Assembly (NCBI RefSeq): GCF_002915175.1
Contig: NZ_NXEJ01000006.1
Span: 318,626 to 382,625, forward strand
DNA from: Agrobacterium rosae
GTDB lineage: Bacteria > Pseudomonadota > Alphaproteobacteria > Rhizobiales > Rhizobiaceae
Reading direction: 5' to 3'
Length of the DNA: 64,000 nt
In this document: one piece after another, positions 1-64,000 of the stretch
How the letters are laid out: the number at the start of each line of letters is the position of its first letter
Position numbering within the stretch: the stretch's first letter is position 1
The notes under the pieces: model-generated
What the model was told of the DNA's origin: nothing
Databases searched by the model: none
Seen by the model: only the letters and a program-made list of their open reading frames with translations
Position numbers and translations under genes: made by a program

Positions 1-83
1 CGACCGCAATGGATTTCGGTTACACCTTCCTCGCCACCGATCCCGATGGACACCGTCTGCGGGTTTACTCGGTCCATGATTGA
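1..83 (+). CDS. VOC/glyoxalase-like protein, C-terminal fragment
   Basis: Only the last 26 codons of a gene entering from the left edge are present, ending in TGA at 81-83. The tail reads DFGYTFLATDPDGHRLRVY followed by SVHD. The pattern F-x-x-x-DPDGHRLRVY is the typical last beta strand of vicinal oxygen chelate (glyoxalase/bleomycin-resistance) proteins, where the metal-binding Glu is often replaced in PhnB-like members. Substrate and start cannot be judged from this fragment. Confidence 0.6.
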   Translation, partial: TAMDFGYTFLATDPDGHRLRVYSVHD

Positions 84-129
84 TTTGCCAGCTTTTGTGG
101 CACCTGAACCAGCCCGCCAACCTTTCTTC

Positions 130-215
130 CGTCATGCTCGGGCCTGTCCCGAGCATCTGCTACGTCGAGTATTTTTCGACGTGATTGGATCCTCGGGACA
201 AGCCCGAGGATGACG
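130..215. repeat. Palindromic intergenic element, family A copy 1
   Basis: An imperfect palindrome of about 86 bp. The outer arms are cgtcatgctcgggcctgtcc and, inverted, the run ending in gcccgaggatgacg. The inner part carries a second hairpin (acgtcgag/cgacgt). Related copies lie at 6675-6758 and 20468-20552. It sits in the convergent gap between the VOC fragment and tam, where it may act as a transcript end. Confidence 0.8.
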
Positions 216-234
216 TGGGAGGTGAACTACGCGC

Positions 235-1005
235 TTACTTCTTGACCGCCACGATGAACAGGCGCGGGAAGCGCAGCAATCGCTGCCTGTCTGCCGCAGG
301 CGGGTATGCGGCGTCGATGCGTTTCAGGTAATCCGCCAGGAAGGCGGCGCGGTTTTCTTCGCCCGCCGCCTCCAGATAGGGGCGAAGGCCGGTGCCTTTG
401 ACCCATTCCACGATCGCTTCCGCGTTGCGCATGGGGTGATTATAGATCGTGTGCCAGATATCGACGCGCGCGGATTTTGCGGACAGTCGTTCGAAATAGG
501 TGGATGGAGAGGGTAGGGGTTTGCGGCGCAGCCTGTTGCCCTCGAATGCTGCCTTCCACGGCCCGGCAGCGCCGGTTTCTTCCATCGCCAAATGTGTCGG
601 CTCACCCAGATTGTCCGGCATCTGCACGGCCAGAACGCCGCCGGGCTTGAGGTGATCCATCAGTGACACGAGAATGTCGAGATGGTTGGGCAGCCACTGG
701 AAAACGGCATTGGCATAGAACAGATCGGCCTTTTGTTTGGGCTTCCATGTGGCGAGATCGGCCTTTTGGAACTCCGTATTCGGCAATCTCAGCCGCGCCT
801 TTTCCAGCATATCGGCGTCGCTATCCACGCCGGTTATGACGTTGACGCCATAGCGCTCGGCCAGAAGTTCGGTGGAATTGGCAGGGCCACAGCCCAGATC
901 GTATCCTGCCGTCAACCGTTCCAGCGGCACTTGCGCCAACAGGTCGCTGGCGGGGCGCGTGCGCTCATTTTCGAATTTCAGATATTGCTGCGCGGACCAG
1001 GCCAT
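235..1005 (-). CDS. tam: Trans-aconitate 2-methyltransferase
   Basis: A 256-residue class I SAM-dependent methyltransferase. The N-terminus [19 protein letters not shown] is characteristic of Tam, which methylates trans-aconitate, a by-product that inhibits aconitase. The SAM-binding motif I is seen as [14 protein letters not shown] (about residues 34-47), followed by an acidic GVDSDADML strand. The later FQWLPNH segment also fits the family. I chose the ATG at 1005-1003 because it has a GGGAG Shine-Dalgarno about 7 nt upstream and matches the family start; an in-frame ATG 11 codons upstream lacks one. Cytoplasmic, and apparently monocistronic. Confidence 0.9.
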
Positions 1006-1183
1006 GATGCACTCCCTTAAAGGACCGAAACATCGCATGGCAGAACGATGCGGGCCAGAGCCTATCCATCAAAAAACGTTATGGATCAATCGATGCTGGT
1101 TTTGTCGTTGCGCAACAATATCCATCGCCGGGGCCGCTTTTCCGTAACTTTCCATCAATTTCGCAGATCGGTCGAATTTGGTC

Positions 1184-1212
1184 TTGACGCAAAAGGTGCA
1201 GAGGCATTCATT
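1184..1212 (+). promoter_or_regulatory. Candidate sigma-70 promoter of the aminotransferase gene
   Basis: TTGACG at 1184-1189 and TTCATT at 1207-1212 are separated by 17 nt, and lie just upstream of the Shine-Dalgarno and ATG at 1238. The -10 is a weak match, so this is a suggestion only. Confidence 0.3.
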
Positions 1213-1237
1213 CCCGCCATTGCACAAGGAGAATGCC

Positions 1238-2125
1238 ATGTCCGTCGATACAGCACCCCGTTCCCCCACCTGGACCTATGTCGATGGTCAATGGCTTCCC
1301 GGCAACCCGCCGCTGATCGGGCCGACCTCGCATGCCATGTGGCTGGCCTCGACGGTGTTCGATGGCGCACGTTCATTTAACGGTCTGGCACCGGATCTGG
1401 ATTTGCACTGCCAGCGCGTCAACCGCTCCGCTATCAATATGGGCATGAAGCCGACCATGACGCCTGATGAGATCGAGCAGCTTGCGCTGGAAGGTGTCAA
1501 GAAATTTGACGGCAACGTGGCCATCTACATCAAGCCAATGTATTGGGCCGAACACGGCATGCCCGGCAGCGTCGTGGCACCGGATGCCGCATCCACCCGC
1601 TTTGCGCTGTGCCTGTTCGAAGCGCCGATGGATGCGGGCGCGCCGGTTACACTCACCGTCTCCCCCCTGCGTCGCCCGTCGCCGGAAACGGCCATGACGG
1701 ATGCCAAGGCCGGCAGCCTTTACCCCAATAGCGGCCGCGCCATTCTGGAAGCCCGTTCGCGCGGGTTCAACGGCGCACTGATGCTGGATATGAACGGCAA
1801 CGTCGCCGAAACATCCTCGGCCAACGTCTTCATGGTCAAGGACGGCGTCGTCTTCACGCCGGTCCCCAACCGCACCTTCCTCGCCGGTATCACCCGCTCC
1901 CGCGTCATGGGCCTTTTGCGCCAAGCCGGTTTCGACGTGCGCGAAGCAACGCTTTCCGTGCAGGATTTCCGCGAGGCGGATGAGATTTTCTGCTCCGGCA
2001 ACTATTCCAAGGTCTCGCCGGTAACCAAGCTGGATGACCGGGAATTGCAGGCCGGTCCGGTGGCGCGCAAGGCGCTGGATTTGTATATGGAATGGGCGGC
2101 GAGCTTGGGTGCTGAGGCGGAGTGA
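1238..2125 (+). CDS. Class IV aminotransferase (branched-chain amino acid aminotransferase-like)
   Basis: A 295-residue PLP-dependent fold-type IV aminotransferase, the family of IlvE and D-amino-acid aminotransferase. IlvE interconverts Leu/Ile/Val and their keto acids. Visible family features are the TVFDGARSF substrate-loop segment, the Lys of the MTDAKAG segment as the likely PLP Schiff-base residue, the GNVAETSSANVFMVKDG signature, and a C-terminal EIFCSGNYSKVSPV stretch. The start at 1238 has a strong AAGGAGA Shine-Dalgarno 6 nt upstream. A branched-chain preference is inferred from family resemblance; other amino donors are possible. Convergent with argP across a repeat element. Confidence 0.82.
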   Translation: MSVDTAPRSPTWTYVDGQWLPGNPPLIGPTSHAMWLASTVFDGARSFNGLAPDLDLHCQRVNRSAINMGMKPTMTPDEIEQLALEGVKKFDGNVAIYIKPMYWAEHGMPGSVVAPDAASTRFALCLFEAPMDAGAPVTLTVSPLRRPSPETAMTDAKAGSLYPNSGRAILEARSRGFNGALMLDMNGNVAETSSANVFMVKDGVVFTPVPNRTFLAGITRSRVMGLLRQAGFDVREATLSVQDFREADEIFCSGNYSKVSPVTKLDDRELQAGPVARKALDLYMEWAASLGAEAE

Positions 2126-2153
2126 GGCGGGCAAGTCGTGGGGTCGAGTTTGC

Positions 2154-2344
2154 GGCGGAACCCCTCACTTGCGATTTCTAACACTTGAGCTTCGCTCAAG
2201 ATGTTGAAATCGCTTTCTCTCCCACAAGGGGAGAGATAAAATGCCGCGCCGCCGCAGGTTACCTCTCCCCCTGTGGGAGAGGACAGAAAATCACGATCTT
2301 AGCTGAAAGCTAAGTCGTAGATTTTCTAGGTGAGGGGTTCCGCC
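2154..2344. repeat. Mosaic palindromic element, family D
   Basis: A 191-bp element bounded by perfect 15-bp inverted arms (GGCGGAACCCCTCAC at 2154-2168 and GTGAGGGGTTCCGCC at 2330-2344). Inside are three further hairpins: a CTTGAGC/GCTCAAG stem, a pair of CTCTCCC/GGGAGAG arms near 2216-2282, and a CTTAGCT/AGCTAAG stem. It fills the convergent gap between the aminotransferase and argP. No coding potential is seen. Confidence 0.8.
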
Positions 2345-2357
2345 CCTCGCTCCAACC

Positions 2358-3260
2358 TCAACCCTGCACCAACACCCCCCGCGCCACATCCACCACCGCC
2401 TGCGTCAACGGCTTCAACCTCTCCGCAGCCAGTCTATTCACCTGCCAGTACAGCGGAATATCCAGCGGCGTCTCCGCCACCAGTTCCACCAGATCACGCG
2501 ATGCCAGATGATCCCGAACCAGCATTTCAGGGTTCATGCCCCAGCCCATGCCCAGCAGGGCAGCATCGACAAAGCTCTGCGTGGAGGGAAGCCAGTGGGT
2601 GGGGTGGACCACCGGTGCGCCGAAGACCTTCGACACCCATTGATGTTGCAGCCGGTCTTTCTGGTTGAAGGTCAGCGCCGGTGCCTGCGAAAGCCGCGCT
2701 TCGGTCACGCCGCCGCCGAAATAGCGGGCCATGAAATCGGGGCTGGCCGTGGCGTGGTATCGGAGGGAACCGAGTGGCGTGACGCGGCAACCCGGCACCG
2801 GTTTTTCCAGGCTGGTGACGGCGGCCAGAACCCGGCCACGTTGCAGCCAGTCCGCCGTGTGGTCCTGATCGTCCACGGCGATGTTCATCAGATAGTTCGA
2901 GCCAGTCGAAAAGCCGGATATGGCCTTCAGAAACCATGTGCCGAGGCTATCGGCGTTGGTCGCTATATGCAGCGTCACTTTCTCGCCCGGTTGGTTCGGC
3001 GCCAGAAGCGCTGGCAGTTGCCCGAACAGCTCGTTTTCCAGCATGCCCACATGCTCCATGTGGCGGCACACCCATTCGCCTTTTTCGGTCGCGGTACAGG
3101 GGTTGCCGCGCAGAATGAGCACGGTGCCAAGCCGTTCTTCCAGCTGTTTGACCCGCTGGGAAATTGCAGACGGCGTCACATGCAAGGCGAGCGCCGCCTT
3201 TTCAAAGCTGCCAGTCTGCACCACCATGGACACTGCACGAAGCGCTGCATAATCGAGCAT
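2358..3260 (-). CDS. argP: LysR family regulator ArgP (IciA)
   Basis: A 300-residue LysR-type regulator. The N-terminal winged HTH runs over about residues 1-60 (LRAVSMVVQTGSFEKAALAL, then HVTPSAISQRVKQLEERLG), followed by the effector-binding domain. The sequence and its divergent pairing with a LysE/ArgO exporter identify it as ArgP, which senses arginine and lysine and activates basic amino acid export. An IR of 8-bp arms in the shared intergenic region (3275-3306) is a likely binding site. The start at 3260 is preceded by purine-rich AAGGCAGG. Confidence 0.9.
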   Translation of the reverse strand: MLDYAALRAVSMVVQTGSFEKAALALHVTPSAISQRVKQLEERLGTVLILRGNPCTATEKGEWVCRHMEHVGMLENELFGQLPALLAPNQPGEKVTLHIATNADSLGTWFLKAISGFSTGSNYLMNIAVDDQDHTADWLQRGRVLAAVTSLEKPVPGCRVTPLGSLRYHATASPDFMARYFGGGVTEARLSQAPALTFNQKDRLQHQWVSKVFGAPVVHPTHWLPSTQSFVDAALLGMGWGMNPEMLVRDHLASRDLVELVAETPLDIPLYWQVNRLAAERLKPLTQAVVDVARGVLVQG

Positions 3261-3274
3261 GAAATTAGCCTGCC

Positions 3275-3306
3275 TTAATCCACCTAAGAAACCTTAACTG
3301 GATTAA
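3275..3306. promoter_or_regulatory. Candidate ArgP operator between argP and lysE
   Basis: Perfect inverted arms TTAATCCA (3275-3282) and TGGATTAA (3299-3306) with a 16-nt spacer lie in the 90-bp divergent intergenic region. Placement and symmetry suit a LysR-family tetramer site. The assignment to ArgP is by position only. Confidence 0.45.
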
Positions 3307-3350
3307 CGTGAATGGCACACCTATGCCAAGCTTGAAACAAGGGCAGGGCT

Positions 3351-3959
3351 ATGGATTTTTCGACCTATATGACGGGCTTGACGATGGGGCTGACGCTGAT
3401 CGTCGCCATCGGCGCGCAGAACGCCTTCGTGCTGCGACAGGGGCTGCGGGGCGAACATGTGTTTGCTGTTGTGCTGGCCTGCGCCGTGTCGGATGCGATC
3501 TTGATTACCGTTGGCATTACTGCCTTTCGCCAGATCGCCGCCGTCCTTCCCGCACTGGAACCGGCCATGCGCTATGCCGGTGCAGCCTTTCTGTTCTGGT
3601 ATGGCGCAAAAAGCCTGCAATCGGCGCTTGGTGCTTCGAATGTTCTCGTTGCCGCATCCGGTACCGTGACCTCTCTCGGCTCGACACTCGCCACTTGTCT
3701 CGTGCTGACATGGCTCAACCCGCATGTCTATTTGGATACGGTGGTTCTGCTCGGCACCATCTCCACACAGTTTCCGGGGTCGGAAAAAGCGTTTTGGGCT
3801 GGTGCCGTCACCTCATCCTTCCTGTTCTTCTTCTCCCTTGGTTACGGCGCGCGCTGGCTGCGCCCGATCTTCGCCAATCCTCAAAGCTGGCGCATACTTG
3901 AAGGCGTCATCGCGCTCACCATGTGGCTGATTGCCATCAAACTGTTGACCGGTGGGTGA
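3351..3959 (+). CDS. lysE: LysE/ArgO family basic amino acid exporter
   Basis: A 202-residue inner-membrane protein with about six hydrophobic segments and the LysE-family signature IGAQNAFVLRQGLRGEHV near the N-terminus. It is expected to export L-lysine and/or L-arginine when cytoplasmic pools are high. The divergent argP gene supports this role. The start at 3351 has AGGGCAGGG upstream. Its last 23 bases overlap the 3' end of the convergent LysR gene, so transcription from either side could interfere. Confidence 0.9.
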   Translation: MDFSTYMTGLTMGLTLIVAIGAQNAFVLRQGLRGEHVFAVVLACAVSDAILITVGITAFRQIAAVLPALEPAMRYAGAAFLFWYGAKSLQSALGASNVLVAASGTVTSLGSTLATCLVLTWLNPHVYLDTVVLLGTISTQFPGSEKAFWAGAVTSSFLFFFSLGYGARWLRPIFANPQSWRILEGVIALTMWLIAIKLLTGG

Positions 3960-4824
3960 GAATGGCTGAAAGCGCCCGCAAGGGCGCGGTCATATGTTTG
4001 TCGCGCCGGAGGCCAAGTGCCAGCTTGCGTTCAAGCTTGGGAGATAGAGAGCGGATCGTCAGCGGCGAAGATGTCGCCTCATCCCGTATAGCCATGGCTG
4101 GGACGATAGCCACGCCCAGCCCCGCTTGTGAAAGCTTCTTCAAGGCTTCGACGCTGCCCAGTTCCATCACCGGCTGTATCCGCTTGCCGCCCGCCTTCAA
4201 CCACTCATCCACCAGCCGTCTCGTATTGCCGCCTTCATAAAGCAACAGCGGCTGAGCAGAGAGACACTCCGCGGTGATCTCTCCTGCTGGCAGTGTGGCA
4301 TCTGGCGGAAAGATCGCAACCAGCTCTTCACAGTGGATATCGCGCAGTTCGATGCTGCGCCCGGTAGCGGGCAGAGTCACGATGGCCGCGTCGATCATAT
4401 TGTCTTCCAGATGCCGCAGAATGTCCGGCGTGTTGCCGGTCTGAACCTTGATCTCGATATGGGGCATGGCGTGGCGGATTTGGCCCAGAATGGCAGGCAG
4501 AAAATAGATTAGCGCCGTCGCACCGGTGCCGATCCGCAACCGACCGGCAGCGCCGCTGCGGTGCGGGGCCACCGCCTCCATGGCTTGTGCGACATCCTCC
4601 GCAATCCGCCGTGCATAGACCAGCAGATCGCGTCCTGCCGGGGTCGGCTGTGCCCGCCGCCCCACGCGCTCCACCAGCCGGGTGCCCAACTGTTTCTCCA
4701 GCAGACGAATATGCAGGCTGATCGCGGGCTGGGTTACGCCCGCCTTTTGCGCCGCGGCGGAAAAACTGCCGAGATCGGCCACATCAATGAAGCTGCGCAG
4801 CTGCTTGAGATCGAAATCTATCAC
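3937..4824 (-). CDS. LysR family transcriptional regulator
   Basis: A LysR-type regulator of 295 residues. The HTH is LRSFIDVADLGSFSAAAQKA followed by GVTQPAISLHIRLLEKQLG; a periplasmic-binding-protein-like effector domain follows. I prefer the GTG start at 4824, giving a product beginning (M)IDFDLKQLRSF, because AAGGGA lies about 7 nt upstream. An ATG at 4848 would add eight residues but has no ribosome site and would place the inverted repeat at 4835-4851 inside the gene. It is divergent from the GNAT gene at 4920, the obvious candidate target. Effector unknown. The 3' end overlaps lysE by 23 bp. Confidence 0.85.
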   Translation of the reverse strand: MIDFDLKQLRSFIDVADLGSFSAAAQKAGVTQPAISLHIRLLEKQLGTRLVERVGRRAQPTPAGRDLLVYARRIAEDVAQAMEAVAPHRSGAAGRLRIGTGATALIYFLPAILGQIRHAMPHIEIKVQTGNTPDILRHLEDNMIDAAIVTLPATGRSIELRDIHCEELVAIFPPDATLPAGEITAECLSAQPLLLYEGGNTRRLVDEWLKAGGKRIQPVMELGSVEALKKLSQAGLGVAIVPAMAIRDEATSSPLTIRSLSPKLERKLALGLRRDKHMTAPLRALSAILTHRSTV

Positions 4825-4834
4825 CAAAGAATCC

Positions 4835-4851
4835 CTTATGGTTTGCATAAG
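4835..4851. promoter_or_regulatory. Perfect inverted repeat, candidate LysR box
   Basis: CTTATG-GTTTG-CATAAG (4835-4851) contains the T-N11-A layout of LysR boxes. It lies 11 bp upstream of the preferred GTG start of the LysR gene and about 70 bp upstream of the divergent acetyltransferase. It fits an autoregulatory and divergent-control site. Confidence 0.5.
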
Positions 4852-4919
4852 ATGGATAATCTTTATTTTGGTTTCCGTCTGGTGCAAACTGTGCGCAGAG
4901 AATTTTCCAGGACATTGAA

Positions 4920-5474
4920 ATGCATTCCCAGCCAAAACCAACTGTTACCATTCGCCCGTGCGAAGAGGGCGATATCGCTGCCATTACCGAGATTTACCGC
5001 CATGCGGTGCTGCACGGCACGGCCAGTTTCGAAATCGAGCCGCCATCCGTCGATACAATGGTGGAGCGCAGGCGCGCTTTGGTTGCGGGCGGCTTTCCTT
5101 ATATAGTGGCGGAAGTCGAGGGCGCGGTTGCGGGCTATGCCTATGCCGGAGCCCACCGCGCCCGCCCGGCCTATGGCGCGACTGTCGAGGATTCCATCTA
5201 TGTCGATCCTGAGCGTAAGGGCCTCGGCATCGGCAAGGCGCTGCTGCTGGCCCTGATCGAAGACGCGACCGCGCGTGGCTTTCGGCAGATGGTTGCCGTT
5301 GTCGGCGACTCGGACAACGTTGCCTCCGTCGGCGTCCACCGCGCAGCCGGTTTTGAAATGACAGGCACCCTGAAATCCGTTGGCTGGAAGCACGGGCGAT
5401 GGCTGGATATCGTGCTGATGCAGCGCCCGCTGGGCGAGGCGGACACGACCCCACGTTTTAAGCCAGAAATATAG
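4920..5474 (+). CDS. GNAT N-acetyltransferase, phosphinothricin acetyltransferase-like
   Basis: A 184-residue GNAT enzyme of the Pat/Bar/YncA type. These transfer acetyl from acetyl-CoA to the amino group of phosphinothricin, methionine sulfone/sulfoximine or related amino acids. Typical features are EIYRHAVLHGTASFEIEPPS near the N-terminus, YVDPERKGLGIGKAL as the acetyl-CoA binding motif A (about residues 97-112), and the family-specific end GTLKSVGWKHGRWLDIVLMQ. Start supported by AGGA 7 nt upstream. Likely regulated by the divergent LysR. A paralogue lies at 28507-29010. Confidence 0.87.
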   Translation: MHSQPKPTVTIRPCEEGDIAAITEIYRHAVLHGTASFEIEPPSVDTMVERRRALVAGGFPYIVAEVEGAVAGYAYAGAHRARPAYGATVEDSIYVDPERKGLGIGKALLLALIEDATARGFRQMVAVVGDSDNVASVGVHRAAGFEMTGTLKSVGWKHGRWLDIVLMQRPLGEADTTPRFKPEI

Positions 5475-5477
5475 GGC

Positions 5478-5810
5478 TCACCGCGCCGCAGAACCGGGGA
5501 TGTCGATTTTCACTGCGTCCTGCGGCAACTCTCCGCTGATTTCGACGGTTTTGGTCGTCTTGTCGAAAACGCAGACATGGCTGATCTCGGTCGCGGTTCC
5601 CTTGGCTTTGCCGGTGATGATGGCAAGGCCGTAGCTCTGGCTGCCGAAGGGGTCGACGACGATCTTCGGCTTCTCGATATTGCCCTCCACCGCGCCAAGA
5701 CACCGCGCTTGAACCTCCGCCGAAAACGCCTTCCACGCATCGTCTGAAGATGCGGCGGCTGGCAGGGCGAAAAGGCTTGCGATGCAGGCGGTGAGAAACT
5801 GTCGTTTCAC
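5478..5810 (-). CDS. Small exported hypothetical protein
   Basis: A 110-residue protein with a clear N-terminal signal peptide (KRQFLTACIASLFALPAAAS, cleavage likely after AAA/AS near residue 19-20). The mature part has two cysteines (ARCLGAVEG and SHVCVFD) that could form a disulfide in the periplasm. I do not recognise the family. No ATG begins this reading; the GTG at 5810-5808 has GGAAGGA about 8 nt upstream and is the best start. Convergent with the GNAT gene with only 3 bp between stops. Confidence 0.75.
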   Translation of the reverse strand: MKRQFLTACIASLFALPAAASSDDAWKAFSAEVQARCLGAVEGNIEKPKIVVDPFGSQSYGLAIITGKAKGTATEISHVCVFDKTTKTVEISGELPQDAVKIDIPGSAAR

Positions 5811-6034
5811 GGTAATATCCTTCCTATAGGTTCCCTCAGAAAAGCGAACGGATTTTCTGGAATCGGTACGCCAGCCTTGGCACGAAAAGTGTTTTTCCAA
5901 GGGCGGCGGGAAGAATTTTCTCTTTTGCTGGAACATTTTAACATTTAGCAGGTTGCCTCTCATCACGTCCGCTCTTATGGTCCGGGCACAGGTTTCAAGG
6001 AGCGGCCCTGCCGCTGCAACAAGGAGTAAACACC

Positions 6035-6637
6035 ATGGCCTTCGAACTTCCCGCACTGCCTTACGATTACGATGCGCTGGCACCTTACATGTCGCGCGAA
6101 ACGCTCGAGTTTCACCACGACAAGCACCACAAAGCCTATGTCGACAACGGCAACAAGCTTGCTGCCGAAGCTGGTCTTGCGGACCTTTCCCTGGAAGAAG
6201 TCGTCAAGAAGTCCTTCGGTACCAATGCTGGCCTGTTCAACAACGCGGCTCAGCATTACAACCACGTCCACTTCTGGAAGTGGCTGAAGAAGGACGGCGG
6301 CGGCAACAAGCTGCCGGGCAAGCTGGAGCAGGCATTCGCGTCTGATCTGGGCGGCTACGACAAGTTCAAGGCCGATTTCATCGCCGCTGGCACCACACAG
6401 TTCGGCTCCGGCTGGGCATGGGTTTCCGTGAAAGATGGCAAGCTCGAAATCTCAAAGACACCAAACGGTGAAAACCCGCTGGTTCACGGCGCAGAGCCAA
6501 TCCTCGGCGTCGACGTATGGGAACACTCCTACTACATCGACTACCGCAACCTGCGTCCAAAGTACCTCGAAGCTTTCGTCGATAATCTCATCAACTGGGA
6601 TTACGTTCTGGAGCGCTACGAAGCTGCTGCCAAGTAA
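6035..6637 (+). CDS. sodB: Superoxide dismutase, Fe type
   Basis: A 200-residue cytoplasmic Fe/Mn superoxide dismutase that dismutates superoxide to oxygen and hydrogen peroxide. Metal ligands are visible as the His of ETLEFHHDKHH near residue 27, the His of NNAAQHYNHVHFW near residue 74, and the Asp and His of DVWEHSYYIDY near residue 160. The AAQ before the second ligand helix matches the Fe-type active-site Gln position; Mn enzymes usually carry it after FGSGW instead. No signal peptide. AAGGAG lies 9 nt before the ATG. Followed by a repeat element and a strong terminator. Confidence 0.95.
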   Translation: MAFELPALPYDYDALAPYMSRETLEFHHDKHHKAYVDNGNKLAAEAGLADLSLEEVVKKSFGTNAGLFNNAAQHYNHVHFWKWLKKDGGGNKLPGKLEQAFASDLGGYDKFKADFIAAGTTQFGSGWAWVSVKDGKLEISKTPNGENPLVHGAEPILGVDVWEHSYYIDYRNLRPKYLEAFVDNLINWDYVLERYEAAAK

Positions 6638-6674
6638 GGTTTGAGCGATTTGACGTTTGCTCGTCGCGCTCCAA

Positions 6675-6758
6675 CGTCATCCTCGGGCTTGTCCCGAGGA
6701 TCTAACGAACCACAACCTTCAACGTGGTCAGATCCTTGGGACAAGCCCAAGGATGACG
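6675..6758. repeat. Palindromic intergenic element, family A copy 2
   Basis: An 84-bp near-palindrome with outer arms starting cgtcatcctcgggcttgtcc and ending in ...caaggatgacg. It has the same arms as the copies at 130-215 and 20468-20552, and is located directly downstream of sodB. Confidence 0.85.
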
Positions 6759-6789
6759 AAAGAGAGAGATGAGACTCGTTTATCAGTAG

Positions 6790-6820
6790 CACCCGGCCTC
6801 AGCGCCGGGTGTTTTCGTTT
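6790..6820 (+). terminator. Intrinsic terminator downstream of sodB
   Basis: The stem CACCCGGC/GCCGGGTG (6790-6797 and 6804-6811) is followed by TTTTCGTTTT. Confidence 0.85.
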
Positions 6821-6908
6821 TGCCCTTGACGCCCCGGCTCAAGGCCAGAAATGACAACGAAGCGTTTTGTCACATGGCTGTCATCGCCCCGTCCTATGCG
6901 GGGGCATC

Positions 6909-7796
6909 ATGACAGAAAAAACCGCACCGCTTTTCTCCTTCGGCATCATCGCCGATCCGCAATATGCCGATGTCGCGCCGCGCCCGGAAATGAAACGTTA
7001 TTATGCGCATAGCCCGCAAAAGCTGGATGCGGCGATCGCTACGTTCAATGCTGAAAATCTGGCTTTCGTCGTCACGCTGGGTGATGTCATCGACCATGGT
7101 TGGGAAAACTTCGACACCATCCTCAAATGCTACGAGAAGCTCAGGCATCGCAGCATCATGCTGCCGGGAAATCACGATTTCGCTGTTGCACCAGAGCGCT
7201 TAGCAGACGTCCATGTGCGTCTCGGCATGCCGTCGCCATGGTATGATTTTGCGATTGGGCGCTTCCGTTTCTTAGTGCTTGACGGCAGCGATGTCAGCCT
7301 GTTTGCCCCACCTCACGGCGACCCGCGTCGGGAGCTGGCCGAGCAAAGGCTGAACGCTTTGAAAGAAGCGGCTGCCATCAATGCTCAAGACTGGAACGGC
7401 TCTTTCAGCGACGCGCAGGTAAAATGGCTTGCCGAAACTCTGGATGCAGCAGATGCGGCGGGCGAGAGCGCCATCATTTTCTGCCACTATCCGCTTTATC
7501 CTGATAATGCACATAATATGTGGGACGCGCCGCAAACCTTGGCTTTGCTCGGCACTCACCACAGCGCCAAGGCCTGGTTTTGCGGCCACAATCACGTCGG
7601 TAATTACGGGCTGCTGGGTCAGACGCATTTCGTGAACGTCAAAGGCATGGTCGACACATTGGACGAAAACACTTTTGCCATTGCCGATATGTTTGAAGAT
7701 CGCATCGAAATTCGTGGTTTTGGCCGGGAAGAGAGCCGCTTATTGCTTCTCTCAGCGTCGGCAGACCTGCAGCAGCCAGCGGCGGCGCGGCGATAA
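6909..7796 (+). CDS. Metallophosphoesterase, ADP-ribose/CDP-alcohol diphosphatase-like
   Basis: A 295-residue calcineurin-like phosphoesterase. The motif order is complete: FGIIADPQYAD (about residues 11-21, with Gln in place of the usual His, as in the Mn-dependent ADPRM group), GDVIDHG, LPGNHD, FCHYPLYP and FCGHNHVGNYG. ADPRM-type enzymes hydrolyse ADP-ribose, CDP-choline or CDP-glycerol; which of these is used here cannot be told. The ATG at 6909 gives the correct family start; an ATG 14 codons upstream would add an unrelated extension. Flanked by a terminator upstream, so probably transcribed alone. Confidence 0.82.
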   Translation: MTEKTAPLFSFGIIADPQYADVAPRPEMKRYYAHSPQKLDAAIATFNAENLAFVVTLGDVIDHGWENFDTILKCYEKLRHRSIMLPGNHDFAVAPERLADVHVRLGMPSPWYDFAIGRFRFLVLDGSDVSLFAPPHGDPRRELAEQRLNALKEAAAINAQDWNGSFSDAQVKWLAETLDAADAAGESAIIFCHYPLYPDNAHNMWDAPQTLALLGTHHSAKAWFCGHNHVGNYGLLGQTHFVNVKGMVDTLDENTFAIADMFEDRIEIRGFGREESRLLLLSASADLQQPAAARR

Positions 7797-8002
7797 AAGC
7801 AGACTACCAAAGGCGACTTTATATGCCTGATTTCGCCTTAGAAATCACCGGAATGTGACTTCTTTTTGCCATGTGAAACGGGCATCTTCTTTCATGTTCG
7901 TTCCTGCATGTCGGGCGGGTGGGACGCTGTTTTGCGACGATGACATGCGAGAACACCAGAATAGACACCCCTCCGGCGCGCCGGTTTCAGGAGAGAGAAA
8001 CG

Positions 8003-8434
8003 ATGAAGCTTAGAACCATTGCCGCTTCCATAATGATAGGCTGTCTTTGCGCCGGTGCGGTTTCCGCAGCCGGCGAGGTCGAAAAGCGCGAAGGCTTGAT
8101 GAAGGGTATCGGCGGTGCCATGGGTGCGCTCGGTGCCATCGCCAAGGGTGAAAAGCCGTACGACGCCGCTGCCGTCAAGACCGCCGTCACCACCATCAGC
8201 GCCAACGCCAAGGCTTTCCCTGACCAGTTCCCCGCCGGTTCTGAAGGCGGCGCTGCGTCTCCGGCCATCTGGCAGAACTTTGCAGACTTCAAGGCGAAGT
8301 CCGAAAAGCTCGGTACAGATGCCGACACGGTTTTGGCGCAACTGCCGACGGATCAGGCCAGCGTCGGTGCTGCCTTGAAGACACTGGGCGCGGATTGCAG
8401 CAGCTGCCATCAGGCTTATCGCGTCAAGAAGTAA
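8003..8434 (+). CDS. Cytochrome c556-like (cytochrome c' family)
   Basis: A 143-residue exported protein. Signal peptide over about residues 1-22 (KLRTIAASIMIGCLCAGAVSAA), then a four-helix-bundle-type cytochrome c' domain with the haem-attachment CSSCH near the C-terminus (DCSSCHQAYRVKK), the placement typical of c'/c556. Probably a periplasmic monohaem protein; the function in electron transfer or NO binding is unknown. GGAGAG precedes the ATG. Ends with a strong terminator at 8450 before the diheme cytochrome gene. Confidence 0.88.
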   Translation: MKLRTIAASIMIGCLCAGAVSAAGEVEKREGLMKGIGGAMGALGAIAKGEKPYDAAAVKTAVTTISANAKAFPDQFPAGSEGGAASPAIWQNFADFKAKSEKLGTDADTVLAQLPTDQASVGAALKTLGADCSSCHQAYRVKK

Positions 8435-8449
8435 CATGACAAATGTGAT

Positions 8450-8480
8450 GGTCCGCCGGTCAAATGGCGGACCTTTTTCT
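8450..8480 (+). terminator. Intrinsic terminator after cytochrome c556
   Basis: A perfect 8-bp stem GGTCCGCC/GGCGGACC (8450-8457 and 8466-8473) is followed by TTTTTCT. Confidence 0.9.
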
Positions 8481-8507
8481 CGATAGATCGATCAAATGGA
8501 GAAGACG

Positions 8508-9425
8508 ATGGCTTCCATCTGGGCAAAGCTGGCGGGTGGTGCTGTTGTTGCCGGTGCTGTCGGGTTCGGCATTTTCATGTGGGTGACTGCGCCACAGCGC
8601 CAGCCGCCAAGCCATTGGGCCAATCTGGGCGAGCCCAATCTCGCCAATGGCGAAACCCTGTTCTGGGCAGGCGGCTGCGCAAGCTGCCATGCCGCGCCGG
8701 ATGCCACGGGCGACGCGCTGAAGAGGCTGTCAGGCGGGCAGGCGCTGCCAAGCCCATTCGGCACCTTCCACATGCCCAACATTTCTCCCGATCCGCAGCA
8801 CGGCATCGGCGCGTGGACAGTGGCGCAATTCGGCGATGCGATGACGCGCGGCGTGGGCAAGGACGGTGAGCACCTCTACCCATCTTTCCCGTACAATTCC
8901 TATGCGCGAATGACGCCGCAGGATGTCAATGATCTCTTCGCCTATCTGAAAACGCTGCCCGCCAGCACCAATGATGCGCCGGGCCACGATCTGCCGTTCC
9001 CCTTCAACATCCGCCTCGCCTTGGGTGGATGGAAATTCCTGTACTTCGACAAGGGCCAGCCGCGCGTGCAGCTTGCCAATGCCGATGCGGCAGTCCTTCG
9101 CGGGCAATATCTGGTGGAAGGCCTTGGCCACTGCGGCGAATGCCACACCCCGCGCGACGCACTGGGCGGTTTCCTGAAAGGCCAATGGCTAGCCGGTGGA
9201 CCGAACCCGGAAGGCGAGGGCCGCATTCCCGATATCCGGCCTGAGTCTCAACCCATCGGTTCGTGGTCGCAGGCTGATATCGCCAATTATCTCGAGACCG
9301 GCTTTACACCGGATTTCGATAGCGCCGGTGGCTCCATGGTCAAGGTGCAGCAAAACATGGCGCACCTTCCCGCCGAAGACCGCAACGCGATTGCGGCCTA
9401 CCTCAAGGCATTGCCCTCTCCGTGA
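8508..9425 (+). CDS. Membrane-anchored diheme cytochrome c
   Basis: A 305-residue protein with an N-terminal uncleaved-looking hydrophobic segment (about residues 4-25, AKLAGGAVVAGAVGFGIFMW) and two haem-binding domains. CASCH lies near residue 55 (GGCASCHAAPDATG) with a distal Met region (TFHMPNISPD); CGECH lies near residue 208 (GHCGECHTPRDALGG). The layout resembles the cytochrome subunits of periplasmic alcohol, aldehyde or nicotinate dehydrogenases, but no dehydrogenase subunit is adjacent, so the partner is unknown. ATG 8508 has GGAGA 5 nt upstream; the ATG at 8496 contains that site and is less likely. Confidence 0.85.
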   Translation: MASIWAKLAGGAVVAGAVGFGIFMWVTAPQRQPPSHWANLGEPNLANGETLFWAGGCASCHAAPDATGDALKRLSGGQALPSPFGTFHMPNISPDPQHGIGAWTVAQFGDAMTRGVGKDGEHLYPSFPYNSYARMTPQDVNDLFAYLKTLPASTNDAPGHDLPFPFNIRLALGGWKFLYFDKGQPRVQLANADAAVLRGQYLVEGLGHCGECHTPRDALGGFLKGQWLAGGPNPEGEGRIPDIRPESQPIGSWSQADIANYLETGFTPDFDSAGGSMVKVQQNMAHLPAEDRNAIAAYLKALPSP

Positions 9426-9461
9426 TCAGCCATTGACTCGGATGCGCTTCCGCCGGATAAC

Positions 9462-9665
9462 GGTTGTGTGATGGTCTTTCCGGGTTTGCCCGGAAAGTGA
9501 AAAGGGAACACGATAGAAGCTGACGCTTCAATTCGTGGCTGCCCCCGCAACTGTGAGCGGATAGCCTGAAAACGAAAAGCCACTGACTGCAAAGTTCGGG
9601 AAGGTGTTTTCAAGGTTACGACCCGCGAGCCAGGAGACCTGCCATCACATGAGTGTCGTCAATAC
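9462..9665 (+). promoter_or_regulatory. Cobalamin (AdoCbl) riboswitch
   Basis: Conserved B12-aptamer landmarks appear in order. A stem TTTCCGGG/CCCGGAAA is followed by AAAAGGGAACACG, then GCTGCCCCCGCAACTGTGAG with CGGATAG, then GCCACTG near 9580, GGGAAGGTG near 9598, and CCCGCGAGCCAGGAGACCTGCC near 9625-9646. It precedes cbtBA, so excess cobalamin is expected to switch these cobalt-uptake genes off. Boundaries are approximate. Confidence 0.95.
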
Positions 9666-9695
9666 CGGCGGGGTGTCCGGAACAGCACGGTTGGC

Positions 9696-9716
9696 AGGTC
9701 GGTTCTCCGACCTTTA
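9696..9716 (+). terminator. Hairpin in the riboswitch expression platform
   Basis: The stem AGGTCGG-TTCT-CCGACCT (9696-9713) followed by TTAAAA lies between the aptamer and cbtB. The T-run is short, so it may be a weak terminator or a folding partner in the switch. Confidence 0.5.
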
Positions 9717-9809
9717 AAACCATGTGTCTCTTTTCCCCGTGGTGAATGTTGAATGCGGTCGTGTGGCTATTGATCAGCAATGCGCCCACCCGCACAGGAA
9801 GGGATCACC

Positions 9810-9992
9810 ATGTCTATCCAGCAGAATACGGCCACATCAGCCGTATCAACCAAAACATCGAAGATTGCGCAGTCGTTGACCGCCGCCGCACTGGGCCTGT
9901 TCATCGTCGGTTTCGTTGGCTTCTCGCATATCGAAGCGGTGCACAACGCCGCCCATGATACGCGCCATGCCAATGCCTTCCCTTGCCATTGA
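9810..9992 (+). CDS. cbtB: CbtB, cobalt transporter subunit
   Basis: A 60-residue membrane protein with a single hydrophobic segment (SLTAAALGLFIVGFVGFS) followed by a histidine-rich tail (HIEAVHNAAHDTRHANAFPCH). This is the form of CbtB, the small subunit of the B12-regulated CbtAB cobalt uptake system; the His tail is a probable metal-capture site. AGGAAGG precedes the ATG at 9810. It is the first gene under the cobalamin riboswitch, with cbtA starting 11 bp downstream. Confidence 0.9.
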   Translation: MSIQQNTATSAVSTKTSKIAQSLTAAALGLFIVGFVGFSHIEAVHNAAHDTRHANAFPCH

Positions 9993-10003
9993 GGGAAACA
10001 GAG

Positions 10004-10717
10004 ATGCCATTTTTCCGTAATATCGTTTTCACCGCCGTTCTGGTGGGGCTGATTGCCGGTCTCGCCGTCAGCGCCATGCAGGCCGTCGGCACCACGCCAC
10101 TCATCCTTCAGGCTGAAACTTTTGAAAATGCAGGCGGCGAGGCTGCTCCCGCCCACACCCATGATGCGGCAGCACCGGCCGACCATCATCATGATGCCGA
10201 AGCCTGGACACCAGCCGATGGTTTCGAGCGCAACGCCTACACCATCGCCGCCAATGTGCTGACCGCCATCGGTTACGCGCTGGTCCTGACGGCACTGATT
10301 TCCCTGCGCGGCTCCGAAGCTGGCTGGCGCGAAGGTCTGTTCTGGGGGCTTGCCGGTTTCGCCGCCGTCATGCTGGCACCCATGATCGGCCTGCCACCGG
10401 AGCTACCGGGCAGCCCGGCGGCGGCTCTCGGTGCACGTCAAACGTGGTGGATCGCGACGGTGGCCGCAACGGCGGGCGGCATTGCGCTGCTGGCCTTCAA
10501 ACGGGGTGAGCCATGGGCGATCATTCTTGCGCTGGTGCTTATCGTTGCGCCGCATGTCGTCGGTGCCCCGCTGCCGCCGGAAGGCGAACATGCGCTGGCA
10601 CCTCTGCCGCTGGAGCGCCGGTTCGTAGTTCTCGCCACCGTTACCAGCTTCGTGTTCTGGCTGATCCTCGGCTCTCTCAGCGGCCTGTTCCTCAAGCGCT
10701 TCGAGACAGCCAAGTAA
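10004..10717 (+). CDS. cbtA: CbtA, cobalt transporter integral membrane subunit
   Basis: A 237-residue integral membrane protein with about five hydrophobic segments. A histidine-rich periplasmic loop (APAHTHDAAAPADHHHDAE) lies after the first segment, followed by the CbtA-type LAGFAAVMLAPMIGLPPELPG segment. It forms the permease of the B12-controlled cobalt import system with CbtB; cobalt is needed for cobalamin synthesis. The start at 10004 follows GAGGGA. Co-transcribed with cbtB under the riboswitch. Confidence 0.92.
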   Translation: MPFFRNIVFTAVLVGLIAGLAVSAMQAVGTTPLILQAETFENAGGEAAPAHTHDAAAPADHHHDAEAWTPADGFERNAYTIAANVLTAIGYALVLTALISLRGSEAGWREGLFWGLAGFAAVMLAPMIGLPPELPGSPAAALGARQTWWIATVAATAGGIALLAFKRGEPWAIILALVLIVAPHVVGAPLPPEGEHALAPLPLERRFVVLATVTSFVFWLILGSLSGLFLKRFETAK

Positions 10718-10718
10718 C

Positions 10719-11045
10719 GTGACGCAATCTAGGGAAAACGCGGTGGAGTGGAGTGATGAGCTTCAAGCCCTGCGTTTTTCGGTCCCCGGTCATGGCGCGC
10801 TCTGCGCCATGCACCGGCTGGCCTTCAAGTCGCTTCTGTCGCAAGAGCCGGGCAGGGAGGCCTGCCTCAGATTTTTCGCGGAAAACCAGCAAGCATTCTT
10901 GAGCGCGGCCACAGCCAAGATTTCGCGGTTGGCTCTACCCTCCGACCGAAGCCTGCACATCAACAGCCGCGATCTCAGGCGGGCGATGACGAATGTGCTT
11001 CCCGAAGGTCCGGTGCGCTCCTGCCGCGTGCTTGATCGGGGCTAA
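10719..11045 (+). CDS. Small hypothetical protein coupled to cbtA
   Basis: A 108-residue soluble protein with a GTG start one base after the cbtA stop codon, so translation is probably coupled. The middle (GHGALCAMHRLAFKSLLSQE...FFAENQQAFLSAATAKISR...LHINSRDL) loosely resembles the DUF1488 pattern, a small domain of unknown function; I am not certain of this. Position suggests control by the cobalamin riboswitch, but no function can be assigned. Confidence 0.65.
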   Translation: MTQSRENAVEWSDELQALRFSVPGHGALCAMHRLAFKSLLSQEPGREACLRFFAENQQAFLSAATAKISRLALPSDRSLHINSRDLRRAMTNVLPEGPVRSCRVLDRG

Positions 11046-11059
11046 GGCGGATATCAACG

Positions 11060-11473
11060 CTATCCTGCAAGCCCCTTCGCCACATCGGCCAGCGTGACCT
11101 GTGAAAACCGTCTAAGCAACAGTTGCTCGGCCTCATCGAACACGCCCTTCAGTGTCGCGTTGACCGCCTGTTCGATCTGGCATCCCGGCATGTCATAGGC
11201 AGGTCCAACGGCGAAGATGGATGGTTCGCCAACGGCGCAATAAATATCGAAAAGCGTCAGCTGATCGAGAGGACGAGCCAGCCGCCAGCCGCCGCCATGG
11301 CCTTTTTCCGACAGCACAAAACCCTCATCGCGCAGGCCCGCCATCGTGCGGCGGATAACGACGGGATTTGCATCCAGCATCTGCGCGATCATCTCCGATG
11401 TCATCGCTCCATCGTGCTTATCCATGTGGATCAAAACATGCAGCATGCGCGAAAGCCGACTGTCCTGCCTCAT
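11060..11473 (-). CDS. Rrf2 family transcriptional regulator
   Basis: A 137-residue Rrf2/BadM-type winged-helix regulator (SRMLHVLIHMDKHDGAMTSE, then recognition segment PVVIRRTMAGLRDEGFVLSEKGHGGGWRLAR). The three closely spaced cysteines that bind Fe-S clusters in IscR/NsrR are missing; only isolated Cys in FDIYCAVGEP and MPGCQIE remain, so a cluster is unlikely and thiol or ligand sensing is possible. It is divergent from a CxxC flavoprotein, with a perfect 13-bp inverted repeat overlapping that gene's promoter. GGAATTCGAGG precedes the start. Confidence 0.88.
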   Translation of the reverse strand: MRQDSRLSRMLHVLIHMDKHDGAMTSEMIAQMLDANPVVIRRTMAGLRDEGFVLSEKGHGGGWRLARPLDQLTLFDIYCAVGEPSIFAVGPAYDMPGCQIEQAVNATLKGVFDEAEQLLLRRFSQVTLADVAKGLAG

Positions 11474-11533
11474 CCTCGAATTCCTTCTGCAAATCGCGCC
11501 GATCTATAGCACGATTGCGTCACGATACAAATG

Positions 11534-11576
11534 AAGTGTCGTGACTATTGACTCTGGACAGTCACGACACTTATGT
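11534..11576 (+). promoter_or_regulatory. Rrf2 operator overlapping a sigma-70 promoter
   Basis: Perfect inverted arms AAGTGTCGTGACT (11534-11546) and AGTCACGACACTT (11560-11572) flank a 13-nt spacer. The spacer holds a -35 TTGACT (11548-11553), followed after 17 nt by TTATGT (11571-11576) as -10. A dimer bound here would cover the promoter of the flavoprotein gene, a standard repression layout. Confidence 0.8.
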
Positions 11577-11599
11577 TGTTGCGAGAAAAGGAGCCAGTC

Positions 11600-12526
11600 A
11601 TGAACGACACGATCTACGACGTCACCATCATCGGAGGCAGCTATGCGGGGCTATCGGCGGCGCTACAACTCGGCCGCGCCCGCAGAAGCGTGCTCGTCAT
11701 CGATGAAGGCCTGAGGCGCAATCGGTTCGCCACACATTCCCACGGCTTCATCACGCAGGATGGTGTCGATCCAGCCGTCATTGCAGCAACGGCGCGCTCG
11801 CAGGTGACGCAATATCCAACTGTGCAGTGGCTGTCTGGCTGCGCGGATACGGCTCGGCGGATATCGCAGGAGGGTGACAAGGCAGCAGCCTTGTTCGAGG
11901 TGATGGTCGCAGAGACGCGAACTCTCTCGAAAACACTAATCCTGGCCGTCGGCGTGAAGGACATTCTGCCTAACATCGAAGGTTTGGCGGAACGCTGGGG
12001 AAAAAGCGTGTTCCACTGCCCCTATTGCCATGGCTATGAACTGAATCAGGGACAGATCGGCGTGATTGCCGGATCGGAATTATCCATGCATCATGCCCTG
12101 ATGCTTCCCGATTGGGGACCAACGACGCTTCTTCTCAATGATGCCTTCGAACCCAGCGCCGATCAGCTCGCAGCGCTTGCCGCCCGTGGTGTCACGCTGG
12201 AGCGCAGCGCCGTGCAAGCACTCAAAGGTCATGCCGATGTGCAGCTCGCCAATGGCCGGACGCTCTCCTTTGCCGGGCTTTTCGCCCTCGCGTCGATTGA
12301 GATCGCCACTGCCATCCCGGACCAACTCGGCCTCGCTCTGGAGCCCGGACCTCTCGGCTCCATCATCAAGACAGATGTGATGAAGGAAACCAACATATCC
12401 GGCGTGTTTGCCTGCGGCGATGCTGCGCGCGCCATGACGTCCGTAGCGCTGGCTGTCGCGGATGGAAACCTAGCGGGTGTCAGCGCCCATAGGTCGCTGA
12501 TGTCAGGGGTGATCGCTCACAGGTAA
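11600..12526 (+). CDS. Thioredoxin-reductase-like FAD/NAD(P) oxidoreductase
   Basis: A 308-residue flavoprotein. The N-terminal FAD dinucleotide fold is VTIIGGSYAGLSAALQLGRARRSVLVID (about residues 7-34). A redox CPYCHGYE motif lies near residue 138, as in thioredoxin reductase-like enzymes, and the C-terminal FAD segment is GVFACGDAARAMTSVALAVADG. The second nucleotide site (GVIAGSELSMHHALML) departs from the usual GGGDSA pattern, so NADPH binding may be altered. Preceded by AAAGGAG. Likely repressed by the divergent Rrf2 regulator through the operator at 11534-11576. Confidence 0.85.
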   Translation: MNDTIYDVTIIGGSYAGLSAALQLGRARRSVLVIDEGLRRNRFATHSHGFITQDGVDPAVIAATARSQVTQYPTVQWLSGCADTARRISQEGDKAAALFEVMVAETRTLSKTLILAVGVKDILPNIEGLAERWGKSVFHCPYCHGYELNQGQIGVIAGSELSMHHALMLPDWGPTTLLLNDAFEPSADQLAALAARGVTLERSAVQALKGHADVQLANGRTLSFAGLFALASIEIATAIPDQLGLALEPGPLGSIIKTDVMKETNISGVFACGDAARAMTSVALAVADGNLAGVSAHRSLMSGVIAHR

Positions 12527-12537
12527 GTGGCTTCGCG

Positions 12538-13104
12538 TCACCGATGTTCCGCCGAAAACACTGCAATCTCGGCTTCCGCTTCCGGCCCCCAGAGGTCGAG
12601 CGCTTTCAGCACTTCGGCGGCGAATGTTACCGGTGCGCTGCCGGGGGCGGTGACGATGCCTTCGTGGCTCACCGCCTGTGGCTGGTCGCGGTAGTGTTCC
12701 GCGCCTTGATAGCTCTCATATCTGCTATGTGAATCCACAGAATTGCCGGTATGGGCCACATGGTTCAGCACGCCGGTTCCCGCCAGCGCGCTTGCCGCCG
12801 CACAAATGCCGCCGACCACGCGGTGCTGGGTGCGAAAGCGGTGCACCAGATCGGTAAAATCCGGTGCCGCACCCTTTTCCCAGATCAGTCCGCCGGGAAT
12901 GACCAGCGCATGAATCGTCTCCGGGTCCAGTTCGTCATAGGCCATATCAGGCGTGACATTGAGGCCACCCATCGACGTAACCGGTGCGCCGTCGGGTGAG
13001 GCCGTTACGATATCGACGCCCAGATATCCACGTGCCGCCGCAATCAACAATGCGGGTTCCCAATCGGCAAAATCCTCGGTCAGGGCCAGCGCAATACGAG
13101 GCAT
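12538..13104 (-). CDS. DJ-1/PfpI family protein
   Basis: A 188-residue class I glutamine amidotransferase-like protein of the DJ-1/PfpI superfamily. The nucleophile elbow Cys is in VVGGICAAASALAGTGVL (near residue 100), preceded by HALVIPGG with its conserved glycine pair; an acidic Glu-Asp region lies in the N-terminal ALTEDFADWE. Related proteins are glyoxalases, chaperones or peptidases; the function here is open. The ATG at 13104 has AGGAGA 6 nt upstream, so an upstream in-frame extension is not needed. Confidence 0.82.
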   Translation of the reverse strand: MPRIALALTEDFADWEPALLIAAARGYLGVDIVTASPDGAPVTSMGGLNVTPDMAYDELDPETIHALVIPGGLIWEKGAAPDFTDLVHRFRTQHRVVGGICAAASALAGTGVLNHVAHTGNSVDSHSRYESYQGAEHYRDQPQAVSHEGIVTAPGSAPVTFAAEVLKALDLWGPEAEAEIAVFSAEHR

Positions 13105-13201
13105 TCTCTTCTCCTGAAATCCATCCATCGAAACACGAAACCGAAACAAGACCATGCGAAACGCTCGAAACTGCACGGTCGGTTCCGTTGTGTCTACCGC
13201 G

Positions 13202-13690
13202 TTAAGCTAACGCCTGCATGAAGCGCATGCCGGTAACGGGGCGTGGTATGAAATCCATGTTTTCGTAGAACTTGTGCGCGGCGAAGTTGCCGGTGGCTGC
13301 ACCCACGGAAAGGAAATCACAGCCACAACGCTTGGCAACGTCCCGCGCGCGGCCCACAAGGTGCTGGCCGGTGCCATGGCCACGGTGACCATCACGTACG
13401 AACAAATGGTGCAGTTCCATGCCGCGACGGCCTTCCTGCGCACGGTAGAGCGGCACGAGAATGGCGTAACCGATCAACTCGCCATCGGCCTCGGCCACCA
13501 GCGCCGTAATCCACGGCACCTGGCCGAACAGATCGCGCTCCAGCTTCTCAGCCGTAATCGCCGCCGCATCGCCATGGTGGGCGGCCAGCAGCATAATCAT
13601 CTCGTTAAGCTCAGGCAGATCGGCCTTGCGTGCACCACGAATGGTCACGACGGGCGGTCTCGGCAGGGTCAGAAGGCTGTCTTCGGTCAT
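13202..13690 (-). CDS. GNAT N-acetyltransferase behind an attenuator
   Basis: A 162-residue GNAT protein. It has the N-terminal IRGARKADLPELNEMIMLLAAHHGD segment, the acetyl-CoA binding motif LFVRDGHRGHGTGQHLVGRA (near residues 96-115), and AATGNFAAHKFYENMDFIPR as motif B. The substrate is unknown; diamine or amino-acid acetylation are family possibilities. GAAGGA lies 9 nt upstream of the ATG. Between its promoter and start lie a leaderless 17-codon peptide and competing hairpins (13742-13879), implying translation-dependent control of transcription into this gene. Confidence 0.88.
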   Translation of the reverse strand: MTEDSLLTLPRPPVVTIRGARKADLPELNEMIMLLAAHHGDAAAITAEKLERDLFGQVPWITALVAEADGELIGYAILVPLYRAQEGRRGMELHHLFVRDGHRGHGTGQHLVGRARDVAKRCGCDFLSVGAATGNFAAHKFYENMDFIPRPVTGMRFMQALA

Positions 13691-13741
13691 TATTTCGTCC
13701 TTCGGGTTCTGGTTTAGCCGTCAGGACGTTTGAAAACAACA

Positions 13742-13788
13742 AAGCCGCCTGACGGCGGCTTGTCGACAAAATGATCTGTCGAGCCGCC
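13742..13788 (-). terminator. Attenuator: antiterminator and intrinsic terminator of the GNAT leader
   Basis: On the minus strand, GGCGGCT (13788-13782) and the adjoining CGACA can pair with TGTCG and AGCCGCC (ending 13754) to form an antiterminator. The same AAGCCGCC strand (13761-13754) instead pairs with GGCGGCTT (13749-13742), loop GTCA, followed by TGTTGTTTT: an intrinsic terminator. The two folds are mutually exclusive, and the first starts immediately after the leader-peptide stop. Confidence 0.75.
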
Positions 13789-13789
13789 C

Positions 13790-13843
13790 TTAAAGGAAGG
13801 CCCAAAAATACGTGCAGGAAATGGGTGCGCGTGCGTTGATCAT
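13790..13843 (-). CDS. Putative leader peptide MINARAPISCTYFWAFL
   Basis: A 17-codon reading frame, ATG at 13843-13841 and TAA at 13792-13790. There is no Shine-Dalgarno: the bases just before ATG are CTCTCCC. The A of the ATG lies 8 nt downstream of the -10 element, so the transcript would begin at or next to the start codon, as described for the leaderless trpL of Sinorhizobium. The run Cys-Thr-Tyr-Phe-Trp followed by Phe near the end would place a stalled ribosome just ahead of the antiterminator arm. It most probably works in cis on the GNAT gene. Which amino acid or inhibitor is sensed is not clear, since no single residue is repeated more than twice in the run. Confidence 0.65.
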   Translation of the reverse strand: MINARAPISCTYFWAFL

Positions 13844-13850
13844 GGGAGAG

Positions 13851-13879
13851 TAGATGCGCTGGAATTGGGATTGTGTCAA
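13851..13879 (-). promoter_or_regulatory. Promoter of the leader peptide/GNAT transcript
   Basis: A consensus TTGACA (13879-13874) lies 17 nt upstream of CATCTA (13856-13851). The predicted +1 falls at about the A of the leader-peptide ATG at 13843. Confidence 0.7.
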
Positions 13880-13958
13880 GTGGGTTTGGAAACGAGCTTA
13901 TAAGCCCTCGGCCAGTTGTCGGGTGTTGTAGCAACCATATGCTTGCGTCTTCTCACAT

Positions 13959-14157
13959 CTGGCGCTGGTGGGTGCGGCTTACCCCCCTCTGTCCTGCCGG
14001 ACATCTCCCCCTCAGGTGGGGAGATCGAATCGTGGCGACCTCTCGCACATCTTGAAGGCTGCGGAGAGCGTGGGGAGCAGGCGTCTAGCCAATCTCCCTC
14101 CTTGAGGGGGAGATGTCCGGCAGGACAGAGGGGGTAAGCCGCCCCCACCAGCGCCAG
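13959..14157. repeat. Long palindromic element, family B copy 1
   Basis: About 199 bp with arms of roughly 60 bp. The left arm begins ctggcgctggtgggtgcggc and continues through ctgtcctgccggacatctcc; the right arm is its near-complement ending in cccaccagcgccag. The central part differs between copies. Other copies lie at 18691-18862 and 43739-43924. It lies between the leader promoter of the GNAT gene and the 3' end of the MerR gene, and together with the leader fills the 496-bp gap between these genes. Confidence 0.9.
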
Positions 14158-14186
14158 CTGAAATTCTCTGTCTTGCGAGACCCGCT

Positions 14187-14600
14187 TCAATGCTCATGCT
14201 CACACAGATCATGGTTCGATAATGCCCGAATAACATAACAATCCTCAATCGAATGCCCGTCACAATGGGAGACGATACGCTCTAGCTCGTGCTCCAGCTT
14301 TTTCAGCTTGGCGATCTTCTCGCGGACGGTTGTCAGGTGGTCTGCGGCGATGCGGTCGGCGTCGGTGCAGGGCATTTCGCGGTGCTGGCTGAGCGCGATC
14401 AGTTCACGGATGGCGTCGATGTTGAGGCCGAGATCGCGGGCGTGGCGCACGAAGGCGAGGCGCTCCAGGTCGGATTTCTCATAGCGCCGCTGGTTACCCT
14501 CGGAGCGTTCTGCCGCCCGCAGAAGGCCCATCTGCTCGTAATAGCGAATGGTCGGCACCTTGACGCCGGTGTTTCGGGATAGATCACCGATGGAATACAT
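14187..14600 (-). CDS. MerR family metal-responsive regulator
   Basis: A 137-residue MerR-type regulator. The HTH is YSIGDLSRNTGVKVPTIRYY with the wing EGNQRRYEKSDLERL, then a dimerisation helix (about 80-115). The C-terminal metal loop is rich in potential ligands (HREMPCTDAD, then SHCDGHSIEDC, then LCEHEH), resembling Zn/Cd/Pb sensors of the ZntR/CadR/PbrR branch; the exact metal is uncertain. The ATG at 14600 has GAGG 7 nt upstream, better than the GTG two codons earlier. A perfect dyad at 14616-14630 in its own promoter suggests autoregulation. No target gene is adjacent on its strand. Confidence 0.85.
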   Translation of the reverse strand: MYSIGDLSRNTGVKVPTIRYYEQMGLLRAAERSEGNQRRYEKSDLERLAFVRHARDLGLNIDAIRELIALSQHREMPCTDADRIAADHLTTVREKIAKLKKLEHELERIVSHCDGHSIEDCYVIRALSNHDLCEHEH

Positions 14601-14615
14601 GGTCACGCCTCATAG

Positions 14616-14630
14616 CTCTAGTTTCTAGAG
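14616..14630 (-). promoter_or_regulatory. MerR-type dyad in the promoter of the merR-like gene
   Basis: A perfect inverted repeat CTCTAG-TTT-CTAGAG lies just upstream of the regulator. On the minus strand it sits between a TGACCT-like -35 and a CTATGA-like -10, the usual MerR-family operator position with a long spacer. Confidence 0.65.
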
Positions 14631-14694
14631 ATATAGGTCATAGGCCCTTTGGTGGCAAGCATGTGGAGAAGGGGCTTGCGGAGCGTTGTGCAGC

Positions 14695-14717
14695 ACTATA
14701 CCCTACCCCCCTATACT
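14695..14717 (+). promoter_or_regulatory. RcnR/DmeR-type operator upstream of dmeR
   Basis: ACTATA-CCCTACCCCCC-TATACT: a C/G tract flanked by inverted TATA arms, the form used by RcnR-branch CsoR-family repressors. It lies 17 bp before the dmeR ATG. Confidence 0.75.
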
Positions 14718-14733
14718 ATATTGAGAGAAAACC

Positions 14734-15006
14734 ATGTCACACACCATCGAGAACAAGGACAAGCTTCTGGCGCGGATCCGCCGCCTCAAAGGGCAGATGG
14801 AAGCGGTGGAGCGGGCGTTTGAGGGTGGCAAGCCTTGTGGGGAGGTGCTGCAATTGCTGGCTTCCGTGCGCGGCGCGCTTTCCGGGCTGACGGGTGAGGT
14901 GATGCAGGATCATCTGCATGAGCATGTGCTGCATGCGGAAAATGATGAAGAGCGTGCCCGCGCCACGGAAGAGCTGGCGCAGGTTTTGAAAACGTACATT
15001 CGGTAA
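14734..15006 (+). CDS. dmeR: DmeR, RcnR/CsoR-family metal-responsive repressor
   Basis: A 90-residue all-helical repressor of the RcnR/FrmR branch. It begins (M)SHTIENKDKLLARIRRLKGQ, where the N-terminal His at position 3 is a Co/Ni ligand in RcnR. The conserved Cys is in GGKPCGEVLQLLASVRGAL (position 35), followed by HLHEHVLHAE ligands (near 63-70). Predicted to release its operator on binding Co(II) or Ni(II) and so derepress dmeF, which starts 10 bp downstream. The operator at 14695-14717 supports autoregulation of the operon. Confidence 0.9.
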   Translation: MSHTIENKDKLLARIRRLKGQMEAVERAFEGGKPCGEVLQLLASVRGALSGLTGEVMQDHLHEHVLHAENDEERARATEELAQVLKTYIR

Positions 15007-15015
15007 AGGTGCGCC

Positions 15016-16029
15016 ATGACAGCGACGACAGAGCATAACCACGCCCACGGCACCCACAGCCACGTTTTTCTGGGGCAGGATCATGAGCGCAATGAACGCC
15101 GTGTCTGGACGGTGATTGCGCTGACGGCGGCGATGATGGTGGCGGAAATTGCAGCCGGAAGCTGGTTTGGCTCCATGGCACTGACAGCCGATGGCTGGCA
15201 TATGGCTACCCATGCCGGTGCGATGCTGATTTCGGCGCTGGCCTATCTCTACGCCCGCAAACAGGCCAAGAACGCGCGCTTTACCTTCGGCACTGGAAAA
15301 TTTGGTGATCTGGCCGGTTTTGCCAGTGCTGTCGTGCTGGGTGTGGCGGCCATCATGATTGCCTGGGAAAGCACGTTGCGCTTCTTTTCTCCGGTGCAGA
15401 TCGATTTCAATCAGGCTATTGCGGTGGCGATGATCGGCCTGGTCGTCAACATAATCAGCGCTTGGTTGTTGAAAGACGACCACCACCACGGACATGACCA
15501 CGGGCACTCCCATGGCAGCCACGCCCACCACGGCGACCACGCGCACTCTGGTGAGCACGCGCACCATGGTGAGCACGCCCATCATGGAAGCCATGGCGGC
15601 AAGGACAACAATCTGCGCTCTGCCTATCTGCACGTCGTGGCCGATGCGCTGACATCCGTTCTCGCCATCGTCGCTCTGCTGTTGGGGAAATGGAACGGCT
15701 GGACGTTCCTCGATCCGGCCATGGGCATCGTCGGCGGCATCGTCATTGCGCGCTGGTCTTGGGGTCTGCTGCGCTCTACCGGTGCCGTGCTTGTTGATGC
15801 TGTTCCGCAGGGTGATGTTCTGTCTGGCAAGATCCGCCGTGCAGTCGAGACGGAAGAGGAATGGATCACTGATCTTCACGTCTGGCAGGTAGGGCCGGGG
15901 CATCACGCTGCGATTGTCGCGATACAGTCTCCGTCACCGCAGGCTCCGGCCTTTTATCGGCGCAAGCTGGCTGCAATCCATGAGCTTTCACACATCACGG
16001 TCGAAATCGACGCCGCGAACCCAGCTTGA
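15016..16029 (+). CDS. dmeF: DmeF, cation diffusion facilitator (Co/Ni efflux)
   Basis: A 337-residue inner-membrane CDF transporter exporting divalent metal, most likely Co(II)/Ni(II), against the proton gradient. Six hydrophobic segments are visible, with the transport site ligands in TADGWHMATHAG (TM2) and HVVADALTSV (TM5). A very His-rich cytoplasmic loop (about residues 156-195, repeated HH-G-H and HAHHGEH units) lies between TM4 and TM5, with a second His-rich stretch at the N-terminus. The HxxxD/DxxxD arrangement fits the DmeF group. It forms an operon with dmeR and ends in a terminator at 16065. Confidence 0.92.
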   Translation: MTATTEHNHAHGTHSHVFLGQDHERNERRVWTVIALTAAMMVAEIAAGSWFGSMALTADGWHMATHAGAMLISALAYLYARKQAKNARFTFGTGKFGDLAGFASAVVLGVAAIMIAWESTLRFFSPVQIDFNQAIAVAMIGLVVNIISAWLLKDDHHHGHDHGHSHGSHAHHGDHAHSGEHAHHGEHAHHGSHGGKDNNLRSAYLHVVADALTSVLAIVALLLGKWNGWTFLDPAMGIVGGIVIARWSWGLLRSTGAVLVDAVPQGDVLSGKIRRAVETEEEWITDLHVWQVGPGHHAAIVAIQSPSPQAPAFYRRKLAAIHELSHITVEIDAANPA

Positions 16030-16064
16030 GCATGATGTGAAGAGAGGATTGTTTTGAAATATAG

Positions 16065-16087
16065 AGCCGCCATGGCGCGGCTTTTTT
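16065..16087 (+). terminator. Intrinsic terminator of dmeRF
   Basis: The stem AGCCGC/GCGGCT (16065-16070 and 16077-16082) is followed by TTTTTCT. Confidence 0.8.
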
Positions 16088-16160
16088 CTGAAAATTAATC
16101 AGTTATCAATCATAAATATGTTTGGTAGGCGCATCTTCAGACGTTCGGAATCGGCTGATG

Positions 16161-16439
16161 TCAGTGTTCTGTATAGGCCTGTCGAAGCCAGGCGGCTTCC
16201 AGCTGCGTGGAGGCTCCAGCAATGCTTTGCGTCGACGAGCTTTCGTCGGCAGCGTCGTTGCTGACGGTCCACAGGACATTGGCGAGCGATGTGGATTGCA
16301 GAGCGTTGACAAAAGAAATCTTGCCGCCGCTCAGCATGGTTTCCTGCTGCTCAGGGGTCACGGTTTCCGTCTGCCGCTTTTCGATATGCTGAGATCTGCT
16401 GTGCTGCGCAGAGCCTCCGATATTATTATCGATATTCAT
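16161..16439 (-). CDS. Hypothetical protein
   Basis: A 92-residue polar protein beginning MNIDNNIGGSAQHSRSQHIE, with no signal peptide or membrane segment. A mid-region (GGKISFVNALQSTSLANVLWTVSND) could form amphipathic helices. AAAGGGC lies about 7 nt before the ATG, which supports translation. I do not recognise the family. It ends close to the region downstream of dmeF, with convergent orientation. Confidence 0.55.
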   Translation of the reverse strand: MNIDNNIGGSAQHSRSQHIEKRQTETVTPEQQETMLSGGKISFVNALQSTSLANVLWTVSNDAADESSSTQSIAGASTQLEAAWLRQAYTEH

Positions 16440-16553
16440 AGCAAGCCCTTTCTCTGACCCGTTAATGAAGTATTAACGGCCGAAGCTTGCGCGAAGCTTG
16501 CGTCATCGTGTTTGATGCGCGTTCTTCGCTTGACAGCATGGGAAGTGCTGCTT

Positions 16554-16584
16554 CGTTTTTGCATTTTAGGGGCTTGCAAAAACG
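16554..16584. promoter_or_regulatory. Perfect 10-bp inverted repeat between proV and a hypothetical gene
   Basis: CGTTTTTGCA (16554-16563) and TGCAAAAACG (16575-16584) flank an 11-nt loop. It is about 115 bp upstream of the start of the hypothetical gene at 16439 and 78 bp beyond the proV stop. It could be an operator or a transcript hairpin; the arms are A/T-rich, so it is not a good terminator. Confidence 0.45.
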
Positions 16585-16661
16585 CAAAAACGCGAGGAAA
16601 TGCCGATTCTCTGACGTGAAGCGCCCTCCGCAACATCAAGTCGCGAAGGGCAAGCGTAGAA

Positions 16662-17747
16662 TCAGGCGATCTTTTTTTCCGGCTCTGCCGCGTCAGGTGC
16701 CGGTGCTTGCGGTTCCTCCGCATCATGAACGGCTGGCGTCACCATTGCCGCGACCAGCGATTCGATACCGATGCTGCCCACGGCCTTGCCATCCTCGTCC
16801 ACCACATGGGCGGTGGTCTCGTTGGCATCCGTCATGTCGCGGGCGATGGTTTCCAGGGTGGCCGTTTCCAGCACTGACATACTTTCCGGCGCACTCATGA
16901 CCGGCTCCATGACGGTGGTTGCCTGCAACACACGGCCACGGTTCACGTCGCGTACGAAGTCGCTGACATATTCATTGGCCGGATGCTGAATGATGCTTTG
17001 GCCATCACCCTGCTGCACCATCTCGCCGTCTTTCAGGATTGCGATATGGTCGCCAAGCCGCAGTGCCTCGTCCAGATCATGGGTGATGAAGACGACGGTC
17101 TTCTGCAACTCCTGTTGCAGGTCGAGCAGCATGGTCTGCATGTCCACGCGAATGAGAGGGTCGAGCGCCGAATAAGCCTCGTCCATCAACAGAATGTCGG
17201 CATCGTTGGTCAGCGCCCGGGCAAGGCCCACACGTTGCTGCATGCCGCCGGATAGCTGGTTGGGATAGTTGTCTTCATATCCGTCCAGACCGACGCGCGC
17301 CAGCCAGTGGCGACCCTTCTCGATGCTGTCCTTTCGCGATACGCCTTGAATATCCAGACCGTAAACGCTGTTTTCCAGAACGGTGCGGTGCGGCAGCAGG
17401 CCGAATTTCTGGAACACCATCGCGGTCTTGTGGCGACGGAAGTCGCGCAAGCTGGAACCGTTCATCGAGCAGATGTCCTGCCCGTCATAGAGCACTTCGC
17501 CCGCACTCGGTTCTATCAGCCGGTTGATGTGGCGTATCAGCGTGGATTTGCCGGAGCCGGACAGCCCCATCACCACGGTGATCTTGCCGCCGGGCATGGT
17601 GATGTTGATGTTGTTGAGACCGAGAACGTGATTGTGCTTGTCGTTCAGTTCGGTCTTGCTCAACCCGTTTTTAACGGCCGAAAGGTGTTTTTCAGGGTGC
17701 TTGCCGAAGATCTTGTAAAGATTCCGGATTTCAATGTCCTTAGCCAT
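16662..17747 (-). CDS. proV: Glycine betaine/proline ABC transporter ATPase
   Basis: A 361-residue ATP-binding subunit of an osmoprotectant (OpuA/ProU) importer. The Walker A is GLSGSGKST (near residue 61), the signature is LSGGMQQRVGLARAL, the Walker B is ILLMDEAYSALDP and the switch is ITHD. A long ProV-type N-terminal insert (GKHPEKHLSAVKNGLSKTEL) precedes the core, and a tandem CBS-like region follows it (about 270-345). The ATG at 17747 has AGGTG upstream and overlaps the permease gene by 8 bp. It is the third gene of a proXWV-like operon; choline as substrate is an alternative. Confidence 0.9.
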   Translation of the reverse strand: MAKDIEIRNLYKIFGKHPEKHLSAVKNGLSKTELNDKHNHVLGLNNINITMPGGKITVVMGLSGSGKSTLIRHINRLIEPSAGEVLYDGQDICSMNGSSLRDFRRHKTAMVFQKFGLLPHRTVLENSVYGLDIQGVSRKDSIEKGRHWLARVGLDGYEDNYPNQLSGGMQQRVGLARALTNDADILLMDEAYSALDPLIRVDMQTMLLDLQQELQKTVVFITHDLDEALRLGDHIAILKDGEMVQQGDGQSIIQHPANEYVSDFVRDVNRGRVLQATTVMEPVMSAPESMSVLETATLETIARDMTDANETTAHVVDEDGKAVGSIGIESLVAAMVTPAVHDAEEPQAPAPDAAEPEKKIA

Positions 17748-18648
17748 GTTGCACCTCGCGATATTTCTGCAAACGCTTGCCGAAAGCCTGGCTGGCACGG
17801 TCGAACATGATGGCGATAGCCACCAGTGCAAAGCCGTTCAGAAAGCCGATTGTGAAGAACTGGTTGTTGATGGCCTGAAGCACGTTCTTGCCCAGTCCGC
17901 CAACGCCGACCATCGAGGCGACGACGACCATCGCCAGCGACATCATGATGGTCTGGTTGATGCCGGTCATGATGGTGGGCATGGCCAGCGGCAATTGCAC
18001 GTTTAGCAGCTTCTGGGTGTTGGAAGAGCCGAAAGCGTCTGCCGCCTCCAGCGTTTCCCGATCCACCATGCGGATGCCCAGATTGGTCAGGCGGATCATC
18101 GGCGGAATGGCGTAGATGACGACCGCAATCAAACCCGGCACCTTGCCGATGCCGAAAATGACAACGACGGGGATGAGGTAGACGAAGCTCGGCATCGTCT
18201 GCATGACGTCGAGCGTGGGGTTGATGAAGCGCTGCAAGCGTTCCGAACGCGCCATGAGAATGCCCAGCGGCAGACCGATGATGACGGCGATCAGCGTCGC
18301 GATCGCCACGATCGACAACGTCGTCATCGCATCGCGCCACAGACCGACGGCACCAATCAGACATAGCGAAACTGCGGTGCCGAACGTGATGCGGAAGCTG
18401 CGACCGGCCAGATGCACCAGCGCCAGCAGACCGAGAAAGATGATGATCCACGGGGTCTGGATGAAGAAGCGTTCGGATGCGTTGAGAAACACTTGTAGCG
18501 GATGCACCACGGTATCGATGATATCGCCGTAACTGCGAACGATATCACGAAACCCGTCATCGATGGTCTTGCGTGCCACGCGCATGGTGCTGTTACCGAT
18601 GGCCGGAAACTTGCACAGCATATCCGGCAGGAGATTACAGAGGGCCAT
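17740..18648 (-). CDS. proW: Glycine betaine/proline ABC transporter permease
   Basis: A 302-residue inner-membrane permease of the ProW/OpuAB type with about six to seven hydrophobic segments. The binding-protein-dependent transport signature appears as EAADAFGSSNTQKLLNVQLPLAMPTI (about residues 202-227). It starts MALCNLLPDMLCKFP. It lies between the binding-protein gene (upstream, separated by a family B palindrome) and proV (overlapping by 8 bp), so the latter two are translationally linked. Confidence 0.9.
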   Translation of the reverse strand: MALCNLLPDMLCKFPAIGNSTMRVARKTIDDGFRDIVRSYGDIIDTVVHPLQVFLNASERFFIQTPWIIIFLGLLALVHLAGRSFRITFGTAVSLCLIGAVGLWRDAMTTLSIVAIATLIAVIIGLPLGILMARSERLQRFINPTLDVMQTMPSFVYLIPVVVIFGIGKVPGLIAVVIYAIPPMIRLTNLGIRMVDRETLEAADAFGSSNTQKLLNVQLPLAMPTIMTGINQTIMMSLAMVVVASMVGVGGLGKNVLQAINNQFFTIGFLNGFALVAIAIMFDRASQAFGKRLQKYREVQHG

Positions 18649-18690
18649 TATTGTTTTTTTCCCTTAGTTTTGATGGAGGGATCTGTGGGT

Positions 18691-18862
18691 GTGGCTCACC
18701 CCCCCCCTCTGTCCTGCCGGACATCTCCCCCACAAGGAGGGAGATCGGCTGGGCGCACAAACCCCGCTTCACTCTCAACATTAGAGATGGCCGAGAGCTA
18801 ACCACGAGTCGATCTCCCCACCTGTGGGGGAGATGCCCGGCAGGGCAGAGGGGGGTAAGCCA
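18691..18862. repeat. Long palindromic element, family B copy 2, inside the proXWV operon
   Basis: About 172 bp with arms gtggctcaccccccccctct... and its complement ending ...ggggggtaagccaca. It has the same core (ctgtcctgccggacatctcc and its partner) as copies 1 and 3. It occupies most of the 259-bp gap between proX and proW, genes that would otherwise be one transcript. Confidence 0.9.
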
Positions 18863-18907
18863 CAAGTGCCGAGGCTGCGATAAAACCGCAGCCCCACCAC
18901 ACTCACA

Positions 18908-19921
18908 TCAGATCGAAGCTTTAATCTTCTCAGCCACGTCAGGCGAGACCCACTTCGTCCAAATGTCCTCATGGTTTTCCAGGAAGTACGCCGCACCGTC
19001 TTCATTGGTGCCCTGGTTTTTGTCCATCCAAGCCAGAACTTCGGCAACGGTGTCGTTGCCCCACTGGCGCTTCTTGACGTATTCGATGGAAGGACCGGCC
19101 TTTTCGGCAAACTCCTTGGTCACGACCGTGAACACGTCTGCCACCGGATAGGCATTGGGCTTGGGGTCGGCGCAGTCGGCTTTGACGATGCAAGTGTCGT
19201 AAGCTTCGCGGTCCAGTTCAACGCCGTCGTCCAGCTTGACCATATCGTATTTGCCGAGAATGGCGGTTGGTGCCCAATAGTAGCCGAGCCAGCCCTGCTT
19301 TTTCTCATAGGCGTTGGAGATGGAGCCATCGAGGCCAGCACCGGAGCCGGTGTCAACCAGCGTAAAGCCCTTGTCGGCGGCTTTGCGGGCCTTGAAGAGA
19401 TTGGCGGTGGTTGGCTGGCAACCCCAGCCGGGAGGGCAACCGAAGACGGCACCCTTGCTGGCATCTTCCGGTGCGGGGAACAGTTCGGGATGCTTGAGCG
19501 CATCTTCTACGGTCTTGATATCAGGATGCGCGTCGGCAAGATATTTCGGTATCCACCATCCCTCAACGCCGCCATCGTTCAGGATTTTGACCTCCTGAAT
19601 GAGGTTGCCTTTCTTGACGGCTTCCTCGTAAGGCGCGCCCAGCGTGTTCACCCACATTTCGGGTGCCATATCGGGTTGGCCTTTTTCATTCATGGAGGTG
19701 AATGTCGGTGTGGTGTCGCCGGTCACGATATCGATCGTGCAATCATAGCCGTTTTCCATGATGAACTTGTCGACGTAAGCCGCGACACCGGCAGAGGCCC
19801 AGTTCATTTCAGCGATGGAGATATTGCCGCAGGTCTCAGCGGCGTTGGCGGAGCTTGCGCCAGCAGCGGCGGCAAGTGTGAAGCCCGTGACAAGAATGGT
19901 CGAGGCGAGGAGTTTCTTCAT
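18908..19921 (-). CDS. proX: Glycine betaine/proline-type ABC transporter binding protein
   Basis: A 337-residue periplasmic substrate-binding protein (OpuAC/ProX type). Signal peptide MKKLLASTILVTGFTLAAAA with cleavage near ANA-AE (residue 28). The mature protein has aromatic residues suited to a quaternary-amine cage (AEMNWASAG, PEMWVNTLG, GGVEGWWIPK, GWLGYYWAP) and a CPPGWGC pair likely to be disulfide-bonded. This indicates betaine-like substrates; choline or proline betaine cannot be excluded. The ATG at 19921 starts at the signal peptide. It is first in the operon, downstream of a 738-bp intergenic region. Confidence 0.88.
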   Translation of the reverse strand: MKKLLASTILVTGFTLAAAAGASSANAAETCGNISIAEMNWASAGVAAYVDKFIMENGYDCTIDIVTGDTTPTFTSMNEKGQPDMAPEMWVNTLGAPYEEAVKKGNLIQEVKILNDGGVEGWWIPKYLADAHPDIKTVEDALKHPELFPAPEDASKGAVFGCPPGWGCQPTTANLFKARKAADKGFTLVDTGSGAGLDGSISNAYEKKQGWLGYYWAPTAILGKYDMVKLDDGVELDREAYDTCIVKADCADPKPNAYPVADVFTVVTKEFAEKAGPSIEYVKKRQWGNDTVAEVLAWMDKNQGTNEDGAAYFLENHEDIWTKWVSPDVAEKIKASI

Positions 19922-20467
19922 TGTAAGACCCCCAAGTCTAATGCAGTGTTTATGTGAGGCATACCGGGGCACTGCAAAGCCCGGCCTGCCAAAAGCGCCG
20001 GCGCAACATCGAAACGATACCGCTGCCAGAACGCAGAGCTAAAGCCATGGGGCATCAATTCCGCCAGCTTAGCTCGCGAAAGCCCCATGTTGAATGACAC
20101 GCGCGGAAAGACGAACAAGACGTCGTCAAAGGAATGCCGCTAGACAGCGACGAAGAAAGCCGCAGTCACAGCGGCGAAAAAGCGCATAAATATGTCAACG
20201 GTTTTTATAATACGGCGAGAAGATGATATTGCAACGCGAAATGGCGCATTGCAGCCATGCAAGATTCTCCGGAACCATTTCGGATGATTTACAATACTTC
20301 GCGAAGTGTCATTTTTTACTGACGATATGCGTCACTTGACTGAATAAAAAATTAAAATTCAATTAATGTGAAATATATATTCAAATAACTCTGAATTCGG
20401 ATTTTTGCGGAAAAAAATCTCAAATAAATCATTTAACGAAGTATTTTTCTCCCAAATGCGGAGAATT

Positions 20468-20552
20468 CGTCATCCTCGGGCTTGTCCCGAGGATCTAATC
20501 AAGCTTCTGCGGATGCAACGTGGCAGATATCAGGGACAAGCCCGAGCATGAC
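20468..20552. repeat. Palindromic intergenic element, family A copy 3
   Basis: About 85 bp. The left arm is cgtcatcctcgggcttgtcc and the right arm ends in gggacaagcccgagcatgac. It matches copies at 130-215 and 6675-6758, though the right arm has drifted. Confidence 0.85.
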
Positions 20553-20604
20553 TATCCGTTTGGGTTCGAGCGTTAATGGAACCTCGCATTCGACCACCAC
20601 ACTC

Positions 20605-20637
20605 CCCTCATTCCTGTGACAAGCACAGGAATGAGGG
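20605..20637. repeat. Short palindrome, family C copy 1
   Basis: CCCTCATTCCTGTG-ACAAG-CACAGGAATGAGGG, a perfect palindrome apart from the loop. It is the reverse complement in its loop of the copy at 39784-39816. It lies immediately downstream of the oligopeptidase gene and may serve as its transcript end. Confidence 0.85.
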
Positions 20638-20659
20638 AGCGGGGGTGGCGCACGAGCCC

Positions 20660-22759
20660 TTAAACCGCAGCCTTACCCGCCACCTTCAACGCAAACGCAT
20701 ACTCAAACGCAATCTCTTCCAACCTCTGGAAGCGCCCGGACTTGCCGCCATGGCCAGCCGCCATATTGGTCTTCAGCAGGATCGGTGCTTCACCCGTCGT
20801 GTGTTCCCGCAACTTCGCTACCCACTTGGTCGGCTCCCAATAGGTCACGCGCGGGTCGGTCAGGCCGGAAATGGCCAGAAGCGGCGGGTAGGGTTTCGCA
20901 CCGACATTATCGTAAGGCGAATAGGCGGAGATCCACTGATATTCCTCTTCCGACTCCAGCGGGTTGCCCCATTCCGGCCATTCCGGCGGCGTCAGCGGCA
21001 GGGTGTCGTCTAGCATGGTCGTCAGCACGTCCACGAAAGGAACGGCGGCGATGATGCCGGCGAATTTCTCCGGTGCCATATTGGCAACCGCACCCATCAG
21101 CATGCCACCGGCAGAACCGCCCTCGGCAATGATGCCGCTGTAGGAGGTGAAGCCGTCCTTCACCAGATGGTCGGCAGCGGCGATGAAGTCTTTGAACGTG
21201 TTCTGCTTGTGCTCCATCTTGCCGGTTTCGTACCATTCGAAACCCTTGTCCTTGCCGCCGCGAATATGGGCCACGGCATAGACGAAGCCGCGGTCGGCCA
21301 GCGACAGATTGTTGGTGCTGAAGGATGCGGGAATGGAAATGCCGTAAGCGCCGTAACCATAGAGCAGGCAGGGGCCCGAACCATCCAGTGGCGTATCCTT
21401 GCGATAGAGCAGGGACACCGGCACCAGCGCGCCATCATGCGATGTCGCCATAATGCGGCGCGTCACGTAGTCGTCAGGGTTGTGGCCAGATGGCACTTCC
21501 TGCGTTTTCAGCAACGTGCGCTCACGCGTCACCATATCGTAATCGAACAACTGGCTCGGCGTGGTCATGGACGAATAGCTAAAGCGGATGACGTTGGTAT
21601 CGTATTCCGCCGCACCATGCAGTCCCAGCGAATAGGCCTCTTCGTCAAAGGCAACGCTATGCTCTTCGCCGCTCACGCGGTCGCGGATGACGATGCGCGG
21701 CAGGCCGTCGCGACGCTCCAGCCAGATGAGGTGGCGCGCATAGGCGTCGATATCCAGAATGAGGCGGCCCGGTTCGTGCGGCACAACCTCGGTCCAGTTC
21801 TCCTTGCCCGGTGCCGTCACCGGCGTCTGGCAGATGCGGAAATCCTTGGCGTCGCCATCGTTGGTCAGAATGTAGAAAACATCGCCGCCCTCACACAGCG
21901 AATATTCGATGCCTTCTTCACGTTCCGCCACGATCTGCGGTTCGGCGGTCAGGTCCTTGGTGGACAGAAGGCGGTATTCGCTGGTTTCATGGTCGTGAAT
22001 GTCGATGAAGATGAAATCGTCCAGCACGGACGCGCCGACGCCCATGAAGAAGCCGGGGTCTTTTTCCTCATAAACCAGGCGGTCGGAAGACTGCGGCTCG
22101 CCGATGATGTGGTGGAAGACTTTCGACGGACGGTGGTTTTCATCCTGGAGCGAATAGAAAAAGCTCTTGCCATCCGGTGCCCAAGCACCACCACCGGCGG
22201 TGTTCTCGATCACATCGGCCAGGTCCTCGCCGCTCTCCAGCTCGCGAATGCGCAGCGTGTAATATTCCGAACCCTTGTCGTCATAACCCCAGATGCCGCG
22301 ACTGTGATCGCTGGTCTGGTCGAGGCCCGCGAGGCGGAAATAGTCCTTGCCTTCGGCTTCCTTGTCGCCGTTCAACAAAACGTGTTTCTCGCCGCCACCG
22401 CGCGGCGTGCGGAAGTAATGCGGCTGCTCGCCACCCGTCACGAACAGGGTGCCGTAGGCGTAAGGGCCGTCATTGACCGGCACCGAGGAATCATCCTGCT
22501 TGATGCGGCCCTTCATCTCCTCGAACAGCTTTTCCTGCAACGGCTTGGTATCGGCCATAGCCGCTTCCATATAGGCGTTCTCGGCTTCCAGATGCGTGCG
22601 GATGGCCGGGTCCAGCAGGGTCGGGTCCTTGAACATCGCCTGCCAGTTATCCGCCCGGAACCACGCATAATCATCCGTGCGGGTGATGCCGTGATGCGTA
22701 TCGCTGATCGGCTTTTTTTCGGCAACGGGTGCTGCGGGCAGGTTCTTGAAAATGGACAA
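20660..22759 (-). CDS. ptrB: Oligopeptidase B (S9 family serine peptidase)
   Basis: A 699-residue cytoplasmic prolyl-oligopeptidase-family enzyme that cleaves short peptides after Arg/Lys. The N-terminal beta-propeller spans about residues 70-410. The C-terminal alpha/beta hydrolase domain carries the nucleophile Ser in AEGGSAGGMLMGA (near residue 541), the Asp in ISGLTDPRVTYWEP (near 626) and the His in NMAAGHGGKSGRF (near 669). The EYQWISAYSPYDN segment also fits oligopeptidase B. The start at 22759 begins MSIFKNLPAAPVAEKKP. No signal peptide. Apparently monocistronic. Confidence 0.93.
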   Translation of the reverse strand: MSIFKNLPAAPVAEKKPISDTHHGITRTDDYAWFRADNWQAMFKDPTLLDPAIRTHLEAENAYMEAAMADTKPLQEKLFEEMKGRIKQDDSSVPVNDGPYAYGTLFVTGGEQPHYFRTPRGGGEKHVLLNGDKEAEGKDYFRLAGLDQTSDHSRGIWGYDDKGSEYYTLRIRELESGEDLADVIENTAGGGAWAPDGKSFFYSLQDENHRPSKVFHHIIGEPQSSDRLVYEEKDPGFFMGVGASVLDDFIFIDIHDHETSEYRLLSTKDLTAEPQIVAEREEGIEYSLCEGGDVFYILTNDGDAKDFRICQTPVTAPGKENWTEVVPHEPGRLILDIDAYARHLIWLERRDGLPRIVIRDRVSGEEHSVAFDEEAYSLGLHGAAEYDTNVIRFSYSSMTTPSQLFDYDMVTRERTLLKTQEVPSGHNPDDYVTRRIMATSHDGALVPVSLLYRKDTPLDGSGPCLLYGYGAYGISIPASFSTNNLSLADRGFVYAVAHIRGGKDKGFEWYETGKMEHKQNTFKDFIAAADHLVKDGFTSYSGIIAEGGSAGGMLMGAVANMAPEKFAGIIAAVPFVDVLTTMLDDTLPLTPPEWPEWGNPLESEEEYQWISAYSPYDNVGAKPYPPLLAISGLTDPRVTYWEPTKWVAKLREHTTGEAPILLKTNMAAGHGGKSGRFQRLEEIAFEYAFALKVAGKAAV

Positions 22760-22994
22760 GGTATCTCGCTTTCATGGAAATCGGTCTGCGTTTGCAAAAG
22801 ATGTAGAGTGCGACCGGTGGTCGTTCAAGCTGCAAATCGCCACGCGCAAAAGAAGGCTCGAGCACAATTTGGTCCGCTTTCGATCACAATTTCACACTAG
22901 ATCGCAAATCTGACACATCCGTGCAGATGCTTGCACAGCAACGCATTTGCCACGCGAATCAAAACAAGAAGAACGAAAAGCCCGACAGGATCCT

Positions 22995-23396
22995 ATGTAC
23001 AAGCTTATGCCCGTTGCCTTTCTCGCAGCCCTCTCTTGCCTGTCAGCAGCCATGCCTGCGCTGGCCATAGATGCCAGTATCCTTCGCCAGCTCAACGCGC
23101 TTGCCCCGGAGGAGCGCCTGGAGCAGCGATGTGACATCGAGGCCATGGAGCGTATCGCGAAGGAACAAAAAGGAATGAAGCCGGACAAGGTCATTGCCTA
23201 TGCCTTCGGCGACCCTGACGTTGCCCCAGACAGCATCAATGCGTCCGGTGCTGTGTTCCGCAGTGGCGGGGAGTGGTACCGCCTGCGTTACAAATGCCAG
23301 ATTGCGCCATCGACACTGGGCATCCGCAACTTCGACTACAAGGTCGGAGACAAAGTGCCGGAAGCCCAATGGGCAAAGCACTACATGTATGATTGA
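22995..23396 (+). CDS. DUF930 domain protein, exported
   Basis: A 133-residue protein. The N-terminal signal peptide (MYKLMPVAFLAALSCLSAAM, cleavage near ALA-ID) is followed by a DUF930 domain: LNALAPEERLEQRCDIEAMERI and YRLRYKCQIAPSTLGIRNFDYKVG, with two cysteines positioned to form a disulfide. DUF930 proteins are common in rhizobia and have no known function. The ATG at 22995 follows ACAGGA; upstream in-frame codons add a non-signal-like extension. Probably periplasmic. Confidence 0.82.
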   Translation: MYKLMPVAFLAALSCLSAAMPALAIDASILRQLNALAPEERLEQRCDIEAMERIAKEQKGMKPDKVIAYAFGDPDVAPDSINASGAVFRSGGEWYRLRYKCQIAPSTLGIRNFDYKVGDKVPEAQWAKHYMYD

Positions 23397-23448
23397 GAGC
23401 GTGGCCTCTCTTTTCTAATCAGGGAATGAACGGGTGCGTCTTGGTGCC

Positions 23449-23567
23449 TTCTACCCGTGGGGGAGAAGGTCGCGGCAGCGGGATGAGGGGGCAAGCTCTC
23501 CGAATCCATTGACGCTCGCCCCCTCATCCGACCCTTCGGGCCACCTTCTCCCCGGCGGGGAGAAGAA
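23449..23567. repeat. Palindromic element, family E copy 1
   Basis: 119 bp. The left part gtgggggagaaggtcgcggc...gatgagggggcaagctctccg is answered by gccccctcatcc...ccaccttctcccc-gcggggagaa. The left arm is the exact complement of the right arm of the copy inside the copper ATPase gene (63754-63874). It lies in the 326-bp gap between the DUF930 and DapA-like genes; the rest of that gap (23568-23722) is A/T-richer and probably holds the promoter of the latter. Confidence 0.88.
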
Positions 23568-23722
23568 ACCAGATCGCAACCGTGCGTCTCGCTGATCCCC
23601 TTGCGCTCGTCGCCTTGGCGTTGCCAATCCGCAACGATATCTAACTGATTTTATATTGATATTGCCGCATGCTGATTTGCTGATTAAGCCTTGTCCCAGA
23701 GGGTTTTTCAGGGGCAGGTTGC

Positions 23723-24643
23723 ATGGGTGTGAGTTTTCACGGGCTTTCGGCTTTTCCGCTGACACCAGCGGATGAGGACGGGGTGGTCGATGTCGAGACA
23801 CTGTCACGGCTGATCGAGCGTTTGAGCGCGGCACAGGTGGATTCGGTCGGGCTGTTGGGCAGCACCGGAAGCTATGTCTATTTCTCACGAGAACAGCGCC
23901 GTCGTGCGGTCGAGGCCGCAGCGCAGTGCTTGAACGGTGCTCGTCCGCTTATCGTGGGCGTCGGCACGTTGCGCACCAACGACGCCGTGACGCTGGCAAA
24001 GGATGCGGAAGCCGCCGGGGCCGACGCGCTGCTGCTGGCGCCCGTTTCCTACGCACCGCTGACGCAGGAAGAGGCCTATCACCATTTCGCAGCTGTTGCC
24101 GGCGCAACCAGTCTGCCGCTCTGCATCTACAACAATCCGTCCACCACGCATTTTTCCTTTGGCGACGAGTTGCTGGTGCGGCTGGCCTATATTCCCCACA
24201 TCCGAGCCGTCAAAATGCCTCTGCCATCAGAGATGGCGTTCAAAGCGGAACTGGAGCGTTTGCGCCCGCGTCTGGGCGATGATTTTTCCATTGGTTACAG
24301 CGGCGATTGGGGTTGCTCGGAGGCTCTGCTGCAAGGTGCGGATAGCTGGTACAGCGTGATAGGCGGGCTGCTGCCGGTGCCGAGCCTGCGTCTGTTGAAT
24401 GCCGCGAAAGCGGGCGATACGGCGGAAGTGCAGCGAATCGAAGAGCATTTCGAACCGCTCTGGGCGCTGTTCAGGGAATTCGGCAGCTTCCGAGTGGTCT
24501 ATGCGGCGGCAAACCTGCTGTCGCTCACGCACCGCCAGCCACCCTTGCCGGTCATGCCACTCAGCGTCAGCGATTGCGCGCGCGTGGAAGAAGCCTTGGC
24601 CAAGCTTTCGGAACTCGATGGCCTGCCAGCCGCCACGCCATAA
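23723..24643 (+). CDS. DapA/NanA-family (dihydrodipicolinate synthase-like) aldolase
   Basis: A 306-residue TIM-barrel protein of the N-acetylneuraminate lyase/DHDPS superfamily. Seen are VGLLGSTGSYVYFSREQR (in place of GTTGE), VGVGTLRTNDAVTLAKDAEAAGADALLLAPVSY, the active-site Tyr of ICIYNNPSTTHF (near residue 136), and the Schiff-base Lys in IRAVKMPLPSEM (near 163). The GTTGES motif of true DapA is changed to GSTGSY, so it is likely a paralogue acting on another 2-oxo acid and not the lysine-pathway enzyme. Substrate unknown. Start begins MGVSFHGLSAFPLTP, after GGGGCAGG. Confidence 0.82.
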   Translation: MGVSFHGLSAFPLTPADEDGVVDVETLSRLIERLSAAQVDSVGLLGSTGSYVYFSREQRRRAVEAAAQCLNGARPLIVGVGTLRTNDAVTLAKDAEAAGADALLLAPVSYAPLTQEEAYHHFAAVAGATSLPLCIYNNPSTTHFSFGDELLVRLAYIPHIRAVKMPLPSEMAFKAELERLRPRLGDDFSIGYSGDWGCSEALLQGADSWYSVIGGLLPVPSLRLLNAAKAGDTAEVQRIEEHFEPLWALFREFGSFRVVYAAANLLSLTHRQPPLPVMPLSVSDCARVEEALAKLSELDGLPAATP

Positions 24644-24698
24644 TTCCGGCACTTTGCGGGCGGAATTGCCTTGGCATCGAAGATTGAAAGCCCTTGAA

Positions 24699-25424
24699 AT
24701 GCGTAAGTCCCTGACGGTTGTCTCCCTGCTGGCTGTAATGGCGTCTCCCGCATTTGCGGGTTCGGGCCTTGTCGAGCCGACACTGCATATGCAGCCGGGC
24801 AAGGCGCATGCACCACGTGTCGCCATAACGCTGGATGCCTGCATGGGCAAGACGGATTTCCGCATTCTCGACACGCTCGTCAGCGAGAAAATTCCGGCCA
24901 CCATCTTCGTCACGGCCCGCTGGCTCAAGCATAACCCGCAGGCACTGGCCGTGCTGATGTCCCATCCCGACCTGTTCGAGCTGGAAAATCACGGCGAAAA
25001 CCATATTCCGGCCGTCGACAAGCCCGTCGCCATCTACGGCATCGCCGCGGCAGGCTCGACTGCGGCGGTGGAGCAGGAAGTGGAAGGCGGCAGGCTCGCC
25101 ATCGCCGCTGCCACCGGCCATCAACCGCAATGGTTTCGTGGTGCCACGGCCAAATACACCAACTCCTCCATGGCCACCATCAATCAATTCGGAGAACGGG
25201 TCGCCGGCTACTCCATCAACGGGGATGGCGGGTCGCTGCTGGGCGCGGGCATGACGGCAAAGCACATCGCGTCAGCCAAGGATGGCGATGTCGTCATCGC
25301 CCACATCAACCAGCCCACCCACGAAGCCGGCGAAGGCGTCGTTCGCGGTCTTCTCGCCCTCAAGGCCCGCGGCGTGATCTTCACCCGCCTGGACGACCCT
25401 GCTTTCAACGCACCATCGAACTAA
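24699..25424 (+). CDS. Polysaccharide deacetylase family protein, exported
   Basis: A 241-residue NodB-fold protein. Signal peptide (MRKSLTVVSLLAVMASPAFA, near residue 20), then VAITLDACMGKTDFRILD, where the usual TFDDG becomes TLDAC with one metal-site Asp kept. LFELENHGENHIP supplies the H-x3-H metal ligands. Later motifs are WFRGATAKY (the usual FRPPYG) and GDVVIAHINQP. It probably removes acyl groups from a cell-envelope glycan; motif drift leaves activity open. Starts 55 bp after the DapA-like gene, possibly the same transcript. Its stop overlaps the convergent permease gene by 4 bp. Confidence 0.8.
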   Translation: MRKSLTVVSLLAVMASPAFAGSGLVEPTLHMQPGKAHAPRVAITLDACMGKTDFRILDTLVSEKIPATIFVTARWLKHNPQALAVLMSHPDLFELENHGENHIPAVDKPVAIYGIAAAGSTAAVEQEVEGGRLAIAAATGHQPQWFRGATAKYTNSSMATINQFGERVAGYSINGDGGSLLGAGMTAKHIASAKDGDVVIAHINQPTHEAGEGVVRGLLALKARGVIFTRLDDPAFNAPSN

Positions 25425-26575
25425 GACGGCAAATTCGGTACGACGCGGCGCGAGGGGAAGAGCTCTCGAGCTATGGTCATGCCGATCAGCGAGAGGGGCA
25501 GGGCCAGCATTGCGCCAGGAGCGCCCCACATCCATGTCCAGAAAATAATGGCGACGAAGACGAGGAAGGGATTGATTTCCATGTTTTTGCCAACCACCGC
25601 CGGGAAGGCCAGATTTTCCATCAGCAGGTGAATGGTGAAGAAAACGATGGCGGGGAGGAAGGCGAAGAGAAGGCTGTCATGGGTCAGAATACCTGCAATC
25701 GCCAGCGCCAGCGTCATGGCGGTAATGCCAAGGAATGGCACGAAGCTGGAGAGGAATGCAAACAATCCCCACAGGAATGGCATGGCGAGGCCGCCTGCAT
25801 AGGCGATGATGACCATGGTCACGCCCAACCCGGCATACATCAGCGATGCTGTGGCGAAGTAGGAGCTGAGAACATGCTCGATGGAGGCGATGGTGCGGAT
25901 GGTACGCAGGCGCTGATGTCTCTGCGGGAACGCCATGATCATGGCTTTGCGCAAGCGGATGCGGCTGTAGAGGAACAAAAGCAGTGCCGCAAAGAAGATC
26001 AGGCCCTGAACGATGGCTGGCGTCAGGTTGGATCCGACGACGGAAATGATGTCGCCGCTACGCGAGATGATGGACTCGAGCGAGATCGAGCTTAGGCTGA
26101 AGGTCGCAGCGGAGAAATTCAGCCAACGCAGGCTTTGCAGATAGGGCACAAAGCGGTCGATGGCCTTTTCGATAATGCCTGGGCCTTCCGATGCCAAAGT
26201 GGACAGCGGGTCGATCAGCGAGTTGATGACGAGGAAGAGCACGAAGGCGACAGCGGATGAGAGAATGAGCGCCACCGCAAATCCGGGAATGCCGTAGGAG
26301 TTCAACTTGCTCGCCGCAACACCGAGGATCATGCCTACGACGATGGCCATGACGACCGGGATCAGAATGATCGACAGTGAGTGGATGACACCCATCAATA
26401 TGATGAAAAAGATGCCGACGATGGACCATGCCACCGCCACATCCAGCGCTTCGCGGCCCAGCGGCTGCTGGCTACGTTCGTCATCCTGCGCAGAGCCGAG
26501 CGCGCCGCGCATGACGATATCGCCTGCCGCTATGTTTGCCGCGTGTTTGCGGTTGGTAATCGTCTGATCATTCAT
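25421..26575 (-). CDS. AI-2E family (PerM/YdiK-like) transporter
   Basis: A 384-residue integral membrane protein with about eight hydrophobic segments arranged as in the AI-2 exporter-like superfamily. It has a long amphipathic loop (about 115-175) and the conserved PFLWGLFAFLSSFVPFLG and FPAVVGKNMEINPFLVFVAIIFW segments. The family includes AI-2 exporters, Na+/H+ antiporters and PerM permeases, so the cargo cannot be named. A polar N-terminal extension of about 50 residues precedes TM1. The ATG at 26575 has GGGGGA about 8 nt upstream and is preferred to the ATG five codons earlier. Confidence 0.85.
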   Translation of the reverse strand: MNDQTITNRKHAANIAAGDIVMRGALGSAQDDERSQQPLGREALDVAVAWSIVGIFFIILMGVIHSLSIILIPVVMAIVVGMILGVAASKLNSYGIPGFAVALILSSAVAFVLFLVINSLIDPLSTLASEGPGIIEKAIDRFVPYLQSLRWLNFSAATFSLSSISLESIISRSGDIISVVGSNLTPAIVQGLIFFAALLLFLYSRIRLRKAMIMAFPQRHQRLRTIRTIASIEHVLSSYFATASLMYAGLGVTMVIIAYAGGLAMPFLWGLFAFLSSFVPFLGITAMTLALAIAGILTHDSLLFAFLPAIVFFTIHLLMENLAFPAVVGKNMEINPFLVFVAIIFWTWMWGAPGAMLALPLSLIGMTIARELFPSRRVVPNLPS

Positions 26576-26644
26576 CAAGCAGTCCCCCATCAGGCCGTAT
26601 AACGCGTGACTGATAGTGCGGTTCCGGGGGCTGAATCATTAAAT

Positions 26645-26667
26645 GGGCAGACGGAAGATGTCTGCCC
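26645..26667 (-). terminator. Intrinsic terminator of the VOC dioxygenase-like gene
   Basis: A perfect 8-bp stem GGGCAGAC/GTCTGCCC with a 7-nt loop. On the minus strand it is followed by ATTTAATGATT, a weak T-tract. It lies just past the stop at 26677. Confidence 0.6.
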
Positions 26668-26676
26668 GACCGGTCA

Positions 26677-27537
26677 TCAGGCCGAAAGCTTCAGACCAAT
26701 CCCCCAGGGGTCCTTCACCACAATCCCGTCGCTCTGCCGTTCGGTGGCAATTTCCATCTTGTCCAGTGCCGCCAGAGCCTTGTCGAACTCCGCTTTTTCG
26801 TTGAATTTCAACGAGTAACCGGAAAGTCCCGTCATGTTGTCTGAACGAGCCACAGCACCACGGCTGTTCCATATATTGGCCGCGACATGGTGGTGATAAG
26901 CGCCGGAGCCGAAGAAGCTGGCACCGGGGTAGCGCGCCATGATCTTGAGACCCAGCACGTCCTGATAAAAGGCATCCGCCTGTGGAATGTCGCCAACCTG
27001 CAAATGGATATGCCCGATGGCGGTACCATCCGCAGCCTTTGCGAAGGTCGCCTTTGGGGCGCTGTCATAAAGCTCCTGAAGATTGAGGCGCAGCGTCGAC
27101 ATCGCGACGGTGCCGTCCGGCTGGTACGTCCATTCTTCTGGCGACCGGTCACGATAGACCTCGATGCCGTTGCCTTCCGGGTCAGCCAGATAGATGGCTT
27201 CGCTGACGAGATGGTCCGAAGCGCCCTGAAGTCCCACATTGTTGTGAGCCACATGCGTCAGCCACAAGGCCAGATCGCTGCGGCTCGGCATCAGGAAGGC
27301 GGTGTGAAAAAGCCCAGCAGCGCCGCTTGGCGCGCGTGTCGCGTTCTGCGATGTCGTCAGCGTCAGGAGCGGTTGGCCGTTCACACCCAGCACTTCGCCG
27401 CTGGGGGATTTTTCGATGATCGAAAGCCCGATGATGTTCTGATAGAATTCGGATACCAGTGGCAAATCCCGCACCACGAGATGGGCTTGGCCGACATAGG
27501 CCGGGCGGGTCAGCGCAAATTGCTTGTTTTCATTCAT
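26677..27537 (-). CDS. Two-domain VOC protein, CatE-like (extradiol dioxygenase superfamily)
   Basis: A 286-residue protein with two vicinal-oxygen-chelate modules (about 10-125 and 165-280). Metal-ligand candidates are the His of VGQAHLVVRDL, the Glu of DPEGNGIEVYRDR, the His of IGHIHLQVGDI and the later GAYHHHVAANIWNS segment. The arrangement matches catechol-2,3-dioxygenase CatE-like proteins that use Fe(II) or Mn(II), but the substrate is unknown and many homologues are not dioxygenases. The ATG at 27537 has AGGAG 8 nt upstream; the GTG three codons upstream is less likely. Confidence 0.8.
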   Translation of the reverse strand: MNENKQFALTRPAYVGQAHLVVRDLPLVSEFYQNIIGLSIIEKSPSGEVLGVNGQPLLTLTTSQNATRAPSGAAGLFHTAFLMPSRSDLALWLTHVAHNNVGLQGASDHLVSEAIYLADPEGNGIEVYRDRSPEEWTYQPDGTVAMSTLRLNLQELYDSAPKATFAKAADGTAIGHIHLQVGDIPQADAFYQDVLGLKIMARYPGASFFGSGAYHHHVAANIWNSRGAVARSDNMTGLSGYSLKFNEKAEFDKALAALDKMEIATERQSDGIVVKDPWGIGLKLSA

Positions 27538-27771
27538 GCCACGCACTCCTGTTCACGTAAATTGCGGGAACTATGAACCGACTTCATCGTTCAGAAAAGA
27601 TAGCCATTTGGCGATGCAGCGTGTGCTATTTGTTGACAATGACTCCACACGGCAAACACGCTTTACTTTTACGACAGGCGTGAATGCAAAGTGATCGGCT
27701 TTCGTGCCGATGGTCTTGTTCCCGTCTCATATTGCCTGCATGATCTCTAAACCAATACGCGGGAACAGACT

Positions 27772-28440
27772 ATGAGTGAGCTTTGGCGCTTTGGACGCCG
27801 CTATGATCTTCCAGAAATCGTCGCCGATGGCATCGTGCATGGGGTGGGTATCGTTTTTGCGCTGATCGGCGCGACGGCGCTCATCTTCTACGTCACCCTG
27901 TGGGGAAGTATCAGCGCCATTGCGGCTGTGTGGATCTATGCGTTCGGGCTCGTCGCTTGCCTGTCCATTTCCTTTACCTATAACATCTGGCCGCATTCCA
28001 ACGTCAAATGGTATCTGCGCAGGCTGGATCATTCCGGTATCTTCATTCTTATTGCCGCGACCTATACGCCCATTCTCCAGCGCGGTATCGAAGATCCCTT
28101 CATCGCCGTAACGCTGGCCGGAATATGGGTGGCCGCGATCTCAGGCATCCTGCTGAAATGCTTCTTTCCCGGTCGGTTCGATCGCTTGACGATCCTGCTT
28201 TATCTCAGCATGGGTTGGAGCGGCGTGATGGTGGCGGATCGCCTGTCTTACCACCTGCCGCCCCTGAGCCTGTGGCTCATCGTCATCGGCGGCATCATTT
28301 ATTCCATGGGCGTCATCTTCCATGTGTGGGAACGTTTGCGGTTTCAAAATGCCATCTGGCACGGCTTCGTCGTGGTTGCCGCCGCTGTGCATTACACCGC
28401 CGTCATGACCAGTTTCAGCATGACACCGGTGACCGCGTAA
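27772..28440 (+). CDS. Hemolysin III/YqfA (TrhA, PAQR-like) membrane protein
   Basis: A 222-residue inner-membrane protein with seven hydrophobic segments. Family residues are IVADGIVHGVGIVFALIGA at TM1, LRRLDHSGIFILIAATYTPIL (PAQR-type Asp-His) and the C-terminal FHVWERLRFQNAIWHGFVVVAAAVHY with His ligands. These proteins are linked to membrane fluidity homeostasis; the haemolysin name is historical. The start MSELWRFGRRYDLPEI fits the family. Upstream 27538-27771 is a divergent promoter region with no gene. Confidence 0.87.
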   Translation: MSELWRFGRRYDLPEIVADGIVHGVGIVFALIGATALIFYVTLWGSISAIAAVWIYAFGLVACLSISFTYNIWPHSNVKWYLRRLDHSGIFILIAATYTPILQRGIEDPFIAVTLAGIWVAAISGILLKCFFPGRFDRLTILLYLSMGWSGVMVADRLSYHLPPLSLWLIVIGGIIYSMGVIFHVWERLRFQNAIWHGFVVVAAAVHYTAVMTSFSMTPVTA

Positions 28441-28506
28441 AATCGCTGCACAGTTTCGCGACATGCATTATGGTCGCCGGACATTGATTTGCAGCGGATA
28501 TACAGC

Positions 28507-29010
28507 ATGACCACAGAACTACGCGACGCCACCGTTGATGATCTTCCAGGCATCATGGAGATCTATAACGATGCGGTTTTGAACACGACCGCAATCTGGA
28601 ACGAGATTCTGGTCGATCTGGAAAACCGCAAGGAGTGGTTCAAGATCCGCAAAGACCGCGGCTTTCCGGTCATCGTCGCCATAAAGGACGGAGCCGTTGC
28701 CGGTTACGCCTCCTACGGCGATTGGCGTGCCTTCGATGGCTACCGCCACACCCGCGAACATTCCATCTATGTGCACAAGAACGCGCGCGGTGCTGGCCTC
28801 GGCAAATTGTTGATGCAAGCATTGATCGATCACGCCAAAACACACGATGTGCATGTGTTGATCGGTGCCATCGAATCGGAAAACACCGCCTCCATCCGTC
28901 TTCACGAAACCCTTGGTTTTCGCGTTGCTGGCCGCTTCTCGGAGGTCGGCACCAAGTTCGACCGCTGGCTGGACCTCACCTGCATGGAACTGAAACTTCC
29001 GGTCGCTTAG
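28507..29010 (+). CDS. GNAT N-acetyltransferase, phosphinothricin acetyltransferase-like
   Basis: A 167-residue Pat/Bar-type GNAT. LRDATVDDLPGIMEIYNDAVLNTTAIW at the N-terminus, HSIYVHKNARGAGLGKLLMQ as the acetyl-CoA motif (about residues 88-107), and the family end GRFSEVGTKFDRWLDLTCMEL. Predicted to acetylate phosphinothricin-like or methionine-derived amino groups. The ATG at 28507 follows AGCGGAT. A paralogue lies at 4920-5474. The stop codon overlaps the convergent ftrA stop by 4 bp. Confidence 0.87.
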   Translation: MTTELRDATVDDLPGIMEIYNDAVLNTTAIWNEILVDLENRKEWFKIRKDRGFPVIVAIKDGAVAGYASYGDWRAFDGYRHTREHSIYVHKNARGAGLGKLLMQALIDHAKTHDVHVLIGAIESENTASIRLHETLGFRVAGRFSEVGTKFDRWLDLTCMELKLPVA

Positions 29011-29996
29011 GCGGCCCGCCGTCCAAAGCGGTCGCGGTAGGCCGCAGGTGTAGTGGAAAACTGCTGGCGGAAGTGGTGGCGCAGATTGGCGGCGCTGCCA
29101 AGCCCGCTCGTTTCCGCAATGGCCTCAATGCCGAGACGGGATGTTTCCAGCAGGTCCTTGGCCTTTGACAGGCGTTGCAACAGCAACCATTTGGCAGGCG
29201 TCGTGCCGGTCGCGGCCTCGAACCGGCGCAGAAATGTACGGTTGCTCATGCCCGCCATGCTGGCCAGCCGTGCGACGGTGTAATCCTCCGTCAGCTTCGC
29301 CTGCATGGCATCCAGCAAGGGGCCAAGCCGCGCCTTCTCATGGGTTTCGGGAACCGCCTTATCGATGAATTGAGCCTGCCCGCCATCCCGGTGCGGCACC
29401 ACCACCAGCCGCCGTGCCACGGAATTGGCAGCCTTTGCGCCGAAATCGCGACGGATCAGGTGCAGGCAAAGGTCGATGCCCGCCGCACTTCCCGCAGCGG
29501 TCAGCACATTGCCACCATCCACATAGAGCACACCCGGCAGCACTTCGATGTCGCTGAACCGCGCCTTGAGCGCATCAGTATAGCGCCAATGCGTGGTGGC
29601 CTGTCTGCCGTCCAGAAGCCCTGCCGCGGCCAGCACGAAAACGCCGGAACACAGTGACAGAAGCCGCGCGCCCTTATCATGCGCCTTGCGCAAAGCCACA
29701 CATAAGGCCTCCGGCACCGGCTCGTCGATGCCGCGCCAGCCCGGCACGATGATGGTTCCCGCCTGCTCGATCAGATCCAGCCCGCCATCGGTAACGAAGC
29801 GCATGCCGCCCATCGCCCGCATTTCACCCTCATCCACCGCCGCCACGGCAAAGCGATACCAGTCCTCACCCATTTCCGGGCGCGGCAGGCCGAAGACTTC
29901 GACGGCAACACCGAATTCGAATGTGCACAGCCTGTCATAGGCAAGGGCAACGACGAGGCGGTTGGGTTTGGATGGCGAGAGCGAACGGTTTGGCAT
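29007..29996 (-). CDS. ftrA: FtrA, GlxA-family AraC-type transcriptional regulator
   Basis: A 329-residue two-domain regulator. A DJ-1/PfpI-like domain spans about residues 10-175 (LLSLCSGVFVLAAAGLLDGR carries the nucleophile-elbow Cys), and an AraC/XylS double HTH spans about 220-325 (TVARLASMAGMSNRTFLRRF and IEAIAETSGLGSAANLRHHF). It matches FtrA, usually found divergent from a rhodanese-like gene, as here. The ligand is unknown. The ATG at 29996 is the likely start; a TTG seven codons upstream at 30017 is possible. A perfect inverted repeat at 30011-30026 lies in the shared promoter region. Confidence 0.88.
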   Translation of the reverse strand: MPNRSLSPSKPNRLVVALAYDRLCTFEFGVAVEVFGLPRPEMGEDWYRFAVAAVDEGEMRAMGGMRFVTDGGLDLIEQAGTIIVPGWRGIDEPVPEALCVALRKAHDKGARLLSLCSGVFVLAAAGLLDGRQATTHWRYTDALKARFSDIEVLPGVLYVDGGNVLTAAGSAAGIDLCLHLIRRDFGAKAANSVARRLVVVPHRDGGQAQFIDKAVPETHEKARLGPLLDAMQAKLTEDYTVARLASMAGMSNRTFLRRFEAATGTTPAKWLLLQRLSKAKDLLETSRLGIEAIAETSGLGSAANLRHHFRQQFSTTPAAYRDRFGRRAA

Positions 29997-30010
29997 GATG
30001 TTTACGATAT

Positions 30011-30026
30011 ATGGCAATCATGCCAT
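30011..30026. promoter_or_regulatory. Inverted repeat between ftrA and the rhodanese gene
   Basis: ATGGCA-ATCA-TGCCAT, a perfect 6-bp dyad lying 15 bp from the ftrA ATG and 58 bp from the rhodanese ATG. It is a candidate regulator site by position and symmetry only. Confidence 0.4.
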
Positions 30027-30083
30027 CTGCTAGTGTTTTCGTGTCGGGCGTAAAGTCTTTTCAGTCCAACACAGGAGAGACCC

Positions 30084-30485
30084 ATGAGCTACGTAACCGA
30101 TATTCCCGCCGCATCATCGCAGGTCGCGATCGAGCATTTTGCCCAGCGGCTTTCGGTTGAAACCGATTGTGCGGATGTGGCTGCATCCATGAAAAGCGGA
30201 GAACAGGATTTCGTTCTCCTGCACGTCGTCGGCTCGCCGGACATCTTCGCCCGCAAGCACATTCCCGGTGCCATTCACCTGCGCCATGCGGATATGACGG
30301 CAGAGCGCATGGCGCAATGGCCGGTGGATACCCTGTTCGTGGTCTATTGCGCTGGCCCGCACTGCAACGGAGCCGACCGTGCCGCGCTTAACCTTGCGCG
30401 TCTTGGGCGGCCGGTCAAAATCATGATCGGCGGCATCACCGGCTGGCAGGACGAGGGGTTCTCATTTGCATCAGGGGAGGTTTGA
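30084..30485 (+). CDS. Rhodanese-like domain protein
   Basis: A 133-residue single-domain rhodanese. The active-site loop is VVYCAGPHCNGADRAALNLARLG with the catalytic Cys (near residue 90), preceded by the substrate-region segment HIPGAIHLRHADMT. Rhodaneses move sulfane sulfur between thiols; the acceptor here is unknown. An AGGAGAGA Shine-Dalgarno precedes the ATG. Divergent from ftrA, which probably regulates it. Ends at a strong bidirectional terminator. Confidence 0.9.
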   Translation: MSYVTDIPAASSQVAIEHFAQRLSVETDCADVAASMKSGEQDFVLLHVVGSPDIFARKHIPGAIHLRHADMTAERMAQWPVDTLFVVYCAGPHCNGADRAALNLARLGRPVKIMIGGITGWQDEGFSFASGEV

Positions 30486-30491
30486 GACATC

Positions 30492-30527
30492 AAAAAGCCA
30501 CGTCGCCTTCCGGTAACGTGGCTTTTT
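30492..30527. terminator. Bidirectional intrinsic terminator between rhodanese and msrB
   Basis: A perfect 12-bp stem AAAAAGCCACGT/ACGTGGCTTTTT (30492-30503, 30516-30527) with a 12-nt loop. The stem carries its own A and T tracts, so it can end transcripts from both convergent genes. Confidence 0.9.
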
Positions 30528-30544
30528 CAATATCAAAAACCAAC

Positions 30545-30955
30545 TCAGTCCTGCGGTTCAAAGACCATGGAATGGCCGTTGATGCAGTAGCGCAGGCCGG
30601 TTGGCGGTGGGCCGTCGGGGAAGACGTGGCCGAGGTGGCCGCCGCAATTGGTGCAGCGTATTTCGGTCCGCACCATGCCGAACGCGGTATCGCGATGTTC
30701 GGTGACCGCATCTGGCTTCACCGGTTCGAAATAGCTCGGCCAGCCGCAGCCGGCATCGAATTTCGTATCCGAAATGAACAGCGGCTCGTCGCAGGCGGCG
30801 CAGCGATACAGGCCTTTTTCCGTGCTGTTCCAATAGGGGCCGGTAAACGGTCGTTCAGTACCGTGCTCACGGAGAATGCGGTACTGGTCCGCCGTCAGTT
30901 CCTCGCGCCACTGCGCATCGGACTTGGTGATTTTGGGTGATTTGAGATCGCTCAT
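30545..30955 (-). CDS. msrB: Peptide methionine-R-sulfoxide reductase
   Basis: A 136-residue MsrB that reduces methionine-R-sulfoxide in proteins using thioredoxin. Structural zinc ligands C52/C55 (RCAACDEP) and C101/C104 (RCTNCGGH) are present, the catalytic Cys is C124 in [12 protein letters not shown], and C70 in [10 protein letters not shown] is a possible resolving residue. Cytoplasmic: no signal peptide. The ATG at 30955 has AAAGGA upstream; in-frame codons before it lack family similarity. Confidence 0.95.
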
Positions 30956-31108
30956 GCGGAGATCCTTTCGTTTGTCCCCAAGATAGTGCACCAACCGCCC
31001 GGTTAAAAGAGGATGCGGGTTTAACTTGGCATCAAGGCGCTGTTATCTTCGCATCTGGCCAAAATATAAAACGCAGCCGCAAACGGCAGCAGGGGTGGGG
31101 GAGACGAG

Positions 31109-33463
31109 ATGATCGCAAATGTCGCGCTGCTGACATTCGCCGTGCTGTTTCTGCCCTTCGTCATGGCATTGTGCGCACCCGTCGCTATCGGCAGGCTCGG
31201 CCACCGTGGCGTCTGGCTGCTGGCACTTGCGCCTGCCTTGGCCTTCGTCCACTTCTTGCGGTTCATCCCGGAAATCGCTGCTGGGGAAGTCGTCACCGGC
31301 GGCTATGTCTGGGTGCCCAGCTTCAATCTCAGCTTCTCCTGGTTCATCGATGGTCTGTCGCTCATCTTCGCGCTTTTGATCACCGGCATCGGCACGCTGG
31401 TCGTGCTTTATGCGGGTGCCTACATGAAAGGTCATCCGCAGCAGGGCTGTTTCATGGCGTTTCTGCTTCTCTTCATGGGTGCGATGCTTGGCGTGGTGGT
31501 GTCGGATAGCCTGATGATGCTGTTCGTCTATTGGGAACTGACATCGATCACGTCGTTCCTGCTGATCGGCTTCGATCATAAGCGGGAAGCCGCAAGACGT
31601 GCGGCCTTGCAGGCGCTGGTGGTGACCGGCGGTGGCGGGCTGGCGCTTCTGGCGGGCCTCATCTTCATCTGGAACATCAGCGGCACCACCCAGCTTTCAT
31701 TGCTGGTTCACGGTGGCGATGTGCTGCGCCAGAGCCCGTTTTATTTCGCCACGCTGCTGCTGGTCCTGGGGGCCGCTTTCACCAAATCGGCGCAGTTTCC
31801 GTTCCATTTCTGGCTGCCCAACGCCATGGAAGCGCCGACGCCGGTATCGGCATACTTACACTCCGCCACCATGGTAAAAGCGGGCGTCTACCTGCTGATG
31901 CGGCTCAACCCCATCATGGGCGAAACGGCGGCGTGGGAAATTCTGCTGCCTTTTTTCGGCGGGCTGACGATGCTGACGGGCGCGTGTCTCGCCATCCGCC
32001 AGACCGATCTCAAGCTGATGCTGGCCTATACCACCGTCTCATCGCTCGGCCTTCTGGTCATGCTCACCGGCTTCGGCTCGGAACACGCCATCGAAGCGGC
32101 GGTGCTTTATCTGGTCGCCCATTCGCTGTTCAAGGGTGCGCTGTTCATGGTCGCGGGGATCATCGACCATGAAGCGGGAACGCGGGATGTGACGAAGCTT
32201 GGCGGCTTGCGCAAGGCCATGCCCATAACCTTCATTGCGGCCATGGCAGCGGCCTTTTCCATGGCGGGCCTGCCGCCTTTGCTCGGCTTTCTCGCCAAGG
32301 AAGAAATCTATTACGCGCTGGCGCACCCCAATCCGCGTGCCATTCTCTTCACCGGCATCGCCATAATAGGTAATGCCCTGATGCTGGCCGTCGCATTTGC
32401 TGTTGCGCTGAAACCCTTCGTTGGAAAACTGACCAGAACGCCGAAACAGGCCCACGAAGGCCCGGTTCTGCTCTGGCTCGGCCCTGCCGTGCTGGCATTC
32501 GCCGGTCTTCTGGCCGCGTTGTTTTCCGGGGTTTTCCACGACTATGTCTCCACGCCCATGGCCACTGCCATCGCAGGTGAAACACGCATCGTCGACATGT
32601 CATTGGTCCCGCATATCGGCGTTCCGCTGGCGCTGTCGCTCTTCACCGTGGCGCTGGGGGTAATGGTCTATACCAAATTATCGTTCGCCCGCAGGCTGAT
32701 GAACCATGCGCTGGATGCTGCCGGTCCGGGGCCGGACAAGGCGTTCGATGGCGTCATGTCCGCGCTGGTCAAACTCTCTTTTTATACCACCCGCACCATC
32801 CAGACCGGCCGGCTGAAATCCTACGTCGCCATCACGTTTGCCATCATCGCACTTGTGCTGCTAGTGTCGTTGTCGGTCTATGATGAACTGCCTGCCATGC
32901 CCGCCTGGCCGGCGGATATCCAACTGCACGAACTCACCTTCATCGCCATTGCCATCATCGGTCTCATCGCCGTGCTGATGGCGACGAGCCGCCTGACGGC
33001 AATCGTCGCGCTCGGCATTCAGGGTTTCGCCGTCGCCGTGCTGTTTCTGCTGTTCGGCGCACCGGATCTGTCGTTTACCCAGTTCATGGTGGAAACGCTC
33101 TCCGTCGTCATTCTCACGCTGGTCATGACGCGGCTGCGCCTCTCGCCATCCGATCATCGTGAATTCCGCCAGAAACTGGTGGATGGCACCATTGCTGCTG
33201 CGTGCGGCACGGGTTTCGCGCTGATGCTGCTGAAATCCACCGAACGTCCATTCGACGCTAGCCTCACCGAATTCTTCAGCGCCTATTCCAAGCTCATCGC
33301 CCACGGAAACAATGTGGTGAATGTCATCATCGTGGACTTTCGCGGCACCGACACGCTGGGCGAAATCGCCGTGGTCATGATCACCGGCCTTGCCATTCTG
33401 GCGCTGATCCGCATCCGTTCAAAGCCCGCGGCCAATGCAGGCAAAGAGGAGGGTAGGGCATGA
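31109..33463 (+). CDS. mnhA: Mrp Na+(K+)/H+ antiporter subunit A
   Basis: The 784-residue largest subunit of the multicomponent Mrp/Mnh/Pha cation/proton antiporter, homologous to the NuoL subunit of complex I. Over twenty hydrophobic segments are visible. The proton-antiporter core includes the Glu of [20 protein letters not shown] and the Lys of [37 protein letters not shown]. The C-terminal extension has the DUF4040 and MBH-like segments shared with MrpA proteins. A and B are separate genes here. First of seven genes; ATGA overlap with mnhB. Confidence 0.95.
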
Positions 33464-33879
33464 ATACGCTGATTTTCCGCACCATTGCGCCTGTCATGAC
33501 CAGCCTCATGCTACTGTTTTCCATCTTCGTGCTGCTGCGCGGCCATAACGAACCCGGTGGCGGCTTCATTGGCGGGCTGATTGCGGTGTCGGCGCTGGCG
33601 ATTCACGGCATCGCATTCGGGGTTGAAACCGTGCGCCGCGCCATCGTCTTCCACCCGCTGTCCATCGCGGGCTTTGGCCTGTTGCTCGCCACGCTGTCCG
33701 GCATCGCATCTGTCTTTGTCGGCGTGCCATTCATGACCGGGCTTTGGATCTATCCAAGCTTTGCCGGTGTAGAGGTGCCGCTGGCCACCGTCATCTCCTT
33801 CGATATCGGCGTCTATCTCGTCGTGGTCGGTGGCTTTACGGCCATTGCGCTGGCGCTGGAAGAAAGGGAGCACGACTGA
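33460..33879 (+). CDS. mnhB: Mrp antiporter subunit B
   Basis: A 139-residue inner-membrane subunit with four hydrophobic segments and the family signature [30 protein letters not shown]. It is part of the Mrp complex that exchanges Na+ or K+ for protons and supports pH and salt tolerance. Its ATG overlaps the mnhA stop (ATGA) and its stop shares a base with the mnhC start (TGATG), so the subunits are probably made by coupled translation. Confidence 0.95.
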
Positions 33880-34256
33880 TGGAAGCCGTTTTCTCTGTCC
33901 TTGTCGGCATATTCTTTTTCGCGGCTGTCTATCTCATGCTGTCGCGCCACACGGTGCGGATGCTGCTCGGCATCGCCATTCTCGGCAATGCCGTCAATTT
34001 GCTGCTTTTCACGGCGGGAAGACTGACGCGCGGCGTGCCGCCTATCATCGGCACCGGTGAGGATGTGCTGGCGTCACATGCGGCAAACCCGTTGCCACAG
34101 GCGCTCATCCTCACGGCCATCGTCATTTCCTTCTGCTTTTTCTGCTTTCTCGCGGTGCTGGTCTGGCGGTCGTTTCAGGCGTTGAAAACCGACGATAGCA
34201 ACGAGATGCGCGCCGCAGAACCGCGAAGCGAACCGCTTCCACCACTCGGCTACTGA
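33879..34256 (+). CDS. mnhC: Mrp antiporter subunit C
   Basis: A 125-residue, three-helix subunit homologous to NuoK. VRMLLGIAILGNAVNLLLFTAG and DPLPQALILTAIVISF-like motifs (here NPLPQALILTAIVISFCFFCFLAVL) are diagnostic. The ATG overlaps the mnhB stop. A polar C-terminal tail of about 25 residues follows the last helix. Followed by mnhD after 16 bp. Confidence 0.95.
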   Translation: MEAVFSVLVGIFFFAAVYLMLSRHTVRMLLGIAILGNAVNLLLFTAGRLTRGVPPIIGTGEDVLASHAANPLPQALILTAIVISFCFFCFLAVLVWRSFQALKTDDSNEMRAAEPRSEPLPPLGY

Positions 34257-34272
34257 GAAACGGACATAACAC

Positions 34273-35835
34273 ATGGCCGTTTCCGGCTCCGCCCCCATCG
34301 ATATGACCGCCGCACTCGTCATGCAGCCGACCCCGCTTGCCGACTGGTTGATCGTGGCTCCCGTTGCGCTCTGCATCAGCATCGGCGCAATCCTCATGAT
34401 GGTGCGTCACTCAACCCGCCTTCACGCTGGCATTGCCATCTTCGGCCTATTCCTGCTTGTCGTCATCGATGCGGCATTGTTGTGGAAAGTCGCAACGCAC
34501 GGCCCCGTCACCATGGTCATGGGCCGCTGGCTTCCACCCTTCGGCATCGCATTCACCGCAGACATGGCCGGTGCGGCCCTTGCTCTTGCCGGTGCCATCG
34601 CCGCCCTTGCCTGCGCAGTGCATGCCAGTGCTGATGTGGATGACAGCGGTCGGCGTTACGGCTTCTATCCGTTCCTGATGTTGCTCATGGCGGGCGTCAG
34701 CGGCGCGTTTCTGACCGGCGATATCTTCAATCTCTATGTCTGGTTCGAGGTGCTGCTGGTCTCATCCTTCGGCCTCATCGTGCTGGGCTCGACGAAGGAG
34801 CAGATCGACGGTGCGCTGAAATATGCCGTGCTCAATCTCATCGGCACTACCCTGTTTCTCATTGCCGTCGGCTATCTCTACGCCCTCTTTGGCACACTCA
34901 ACATGGCCGATATCGTCTTGAAGGTCACCGCAGCCGGTGAAGGTGCGCCGTTGATGACGCTGGCCGCTCTTTTCACGCTGGCTTTCGCCATGAAGGCCGC
35001 AGCTTTTCCCGTCAATTTCTGGCTGCCCGCATCCTATCACACGCCCAAAATCGTCGTATCGGCGCTGTTTGGCGGGCTGCTGACGAAGGTCGGCATCTAT
35101 GCGCTGCTGCGCGTCATGATCATGCTGTTTCCGGTGCAGCGGGACGAGTTGAGCCTTGCCATCGCCATCGTCGCGGCCCTTACCATGATCCTCGGTGCCA
35201 TGGGTGCGCTGGCCCAGAACGATATCAGGCGCATGCTGGGTTATGTCGTCATCTCCGGCATCGGAACCATGCTCGCAGGCGTGGCCATCGGTTCTCCCTC
35301 TGCCGTGGCTGGCGTCGTCTTTTACGCGCTGAATTCCGTTGTGGTCATGACGGCGCTGTACCTCACCATCGGTCACGCCGCCCGGCTGGGCGGCGCTTGG
35401 ACGCTGTCGGAGCTGAGCGGCCTCTACGCCAAGGCACACTGGTTTTCGGCAATGGCGCTTGCCCTGTTTTTCGCAGGCTCCGGCCTTCCGCCCTTTTCCG
35501 GCTTCTGGCCCAAGGCCATGCTGACCAAATCCGCAATCGATATCGGGGCCTGGTGGCTGGCGACGGCAATTCTCGTTTCCGGGTTCCTGTGCACCATCGC
35601 TTTCGCCCGTATGTTCCTGCTGTGCTTCTGGCGTCCATCACCCGCGGGCATGAGGGAGATAACGGTCCCAACCCAACCGCCGTCTTTTGTACCTCTCGCC
35701 GCTTTGACGTTTCTCGTCATCGGTTTCGGTCTGTTTCCCGAAGGCGTGATGCGGCTCAGCCAACAGGCAGCAGATGGCCTTGCCGATCCATCGGCCTATA
35801 TCCGCTCCGTCTTTCCGAATGGAGCCGCCCGATGA
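34273..35835 (+). CDS. mnhD: Mrp antiporter subunit D
   Basis: A 520-residue antiporter-like subunit (NuoM/N homologue) with about fourteen hydrophobic segments. Conserved features are the Glu of DIFNLYVWFEVLLVSSFGLIVLG and the Lys of FAMKAAAFPVNFWLPASYHTPKIVVSALFGGLLTKVGIYALLR, plus the QNDIRRMLGYVVISGIG helix. Together with MnhA it is thought to carry ion translocation. Its stop overlaps the mnhE start by ATGA. Confidence 0.95.
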   Translation: MAVSGSAPIDMTAALVMQPTPLADWLIVAPVALCISIGAILMMVRHSTRLHAGIAIFGLFLLVVIDAALLWKVATHGPVTMVMGRWLPPFGIAFTADMAGAALALAGAIAALACAVHASADVDDSGRRYGFYPFLMLLMAGVSGAFLTGDIFNLYVWFEVLLVSSFGLIVLGSTKEQIDGALKYAVLNLIGTTLFLIAVGYLYALFGTLNMADIVLKVTAAGEGAPLMTLAALFTLAFAMKAAAFPVNFWLPASYHTPKIVVSALFGGLLTKVGIYALLRVMIMLFPVQRDELSLAIAIVAALTMILGAMGALAQNDIRRMLGYVVISGIGTMLAGVAIGSPSAVAGVVFYALNSVVVMTALYLTIGHAARLGGAWTLSELSGLYAKAHWFSAMALALFFAGSGLPPFSGFWPKAMLTKSAIDIGAWWLATAILVSGFLCTIAFARMFLLCFWRPSPAGMREITVPTQPPSFVPLAALTFLVIGFGLFPEGVMRLSQQAADGLADPSAYIRSVFPNGAAR

Positions 35836-36311
35836 GCCGTTATGTGCTTGGATTGCTGTTCGTCGTCATCTGGCTTGCCGTCTCCGGCGGCCTGACCATC
35901 GCCAACACGCTGTTGGGCACGCTGGTCGCCATCCTGTGTCTCGGTCTCGTCCGCCATCAGTTGAAGGCCGCTGAAACCCATTGGCTGCGCGTGCCTGCCA
36001 TTGCCTCGCTCGCCCTGCTGTTCCTGAAGGAGCTGGCTCTGTCGGCTTGGACGGTCGCCATGCTTGCCATCAGGCCCAGGCTTGTGCTCAAGCCCGGAAT
36101 ATTCGCCTATCCGCTGAGAGTGACCAGCGACTTCGAGATCACCCTGCTTGCCAATCTCATCACGCTGACGCCCGGCACACTCTCCGTCGATGTCTCCGAC
36201 GATCGCGCGACACTTTATGTCCATGCGCTGGATTGTAGCGACGTGGAAGCGACGAAGCGGTCGATTGCGGACGGTTTCGAGAAAAAGATCATGGAGGCGT
36301 TTCGCAAATGA
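35832..36311 (+). CDS. mnhE: Mrp antiporter subunit E
   Basis: A 159-residue MnhE/PhaE subunit. Two to three N-terminal hydrophobic segments are followed by a cytoplasmic domain containing the family stretch [46 protein letters not shown] overlaps on both sides with mnhD and mnhF. It has an assembly or structural role in the Mrp complex. Confidence 0.94.
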
Positions 36312-36697
36312 CACCGGAATCGCTGGTCTCCGTGGCAACCACCATTGCCACCGTCATTCTCTCCATCGCATTCCTGATGACGGTTTACCGCGTCATCGTC
36401 GGCCCGACATTGCCAGATAGGGTTGTCGCGCTGGACATGCTGGTCGGCATCGCCACCGGCTTTATCGCCGTCATCGCTATCAGCACCGAATTCGACCTCT
36501 ACGTCGATATTGCCCTGGCACTCTGCCTCGTCGGGTTTCTTGCAACAGTTGCATTCGCGCGGTTCATTCTGTCGCGAAATGCGGAGCATGGGCCGCGCCG
36601 GAAAGGGACGCTGGACCGTGCCGATGGACCGGTCGCGACCGCCAAATCCAAGCGCGCAAAGTCAGGTAGAACCACAAGCAGGAAGGGCCGAAAATGA
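36308..36697 (+). CDS. mnhF: Mrp antiporter subunit F
   Basis: A 129-residue subunit with three hydrophobic segments and the signature [21 protein letters not shown]. The C-terminal 40 residues form a basic, Lys/Arg-rich tail ([18 protein letters not shown]), longer than in most MnhF proteins. ATGA overlaps with mnhE and mnhG. Confidence 0.94.
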
Positions 36698-37035
36698 GCT
36701 GGTCTGTCGCGGTTTTTGTCACATTTCTGTTACTTTTAGGCGCACTCTTTTCGCTGGCCGCAGCCATTGGAATAAACCGGTTTCCCGACCTCTATACTCG
36801 CCTCCATGCCGCTTCGAAGGCGGGAACTGTTGGTTCAGGACTTCTTCTTGTTGCGGTGGGTATCAATTCGCTGGATATTTCTATTTTGGCGCGTTCTCTC
36901 GCAGCCTTTTGTTTTGTTGTTTTGACTGCCCCAGTATCAGCGCATTTGCTTGCCAAAGCTGCTTATCAGATGGGATATCGCCTATCTGGAGCAACTGTAA
37001 TCGATGAGTTTGAAGCAGACCGTAAGTTGAATTGA
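36694..37035 (+). CDS. mnhG: Mrp antiporter subunit G
   Basis: The 113-residue last subunit of the operon. Three hydrophobic segments and the family motif [23 protein letters not shown], then [18 protein letters not shown]. The 3' half is visibly less GC-rich than the other mnh genes, a change that continues into the ros upstream region. Confidence 0.94.
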
Positions 37036-37453
37036 TATGTTGTTAGCGCGTTAACTTCGATGCGATAGGGACATACATCCATATTTTGTTACCTGTGATT
37101 TCTTGTAGATAGAATAGCTGCTTTTTGCTTTGAAATATTGCAAAATAATAATTGGACTTTTTTTGGTTTGGTGCTATCCACATCAGGTAAAGTAACTGAT
37201 GTTGATTTGCGTCGTGCGTCACTGATAGTCCGGTTAACCATTTTACTAATGGCTAATCTATCTCTTTGTAGAATATCTGGGCATCTTTTCCGTTTAACGC
37301 AGTTGTCGCAAGAATTCTCGGCCCTTTCTGTATTGATCAGAAGTGCGGGTTGGTCTTTCAGCAAGCGCAAATCAGTGGGTTCGGGGTTAACTTCATTTCA
37401 CTGGCAGACGGGCTGGACCGATGCCAGGGAAGACATGGACAGGAGAAACATAC
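37036..37453. other. 418-bp low-GC intergenic region upstream of ros
   Basis: No credible gene is seen. The region is A/T-rich (for example a gaaatattgcaaaataataa stretch near 37130-37150). Ros proteins are known to repress their own genes through A/T-rich boxes, so this stretch is a plausible autoregulatory region. I cannot place a defined Ros box or promoter with confidence. Confidence 0.5.
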
Positions 37454-37882
37454 ATGACTGAAACTACATACGGCGGCGCTCAGGATCTGCTTGTCGAACT
37501 GACGGCGGATATCGTTGCTGCCTATGTTAGCCACCACGTCGTTCCGGTTACGGAACTTCCAGGCCTCATTTCTGACGTTCATACAGCACTTAGCGGCACA
37601 TCTACGCCTGTCGTGGCCGCCGTGAATGTCGAAAAGCAGAAGCCTGCGGTGTCTGTTCGCAAATCCGTTCAGGATGACCAGATCATCTGCCTGGAATGCG
37701 GCGGGTCTTTCAAGTCGCTCAAGCGTCACCTTACGACGCATCACAGCATTACACCGGAAGAGTACCGCGAAAAGTGGGACCTGCCTGTGGACTATCCAAT
37801 GGTTGCCCCGGCCTATGCAGAAGCGCGTTCGCGCCTTGCAAAGGAAATGGGCCTCGGACAGCGTCGCAAGTCTGCTCGCTGA
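37454..37882 (+). CDS. ros: Ros/MucR zinc-finger transcriptional regulator
   Basis: A 142-residue regulator nearly identical in layout to Agrobacterium Ros. The prokaryotic Cys2His2 zinc finger is [19 protein letters not shown], with ligands C79, C82, H92 and H97 as characterised for Ros. The downstream [23 protein letters not shown] and basic tail complete the DNA-binding region. Ros represses virC/virD, ipt and exopolysaccharide genes; MucR homologues act globally on A/T-rich DNA. The start at 37454 follows AGGAGA. It ends in a strong terminator. Confidence 0.96.
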
Positions 37883-37905
37883 TTCCACCTTATCCGCAAA
37901 TCTCG

Positions 37906-37935
37906 AAAGCCGGTCCATGTGGCCGGCTTTTTTTT
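37906..37935 (+). terminator. Intrinsic terminator of ros
   Basis: The stem AAAGCCGG/CCGGCTTT (37906-37913 and 37923-37930) is followed by a run of Ts. Confidence 0.9.
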
Positions 37936-38095
37936 GGAATCGTCTACTTTTGTGATTAAGAAAATAATCCTTGTCGCTCCCATGCAAAAATACCGCTTAA
38001 GTTTTCAACCGCTTGTTGATTGAACGTTTTTCAGCGATTGTGGTTGATATCGTCAGGGTGTATGAATTAATTCCTATTTTATGAGGAGTTACATC

Positions 38096-38509
38096 ATGTC
38101 CTTGAACCTTGAACCGTCCAGCCCAGCATCCACCATCGGCAATCTTTACCCAACCTATCGCGCCGGCCCAGCCTCTCCCGTCCCCGAGGCGCATCGGCTG
38201 GCCTGTCAGCGCGTGCGCGAGATAACCTGCACTCTGTTCGCAGACATCGTGGATCGTGACATGGTTCGGCGAGACCGGCGTCACGCCATGTCTCATATTC
38301 GCCAGATCGCCCTCTATGTCAGCCATGTCTCACTGTCCCTGCCGATTAGGGAGGTCGCCGTTTGCTTCGGACGAGACCCCTCGACTGTCAGCATCACCTG
38401 CCAACGGGTGGAAGATCGCAGGGACGATGAGGGCTTCGATGCCTTCGTAACCGCTGTGGAGCAAGCGGCCCACCCCATTCGCGAAACGCTTCAGGCAGGT
38501 GCGCAATGA
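38096..38509 (+). CDS. DnaA-domain-IV-like HTH protein
   Basis: A 137-residue protein whose C-terminal half (about 58-120) resembles the DnaA DNA-binding domain: HIRQIALYVSHVSLSLPIREVAVCFGRDPSTVSITCQRVED parallels the helix pattern of DnaA domain IV, with DPSTV in place of the DHTTV signature. There is no AAA+ domain. It could bind DnaA-box-like or other DNA; function unknown. GAGGAG precedes the ATG at 38096. Its stop overlaps the start of the next gene (ATGA), so the two proteins are made together. Confidence 0.8.
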   Translation: MSLNLEPSSPASTIGNLYPTYRAGPASPVPEAHRLACQRVREITCTLFADIVDRDMVRRDRRHAMSHIRQIALYVSHVSLSLPIREVAVCFGRDPSTVSITCQRVEDRRDDEGFDAFVTAVEQAAHPIRETLQAGAQ

Positions 38510-39306
38510 GTGACGGCAAAGAACGGGGAATGGTACGTCTGCTGCGTTTCATCGGGCACGGACCCGCGCAGATGAAAGAGAGTGGCGTTGACATCGAAAT
38601 CACCGTCCAGGGTACGACCGCATCGCGGCAGGTCGAAAAGCATGTTCTGGATCAGACGCTTTCTGCCGGATTGCTGCGCAGGGAAGGGAATGCACTTTAC
38701 GTTGAGGACACCGCCAATGCTTTCATCAAGCGGGCCATGGTCAAGGATCGCGACGAGATTTTTCAGGAGCAGCACCGCCTGTGCGAAACCGTCTCTGTCG
38801 ACATGGATGGTGCCCGTCACACCGCACGTCGCAATGAATTGTCCTCGCCCCTGCTGGCACTGTCACGACTGAAGGATCGCGATGGCCAAAGCTTCTTCGG
38901 TGCCGATACGCTCGAAGCGGGCGAGAGGCTGGCCCGCGATTTCCACCGAGGCCACCTCAGCCCGCGCATCACCGCATCCTGGGAGCCGCGTCTAGCGAAG
39001 CGCACGAAGGGGCAGGGCAACGGCGCGCAAGACTTGAGCGACACCGCCATGGCCGCCCGCATGCGGTTTTCAAAGGCCGCCGACGCCATGGGCCCGGAAC
39101 TGGCAGGCGTTGCCATCGATGTCTGCTGCTTCGAAAAGGGACTGGAACTGGTGGAACGCGAACGACAATGGCCGGTCCGCTCAGCCAAACTCATGCTGCG
39201 CACCGCGCTACTCGCCCTCTCCAGACACTACGCCCCACCGCCACCACCCACCCGCAAACGCGACAGCCACCATTGGGGCGCAGAGGGGTATCGGCCGGTG
39301 GTGTAG
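38506..39306 (+). CDS. DUF6456 family protein
   Basis: A 266-residue protein. The N-terminal 60-residue part has a winged-helix-like look (LLRFIGHGPAQ, then DQTLSAGLLRREGNALYVEDTANAFIKRAM). The C-terminal half matches the rhizobial DUF6456 domain (SPLLALSRLKDRDGQSFFGADTLEAGERLARDFHRGHLSPRITASWEP and GPELAGVAIDVCCFEKGLELVERERQWPVRSAKLML). The ATGA overlap with the DnaA-like gene indicates a functional pair. Biological role unknown. Confidence 0.75.
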   Translation: MSDGKERGMVRLLRFIGHGPAQMKESGVDIEITVQGTTASRQVEKHVLDQTLSAGLLRREGNALYVEDTANAFIKRAMVKDRDEIFQEQHRLCETVSVDMDGARHTARRNELSSPLLALSRLKDRDGQSFFGADTLEAGERLARDFHRGHLSPRITASWEPRLAKRTKGQGNGAQDLSDTAMAARMRFSKAADAMGPELAGVAIDVCCFEKGLELVERERQWPVRSAKLMLRTALLALSRHYAPPPPPTRKRDSHHWGAEGYRPVV

Positions 39307-39329
39307 TCAGCGCTGTCGCCCACGACAGA

Positions 39330-39746
39330 TCAAGCGGCCAGCAACTGTGCCTCGGCGCGGATGCGGTTGACCATGGAGCGGAGGCCGTTGGCGCGTTGGG
39401 AGGACAGGTGTTCAACGAGGCCGATCTTGCCGAAGACTTCGATGGCGTCCAAGCTGGCGATTTCGGAGGCCTTCTTGCCGGAGTAGACGGCGAGCACGAT
39501 GGCGACGAGGCCGCGCACGATGTGGGCGTCGGAATCACCCTCGAAGGTCAGCACCGGGTCGCTCGCGCCATCGCTATAGCTAACGACCCATACCTGGCTT
39601 GCGCAGCCCTGCACCTTATTCTCGGCCGTCTTCTTCTCATCGGCCAAATCCGGCAGCTCTTTGCCGAGCTCGATCACGTAGCGATAGCGATCCTCCCAGT
39701 CATCGAGAAAGGCAAAGTCGTCCATGATCTTGTCGAGAGAAGCCAT
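39330..39746 (-). CDS. sufE: SufE, cysteine desulfurase activator
   Basis: A 138-residue SufE that takes sulfane sulfur from SufS for Fe-S cluster assembly. The acceptor Cys is C48 in ENKVQGCASQVWV. Other family features are MDDFAFLDDWEDRYRYVIELGKELP at the N-terminus and the C-terminal IGLVEHLSSQRANGLRSMVNRI. Stand-alone location, away from a suf cluster, is normal in rhizobia. Convergent with the DUF6456 gene with a 23-bp gap. Confidence 0.94.
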   Translation of the reverse strand: MASLDKIMDDFAFLDDWEDRYRYVIELGKELPDLADEKKTAENKVQGCASQVWVVSYSDGASDPVLTFEGDSDAHIVRGLVAIVLAVYSGKKASEIASLDAIEVFGKIGLVEHLSSQRANGLRSMVNRIRAEAQLLAA

Positions 39747-39783
39747 TTGTCCGTATCCGTTGTTCGAACCGCATCAACGCCTC

Positions 39784-39816
39784 CCTCATTCCTGTGCTTG
39801 TCACAGGAATGAGGGA
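39784..39816. repeat. Short palindrome, family C copy 2
   Basis: CCCTCATTCCTGTG-CTTGT-CACAGGAATGAGGG, a perfect palindrome apart from the loop, opposite in loop orientation to copy 1 at 20605-20637. It lies about 35 bp upstream of the sufE start. Confidence 0.85.
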
Positions 39817-40016
39817 GGGGAGAACTACCGTCGCTTTAGACTTGCATATAGGTCAAACCGTCCCTGATTTGAACCGTCATACCGACGAAAAAAAGCCCTG
39901 CGACGAAGGGAATTCGTGCAGGGTTTGCAAGTCGGGCAGTCAGGCGGCTCACCGGGTGAGCCGCAAGGGGCGGGATAGAGGCAGGTTGCCTCAATGAAAT
40001 GGGCGGGGTGTTCGGC

Positions 40017-40448
40017 TCAGAGTGCCGGGCGGCGCTGTGGCAGAGGAACGTAGGGCTGGGACTTGATGGTGCCGGTCTTGATGTCGTCGCTCTCCTGCGC
40101 AACATCCACGGTGGCTGCTGGTACGGTCACGGCGGGTGCTGCGGCATCTGCAAGCTTTGCAGGCTGTTCGCTGCCAGCCAATTGCGCGTCGATCAGTTGA
40201 TAGGCGACCTTCGCGCCTTCGCGGGCTCGTTCACCCAGGGCATGAAATGTTTCCGCGCCCTTGACGCAGACGTCGGGTTTTTCCACGCAGATGGCGCTGA
40301 CATAACGGTAGGCCTCGCTGGCAGCTGAGACAGCGCCGGCGACGTTCATCTGTGAGGTCTGCGAATTGCTGTCGCTGGAACTACCGAAGTAGGACAGCGC
40401 CACCAGAACCAGCGAAAAGAAGATCGATGACTTGATCAAAAACCACAT
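40017..40448 (-). CDS. DUF5330 domain protein
   Basis: A 143-residue membrane-anchored protein. The N-terminal hydrophobic segment (MWFLIKSSIFFSLVLVALSYF) is followed by a helical region with a CysXnCys pair (VSAICVEKPDVCVKGAETFHALGERAREGAKVAYQLID) typical of the rhizobial DUF5330 family. A low-complexity Ala/Val/Pro linker and a short basic end (PQRRPAL) complete it. Function unknown. The ATG at 40448 has AGGGTAG upstream. Probably periplasm-facing. Confidence 0.75.
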   Translation of the reverse strand: MWFLIKSSIFFSLVLVALSYFGSSSDSNSQTSQMNVAGAVSAASEAYRYVSAICVEKPDVCVKGAETFHALGERAREGAKVAYQLIDAQLAGSEQPAKLADAAAPAVTVPAATVDVAQESDDIKTGTIKSQPYVPLPQRRPAL

Positions 40449-40874
40449 TGCGAAACTACCCTGTTCAACCGTCGCCCTTTTCGGGTCATCCGTGTTTGCC
40501 CTGTTGTCCGGGCTTGGCATCACCCTATCCCCAACAGACAAACAGCCATTTGCAGAAACCGGCAGAATTTAATTCAAATTGTAGCTATTTGTTCCGTCGC
40601 TGGACCGACAATCGCTTTTCGTTAGAGTTTTAGCCGTTGATGTTAAGCATAATTGCGGCGGTCCCCAACAAATGCAGGGGATAGCGACGGTCCGGCCTGC
40701 CACAAAGATTAACGCAATGAGAAAAATATAACAAAATCCTTTGCTTACCCGTCATTAACCATGAAATGCAAAGTCTGGCGCAAATGCTCCGAAATGAGAC
40801 TCTCAAGGGTTTTAGCGGCTGTAGGCGCAACCGCTTTTAGCCTTTCCTTAAGCCGGGGGCCTCTATTGTCGGGC
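40449..40874. other. Divergent intergenic region between DUF5330 and a sensor kinase
   Basis: 426 bp without a clear gene. It is moderately A/T-rich around 40560-40740 and should hold promoters for both divergent genes. I cannot assign specific elements. The kinase start is uncertain, so part of its right end may be coding. Confidence 0.4.
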
Positions 40875-42455
40875 ATGGTTAAGGGCTGTCCGGCCCATAT
40901 GGAATTCGGTGTTCAGGTATTGCGTAATATTACGGAAAAAGCGGTTGCGTTGATCGATCATGCCACGGGCATGTGGCTGTCGCGCATGGAAGAAGACGAA
41001 AGCGTGCGAACCGCAACGGTTCAGGCTTTGCGTCGTCTCGTCGCATTCGGCCTTGCTGCATTTTTCGTCGTTCCAGCGGTTTTCTGCCTGATTTTTCCGG
41101 TCTCCGTCGCGCTGCCTCTGGGCGTTGCGGCTGTCTTTGCCGTGTTCCTTGCCGCCGCCGCTTCGCTGCTGGCCCTGCGCAAACCGGTCAAGCCGGAAGC
41201 CCGTACCACGCTGGTGACAGAGAATATGGTGCTGGCAACGCAGGTGCCGGGTCTGCTGGTGGTCTTCGATGAGCACGGCGTCGTCAGAAGCGTGTCCGGT
41301 CGCGATCTCAAGCAATTTCCAGCGCGTTTCCAGAACTGCGCGGGCCATTTCTTCGCGGAGCTGGTGCATGTCTCGGATCGTATCGGCCTGATGCAGGCTT
41401 TCGATGCGCTACGGCAGGGCGAAGACAATGCCATTGCCGATCTGCGTTTTGAAAATGCCGCTGCTGCCCGCCAGACCCAGTTCATTTATGGCCGTATGGA
41501 TATCACAGCCGAGCGTGATCGTTTCGGCAGGCTTGTCGGGGCTATCGGGCAATTGCGCGATATCACCGAAAAGGAAATCCTGCGCAAGGAAGTTGCCCGC
41601 AAGGTCGCGGAAGCCGAATCGGCCAATGATGCCAAGTCGCGCTTTCTTGCCGCCGTCAGCCACGAGTTGCGCACGCCGCTGAATGCCGTTCTCGGTTTCT
41701 CCGATATTCTGGCAGGCGAGTATTTCGGCAAGTTGGAAAATGACCGCCAGCGCGAATATGTCTCGCTCATCCGCCAGTCTGGCGCGCATCTCCTGTCGGT
41801 GGTCAACACCATGCTGGATATGAGCAAGCTGGAAGCGGGCCATTATGAATTGCTGATGGAGCCATTTCGCATCTCGGATGCCATCAACACCTGCGAAGGC
41901 ATGTTGGGTCTTCAGGCCAAGCAGAAGGGCTTGACCCTGACCAGCCGCATCCAGCGCGACATGGGTGAGGTCGTTGCAGATCAACGCGCCATCCAGCAGG
42001 TTCTGATCAATCTGGCTGGCAATGCCATCAAGTTTACCGAATCGGGTGGTGTGGTCTCCATGGACGCCTCGCTGGAAGGCGACATGTTGAAGCTGACGGT
42101 CAGCGATACCGGCATTGGTATCGCTGCTGACAAGATCGCGCTTCTCGGCCAGCCTTTCATGCAGGTCCAGAACGAATATACCCGCCGCTACGAAGGCACG
42201 GGCCTTGGCCTTGCTTTGGTCAAGGGGCTGGTCGAATTGCATGGCGGCACCGTGACCATTACCAGCCGCCCCGGTGAAGGCACGATGGTAACGATCCTGC
42301 TGCCAGCGGATGGCTCCGGCCAGAAGACCGGCGGAGATTGGGACGATGCAAGAGAACCGGTGGAATTTCCACCGCGCCTCAAGCCACAGACACCTGTGAC
42401 TGACACGATGAAGGAGGATGTTGCGGATGGCCGCGCCAAAGCGAAAATCGCCTAG
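40875..42455 (+). CDS. PAS-containing sensor histidine kinase
   Basis: A membrane sensor kinase of about 526 residues. Two hydrophobic segments lie near the N-terminus (LRRLVAFGLAAFFVVPAVFCLIF and the following stretch), then a PAS-like domain (about 115-235, ending in GQLRDITEKEILRKEV). The dimerisation/phospho-acceptor His is in FLAAVSHELRTPLNAVLGFSDIL. The ATPase domain has N box NLAGNAIKFTESGG, DTGIGI, and YEGTGLGLALVKGLVELHGG. It belongs to the PleC/DivJ/PdhS-like class by the H-box style; the signal and partner regulator are not adjacent. Start uncertain: ATG at 40875 or 40899. Confidence 0.85.
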   Translation: MVKGCPAHMEFGVQVLRNITEKAVALIDHATGMWLSRMEEDESVRTATVQALRRLVAFGLAAFFVVPAVFCLIFPVSVALPLGVAAVFAVFLAAAASLLALRKPVKPEARTTLVTENMVLATQVPGLLVVFDEHGVVRSVSGRDLKQFPARFQNCAGHFFAELVHVSDRIGLMQAFDALRQGEDNAIADLRFENAAAARQTQFIYGRMDITAERDRFGRLVGAIGQLRDITEKEILRKEVARKVAEAESANDAKSRFLAAVSHELRTPLNAVLGFSDILAGEYFGKLENDRQREYVSLIRQSGAHLLSVVNTMLDMSKLEAGHYELLMEPFRISDAINTCEGMLGLQAKQKGLTLTSRIQRDMGEVVADQRAIQQVLINLAGNAIKFTESGGVVSMDASLEGDMLKLTVSDTGIGIAADKIALLGQPFMQVQNEYTRRYEGTGLGLALVKGLVELHGGTVTITSRPGEGTMVTILLPADGSGQKTGGDWDDAREPVEFPPRLKPQTPVTDTMKEDVADGRAKAKIA

Positions 42456-43374
42456 GAAAACACCGGTTCGCAAGGAGCCGGGGTTCGTTTCCGTGGCCGC
42501 TCTCGCCATCGGAAACCAGCTTCTGCGTCATCCAAAACTCGTCGGCGGCTGCACCGCCTTTCTGGTGGTGTTCGGCTTCGTTGCGGCCAATGCACTGTGG
42601 TATCAGCCCGGCCACCACCCATCGCCTTTCCTGCGCACGCGTGATGAGGAAAACCCCAACGGGATTCCCGGATATCGTCTGGCCTCGGGGTTGGGAGAGC
42701 ACGGCAACGTCACGACGTTCCGCATCGAACGCCAGACCGATACGCCGCAACCCGCTGCGCCGCCTTTGGCTGCCACGCCGCCGGCCGATCCGGTGGCGAG
42801 TGCGATAGCGCAGGCGACGCCGCATCAACCATCCGAAATTGTTGCCGAAATCCAGCGGGAGCTTGCCCGCCGTGGCCTTTACGAAGGTGTGGCGGATGGC
42901 ATGCCCGGCCCCCGCACCACGGCGGCCGTGCTGTTCTTCGAAGAAACCGTCGGCATGGAACAGACCGGCGAGCCCACCAGCCGCATTCTTTCGGCCCTGA
43001 AAATAGACAGCGCCACCACAGTTGCGGCCATTCCCAAAGCCCTGCCGAAGGACCGCCCAGCTGCTGCCAATTCCGGTGGCGTGGCGATCGATCCCGTAGC
43101 GGCTGCTATTCGCAACGCCGAGAGCAATCCGCCCAAGGCGCAGCCGGTGTCGCTAACATCAGGCCCATCGGCCAAGCCTGCCGGAAAGGATCTCGTCGCC
43201 AAGATCCAGCAGGGTCTCGTCAACATCGCCTATGCCTCCGTGAAGGTGGACGGCGTGCCGGGCGAACAGACCCGCACCGCCATCCGCAACTTCGAGAAGC
43301 ACTACCGCCTGCCGGAAACCGGCGAGCCGAACGAGGCCGTGCTGAAAAAGCTGAAATCCATCGGCGCTTTGTGA
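42427..43374 (+). CDS. Membrane protein with two peptidoglycan-binding-like domains
   Basis: A 315-residue protein with a basic N-terminus, a single hydrophobic segment (LVGGCTAFLVVFGFVAANALWY, about residues 38-59), and two PG_binding_1 modules: IVAEIQRELARRGLYEGVADGMPGPRTTAAVLFFEE (about 137-172) and LVAKIQQGLVNIAYASVKVDGVPGEQTRTAIRNFEKHY (about 254-291). Pro/Ala-rich linkers join them. It is probably anchored in the inner membrane and touches peptidoglycan. AAGGAGG lies 9 nt before the ATG at 42427. It overlaps the kinase gene by 29 bp, so is likely co-expressed. Confidence 0.85.
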   Translation: MAAPKRKSPRKTPVRKEPGFVSVAALAIGNQLLRHPKLVGGCTAFLVVFGFVAANALWYQPGHHPSPFLRTRDEENPNGIPGYRLASGLGEHGNVTTFRIERQTDTPQPAAPPLAATPPADPVASAIAQATPHQPSEIVAEIQRELARRGLYEGVADGMPGPRTTAAVLFFEETVGMEQTGEPTSRILSALKIDSATTVAAIPKALPKDRPAAANSGGVAIDPVAAAIRNAESNPPKAQPVSLTSGPSAKPAGKDLVAKIQQGLVNIAYASVKVDGVPGEQTRTAIRNFEKHYRLPETGEPNEAVLKKLKSIGAL

Positions 43375-43387
43375 TAGCTAATCGGAT

Positions 43388-43732
43388 ATGCGTCTTAAAT
43401 CCGAGATTTTCGTTTCCGCCCTTGTCCGTCGCGTGTTTTCCGCAGGCGATTTCGCCGCCATCGAGCGCAAAGGCGCGGATGCGGCAGGAGCGATTTTCAT
43501 CCGTCAACGCCTTCGCACCGGTCTGGAAAACCTCTATGGCCCAGCGCCTCAGAGCTTTTCCGATGATGAAGAGGAGAGGGCCGAACGTCGTTTCGAGCTA
43601 CGCCTGACGAATGCCGAAGGGCCTGCAGTCGAGGCGTTGCTGGAGAAGGAACGCCGCTTCGACAGTGATTTGTGGGTGGTGGAGCTGGAGACGGAGACGG
43701 TGGAGGGGTTGTTTACGGTTGTTTTGGCGTGA
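43388..43732 (+). CDS. DUF1491 family protein
   Basis: A 114-residue soluble protein matching DUF1491: MRLKSEIFVSALVRRVFSAGDFAAIERKGADAAGAIFIRQRL followed by ENLYGPAPQSF and a C-terminal acidic FDSDLWVVELETE segment. The family is widespread in alphaproteobacteria with no known role. It starts 13 bp after the peptidoglycan-binding gene, so the three genes from the kinase on may form one operon. A family B palindrome begins 6 bp after its stop. Confidence 0.85.
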   Translation: MRLKSEIFVSALVRRVFSAGDFAAIERKGADAAGAIFIRQRLRTGLENLYGPAPQSFSDDEEERAERRFELRLTNAEGPAVEALLEKERRFDSDLWVVELETETVEGLFTVVLA

Positions 43733-43738
43733 GGCGCC

Positions 43739-43924
43739 GGTGGGTGCGGCCTCACCCCCCTCTGTCCTGCCGGACATCTCCCCCTCAAGGGGGGAGATCG
43801 ACCAGTTGCTCGCTATCGCCCTTCTTGAACGTTGCGAGTGAAGCGTCAGTGGGCCGTCTTGCCGATCTCCCCCCTTGAGGGGGAGATGCCCGGCAGGGCA
43901 GAGGGGGGTGAAGCCACACCCACC
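43739..43924. repeat. Long palindromic element, family B copy 3
   Basis: About 186 bp with arms ggtgggtgcggcctcacccc... and its complement ending ...ggtgaagccacacccacc. The core is ctgtcctgccggacatctcc/ggagatgcccggcagggcag as in copies at 13959 and 18691. It is located between the convergent DUF1491 and cheW genes. Confidence 0.9.
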
Positions 43925-43968
43925 GCCCCACACTTCGACCAAAAAACCCCCAACCCATATCCAACACG

Positions 43969-44454
43969 TCAAGCCGCGTTCGGCGTCTCCCAGCTGTCGG
44001 CTTCTGGGGCGGCAAAGATTGCGTTGAGATCGAGGAAGCAGATCATGACCTTATCGCGCGCGAAAATGCCCTCCGCATAGCCCGTGGTGGCAAGGCCGGC
44101 GGTGGCTGGCACTGGCTGCAGCTCCGACGCTGGCACGGTCAGAATATCCGAAACACGGTCCACCATCATGCCGATTGTCTTGCCCTTGACGCTGGTCACG
44201 ACGATGGCGCTGCGTTCGTTTGCTTCGGCTGCGGGCATTCCCAGCTTGCAGGCCAGATCGATGATCGGGATGACCGTGCCGCGCAGATTCATCACACCCA
44301 CGACTTCCGGAGGCGTGTGCGGCAGAGGCGTAACGGGAGCCCATCCGCGAATTTCTCGAATGGAGGTGGTACGAACGGCAAACTGTTGATCGTTCAGCAT
44401 GAAGGCGATGATTTCAAGCGCGTCATCGGCCCGTTTGACTGGGTTGTGGTCCAT
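43969..44454 (-). CDS. cheW: Chemotaxis coupling protein CheW
   Basis: A 161-residue CheW-domain protein linking chemoreceptors to the CheA kinase. IIAFMLNDQQFAVRTTSIREI starts the first beta barrel, VVGVMNLRGTVIPIIDLACKLGMP is the conserved core motif, and the KTIGMMVDRVSDILTV segment follows. The ATG at 44454 shares one base with the stop of the upstream mcp gene (TGATG), so both are translated from one message. The main che operon is not in this window, so this is an accessory CheW serving the neighbouring receptor. Confidence 0.92.
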   Translation of the reverse strand: MDHNPVKRADDALEIIAFMLNDQQFAVRTTSIREIRGWAPVTPLPHTPPEVVGVMNLRGTVIPIIDLACKLGMPAAEANERSAIVVTSVKGKTIGMMVDRVSDILTVPASELQPVPATAGLATTGYAEGIFARDKVMICFLDLNAIFAAPEADSWETPNAA

Positions 44455-46397
44455 CAAAATTCTTCCCAGTTGCTCTTGGATGTGTCGAGAGCGGCATTGC
44501 CGGAGAAGGCAGCGCTGATCTTACGGCCCAGCGCCCGGGCAGGGGATGCCGATGGCCGATCATGGGATGCAGCGACCCGTGGGTTGGCAGAGGTTGCGGC
44601 ATAACCGTTTTCCGAAAGCTTGAACTGCGCCAGAATCTGGTTGAGGGAGCGAACTTCCTGCGCCAGACCATGGCTTGCAGCGGTGCTTTCTTCCACCATC
44701 GCGGCGTTCTTCTGCGTGTCCTGGTCCATCTGGTTCACAGCCGTGTTGATCTGCTGAAGACCGGATGACTGTTCTTGCGCCGATTCCGCAATCGCCGCGA
44801 CATGGCGGTTGATTTCCTGCACCTCGGTCACGATGGTTTCCAGCGCAACGCCCGTTTCGCCAACCAGCTGCACGCCCTGCTGAACCTGCGTGTTGGAGGT
44901 GGTGATCAACGCCTTGATGTCCTTGGCGGCGTTGGCGGAACGCTGGGCCAGTTCTCGCACTTCCTGGGCAACGACTGCAAAGCCCTTGCCCGCTTCACCA
45001 GCGCGTGCCGCTTCGACACCCGCGTTCAGAGCCAGAAGATTGGTCTGGAACGCAATCTCGTCGATGACGCCGATAATGTTGGAAATCTCGCCGGAGGATT
45101 TTTCGATCTGCTGCATGGCGGAGACGGCTTTGCGCACGACCTCGCCGGATTTCTCGGCACCAAGCTTCGCACGGCTGACCAGCTGGCCAGCGTCCTGCGC
45201 ACGTCGTGTCGCGTCCTTGACGGTGGTGGTGATCTGCTCGAGCGCTGCGGCCGTTTCCTCCACAGCTGCTGCCTGCTGCTCGGTGCGCTTGGCCAGATCG
45301 TCGGCGGCGGACTTGATTTCGTTGGCACCGGAATCGATGCCACGTGCATTCTGTGCCACGCGGTTCAGCGTCGATTGCAGCTGTTCTGCCGTGCGGTTGA
45401 AGTCGCCGCGGACACCATCGAGGGTTTGCGCGAAAGGCTGTTGCAGGCGATGCGTCGTGTCGCCGTCTGCAAGCTTGGAAAGTGCTGAGGCGAGATTGTC
45501 CACGGCGAACTGCACTTCTGCTGCCTCTTTTGTCTTTTGCGCCTCATGCGCGATGCGGTCCTTCTCGGAAGACGAGCGGTTGGCTTCCGTCTCTTGCTCC
45601 AGGCGAATGCGCGCGATGGCGTTTTCACGGAAGGCCTGCACGGCAGCGGCCATCTGGCCCACTTCATCCTTGCGGTCCATTCCGTCGATTTCGGCCTTCG
45701 TTTCCCCTGCGGCCAGTGAAGCCATCCGCTCGCGAAGGCGGGCGATCGGCGCTGTAATGCCCTGGATCGAGATATAAAGACCAAGACCAACCAGGAGAGC
45801 GGAGATGAGGATGATGCCGATCAGGCCGGTGAGAATGGTTTCGTTGGTGTTGACAGTCAGCTGATCGTTGCCTTCGTTCATCGACTTGATCAGCTGCTCC
45901 GTACCGGCGCTGATTTTCGGTGAGAGTTCAATGACCTTGGTCACCACATCCATGGCTGTCTGCTGGGCCTGCGCCTGCTGTCCGGCCTGGGCAAGGGCGA
46001 CTGTTTTGTTGATGCCCGTTTCAATTTCGGTGAAACCCTCAAGAATGTCGCGCGCGCCCGCAGTTCGCTCAGGAACCAACTGAATGATCTGCGTCTGGCG
46101 TTCGTCGGCCTGCTTCAAATTCGACGTGAAGGTCTTGAGAGCATCCGCGAAGGCGGGGCTTGATGGATCGGCCAGCGACGCACGAAGCGCCTGCATGCCC
46201 AAGCCGTTCAAATTTCCGCTCGTGCGGGCATTCAGCACCGCTGCGTAGGCGGTCTTGCTGATGAAGTCGCCATATTGGCCGTCCGTGTTCTTATACTGCA
46301 CGCTGACATAGGCCAGTCCGGCCACCGACGCTGCGCTCATCAATGCAATAACCGAAATGACTTTGGTCTTTATTTTCGTATTCGTCAGAAATGACAT
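44454..46397 (-). CDS. Methyl-accepting chemotaxis protein with C-terminal NWEEF tether
   Basis: A 647-residue transmembrane chemoreceptor. TM1 (about 10-30), a helical periplasmic sensor domain (31-190), TM2 (TGLIGIILISALLVGLGLYI, near 192-211), HAMP (212-265), then a signalling coiled coil with the hairpin tip IDEIAFQTNLLALNAGVEAARAGEAGKGFAVVAQEVR. The last five residues NWEEF match the CheR/CheB-docking pentapeptide of high-abundance receptors (NWETF type), after a flexible linker. The start at 46397 follows GAGGAA. The ligand is unknown; cheW is coupled downstream. Confidence 0.93.
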   Translation of the reverse strand: MSFLTNTKIKTKVISVIALMSAASVAGLAYVSVQYKNTDGQYGDFISKTAYAAVLNARTSGNLNGLGMQALRASLADPSSPAFADALKTFTSNLKQADERQTQIIQLVPERTAGARDILEGFTEIETGINKTVALAQAGQQAQAQQTAMDVVTKVIELSPKISAGTEQLIKSMNEGNDQLTVNTNETILTGLIGIILISALLVGLGLYISIQGITAPIARLRERMASLAAGETKAEIDGMDRKDEVGQMAAAVQAFRENAIARIRLEQETEANRSSSEKDRIAHEAQKTKEAAEVQFAVDNLASALSKLADGDTTHRLQQPFAQTLDGVRGDFNRTAEQLQSTLNRVAQNARGIDSGANEIKSAADDLAKRTEQQAAAVEETAAALEQITTTVKDATRRAQDAGQLVSRAKLGAEKSGEVVRKAVSAMQQIEKSSGEISNIIGVIDEIAFQTNLLALNAGVEAARAGEAGKGFAVVAQEVRELAQRSANAAKDIKALITTSNTQVQQGVQLVGETGVALETIVTEVQEINRHVAAIAESAQEQSSGLQQINTAVNQMDQDTQKNAAMVEESTAASHGLAQEVRSLNQILAQFKLSENGYAATSANPRVAASHDRPSASPARALGRKISAAFSGNAALDTSKSNWEEF

Positions 46398-46782
46398 GGA
46401 TTCCTCGAGACGGTGACTGAAGAGCGCGCATGAGTGGCACTCGAATGCAGATTGAAACATCGCGCGTAGCCATCCCCTTCATCGGGGCAGCAAGCAGTCA
46501 CTGCGACACAGCCTTAAGTAGGCTGCGCTCCTCCGCTTGGTCTACTGATTCCATTCAAGAATGGAGTTTGCGGGGCGATCCTTCGACACTTAATCTAAAG
46601 ATATGATTACTTGCCGACGAGAATAACTTCCGTAACGTAAGTTTGTCGAAATAATTGATTATTCTCGCTTAAAACGAGACAATGCGCTGGTGCATATTCC
46701 ACGCTCAGTTGAGTTGATAGTATGCAAAAAGCGCTGACGGTTCGCCGACAGCGCTTTCATCACACATACAACTTTTACGGTT
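46398..46782. other. Intergenic region between DUF2336 and mcp
   Basis: 385 bp holding the presumed mcp promoter and no gene. Visible structures are a perfect dyad TCCATTC-AA-GAATGGA (46550-46565), a small hairpin CAGCC/GGCTG (46509-46525), and at the right end the terminator of the DUF2336 gene. Confidence 0.5.
46728..46757 (-). terminator. Intrinsic terminator of the DUF2336 gene
   Basis: The stem AAAGCGCTG/CAGCGCTTT (46728-46736 and 46749-46757) is followed on the minus strand by TTTTTGC. It lies 26 bp past the stop. Confidence 0.8.
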
Positions 46783-47691
46783 TTACCGTCTGACGACGAG
46801 CTTCTGAACGGGAGCAGGTTGCTCGCTGGGTGTGCTGTCGGCGCGGGCAGGATCGGCGGTGTAGCGATCGGCACGACGCCAGCTTTCAATGCGCTCTTCG
46901 CATTGCGCCGGGTCAAGATTTTCCAGTATGGTTTCGGCCAGCGTCATCTCGCCATCCTGCACTTTCAGATGCGGGTAGAAGCATTCCAGCACGAAGGCGG
47001 CATCGGCGAAGTCCATGCCAAGGCCGGTCATGGTGGTTGCCAGCTGCTGGCCGGAGATATCCAGCATCACCCGCTCCGAGAGCCAGTGGGTTGCGGAAAG
47101 AGAATCCGAAAGCGCCATCGAAAACTGCCGGGCATTGCGCTCGCGTGCAAAGCGCACGAGAAGCGCTTCCTGCACATCCGTCAGGCGGCGCACGCCCAGG
47201 GTGTCGCTGACCGGGCGTTGCAGTTGCCGTGCCATGGTGCGCAGCTGACGGCGCAAATCCTCTTCGCGTTCGGCAATCGTCCGTTCCATGGACTGTGCGA
47301 TGTCGGCTGTCGCGGTCTGGTTTTCACGTTTTGGAGCCTGGCGCGCATGACGCAGCCCGACCAGCGCATCGATGACGGTGGGTGAAAGATCTTCTCGGCG
47401 AACGATGGTGCGCGCATGCGCCCCGCCTTGCGTGCGGGCAATGGCAATCAGCGTATCGTCATCAAGGCATTTGGACGAGACGAGGAACGGCGCGGACAAC
47501 CCGATGGGCTGGCTTGCAATGAAAAAAGCGACCGCTGAGGGTATGTTGGGGTTTTGCGACAATGCCGCAACCGCTTCCCTCTTCGCTTCTGCGGTAGAGG
47601 CGGAAAACAGTGGCATGAACAGCTCCGCGAATTGACGAAGCTCGGATTTGGACGGATGAGACAGCCCTTCGAAACTCGATACGGTGGCCAT
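46783..47691 (-). CDS. DUF2336 domain protein
   Basis: A 302-residue soluble, mostly helical protein. The first half fits DUF2336 (ELRQFAELFMPLFSASTAEAKREAVAALSQNPNIPSAVAFFIASQPIGLSAPFLVSS). HEAT-like helical pairs continue through the middle, followed by an alpha-helical region with ARERNARQFSMALSDSLSATHWLSERVMLDI. The C-terminus is a disordered, Pro-rich tail. The family is alphaproteobacterial and of unknown function. The ATG at 47691 lacks a strong Shine-Dalgarno, so the start could differ slightly. Confidence 0.75.
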   Translation of the reverse strand: MATVSSFEGLSHPSKSELRQFAELFMPLFSASTAEAKREAVAALSQNPNIPSAVAFFIASQPIGLSAPFLVSSKCLDDDTLIAIARTQGGAHARTIVRREDLSPTVIDALVGLRHARQAPKRENQTATADIAQSMERTIAEREEDLRRQLRTMARQLQRPVSDTLGVRRLTDVQEALLVRFARERNARQFSMALSDSLSATHWLSERVMLDISGQQLATTMTGLGMDFADAAFVLECFYPHLKVQDGEMTLAETILENLDPAQCEERIESWRRADRYTADPARADSTPSEQPAPVQKLVVRR

Positions 47692-48469
47692 AAGCACAAC
47701 GTCTTTCTTCCTATCGGCGCTTGGCCTTTCTAGTTCTCGAAACCGGTCGGTCAACGCAATACCCAATGTGACGCAAAACAAAACGATCCGTTCAAGTTAT
47801 AACAAACGTGTTGACGCCCTGTTAACCAGCACCAACGCAAAGCGGTTTTTTGCCGCTATGCACAGCAAATTTTTAAGACACTCAATTGGGTTGGGGAGAG
47901 GGGGAGACGCTGAAACGCGTCGAGCGTTGCCGGAGGCTAGCCGGGACTCGCCCGCCTTGCCGATGACATGGAAAGACGAGCCCCTGACCGCCATCATGGC
48001 GGCTATCTGCCTTAGACCTCACGCAAACGAGGCTCGTCAAATGCGTCCCGACAAAAAATTAACCAGCAATTTCCTGCATTTGGCAATTTGGTTATAAAAT
48101 ACAACGGCTTTCCATTTTGTGACGTTTTTACGTTCACAGAAGTGTGACGTCAGGCTTTATGACGTGTTTCTGCAATGCAGTAAATTTTAATGGTATATGT
48201 GTCGATGTGAGAACATTAGTATTAACGAATGATTAACCTATACATGTTTGTAATGGCATAGGCAGCCTGCAGATTCGGTGCTAGATTTCGAATTTGAAAT
48301 TTAGCTTATACTGCAGCAAGCGATGTGCTTGCAGCGGCCTCTCGTCTCCCATGCCAGTCTGTGGACTGGAAATGCACAATGTTGTGGTGATGGCATTCCC
48401 GCGCGTGTCCAACGCATCCGCGCGCTTTATTCAACAACCAAGCGTCATGCCCCCTGAGAGGAGAAGACT
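47692..48469. other. 778-bp intergenic region
   Basis: No convincing gene: the open frame across 47684-48097 has non-biological composition and no ribosome site. The region is A/T-rich from about 48050. Three direct TGACGT hexamers at 48120, 48145 and 48160 form a compact cluster upstream of the small gene at 48470. Confidence 0.5.
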
Positions 48470-48679
48470 ATGACGGAAGTTATTTCGTTTTATGCGGCAT
48501 CCCGCCGCCTCAGCAGACCGACAAATGCGCAGGTGCCTGCAAGCGGTCCGGCGCAACTTCTATTTTTCACCGGTGTCCGTTACGAGCGGCCCGTCGTTGA
48601 CATCCAGATGGAAGCGCAGAAAAAGCCCCGCAAGCGCAAGACATCAGTCATCACTGCTGACGCCGCTGTCGGTTCCTGA
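48470..48679 (+). CDS. Small hypothetical protein
   Basis: A 69-residue basic, soluble protein beginning MTEVISFYAASRRLSRPTNA, with a Lys/Arg-rich stretch (AQKKPRKRKTSV) near the C-terminus. GAGAGGAGAAG lies immediately upstream of the ATG, a strong translation signal that supports a real gene. No family recognised. It is preceded by a long A/T-rich region with repeated TGACGT hexamers. Confidence 0.6.
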   Translation: MTEVISFYAASRRLSRPTNAQVPASGPAQLLFFTGVRYERPVVDIQMEAQKKPRKRKTSVITADAAVGS

Positions 48680-48700
48680 ATTCGCTGAAAAGGCTGTGGT

Positions 48701-49249
48701 TCAAGACCAGGGCGTCTGGTCGCACTTTGCCTCGCTCAGAAATCTCGTTGCCTCTTCCACGAAGCTTGGCTGCGGCACCATGGTTCGCAATACGGCGTAA
48801 CCCTTGTTCTGCCCCGCTTCCACCAGAATGGATTTCGACAGTTCTGTCGGCTGCGCCTTACGAATGGCCGCAAGCTGAACCTGATTGGCCACCAGAATAT
48901 CCAGCTCTCCGCCCGCCGACGTGCGATCGTTCATGCTGAAGATTTCATTGGACGCGCTGTCGAAAATCGACACCGACCAGAAGGGGACAACCCCGAAGGC
49001 CGCCAGCCGCGCCGGTTTCTCACTCACATCGAAAGTGCAGACTGCCACCCGCATGAAGGGATCGCCGCTGCCAAGCTCGGTTTTTTCGCGGCTGTCATCC
49101 AGCAGATGGAAGGCATTGGCAGCGCCCTCTGCCACCGCGCGCGTATAGGCATCGCGGTTGGAAAAATGCGGTGTCGACAGCAGGATGATCAGATGCAGCA
49201 CGGCGGCACCCACCAGGCCGACGAAGATGGCAAAGATGACCTTAAACAT
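48701..49249 (-). CDS. DUF1254-type membrane-anchored protein
   Basis: A 182-residue protein with an N-terminal membrane anchor (MFKVIFAIFVGLVGAAVLHLIILL). The exported domain (FGVVPFWSVSIFDSASNEIFSMNDRTSAGGELDILVANQVQL) resembles the DUF1254 half of DUF1254/DUF1214 proteins. It overlaps the upstream DUF1214 gene by 8 bp, so the two halves, fused in many bacteria, are separate but co-translated here. Function unknown. Confidence 0.72.
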   Translation of the reverse strand: MFKVIFAIFVGLVGAAVLHLIILLSTPHFSNRDAYTRAVAEGAANAFHLLDDSREKTELGSGDPFMRVAVCTFDVSEKPARLAAFGVVPFWSVSIFDSASNEIFSMNDRTSAGGELDILVANQVQLAAIRKAQPTELSKSILVEAGQNKGYAVLRTMVPQPSFVEEATRFLSEAKCDQTPWS

Positions 49250-49829
49250 TGCCGCACCCTGTTTTCTGGATGTCCGGCATCTTGATGTCGATCAGCCCCG
49301 TACTCCCTGCCACCGGCGTGTCCAGAAGAGTCAACACAAGCTTGAAATTGCCCCCTTGCGGCACAGCCAGCCAATTATAGGTCTGGGCGGTCGCAGCAAC
49401 GGAAACATCCATGCCGCCACCCTGACCATGCAGCAGCGTGCGGGAATTCAGCGCAATGGGACGACCCGAGCCATCATCCAGTAGGTTGCCCTGCTGGTCG
49501 GCGGCATAAAGCGTCCAGAAGCGGGAAGGGGGAAGGGTGCCGGTCAATCTGTAACGGCATACGCCGGTCAGACGCTGCCCGCTGCTGTCGGCAGCGGCGG
49601 TAAAGCTTAAGCCTTCGGCCGTTCCATAGAGCAGCTTGCCCGCATCCGCCCGGTGCGATTTCGCATAGGGATCGGCCTCTATCGTCTGGGCTTCGGGAAA
49701 AGCATCCCATGCGCCGATCTTGATCGAGCCGAAACCATCGGTCGCTTCAAGGGCCGCAAGTGTGGATAATATTCCGCCGCCAAAGGCGATGATGAGCGAA
49801 ATTGCAACAAGAAATGGAACTCGAAACAC
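49242..49829 (-). CDS. DUF1214 domain protein, exported
   Basis: A 195-residue protein with an N-terminal signal or anchor (FLVAISLIIAFGGGILSTLAAL). The DUF1214 core is YRLTGTLPPSRFWTLYAADQQGNLL (the usual W-S-x-T-x-Y-D pattern) followed by a region ending NWLAVPQGGNFKLVLTLLDTPV (compare the family's NWLPAP motif). Two cysteines (GVCRYR, TGCGNV) could form a disulfide in the periplasm. It is the first of a two-gene unit with the DUF1254-type protein. Confidence 0.78.
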   Translation of the reverse strand: MFRVPFLVAISLIIAFGGGILSTLAALEATDGFGSIKIGAWDAFPEAQTIEADPYAKSHRADAGKLLYGTAEGLSFTAAADSSGQRLTGVCRYRLTGTLPPSRFWTLYAADQQGNLLDDGSGRPIALNSRTLLHGQGGGMDVSVAATAQTYNWLAVPQGGNFKLVLTLLDTPVAGSTGLIDIKMPDIQKTGCGNV

Positions 49830-49996
49830 GCTGTTTTCCCGTTTTGGAACAGGTGAGGGTTAGCACTGATTTCGTTTGGGGGAAATGGGCAGAACGATGC
49901 CGAAGCGGGCTTTCCATAAATCTCCACGCTTGTTGCTGAGGATGTGCTAATTTGGCGCCTGGAACAGTCTAAAACCGGTTCGCAGAGGACGCCCAC

Positions 49997-50395
49997 ATGG
50001 CCTTCGATGACGATGTTGCTTCGCAACAGAACGCGTCCCGTCTGATCGATAAACGGATAGTCGAATTGGATGACTGGCGTGGGTCTATGCTCGCCCGGCT
50101 GCGCGGCATCATCACACATGCCGACCCTGATGTCACCGAGGAATGGAAGTGGCGCGGCGTACCGGTCTGGTCGCATCATGGCATTATCTGCACCGGCGAA
50201 ACCTATAAGGCCGTCGTCAAGATGACCTTCGCCCACGGTGCGTCGCTGAGCGATCCCGCCCACCTGTTCAATGCCAGCCTTGACGGTAACACCCGCCGCG
50301 CCATCGATATTCACGAGGGTGAGGAGATCGATGCGGAGGCGTTGAAGGCACTGGTTCTGGAGGCGATAACGCGAAACACCTCTGCCGCCCGTTAA
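49997..50395 (+). CDS. DUF1801 family protein
   Basis: A 132-residue soluble protein. MLARLRGIITHADPDVTEEWKWRGVPVWSHHGIICTGETYKAVVKMTFAHGASL is the DUF1801 (YdhG-like) core, with a second-half helix DAEALKALVLEAITRN. The family's function is not known. It starts at 49997 and is followed after 16 bp by the convergent end of an Rrf2 gene. Confidence 0.85.
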   Translation: MAFDDDVASQQNASRLIDKRIVELDDWRGSMLARLRGIITHADPDVTEEWKWRGVPVWSHHGIICTGETYKAVVKMTFAHGASLSDPAHLFNASLDGNTRRAIDIHEGEEIDAEALKALVLEAITRNTSAAR

Positions 50396-50411
50396 TGCTG
50401 GGTGGTCTGAA

Positions 50412-50852
50412 TCAATCCGGCTTAGCGTCAAGGGCAGTGCGGGCGATGTCCGAAAGTCGGGCATTCTGAAACGCCTTTGCCAGCACCAGCTCAGCCCCTT
50501 GAAATGCTTCCACCAGCCGCGCATTCGTCGCTTTTTCCACCGGGCAGGATGGGTGGTCGCTGGAAAGCGGGGCCTCGAGAATGGTCTCGCCCTGAAGCGC
50601 CCGTTGAACATCGAGGATTGTCAGCTCTTCAAGAGGTTTTGCAAGAGACCAGCCGCCGCCGCGACCACCTTCAGAGACGACGATGCCGTATCGACGCAAC
50701 TCGCCCATGGTTCGCCGCACCACGACGGCATTGGTGTTCAACATCTGCGCAATGCGCTCAGATGTTTCCCGCCCGCCCAGAAGCCCCATGTGAACGAGGA
50801 CGTGCACCATGCGCGCCAGTCGGCCATCCCTACTCAATGCTGACATCTCCAT
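50412..50852 (-). CDS. Rrf2 family transcriptional regulator (second copy)
   Basis: A 146-residue Rrf2-type regulator (LARMVHVLVHMGLLGGRETSERIAQML and the recognition helix AVVVRRTMGELRRYGIVVSEGGRGGGWSLAK). It has only one cysteine (HPSCPVEKA), so an Fe-S cluster of the IscR type is unlikely. Closely related to the regulator at 11060-11473. It is divergent from an epoxide-hydrolase-like gene, with a perfect palindrome 6 bp upstream of its own start. Start taken at 50852; an ATG two codons later is also possible. Confidence 0.87.
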   Translation of the reverse strand: MEMSALSRDGRLARMVHVLVHMGLLGGRETSERIAQMLNTNAVVVRRTMGELRRYGIVVSEGGRGGGWSLAKPLEELTILDVQRALQGETILEAPLSSDHPSCPVEKATNARLVEAFQGAELVLAKAFQNARLSDIARTALDAKPD

Positions 50853-50857
50853 AAATC

Positions 50858-50909
50858 GTAACAATATTTGTTACAGTATCTTGATCCTGCTTATTCTGTA
50901 ACATATCTT
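50858..50909. promoter_or_regulatory. Rrf2-type operator and candidate promoter
   Basis: GTAACAA-TAT-TTGTTAC (50858-50874) is a perfect palindrome. A second TGTAACA lies at 50897-50903, and the string TATCTTGAT occurs twice (50877-50885 and 50904-50912). TTGATC (50881-50886) and TATCTT (50904-50909), 17 nt apart, could be the rightward promoter, placing both TGTAACA copies around it. Confidence 0.6.
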
Positions 50910-50982
50910 GATACGCAATGAACGCCAAGCGTCGCATTTGGAAATGGCGCTTTCCTGAAGCATGCCTTTCGAGGAGGTCGAT

Positions 50983-51942
50983 ATGAGACAGCGGATGATC
51001 AAGACGAAAACCCTGAACATGAACATTCTGGAAGCGGGCGAGGGGCCGTTGGTGGTGCTTTGCCATGGGTTTCCGGAAACCTCGCATGCGTGGCGTCACC
51101 AGATCAGCGCTTTGGCAGAGGCCGGGTTTCATGCCGTGGCACCTGATATGCGCGGCTATGGCCAGACGGAAGCACCGCAGGATTGGGCGCAGTACACCGT
51201 CTTCGACCTGGTGGCGGATATGGTGGCTCTGGTCGATGCGCTGGGTGAGGAGAAGGCCACCATCATTGGCAATGATTGGGGTGCGACAATTGCTTGGCAG
51301 TCCGCCCTTCTTCGCCCGGATCGCTTTCACAAGGTCGTTGCCATGGGCGTGCCCTTGATGGGCCAGCCACCCGTTGCGCCCAGTGCCATCTTCCCCGCCA
51401 CGGATGACGCCCTGCTTTATGCGCTTTATTTCCAGCGGGATGAAGCGCTTGCTGAACTCGACAGGGACCCTGAAACGACGCTGCGCAAAATCTATTACGC
51501 CGCCAGCGGCGAGGCGGGCCCACGCCTACCGGGAGATGACACCCCCAACCCGTTCGGCATGGTGTCTCGCAAGCGTGGTTTGCTCGCCGATCTGCCGGAT
51601 CGTCCCGTGTCATGGCTGACGGAGAGCGACTGGGAGGTGCTTGTCAGCGCCTTCACCACGTCCGGCTTTACGGGCGGTCTCAACTATTACAAAAATCTGG
51701 ATCGGAACTGGCAGCTCCAGCATGCTCTGTCTGGCTTGAAGGTTACCGTTCCCGCGCTGTTCATGGTAGGGGAGCGGGATACCGGCCTTGCCATTCCCGG
51801 CATGAAAGAAATGATCGATGCCATGCCCTCGCTCGCGCCGGCTCTCCAGAAAACCCAGATCGTTCCGGGGGCTGGCCATTGGCTGCCGCAGGAGGCACCA
51901 GACGTGGTGAACAAGGCCATCATCGAATTTCTGAAAGGCTGA
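50983..51942 (+). CDS. Alpha/beta hydrolase, epoxide hydrolase-like
   Basis: A 319-residue alpha/beta hydrolase of the soluble epoxide hydrolase group. The oxyanion motif is LCHGFPETSHAWRHQ, the nucleophile Asp is in IIGNDWGATIAW (near residue 102), and the His is in VPGAGHWLPQEAP (near 296). Cap-domain tyrosines (LYALYFQ and GGLNYYKNLDRNWQ) suit epoxide activation. It probably hydrolyses an epoxide to a diol; haloacetate dehalogenases share this layout. The ATG at 50983 follows GAGGAGG. Likely controlled by the divergent Rrf2 protein. Confidence 0.87.
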   Translation: MRQRMIKTKTLNMNILEAGEGPLVVLCHGFPETSHAWRHQISALAEAGFHAVAPDMRGYGQTEAPQDWAQYTVFDLVADMVALVDALGEEKATIIGNDWGATIAWQSALLRPDRFHKVVAMGVPLMGQPPVAPSAIFPATDDALLYALYFQRDEALAELDRDPETTLRKIYYAASGEAGPRLPGDDTPNPFGMVSRKRGLLADLPDRPVSWLTESDWEVLVSAFTTSGFTGGLNYYKNLDRNWQLQHALSGLKVTVPALFMVGERDTGLAIPGMKEMIDAMPSLAPALQKTQIVPGAGHWLPQEAPDVVNKAIIEFLKG

Positions 51943-51978
51943 GACGTTCAGCCACTTACCCCGACCAATGAACGTAAA

Positions 51979-52007
51979 AACGCCGCCACCGGAGGGGTGA
52001 CGGCGTT
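51979..52007 (-). terminator. Terminator between epoxide hydrolase and sugar dehydrogenase genes
   Basis: AACGCCG/CGGCGTT with an inner CCACC/GGGTG stem. On the minus strand the stem is followed by TTTTTACG, so it mainly serves the leftward gene; the rightward side has no T-run. Confidence 0.75.
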
Positions 52008-52022
52008 CTGAAAACTCGACTG

Positions 52023-53486
52023 TCAGTTTGCAGGTGCAGGGGCGGGCGCAATCGCCGGAGCCGATGGCGCAACCGGCTCTGCCGGGGCAGTTGCCGTTGG
52101 GGCAACGCCACCGGCGGAAATATCATCCGTCGCAATAGGGGAAGGTGTTACTTTGCCATCCGCTGCCGCAACACGCCACACCGTATTTCCTGCATCATCC
52201 GCCACCAGCAGCGCGCCGGTGCCGTCTATGCCGACGCCGACGGGGCGGCCACGGGCCTTGTCGCCTTGAATGAAGCCGGTGACGACATCCTGCGTCTTGC
52301 CCGCTGGTTTGCCGTTTTCGAACGGCACATAGGTTACGCGATAACCGTTGAACGCATTGCGGTTCCAGCTGCCATGTTCACCGATGAACGCTCCGTTTGC
52401 ATAGGGTGCAGGCAAAGCGGAGTTTAGCGAAAAGGTGAGGCCGAGGGCTGCAACGTGGCTGGAAAGCGCATAATCCGGCTTGATGGCCTTTTCGACCATA
52501 TCCGGGCGCTGTGGGTGGACGCGGGCGTCCACATGGTTCCCGTAATAGCTCCACGGCCAGCCGTAAAAGGCGTTTTCTTTCACCGAGGTCATATAGTCGG
52601 GCACGAGGTTCGGGCCCAGTTCGTCACGCTCGTTGATGACGGCCCAGAGTTCCTTGCTCTCAGGGTTGAAGGCAAGGCCATTAGGATTGCGCAGGCCGGA
52701 AGCGAACAGTTTGAAGGCACCAGTCTGGCGGTCCACCTGCAAGATTGCCGCGCGGTTCTTCTCGGCCTCTATGCCGTTTTCCACGATGTTGGAGTTGGAG
52801 CCGACGGAAACGTAAAGCATCTTGCCATTGGGGCTGAGCGCTAGATCCTTCGTCCAGTGGTGGTTGATCGGACCGCCAGGAAGCGGCGTCAGGATTTTCG
52901 GCTCTGCGGTAATCTCGTTCTGACCCAACTGATAGGGGTAGGCGAGAATATTGGAGGCGGTCGCGACATAAAGTGTGTTGTCGGCAAAGGCGACGCCGAA
53001 GGGTGAGTCGAGGTTGGTCAGCAACTCGTGCCGCTCATCCACCGTGCCATCGCGGTTCGTATCGCGCAGCAAGGTGATGATGTTGCTGGGCTTCTGCGGG
53101 CCTGTCTCACCATGGGCGATGGCCATAATCCAGCCGCGAATAATGTCCTTTGGGCGTGATGGCGGCTCACCTTTCGGGCCGCGGGACTGGACGACAAGCA
53201 CATCACCATTCGGCAGCGTGTGCACGGTGCGCGGATTGACGAGGTCTTTCTGATAAGCGGTAATCTTCAGCCCTTGAGGCACGGTTGGCGTTTCACCATC
53301 TTTCCAACCGATGACCTCGGCCACCTTCAGGTCTGGAATGAGGCTGGGCGATGGATCGGGCAGAACCGGATCGGCACCGATTTGCTGTGAAAGATCGAAA
53401 TTGCCGTTCTGATCGCTGCAGGCGGGCAAAATGACGGCGACGCTGCCCAGAAGGATAGCAGTACGGATAAAGCGCGGCGTGACCAT
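52023..53486 (-). CDS. PQQ-type sugar (sorbosone-like) dehydrogenase, lipoprotein
   Basis: A 487-residue six-bladed beta-propeller protein of the glucose/sorbosone dehydrogenase family. Lipoprotein signal with lipobox ILPAC (Cys near residue 23), then propeller repeats including VVQSRGP, LDSPFGVAFADNTLYVA, ASGLRNPNGLAFNPESKELWA and NGAFIGEHGSWNR. It ends in a Pro/Ala low-complexity tail. It would oxidise a sugar or aldose in the periplasm with PQQ; substrate unproven. The start at 53486 overlaps the stop of the upstream DUF2231 gene (TGATG), with an ATG one codon earlier also possible. Confidence 0.85.
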   Translation of the reverse strand: MVTPRFIRTAILLGSVAVILPACSDQNGNFDLSQQIGADPVLPDPSPSLIPDLKVAEVIGWKDGETPTVPQGLKITAYQKDLVNPRTVHTLPNGDVLVVQSRGPKGEPPSRPKDIIRGWIMAIAHGETGPQKPSNIITLLRDTNRDGTVDERHELLTNLDSPFGVAFADNTLYVATASNILAYPYQLGQNEITAEPKILTPLPGGPINHHWTKDLALSPNGKMLYVSVGSNSNIVENGIEAEKNRAAILQVDRQTGAFKLFASGLRNPNGLAFNPESKELWAVINERDELGPNLVPDYMTSVKENAFYGWPWSYYGNHVDARVHPQRPDMVEKAIKPDYALSSHVAALGLTFSLNSALPAPYANGAFIGEHGSWNRNAFNGYRVTYVPFENGKPAGKTQDVVTGFIQGDKARGRPVGVGIDGTGALLVADDAGNTVWRVAAADGKVTPSPIATDDISAGGVAPTATAPAEPVAPSAPAIAPAPAPAN

Positions 53487-53920
53487 CATACTCTCCAAGC
53501 CAGTCTTGCATATTTGCGGGTAGAAGCGGCAACCGCCATCAGCGACACGACGAAGGTGACAGCAGATAGAAGAAGCCCGTAAGGCACGACGGCCGTCCAG
53601 CCATCACCGGCGTGAACGAGGCTGTTGACGAAGGCCAGAAGCAGCATGACGATGAACAGAAGAATGGCGAAAAACGAAGGCCGCATAGGCCGCGTGCGCG
53701 CCCGCAGCAGATCGATCAGCCCGGCCAGCAAGCCCAGACCGCCGATGACCAGCCCGGCAAACAAAAGCCAGGCGGAAAAATTCTGCCACATCAGATTGCC
53801 GGTCTGCCAAAAGGCGATATCCGTTCCCAGCGCCAGCGAAAAGCAGACAAATGGAAACGGCACGAACAGCAATTGAAAGGGATATGCAGAGGCTTCTCTG
53901 CGAGACGAGATTTCATTCAT
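53486..53920 (-). CDS. DUF2231 family membrane protein
   Basis: A 144-residue inner-membrane protein with four hydrophobic segments: YPFQLLFVPFPFVCFSLALGTDIAFWQTG (the conserved FPFVCF/TD motif of DUF2231), FSAWLLFAGLVIGGLGLLAGLIDLL, FFAILLFIVMLLLAFVNSLVHAGDGW and a last one. Coupled to the PQQ-type dehydrogenase downstream, it may pass electrons or anchor that enzyme; no haem or quinone ligand set is proven. The ATG at 53920 is chosen over an upstream frame extension for the family start. Confidence 0.82.
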   Translation of the reverse strand: MNEISSRREASAYPFQLLFVPFPFVCFSLALGTDIAFWQTGNLMWQNFSAWLLFAGLVIGGLGLLAGLIDLLRARTRPMRPSFFAILLFIVMLLLAFVNSLVHAGDGWTAVVPYGLLLSAVTFVVSLMAVAASTRKYARLAWRV

Positions 53921-54116
53921 GGAGAAGGCTCCGAAACTCAAGACGAATAGGGCAATCGCGTTGCATCGGCCACATGGAGCCGCGCGTGATAAATCAACGG
54001 TTTGGCGGGGATTTGGTTGCACGCTGCCATGATGTGCATAGGCAGCGCGATGCCAGCCAGAGCCTCGAAATCCTTGGCGCGCGGAACTGCATTCCCGTCC
54101 ACGCCGTTACCGGACC

Positions 54117-54503
54117 ATGACCGACACTGATCTCGCCGCCACCTATCGCGCCTATATTGCCTGCCTCAATGCGCAGGACTGGCAAAATCTCGGAAATTTC
54201 GTCGCCGAGAACGCGGTTCATAACGGGCGCGAATTGGGCCTGTCTGGCTACCGCGACATGCTGGAGAACGACTTCCGCGAAATCCCGGATTTGAGCTTCA
54301 ACATCGAGCTCCTCGTCTGCCAACCCCCCGTCATCGCCAGCCGATTGCACTTCCATTGCACACCAAAAGGCACCTTCTTCAACCTCCCCATCAACGGCAA
54401 AACCGTCACCTTCAGCGAAAACGTCTTTTATCGGTTCGAGGGTGGAAAGATTGAGGAAGTGTGGTCGGTCATCGATACGGCGGCAATTGCTGTGCAGTTG
54501 TGA
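54117..54503 (+). CDS. SnoaL-like (ester cyclase family) protein
   Basis: A 128-residue NTF2-fold protein: YRAYIACLNAQDWQNLGNFVAENAVHNGRELGLSGYRDML followed by the strand pattern VIASRLHFHCTPKGTF and ENVFYRFEGGKIEEVWSVID. It resembles the SnoaL/ester cyclase branch, whose members range from polyketide cyclases to uncharacterised binding proteins. No polyketide genes are nearby, so the role is unknown. Confidence 0.8.
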   Translation: MTDTDLAATYRAYIACLNAQDWQNLGNFVAENAVHNGRELGLSGYRDMLENDFREIPDLSFNIELLVCQPPVIASRLHFHCTPKGTFFNLPINGKTVTFSENVFYRFEGGKIEEVWSVIDTAAIAVQL

Positions 54504-54511
54504 GGGCAACC

Positions 54512-54841
54512 TCAAGGGCGCGGCAGGTACCGGACATAGCACTCAGGATCAGCGAGAATTTCGCGGAGCATAGCGAAAAACTGTGAAGCCGTTTGGCCGA
54601 TCGTATCAGGTGTGAAGTCGAACCAGAAGCGTCTGGAAAACTCGCCTTCCAGATCGTTGTGATAGCGCTCCAGAAAATGGTTTATCTCAGCAAGCAGCAT
54701 CTGCTTTTCATCAGGTTTGGTGAAGCGCGCATAACCTGCAAGGGCTTCAGGTACAGTATCGTATTCGAGGTCCATATCCTGATGGAGACAGCCAGCGATA
54801 AGGCCGAAAAGTGCTGGAAAATCGTGGTCGGTTATGTTCAT
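54512..54841 (-). CDS. CdiI-like immunity protein (orphan)
   Basis: A 109-residue acidic, soluble protein. FPALFGLIAGCLHQDMDLEYDTVPEALAGYARFTKPDEKQMLLAEINHFLE resembles the pattern of contact-dependent growth inhibition immunity proteins (CdiI family with the Gx(C/Y)xHQDxDLE signature). CDI immunity proteins bind and neutralise a CdiA toxin tip. No cdiA, cdiB or toxin fragment is adjacent, so it is an orphan, either acquired protection or a repurposed protein. The ATG at 54841 lacks a strong ribosome site. Confidence 0.65.
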   Translation of the reverse strand: MNITDHDFPALFGLIAGCLHQDMDLEYDTVPEALAGYARFTKPDEKQMLLAEINHFLERYHNDLEGEFSRRFWFDFTPDTIGQTASQFFAMLREILADPECYVRYLPRP

Positions 54842-55109
54842 GCCACTCGACTTTGCTGTCGCTAGATTCTCGCTCCGTCGGCATGGTATGCGAAGGCAAG
54901 GCACGCATCGATCGGAGCGTCATGACCGCCGTCTTCTAAAACCCGAGCATGATTTTCGCACCTAAGTGATTGAGTTTTTCTGTCATTCTGTGGCATTTCA
55001 AAGGCGCTCACCAATGACGTCGCTCGAGCCTACGAAAAAGTTGAATAAGCCCTGTCGGCGACCTGCTCCACCATTCGTCTTCCATCCATATCATCCAGGG
55101 AGAACGGCC

Positions 55110-55760
55110 ATGACGATAACGATCACTGCTTTTGAACGCTCGCCGGATCGTGGCAAGGGGTTGGCGCGGGATATGCGGGTGCGTTGGGCGCTGGAGGAGG
55201 TGGGGCGGCCTTATGAGGTGCGGCTTTTGTCGTTTCAGGCGATGAAAGAGCCGGATCATCTGGCGCTGCATCCCTTCGGGCAAATCCCGACCTTCGAGGA
55301 GGGCGATCTTGCGCTGTTCGAATCCGGGGCCATCGTTCTGCATATTGCCGAAACACATCCGGGTCTGCTGCCGACGGAGGCGCATGCGCGGGCGCGCGCC
55401 ATCAACTGGATGTTTGCCGCGATCAACACCGTCGAGCCACCGCTCATGGAGCGCGTGGTTGCCAAAATTGTGGAAGGTGAGCGCAGCTGGGCGCAGGAGC
55501 GTCTGCCGCTGGTCGATGCGCGCATTCACCAACGTCTGGGAGAGCTTTCCGCCCGCCTTGGCGATGCCGAGTGGCTGGATGGTGCGTTCAGCGCGGGTGA
55601 TCTGTTGATGGTGACGGTGCTTATGCGCGCAAAGGCTGGGGGCTTTCTAAGGGAGTACCCCAACCTCGCCGCCTATGTTGAACGCGGTGAGGCACGCCAG
55701 GCCTATCAGCGGGCCTTTGCGGCGCAATTGGCAGTTTTCAAGGCTGCCTCGGCGGGGTAG
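55110..55760 (+). CDS. Glutathione S-transferase family protein
   Basis: A 216-residue GST. The thioredoxin-fold N-terminal domain includes ALHPFGQIPTFEEGDLALFESGAIVLHIAE (cis-Pro and Glu-Ser glutathione-binding motif, about residues 51-80). The helical C-terminal domain has WLDGAFSAGDLLMVTVLMRA with the N-capping box. The first segment (FERSPDRGKGLARDMRVRWALEEVG) lacks the usual catalytic Ser/Tyr at a clear position. Detoxification role inferred. The ATG at 55110 has CAGGGAGAA upstream. Confidence 0.87.
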   Translation: MTITITAFERSPDRGKGLARDMRVRWALEEVGRPYEVRLLSFQAMKEPDHLALHPFGQIPTFEEGDLALFESGAIVLHIAETHPGLLPTEAHARARAINWMFAAINTVEPPLMERVVAKIVEGERSWAQERLPLVDARIHQRLGELSARLGDAEWLDGAFSAGDLLMVTVLMRAKAGGFLREYPNLAAYVERGEARQAYQRAFAAQLAVFKAASAG

Positions 55761-55877
55761 CAAGAACGCGGTTCGTGTTCGACATCTGATTCTCGATGGC
55801 GCATCGCAGAGCTTGTTCCAACGCGTCGTTAGCGGCGTGAAGCAGATGGCACTATATTACGAAAGGCGGGATTTTCC

Positions 55878-56261
55878 ATGGCACCACGCGTGAAGCTTCG
55901 GGCTCTGGATGGGAATTACGGCGTGGCCCGGTTGGGCCCGTCCGATCCCATTCCCGGCTGGGCGGATGGGCAAGGCTTTGTCAGCATCAGCCGCACGGAT
56001 GACGAACTCTCCATCGTCTGCCTGCGAGAGCGAATTCCACACGACGTGCAGGTGGATGGCGGCTGGTCCTGCATCAAGCTTCAAGGGCCGTTCGCCTTCG
56101 ATGAAACCGGCATCGTGCTGTCTGTCATCCAACCGCTTTCAGCCAATGGCATCGGCATTTTCGTGGTGTCCACTTTCGATGGCGACCACCTGCTGGTCAA
56201 AACCGACGGTCTGGAAACCTCCCGCGATCTTCTGGTCAAAGCCGGGCATTCCTTCATCTGA
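55878..56261 (+). CDS. ACT-domain protein
   Basis: A 127-residue protein made of an ACT_7-type pair: VSISRTDDELSIVCLRERIPHDVQVDGGWSCIKLQGPFAFDETGIVLSVIQPLSANGIGIFVVSTFDGDHLLVK. ACT domains bind amino acids or other small ligands; this stand-alone form has no catalytic partner here. It lies 29 bp before a SnoaL-like gene and may be co-transcribed with it. Confidence 0.83.
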   Translation: MAPRVKLRALDGNYGVARLGPSDPIPGWADGQGFVSISRTDDELSIVCLRERIPHDVQVDGGWSCIKLQGPFAFDETGIVLSVIQPLSANGIGIFVVSTFDGDHLLVKTDGLETSRDLLVKAGHSFI

Positions 56262-56290
56262 TCACCACTCCAACCTGAAAATGACATGTG

Positions 56291-56647
56291 ATGAGCGACA
56301 TAGAACAGCCCGTCCGCGAGCAGCTTGCGGCCTATAATGCCAAGGATATCGACGCCTTCATGCCGTGGTGGGCTCAGGATTGCGAATATTACGCGTTCCC
56401 ATCTACCCTGTTGGCCAAGGGTGTAGACGAGATCCGCGAGCGCCACATAGAGCGCTTCAGAGAGCCCGATCTCCACGGAACGTTGCTGACCCGCATCACC
56501 GTCGGCAATGTCGTCATCGACCATGAAACAGTCACCCGAACCTTTCCTGAAGGACGCGGCGAGGTGGATGTGGTCTGCATTTACGAGATCGAAAACGGCA
56601 AGATCGCCAAGGCCTGGTTCAAGCTGGGCGAGCGCCGGATTTTGTAA
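56291..56647 (+). CDS. SnoaL-like NTF2-fold protein
   Basis: A 118-residue NTF2-fold protein: VREQLAAYNAKDIDAFMPWWAQDCEYYAFPSTLLAKGVDEIRERHIERF, then VVIDHETVTRTFPEGRGEVDVVCIYEIENGKIAKAWFKLGERRIL, the standard SnoaL_2 pattern. The ATG at 56291 is preceded by an in-frame GTG. Small-molecule binding or isomerase-like activity is possible; no substrate is evident. Confidence 0.82.
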   Translation: MSDIEQPVREQLAAYNAKDIDAFMPWWAQDCEYYAFPSTLLAKGVDEIRERHIERFREPDLHGTLLTRITVGNVVIDHETVTRTFPEGRGEVDVVCIYEIENGKIAKAWFKLGERRIL

Positions 56648-56723
56648 GCACACCTGTCTGTTCGCATGAGCCGACCCGACCATAAGCGGTTGCGGTTCAA
56701 CGCTTTTTCGAACAGACTAAGAT

Positions 56724-57191
56724 ATGCATGAAACCGTAAAGCCCCATTCCCGCCGCCGCGCATTCCTTGCCGATACGACGGCGCTGATCGTGTTCTTCAC
56801 CACAACCGGCATCATCAATGAACGCTTCATCGCCGGCATGACATGGGAACAGGTGCTACACGCCAGACTTCTGGGCGCAGCCCTTATGGTGCCGGTGGGG
56901 CGGCCTTATGGCCTCTGGCGTGACTGGCTGATGCGTTTCGCAAAGCCCGGTCGCGTCTCGCAAATCCTCTGGGACAGCCTCGCTTTGGTTAGTTTCCAGG
57001 TGCCGATCTACGCCGCCATCATCGCCGTTACCGGCGCGTCCGGGCAAGGCCTGCTCTTCGGCATCCTCGGCGCTACCGTGATGATGCTGACGCTGGGGCG
57101 ACCTTACGGCGCGTTCCTCAACTGGGTCCGAAGCCTCTTCGGCCTGCCGCCGGGCGGCGACAAACCCATGAGTTTGAAGAGTTTGGATTGA
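56724..57191 (+). CDS. alaE: L-alanine exporter AlaE
   Basis: A 155-residue inner-membrane protein with four hydrophobic segments. The paired family motifs MVPVGRPYGLWRDWLMRF and MLTLGRPYGAFLNWVRSLFG show the internal duplication, and FLADTTALIVFFTTTGIINERFIAGM fits AlaE. It exports excess L-alanine. The gene is convergent with the class A PBP gene; a GC-rich hairpin lies between them. Confidence 0.88.
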   Translation: MHETVKPHSRRRAFLADTTALIVFFTTTGIINERFIAGMTWEQVLHARLLGAALMVPVGRPYGLWRDWLMRFAKPGRVSQILWDSLALVSFQVPIYAAIIAVTGASGQGLLFGILGATVMMLTLGRPYGAFLNWVRSLFGLPPGGDKPMSLKSLD

Positions 57192-57211
57192 GACGCGGAT
57201 TTCTCCGCGTC
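57192..57211. terminator. GC-rich hairpin between alaE and PBP genes
   Basis: GACGCGGA-TTTC-TCCGCGTC, a perfect 8-bp stem starting one base after the alaE stop. No T-run follows on either strand, so termination would be weak or factor-assisted. Confidence 0.4.
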
Positions 57212-57225
57212 CACCCACTCTTCGT

Positions 57226-59397
57226 TTACCGCTTCACCCCATCACTCCCCACTTCCGCCACCTTCTGCACCGTCAAAGATGGCGCTGACGCTTCCTTCAG
57301 CTTTTTGCCGATGGAGCGGATGACGCGTGTCGCCTCGGCGGAAAGGGAGCGGGGGCGGGTGAGGGCTGGCAGGGCGTTGGCGTCTGCCACGACTGCGCCG
57401 GGGGCTGGTTGCGGGCGCGAGCCTTTGGGCAGCGGGTTCTGGATGCCGGGAATGGGGCGCAGTTCCATGCCTTGGTGGGCGTAGTCCATCAGCCGCTTGA
57501 ACGTCATGGCGGGCAGGGCACCGCCGGTCATGTTGTTCATCGAGGTGAAGTCGTCGTTTCCGAACCAGACGGCGGTCGTGTAATTGCCGGTAAAGCCCAC
57601 ATACCAGGCATCGCGGTAGGATTGCGAGGTGCCGGTCTTGCCGCCGGAGACGATGCCATTGTCCAATGCGCCGCGCCGTGCCGTTCCCTCCACGGGAATG
57701 GTCACAAGCATGCGGTTCATCTTGGAATTGGCTTCTTCGGAGAGCACGCGCTGGGCTGGCGGTTCGTCACGGTCGAAATCGTAGAGAACCTTGCCTTCGT
57801 AATCCAGCACCTGCTCGATGCCGTGGCGGCGCGATTGCATGCCATCTGCCGGGAACACGGCGTAACCCGTGGCCTGATCCAGCACGGTCACTTCGGATGT
57901 GCCGAGCGGAATGGTCTTGTCAGACCGCAGCGGTGTGGCCACGCCCATGGCTTTGGCCGTATCCACGATGATCTGCGTGCCCAGCACATCCTTCGCCAAG
58001 CGCACCGGCACGGTGTTGTAGGATTTGGCAAGAGCGGTCTGCAACGTCACCTTGCCCGCATATGAGCGGCCGTAGTTCTGCGGCGACCAGCCGCGCCATG
58101 TCACGGGCGCATCTGATATCAGCGTTTCCGGCTTGTAACCCTTCTCCATGGCGGCGGAATAGGTGTAGACCTTGAAGGACGAGCCCGGCTGGCGCAGCGC
58201 CGCCGTTGCGCGGTTGAACTGGCTTTCGCCATAATCGCGCCCGCCGACCATGGCGCGAATGCCGCCGCCATTTTCGATGGTCACCATTGCGCCCTGCTTG
58301 ACGCGGTAGCCCTCGCCAAACTCGCGAAGACTGCCTTCCATGGCCTGTTCTGCAGCCTGTTGCAGGCCGGCATCGATGGTGGTGCGAACGACGACCGTAT
58401 GGTCCTTGATCTTGCCTTCCTTGGCCAGCTTCTGCACCTCGTCAAAGGCCCAGTCGAGGAAGTAATCCGGTGCCTTCACGTCTTCGCGGTCGATGACGGT
58501 GGCCGGGTTGCGGCGGGCACCGACGACCTGACCTTCGGTCATCAACCCGCCCTGCACGAGGTTTGATAGCACCGTGTTGGCGCGCGCGCGGGCAGCGGGT
58601 AGGTTGACGTGCGGCGCATATTTCGCCGGTGCCTTGAACAGACCAGCCAGAATTGCGGATTCCGCCAGCGTCACATCCGTCAGGTTCTTGCCAAAATAGA
58701 ATTGTGCTGCCGCAGCCGCGCCAAAAGTGCCGCCGCCCATATAGGCGCGGTCGAGATAAAGGCTGAGGATTTCCTTCTTGGACATGTTGGCTTCCAGCCA
58801 CAGCGCCAAGAAGGCTTCCTTGATCTTACGTTCCAGCGAACGTTCATTGGTCAAAAACAGGTTTTTCGCCAGCTGCTGCGTCAGCGTGGAGCCACCCTGC
58901 ACGACGCCGCCGGCACGGGCGTTTTCGCTCATGGCGCGGGCAAGGCCGATGAAATCGATGCCGAAATGCTCGAAGAAGCGTCGATCTTCGGTGGCCAAGA
59001 CAGCCTTGATGAAATGATCCGGCATCTGGTCGATCGGCACGGAATCTTCGTGAATGATGCCGCGATGGCCGATAGTATTGCCGTAGCGATCCAGAAATGT
59101 GACAGCAAAATCACCGCGATAACGCCAGTCCTTCTTGGTTTCCTCGAAGGCGGGCAGGGCCAGTGCCAGCATCAGCACGGTTCCGGCGGTGCCCACCGTC
59201 AGCGCATCGTCGGTGATGTTGATGAGAAATTTCTTCCAGCCGCGCACATGCAGCTTGCGGGATGCGACGGTAACGTCTTCCCAGAAGTCGAAAAAGCGGG
59301 ATGCAGATGTCCACAGGCCGGAATCGATCCATGAATCGATGCGCAGCAGAATATGGCGTTTACGGCGCGCCTGTTTCTTGTTCTTATCTTCCTGCAC
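57226..59397 (-). CDS. Class A penicillin-binding protein (PBP1-type)
   Basis: A 723-residue bifunctional peptidoglycan synthase. A basic cytoplasmic N-terminus leads to one membrane segment (about 66-85). The GT51 glycosyltransferase domain has catalytic E137 in ATEDRRFFEHFGID, then QGGSTLTQQLAKNLFL and RSLERKIKEAFLALWLE. The transpeptidase domain has SxxK in RQPGSSFKVYTY, SYN in LAKSYNTVPV and KTGT in VSGGKTGTSQSYRDAW. All catalytic motifs are intact. Polymerises and crosslinks murein at the periplasmic face. The start MQEDKNKKQARRKRH is supported by position. Confidence 0.93.
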   Translation of the reverse strand: MQEDKNKKQARRKRHILLRIDSWIDSGLWTSASRFFDFWEDVTVASRKLHVRGWKKFLINITDDALTVGTAGTVLMLALALPAFEETKKDWRYRGDFAVTFLDRYGNTIGHRGIIHEDSVPIDQMPDHFIKAVLATEDRRFFEHFGIDFIGLARAMSENARAGGVVQGGSTLTQQLAKNLFLTNERSLERKIKEAFLALWLEANMSKKEILSLYLDRAYMGGGTFGAAAAAQFYFGKNLTDVTLAESAILAGLFKAPAKYAPHVNLPAARARANTVLSNLVQGGLMTEGQVVGARRNPATVIDREDVKAPDYFLDWAFDEVQKLAKEGKIKDHTVVVRTTIDAGLQQAAEQAMEGSLREFGEGYRVKQGAMVTIENGGGIRAMVGGRDYGESQFNRATAALRQPGSSFKVYTYSAAMEKGYKPETLISDAPVTWRGWSPQNYGRSYAGKVTLQTALAKSYNTVPVRLAKDVLGTQIIVDTAKAMGVATPLRSDKTIPLGTSEVTVLDQATGYAVFPADGMQSRRHGIEQVLDYEGKVLYDFDRDEPPAQRVLSEEANSKMNRMLVTIPVEGTARRGALDNGIVSGGKTGTSQSYRDAWYVGFTGNYTTAVWFGNDDFTSMNNMTGGALPAMTFKRLMDYAHQGMELRPIPGIQNPLPKGSRPQPAPGAVVADANALPALTRPRSLSAEATRVIRSIGKKLKEASAPSLTVQKVAEVGSDGVKR

Positions 59398-59582
59398 GTA
59401 AAACGAATTCCTGTTCGATATGTCGAATGGATGCTTGACGCAGCAACCTTGCGCGGGTCATTCCCTCACCATTACTCCGCCGGATTTAAGAATTATCTTA
59501 TAATCTGACGGATTGCGATATGACCAAATGGGTTAAGCCACGTTGCAGCCCGCCGCCCCAAAATGAAACGGAAATGTTAACG

Positions 59583-60059
59583 ATGAGTGACGCGCCATTC
59601 TGGAAAACGAAATCGCTGGCGCAAATGAGTAACACCGAATGGGAAAGCCTGTGCGATGGTTGCGGCCTGTGCTGTCTCAACAAGCTGGAGGATTGGGACA
59701 CCGGAGACGTGGTGTTCACCTCCGTCGCCTGCCAGTTGCTGGATGGGGAGAGCTGTCAGTGCTCAGATTATCCCAACCGGTTCGATACGGTGCCTGATTG
59801 CATCCAGCTCAACCTCAAGCTCGTCAACGAAATCGGCTGGCTGCCGCCCACCTGCGCCTATGCACTGGTGCGCGATGGTGAGGATCTCTACTGGTGGCAC
59901 CACCTCGTCTCAGGTGATCCTGAGACGGTGCACATTGCCGGCATTTCCGGGCGTGGCCGGACGGTGAACGAGCTGAATGTGGAGGTGGATGATTTTGAGA
60001 ATTACGTCGTGGACTGGCCTTTGACGGTAGGGGAGCAGCCGGAGGCGCAGCAGCGGTGA
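59583..60059 (+). CDS. YcgN family cysteine-cluster protein
   Basis: A 158-residue UPF0260/YcgN-type protein with a cysteine cluster: [25 protein letters not shown] and [21 protein letters not shown], and later [31 protein letters not shown]. This pattern suggests zinc or Fe-S binding. The family is conserved in proteobacteria, with no firm function. The ATG at 59583 gives the family start [15 protein letters not shown]; an upstream in-frame ATG at 59520 would add 21 residues. Confidence 0.88.
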
Positions 60060-60080
60060 GATCATCGTGCATCCACTCCA

Positions 60081-60199
60081 CCCTCATTCCTGTGCTCGTC
60101 ACAGGAATCCAGCCAGCCTAAGTCATTGGGCTGAAAAGAGTCTTGCCGCCGCGCAGACGCGCGACGACTGGATTCCTGTCACAAGGACAGGAATGAGGG
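60081..60199. repeat. Composite palindrome, family C copy 3
   Basis: 119 bp. ccctcattcctgtg...cacaggaatccag at the left is matched by ctggattcctgtcac...aggacaggaatgaggg at the right. The ends are those of the short copies at 20605 and 39784, expanded by a central region. It lies between the YcgN-like and beta-lactamase-like genes. Confidence 0.85.
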
Positions 60200-60312
60200 A
60201 AGAATATGGGCTTGTCCTATTCCTGCCCCATCCTGCCAGTAATCACAGTCAATTACTTTTATTACACGCCCGTTGCCGGCTATGATGACGACCGGACAAT
60301 CAAGGAAAATGC

Positions 60313-61131
60313 ATGCTGCCCCGCTGCGCCGTTCTTAAAGCTCTGTGCCTAGCCGCTTTCAGCCTGTCGCCCGTCTGGGCTCATGCCGCCACTCAGCCAT
60401 ATGAATGCACCTTCGTGACGTCGGTGGAAACCGGCGCGGTCATTACCCAGCAGGGCACCTGTGACCGGCGCGTGTCGCCCGGCTCTACCTTCAAAGTACC
60501 GTTGGCGTTGATCGGCTTTGATTCCGGCATTTTGCTGGATGAATTCAACCCCGCATGGGACTGGCAGAAGGGCATGGAGGCGAAGCCAGAAGAGCGCAAG
60601 AAGGTGGACCCCACGACGTGGCAGAAGGAGAGCATTCGCTGGTATTCCCGCGAAATCACCAGCCGTCTGGGACAGGAAAAATTCGCCGCCTATGTTAAGC
60701 GTCTCGGCTTCGGCAATGCCGATGTGGCCGGAAGTGCAGGGGACAATAACGGGCTGACGGATGCCTGGGTCGGGACTTCGCTGGAAATTTCGCCGGTGGA
60801 ACAGATCGGCTTCATGCGCCGCCTGCTGGCCAACAACCTGCCGTTTTCCCGCGATGCGCAGAACAAGACCAAGGCCATCATTCCCGTCTATGACGGTGCC
60901 GAAGCCTGGAGCGCCCACGGCACGACAGGCACCGGCAACCTCAAGGGCGACGACGGTAAACCAGACCCCAACCGCCCCTTCGGCTGGTTCGTCGGCTGGG
61001 CCGAACGCGAAGGCCAGCACATCGTCTTCGTCCGCTTCCGTGTGTCCGACAAGCCCTCGGACAAGCCAATGGGGCAGGTGGTGCGCGATGAGTTCTTACG
61101 GGATATTCCACGGTTTTCAGTGCATCGGTGA
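60313..61131 (+). CDS. Class D (OXA-type) beta-lactamase homologue with altered motifs
   Basis: A 272-residue exported protein with a signal peptide (about 1-25, ending AHA-AT). The class D fold is clear: active-site S58-TFK61 in [33 protein letters not shown] at 133-135 (usual YGN), and [20 protein letters not shown]. However, the SxV motif reads SIR (107-109), and the KTG motif near HGTTGTG reads TTG (204-206), losing the conserved Lys. It may be a low-activity enzyme, or a penicillin-binding or signalling relative. Both changes are direct readings of the sequence. Confidence 0.87.
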
Positions 61132-61297
61132 AGGCTGGCCCGTAACCTGCGTGGGGATTTCACAGTGGCCTAAAAACGGCTTGCCCCCACAAGCGGGCTT
61201 GCAGGGGCAGACGATCTAACTTGCGGAATGGATACCGCAGACATGATGAAAATAGGTGTTATGCACGCCCATGTCAACGCGTGTTCTGGGCCCTTTG

Positions 61298-61750
61298 TCA
61301 GGGTAAAGCGTCAAGCAGAGATGCTAGTTGGCTCATAGCCAGTGCATGTAACACCGTTTTTCTAACTTCGCGAAAATCGCTTTTCGAAATGCTGACGGTT
61401 TGTCGCTTGCCAGCGAGATAGGGGCGGTCAAGCCTTTGATTGCTGACGGTTGAGATCAGGTCGGCTTTGACCCAGCTATCTTCTGCATGGCTTAAGAAAT
61501 CATACGATCCGGCCGTGATTTTAAAATGAATTTTTAAAGGGGAGCGCGGCGCCACCGTCGATAACGGTACAACGGTCGTCAAACCATTCGAGGAATTGAT
61601 CACGATGACCTGTCGTTCCTTGTAAATCTCAGGTCTCACGGCCAGTGGGCCGACCATCAAGCCCGGAGGTGTAACGTTGTCGGGATCTGGGCCGAAATCA
61701 CACATCAGGACTTGGCCGGGAGAAGGACGAATTCCAGATGGTAGAGACAT
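61298..61750 (-). CDS. PemK/MazF-like toxin-family protein
   Basis: A 150-residue protein resembling the PemK/MazF fold: PSPGQVLMCDFGPDPDNVTPPGLMVGPLAVRPEIYKERQVIVINSSNGLTTVVPLSTVAP. The first segment is the G-x-V-x-x-(C/V)-D-F start, and the PVIVIS and VVPLSS strands are recognisable as RQVIVIN and VVPLST; later comes SWVKADLISTVSNQRLDR, matching the family's VKADQI-RTVDKxRL. Such proteins are usually mRNA-cleaving toxins. It is longer than MazF, and no antitoxin gene adjoins it on either side. The ATG at 61750 has AGGA 7 nt upstream. Confidence 0.78.
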   Translation of the reverse strand: MSLPSGIRPSPGQVLMCDFGPDPDNVTPPGLMVGPLAVRPEIYKERQVIVINSSNGLTTVVPLSTVAPRSPLKIHFKITAGSYDFLSHAEDSWVKADLISTVSNQRLDRPYLAGKRQTVSISKSDFREVRKTVLHALAMSQLASLLDALP

Positions 61751-61905
61751 ATCCAAATCCTGATTGAAAACTAGACATCAAATCGAACATATCAGAGGTT
61801 GAGTTGGCGCTGCGTTACGTTGTTATTGATGTTGTTTTACTTGCCGCTTCCTGAAATCGAAATAGCTAGAATCGCCTATTGACTCCATTATAATTAACTC
61901 TTGAC

Positions 61906-61922
61906 CTTCCCATGATGGGAAG
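61906..61922 (+). promoter_or_regulatory. CueR/HmrR-type dyad in the copper ATPase promoter
   Basis: A perfect dyad CTTCCCAT-G-ATGGGAAG sits between TTGACC (61901-61906) and a TACATG/TTACAT -10 (61925-61931), with an 18-19-bp spacer. This matches MerR-family copper-sensor promoters (consensus ACCTTCC-n-GGAAGGT). The regulator gene is not in the window. Confidence 0.8.
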
Positions 61923-61953
61923 CATTACATGAGGTCTCGAAAGGGGAAATCCC

Positions 61954-64000
61954 ATGAACGAGACAGTCAAGACCATCATCCCGGCAGAGCCGATTTCCGT
62001 GTCCGTGGAGGGCATGACCTGCGCGTCCTGCGTGCGGCGTGTGGAGGTGGCGGCGGGGAAGGTGCCGGGGGTGGCCGCGAGTTCGGTTAATTTTGCTACG
62101 AAGAAGCTGACGGTTGAGCCAACGGCAGGGTTTTCGGCAAAGACGCTGGCCGCGGCGGTGAAGAAGATTGGTTACGAGGTTGCGCCTGAAACGATAACGC
62201 TTTCGGCGCATGGCTTGAAGGGTGCGGATGATGCGGCGCGGTTGAAGGTCGTGCTGGAAGCTGGCCCGACCACTGTAAGCGCGGAGGTGGATGCGCAGAG
62301 CGGGGCTGTCACCATTGAAAGCATGGGCGGTGCGCGTCAGCGCGAGGTGCTGGTGGAAACGGCTCGGCTTGCCGGGTTTGCATTGAAGGCTCTGGATGCT
62401 GTTGGCCGCACTCATGCAGGGCATGAGCATATGCATCATGCCGGTGACGAAGCGTCGCTGAAGCGGGATGTCGTTCTGGCGGCCATCTTCACCGCGCCGT
62501 TGTTCGTGCTGGAAATGGGCGGGCATCTTTATGCGCCCATGCACCGTTGGCTGATGGGCGTTATCGAGACGCAGACGCTGTATTATGTCTATTTCGCGCT
62601 GGCGACGGTGGTGATTTTCGGGCCTGGATGGCGCTTTCTGAAGAGCGGTTTTCCGGCCCTTGCGCATGGCGCGCCGGAGATGAATTCGCTTGTGGCGCTG
62701 GGGGTGAGTGCGGCCTATCTCTATTCGCTGGTGACGACATTCTCGCCCGGCCTGCTGCCGGACAATGCCCGGCATGTCTATTACGAGGCGGCCACCGTCA
62801 TCGTCACGCTGATCCTGCTTGGGCGGCTGCTGGAGGCCCGCGCCAGCGGCAAGACGGGTGATGCCATCCGCAAACTGGCGAGCCTTCAGGCGAAGACGGC
62901 TCGTGTGGAGCGGGGCGGTCAGACGTTGGATATCGCACCGGAAGAGTTGGTGGTGGGCGACATCATCATCATTCGCCCCGGCGAGCGCCTGGCCGTGGAT
63001 GGCGAGGTGGTTGAGGGTGCGTCCTATATAGATGAATCGATGATTTCGGGCGAGCCGGTGCCGGTGGAAAAGACTGTGGGAACGCATGTCACCGGCGGCA
63101 CGATCAATGGCAATGGCACGCTGAAATTCCGCGCCACGAAGGTCGGTGCCGATACGATGCTGGCGCAGATCATCGCGCTGGTGGAGCAGGCGCAGGGCGC
63201 AAAACTGCCGATCCAGCTTCTGGTGGACCGGGTGACGGCGCTGTTCGTGCCTGTCGTCATTGGCGTTGCGGTGTTGACTTTCGTGGTGTGGGCGATCTTT
63301 GGGCCGCAGCCAGCCTACACCTATGCGCTGATCAATGCCGTGGCCGTCCTCATCATCGCTTGCCCCTGCGCCATGGGGCTAGCCACGCCGACATCAATCA
63401 TGGTCGGCACGGGGCGGGCTGCGGAACTGGGCGTGCTGTTTCGCAAGGGTGAAGCTTTGCAGGCGCTGCGGTCTGCTGGGGTCGTAGTCGTGGACAAGAC
63501 CGGAACGGTGACGAAGGGCAGGCCGGAGTTGACCGATCTGGTGGTGGCGGATGGGTTCCAGCGCCATGAGGTTTTGAGGCTGGTGGCAGCGGTAGAGAGC
63601 AGGTCGGAGCATCCGATTGCGGAGGCAATTGTGCGGGCGGCGAGGGTGGAAGAACCCCTCCCCAACCCCTCCCCACAGGGGGGAGGGGCTAACCTGGACG
63701 TTCGCACTGAGGTTGATACGGTGCCGATTGAAACTCAGCGGGTGCCGCCTGTTTCTTCTCCCCGTGGGGGAGAAGGTGGCCCGGAGGGCCGGATGAGGGG
63801 GCCAGGGTTGAGAGATGCGGAGAGCTTGCCCCCTCATCCCGCTGCCGCGACCTTCTCCCCCTCGGGGAGAAGAACGCAAGATGCGGACTCGCTATCCATC
63901 TCTGAGCGGCCTGTCGGCGCTGGGGTCTTTGCCTCCACCATCACCAACTTCCAAAGCGTCACAGGCTACGGCATATCCGCCACCATCGATGGCCATAGAG
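61954..64000 (+). CDS. copA: Copper-translocating P1B-type ATPase, 5' part
   Basis: 682 codons are present and the gene runs off the right edge. HMA domain with C23-x-x-C26 (GMTCASC), then a second HMA-like domain without CxxC, a His-rich linker (GHEHMHH), membrane segments, actuator motif SGEP (365-368), C470-P-C472 in the transport helix, phosphorylation Asp D514 in DKTGTVTKG (Val for the usual Leu), and the ATP-binding SEHP (551-554). Exports Cu(I). The nucleotide-binding domain carries about 85 extra residues (564-650) formed by in-frame repeat elements. Preceded by a CueR-type promoter. Confidence 0.93.
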   Translation, partial: MNETVKTIIPAEPISVSVEGMTCASCVRRVEVAAGKVPGVAASSVNFATKKLTVEPTAGFSAKTLAAAVKKIGYEVAPETITLSAHGLKGADDAARLKVVLEAGPTTVSAEVDAQSGAVTIESMGGARQREVLVETARLAGFALKALDAVGRTHAGHEHMHHAGDEASLKRDVVLAAIFTAPLFVLEMGGHLYAPMHRWLMGVIETQTLYYVYFALATVVIFGPGWRFLKSGFPALAHGAPEMNSLVALGVSAAYLYSLVTTFSPGLLPDNARHVYYEAATVIVTLILLGRLLEARASGKTGDAIRKLASLQAKTARVERGGQTLDIAPEELVVGDIIIIRPGERLAVDGEVVEGASYIDESMISGEPVPVEKTVGTHVTGGTINGNGTLKFRATKVGADTMLAQIIALVEQAQGAKLPIQLLVDRVTALFVPVVIGVAVLTFVVWAIFGPQPAYTYALINAVAVLIIACPCAMGLATPTSIMVGTGRAAELGVLFRKGEALQALRSAGVVVVDKTGTVTKGRPELTDLVVADGFQRHEVLRLVAAVESRSEHPIAEAIVRAARVEEPLPNPSPQGGGANLDVRTEVDTVPIETQRVPPVSSPRGGEGGPEGRMRGPGLRDAESLPPHPAAATFSPSGRRTQDADSLSISERPVGAGVFASTITNFQSVTGYGISATIDGHR
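63647..63691. repeat. G/C-rich palindrome inside copA, family F
   Basis: A run of cccctccccaacccctcccc followed by its partner ggggggaggggct. It is read in frame as EEPLPNPSPQGGGAN without a stop, and lies 60 bp before the larger family E element in the same gene. Confidence 0.7.
63754..63874. repeat. Palindromic element, family E copy 2, in frame inside copA
   Basis: 121 bp. cttctccccgtgggggagaa...ggatgagggggc at the left is answered by gccccctcatcc...ccttctccccctcggggaga at the right. The right arm is the reverse complement of the left arm of the intergenic copy at 23449-23567. It is translated without stop as SSPRGGEGGPEGRMRGPG, continuing to SPSGRR. Confidence 0.85.

Follow-up and report, generated by a model that had tools for sequence, protein, structure and literature searches.

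What does an attenuator of the trp type read, and control, when the gene behind it encodes an acetyltransferase? The question is raised by the minus strand of a 64,000-nt stretch of Agrobacterium rosae DNA (GCF_002915175.1, NZ_NXEJ01000006.1, forward-strand positions 318,626-382,625), referred to here as the window. Our analysis leads to the conclusion that the element is very probably a leaderless ribosome-mediated attenuator that senses the charging of tRNA-Tyr, together with tRNA-Phe and tRNA-Trp, and controls a GNAT gene at two levels. Its support comes from anatomy, conservation, covariation and the match between leader codons and downstream gene. The parts of the locus are as follows.

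13851..13879, minus strand: promoter TTGACA-N17-CATCTA, read from the sequence; TTGAC stands 34-37 nt 5' of the ATG at 175/175 loci
13790..13843, minus strand: predicted leaderless 17-codon leader ORF MINARAPISCTYFWAFL, present at 175/175 loci; stop codon TAA at 13792-13790
13838..13843, minus strand: 5' arm AUGAUC of the start-codon helix
13794..13803, minus strand: segment 0, the tail of the leader ORF, predicted by folding to pair with segment 1 (protector hairpin)
13777..13789, minus strand: segment 1, 5' arm of the antiterminator, GGGCGGCTCGACA, covarying with segment 2
13771..13776, minus strand: anti-start arm GAUCAU, pairing with the leader 5' end
13754..13768, minus strand: segment 2, TGTCG-ACA-AGCCGCC, pairing with segment 1 (antiterminator) or segment 3 (terminator)
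13742..13749, minus strand: segment 3, 3' arm of the terminator, GGCGGCTT, from the terminator scan and the partner-swap test
13733..13743, minus strand: U-tract TTTGTTGTTTT, from the sequence
13748..13756, minus strand: 5' arm of helix 3:4, GCCGTCAGG, whose pairing excludes the terminator
13717..13725, minus strand: segment 4, CCTGACGGC, pairing with 13748-13756
13723..13728, minus strand: anti-Shine-Dalgarno arm CGTCCT
13696..13702, minus strand: GNAT Shine-Dalgarno region AAGGACG, from the sequence, covarying with the segment-4 region
13202..13690, minus strand: GNAT acetyltransferase gene, 162 aa, ATG at 13690 (Pfam PF00583, E 3.5e-16), the predicted controlled gene
12538..13104, minus strand: DJ-1/PfpI-family gene (Pfam PF01965), probably co-transcribed with the GNAT gene

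By direct reading, TTGACA occupies 13879-13874 and CATCTA 13856-13851, and the leader ATG follows 7 nt further on at 13843, with no Shine-Dalgarno sequence before it in the window. The promoter, the 17-codon frame and the missing ribosome site are thus as an earlier, preliminary description of this DNA had stated. From the promoter spacing, +1 would lie at or beside the A of the leader ATG, which is the basis on which that description's leaderless start can be upheld. A consensus promoter scan of the window did not report the leader promoter, because CATCTA is a poor hexamer that fails the scan's -10 rule. The DNA 5' of TTGAC varies among lineages and the upstream genes differ, and this divergence supports a promoter and leaderless start at that point. 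Segment 1 reads GGGCGGCT-CGACA at 13789-13777, directly after the leader stop; a terminator scan calls the hairpin at 13761-13742, and GGCGGCTT plus TGTTGTTTT finishes at 13733.

A palindromic repeat of some 146 bp is present three times in the window (13986-14131, 18706-18851 and 43759-43904, judged from paired end motifs), its first copy lying just 5' of the leader promoter. The window also holds an 18-bp tandem repeat of 3.8 copies (15519-15587) within an ORF of 337 aa (15016-16029) that encodes a His-rich protein.

The leader accompanies the GNAT gene wherever we looked for it. Within the genus, the GNAT gene was found at at least 80% identity in 37/37 genomes searched, the window genome included, and the leader at 30/30 of the loci first fetched, a count that leaves out five GNAT orthologs of the 37 genomes. 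Across the family, 68 of 297 genomes (23 of 109 genera) carry the gene at E<=1e-25, and all 68 have a leader, 16-17 codons long and preceded by TTGAC at 34-37 nt. The leader is also present at 80 named loci, the best 80 of 402 relatives, which include Agrobacterium, Rhizobium, Neorhizobium, Ciceribacter and Pseudorhizobium (the leader of L158 was recognised on a second look). Joining the family and named sets, between which species overlap, and leaving out L031 (a duplicate) and L097 (another family), the leader ORF, TTGAC 34-37 nt 5' of it and competing hairpins occur at 175/175 ortholog loci, with 143 distinct elements and 84 distinct peptides. The first leader finder favoured aromatic clusters; once this bias was switched off, all 175 loci gave exactly one ORF of 12-20 codons having TTGAC at 33-40 nt. 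On the opposite strand none of these stretches held such an ORF, and shuffled sequences gave one in 5/875 cases, none with three aromatics in five residues. The conservation of the leader far beyond chance is therefore confirmed, and the rhizobial conservation of peptide, spacing and hairpins for which the preliminary description had proposed a search was found at every ortholog locus, and the stems show compensatory changes. The U-tract has at least 6 T in 11 positions at 171/175 loci. In the other family, the GNAT of L097 is 40% identical and its locus is arranged similarly, the peptide MNLVQNHLNSYHRRLN carrying His in place of the Phe after Tyr(-6).

To examine the RNA structure, we hybridised each arm with its own and with other sequences' partners in 47 family sequences at most 90% identical (L072, L084 and L086 left out). 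In this partner-swap test, as in that of the start-codon helix below, the permutations take no account of relatedness among sequences. The terminator 2:3 gave -15.1 kcal/mol with own against -14.4 with swapped partners (0/10000 permutations). The antiterminator 1:2 gave 11/10000 permutations and, by column count, 0/500 shuffles on four of five measures and 40/500 on the fifth. The competition between antiterminator and terminator that had been proposed thus holds up, with segment 2 shared between two helices that both covary. Helix 3:4 was stronger with own partners (-16.9 vs -14.0 kcal/mol, 0/10000), as was the pairing of segment 4 with the Shine-Dalgarno region (-13.7 vs -10.2 kcal/mol, 0/10000), where the values of L033, L123, L135 and L138 are weakened because the GNAT start was called too early. 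The protector hairpin 0:1 gave -14.4 with own against -12.0 with swapped partners (0/10000); a fixed-column pair count showed no covariation for the OFF structure as aligned and gave this hairpin no support.

An additional helix, 5' AUGAUC with GAUCAU, was first indicated by RNA-model building. It covaries in 50 family sequences (own -6.9 vs swapped -6.1, 0/10000), with compensatory examples in L085 (ATGACAG with TTGTCAT) and L087 (TGATGACG with CGTCATCA). In 18 related elements outside the GNAT ortholog set the covariation was stronger, -11.1 vs -6.8 (0/20000), the own partner ranking first in 7 rows and seventh or worse in 3 (L189, L219, L224); this test leaves out L193, L195 and six DAHP synthase elements with longer leaders. 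The earlier anatomy was therefore right in its competing hairpins and incomplete in missing the protector hairpin, helix 3:4, the Shine-Dalgarno helix and the start-codon helix. The RNA of the window element also folds better than shuffles (z -3.1 and -4.2).

The four loci with fewer than 6 T in the U-tract positions all belong to one genus (L051, L053, L061, L069). They keep the alternative hairpins, and their segment 4:Shine-Dalgarno pairing is -15.0 to -16.6 kcal/mol. The lost U-tract together with this strong pairing suggests that the genus carries a translational version of the switch, and so how transcriptional may turn into translational control.

Constrained folding of 46 sequences (L047, L072, L084 and L086 left out), with a ribosome footprint that we set to reach 15 nt to either side of the first P-site base, indicates where a stalled ribosome would favour the antiterminator. 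Before segment 3 is made, the probability of pairing 1:2 is 0.86-0.92 with the A site at -7 to -3 from the stop, peaking at 0.92 at -6, and falls to 0.51 at -2, 0.01 at -1 and 0 at the stop; with no ribosome it is 0.56. The Tyr-Phe-Trp codons lie within this permissive stretch, and the geometry does not single out Tyr. Once segment 3 is present, the terminator is favoured at equilibrium in every state, with the probability of 1:2 at most 0.16 (at -6). The attenuator model thus needs kinetic folding, in which the order of events is decisive.

From this anatomy we infer where transcription would start, where the ribosome would stall, where termination would occur and what the start-codon helix would do. 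With charged tRNA in ample supply, the ribosome would reach the stop codon and cover segment 1, leaving segment 2 to pair with segment 3, and transcription would halt at the U-tract. In this OFF state, a free segment 4 would additionally mask the GNAT Shine-Dalgarno sequence in any read-through RNA. A ribosome short of a charged aromatic tRNA would stall at the Tyr-Phe-Trp codons and open the protector hairpin 0:1, and the freed segment 1 would capture segment 2. Segment 3 would then be free for segment 4, so that termination would be avoided and the Shine-Dalgarno sequence released. The AUG:GAUCAU helix probably blocks reloading of ribosomes on an idle or finished leader RNA.

Which amino acids the leader would sense can be read from its conserved codons. 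In the window, Tyr12, Phe13 and Trp14 occupy positions -6, -5 and -4 from the stop. Position -6 is Tyr at 175/175 loci (149 TAT, 26 TAC), position -5 is Phe in 174/175, and Trp stands at -4 in 163 leaders, at -7 in 10 others and at -8 in a single one. All three aromatics are present in 174/175 leaders, Trp being missing only from L085, and their order differs by lineage (YFW, WYF, WFYY). Regulatory codons that keep a constant distance to the stop, combined with alternative hairpins, agree with the trp-type logic previously proposed. The residues 5' of the aromatic core are variable: Cys is missing from 50/175 leaders (36/84 distinct peptides), and the residue before Tyr is Thr in 29/84. Five different residues in a row, to which attention had been drawn, are therefore a local feature, and sensing of cysteine or of all five residues was rejected on the missing Cys. 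As judged from the leaders, the conserved sensor is Tyr-Phe plus Trp and not five residues.

Elements of the same kind precede other genes. RNA model R1, built from GNAT leaders and searched against 297 genomes of the order, matched 21, comprising 5 GNAT genomes and 16 others, among them a GNAT-less member of the same family (G213). The 16 non-GNAT matches lie at tyrS (4), prephenate dehydrogenase (3) and DAHP synthase (6), with 3 non-leaders that are plain terminators; example leaders are MIKNAPIAANYYATLP at tyrS, MIATAHPIRTYYRPLT at prephenate dehydrogenase and MITVATSYFWYFSYDSS at DAHP synthase. A second model, R2, matched 48 of 385 genomes of the class. The 24 loci inspected (L242, L243, L245, L246 and matches without loci being left out) comprised 11 plain terminators and 13 leaders, at tyrS (1), trpS (3), prephenate dehydrogenase (2; the frame of L235 is longer and starts with GTG), other GNATs (5) and small S4-domain proteins (2). 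The trpS leaders contain FIWWRSF, RWWRS and RFYWPSP, and those of the other GNATs GWYFTSLP, AWYFTPLT, RWYFSATS and the like. Outside the window-type GNAT, the two models together give 26 elements: tyrS 5, prephenate dehydrogenase 5, DAHP synthase 6, trpS 3, other GNATs 5 and S4-domain proteins 2. Downstream genes were assigned by NCBIfam or Pfam for 19/26 and named by frame resemblance for the other 7; the prephenate dehydrogenase models at L189, L191 and L230 and the S4 assignment at L224 are below cut-off (curated cut-offs for the former). Two of the five other GNATs are 30% identical to the window GNAT over the aligned part.

The regulatory codons are cognate to the downstream gene at the tyrS, prephenate dehydrogenase, DAHP synthase and trpS elements. 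The pattern is YY or YF at tyrS, YY at prephenate dehydrogenase, WW or FYW at trpS and WYF at the other GNATs. Since the sensor codons follow gene function, tRNA charging is the signal to which they point. The preliminary description had left open general charging stress or ribosome inhibition; aromatic tRNA charging is favoured over both because the codons of related leaders match the gene behind them. Furthermore, GNAT leaders resemble DAHP synthase leaders, which likewise hold all three aromatics, more than they resemble most TyrRS leaders, and a general aromatic shortage is therefore the likelier signal. The exchange of sensor codons with gene function within one related set amounts to a natural recoding experiment.

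Some of these elements deserve separate mention. The attenuators of L225, L227 and L233, with WW or FYW before trpS, come from three families and have a similar start-codon helix. The two S4-domain proteins (L224:1160-1423 and L229:1180-1455, minus strand) are lone, small and like the TyrRS C-terminus, with Tyr-Phe leaders; from this resemblance each is possibly a regulator or a TyrRS-derived RNA-binding protein. A second element, with YY codons (MIKTALIAATYYATSP and similar), occurs in 4/68 GNAT-bearing family genomes (L281 in G212, L282 in G273, L284 in G313 and L283 in G130). Behind these tyrosine-only copies lies a full tyrS in two cases and a broken one in a third; the fourth has no tyrS frame after it. 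The products of the two full tyrS genes are 71-73% identical to the attenuated TyrRS of L187, from another family, and one of them, that of L282, shares 53% identity with a Rhizobiaceae TyrRS whose gene showed no leader. In the window genome and seven relatives, no Tyr leader was seen within 500 nt of the tyrS match. None was seen within 500 nt of the prephenate dehydrogenase match in the window genome and relatives, a look that is weak because the match begins inside the protein. No further convincing attenuator copy was found elsewhere in the window genome, which has four weak RNA-model matches without a cognate leader, and a DAHP synthase of the G213 type is absent from it at E 1e-30.

What the GNAT would do with such a signal is a matter for its sequence relatives. 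Solved structures closest to it in sequence include yncA, a probable N-acetyltransferase (2fe7), and thialysine and diamine acetyltransferases. The DJ-1/PfpI gene lies on the same strand and at most 400 nt 3' of the GNAT gene in 99/175 loci, and the two are likely a functional pair, as judged from this gene order. Some GNATs inactivate herbicides or amino-acid analogues, and in Streptomyces an auxiliary drug-resistant TrpRS is under attenuation control. Our guess is that the GNAT acetylates and detoxifies a toxic aromatic-amino-acid analogue, an antimetabolite or an inhibitor of an aminoacyl-tRNA synthetase. More broadly, and tentatively, Alphaproteobacteria may possess a family of leaderless aromatic-tRNA attenuators with a single-use lock, in which RNA further along the leader masks its start codon. 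Acetyltransferases in several lineages, and a TyrRS gene in some Rhizobiaceae, may have been recruited under this control as an inducible resistance regulon, in which the ribosome would detect blocked charging of aromatic tRNA by a natural synthetase inhibitor, a shikimate-pathway poison or an aromatic-amino-acid analogue of the rhizosphere and turn on the inactivating enzyme.

A rival explanation is that the nascent peptide, and not tRNA charging, is the sensor, with an antibiotic or other small molecule stalling the ribosome on the Tyr-Phe core. The NCBIfam matches of the GNAT, all below cut-off, include weak similarity to the drug-modifying AAC(3)-I, STAT and ArsN1, the Tyr-Phe pair is almost invariant, and excerpts of three papers describe attenuators of this sort in Gram-positive bacteria (PMC4335068, PMC4191407, PMC6851288). 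However, a peptide-specific stall fits poorly with a Trp that shifts from -4 to -7 or -8, with residues 5' of the core that vary, and with the replacement of Tyr-Phe by Tyr-Tyr at prephenate dehydrogenase and some tyrS genes and by Trp-Trp at two of three trpS genes. We consider this explanation unlikely.

Still less probable is a leader RNA or peptide that acts mainly in trans, like rnTrpL and peTrpL of Sinorhizobium, with control of the GNAT gene secondary. Products of trp attenuators of this kind are described as acting in trans in the portions seen of PMC7298713 and PMC7143759, and the same layout stands at trpE in the window genome. Yet the element tracks the GNAT gene: at E<=1e-4, R2 matched 70/297 family genomes, namely all 68 that carry the gene and two of the 229 that do not, both matches being plain terminators. 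The pairing with the Shine-Dalgarno sequence covaries with the GNAT start region, and the N-terminal half of the peptide varies. Weakest is a general sensor of charging or ribosome stress reading Cys-Thr-Tyr-Phe-Trp as five equivalent residues, which suits the Cys-(Thr or Ser)-Tyr-Phe-Trp of the window and all 30 same-genus loci first fetched and is very improbable given the absent Cys, the often replaced Thr and the gene-fitting aromatic codons of the tyrS, prephenate dehydrogenase and trpS leaders. Sensing of aromatic tRNA charging by the translating ribosome remains the reading that we prefer.

The element was also compared with known RNA families. At curated score, Rfam release 15 gave no match for the window element or 20 relatives; the best sub-threshold scores of the window element were 24.2 bits for RNAI and 18.4 bits for RcsR1. 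Identity with the sRNA RcsR1 (RF02552) was rejected, as the window element scores only below threshold and no gathering-level match appeared in the 20 relatives. According to the part seen of PMC7143759, RcsR1 and the trp attenuator RNA rnTrpL have one start position in common, and the weak score is therefore probably due to a shared layout. The sole gathering-level Rfam match in the window is a cobalamin riboswitch (9455-9660, plus strand).

In the open-licence papers searched, we found no description of a tyrosine element or of a GNAT gene under such an attenuator, in agreement with the earlier statement that no described system of this kind was known, nor any report of our tyrS, prephenate dehydrogenase or GNAT elements. 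The main texts searched on mapped 5' ends or sRNAs never use the word acetyltransferase. A 2010 comparative study reportedly treats attenuation at aminoacyl-tRNA genes. The element would thus provide a ribosome-read tyrosine/aromatic sensor where we found none described in those papers. It also links an orphan acetyltransferase lineage to aromatic-amino-acid stress, which narrows the search for its substrate. Its start-codon and Shine-Dalgarno helices would form a compact switch working at two levels, open to testing by simple reporters.

Attenuators of aminoacyl-tRNA synthetase genes are on record, in the sections seen of PMC1262725, for trpS and leuS in Streptomyces and pheST in gamma-proteobacteria; the same 2005 paper assigns T-boxes, not attenuators, to tyrosine. 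A leader CDS precedes the Caulobacter trpS, as an excerpt of PMC4117421 indicates. The trpS elements of our set (L225, L227, L233) are of this known kind, with leader codons cognate to the synthetase. Similarly, the resistance-gene attenuators bmrCD and mef/mel of Gram-positive bacteria, in the accounts excerpted here, resemble the GNAT element in having a leader peptide and transcription attenuator ahead of a gene with a possible role in detoxification; those systems respond to ribosome-binding drugs, whereas the codons of the GNAT element point to aromatic tRNA charging. The closest relative is the trp attenuator of Sinorhizobium meliloti (trpL/rnTrpL/peTrpL), whose leader ORF is leaderless according to the part seen of PMC7298713. 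The GNAT element shares with the rhizobial trp attenuator a leaderless ORF, aromatic sensor codons and the choice between terminator and antiterminator, and the trp leader of the window genome itself, MNTQSKNIAIWWWGSFTRP, follows the same GCGGCC / AAGCCGCC / GGCGGCTTTTTT layout. In contrast, the GNAT element would sense Tyr-Phe-Trp where the trp attenuator senses Trp-Trp-Trp, and its target is a GNAT and not a biosynthetic enzyme; covarying Shine-Dalgarno and start-codon helices are documented here for the GNAT element. Overall, the element would work like the trp attenuator, with a new pairing of sensor and target and with two additional locks.
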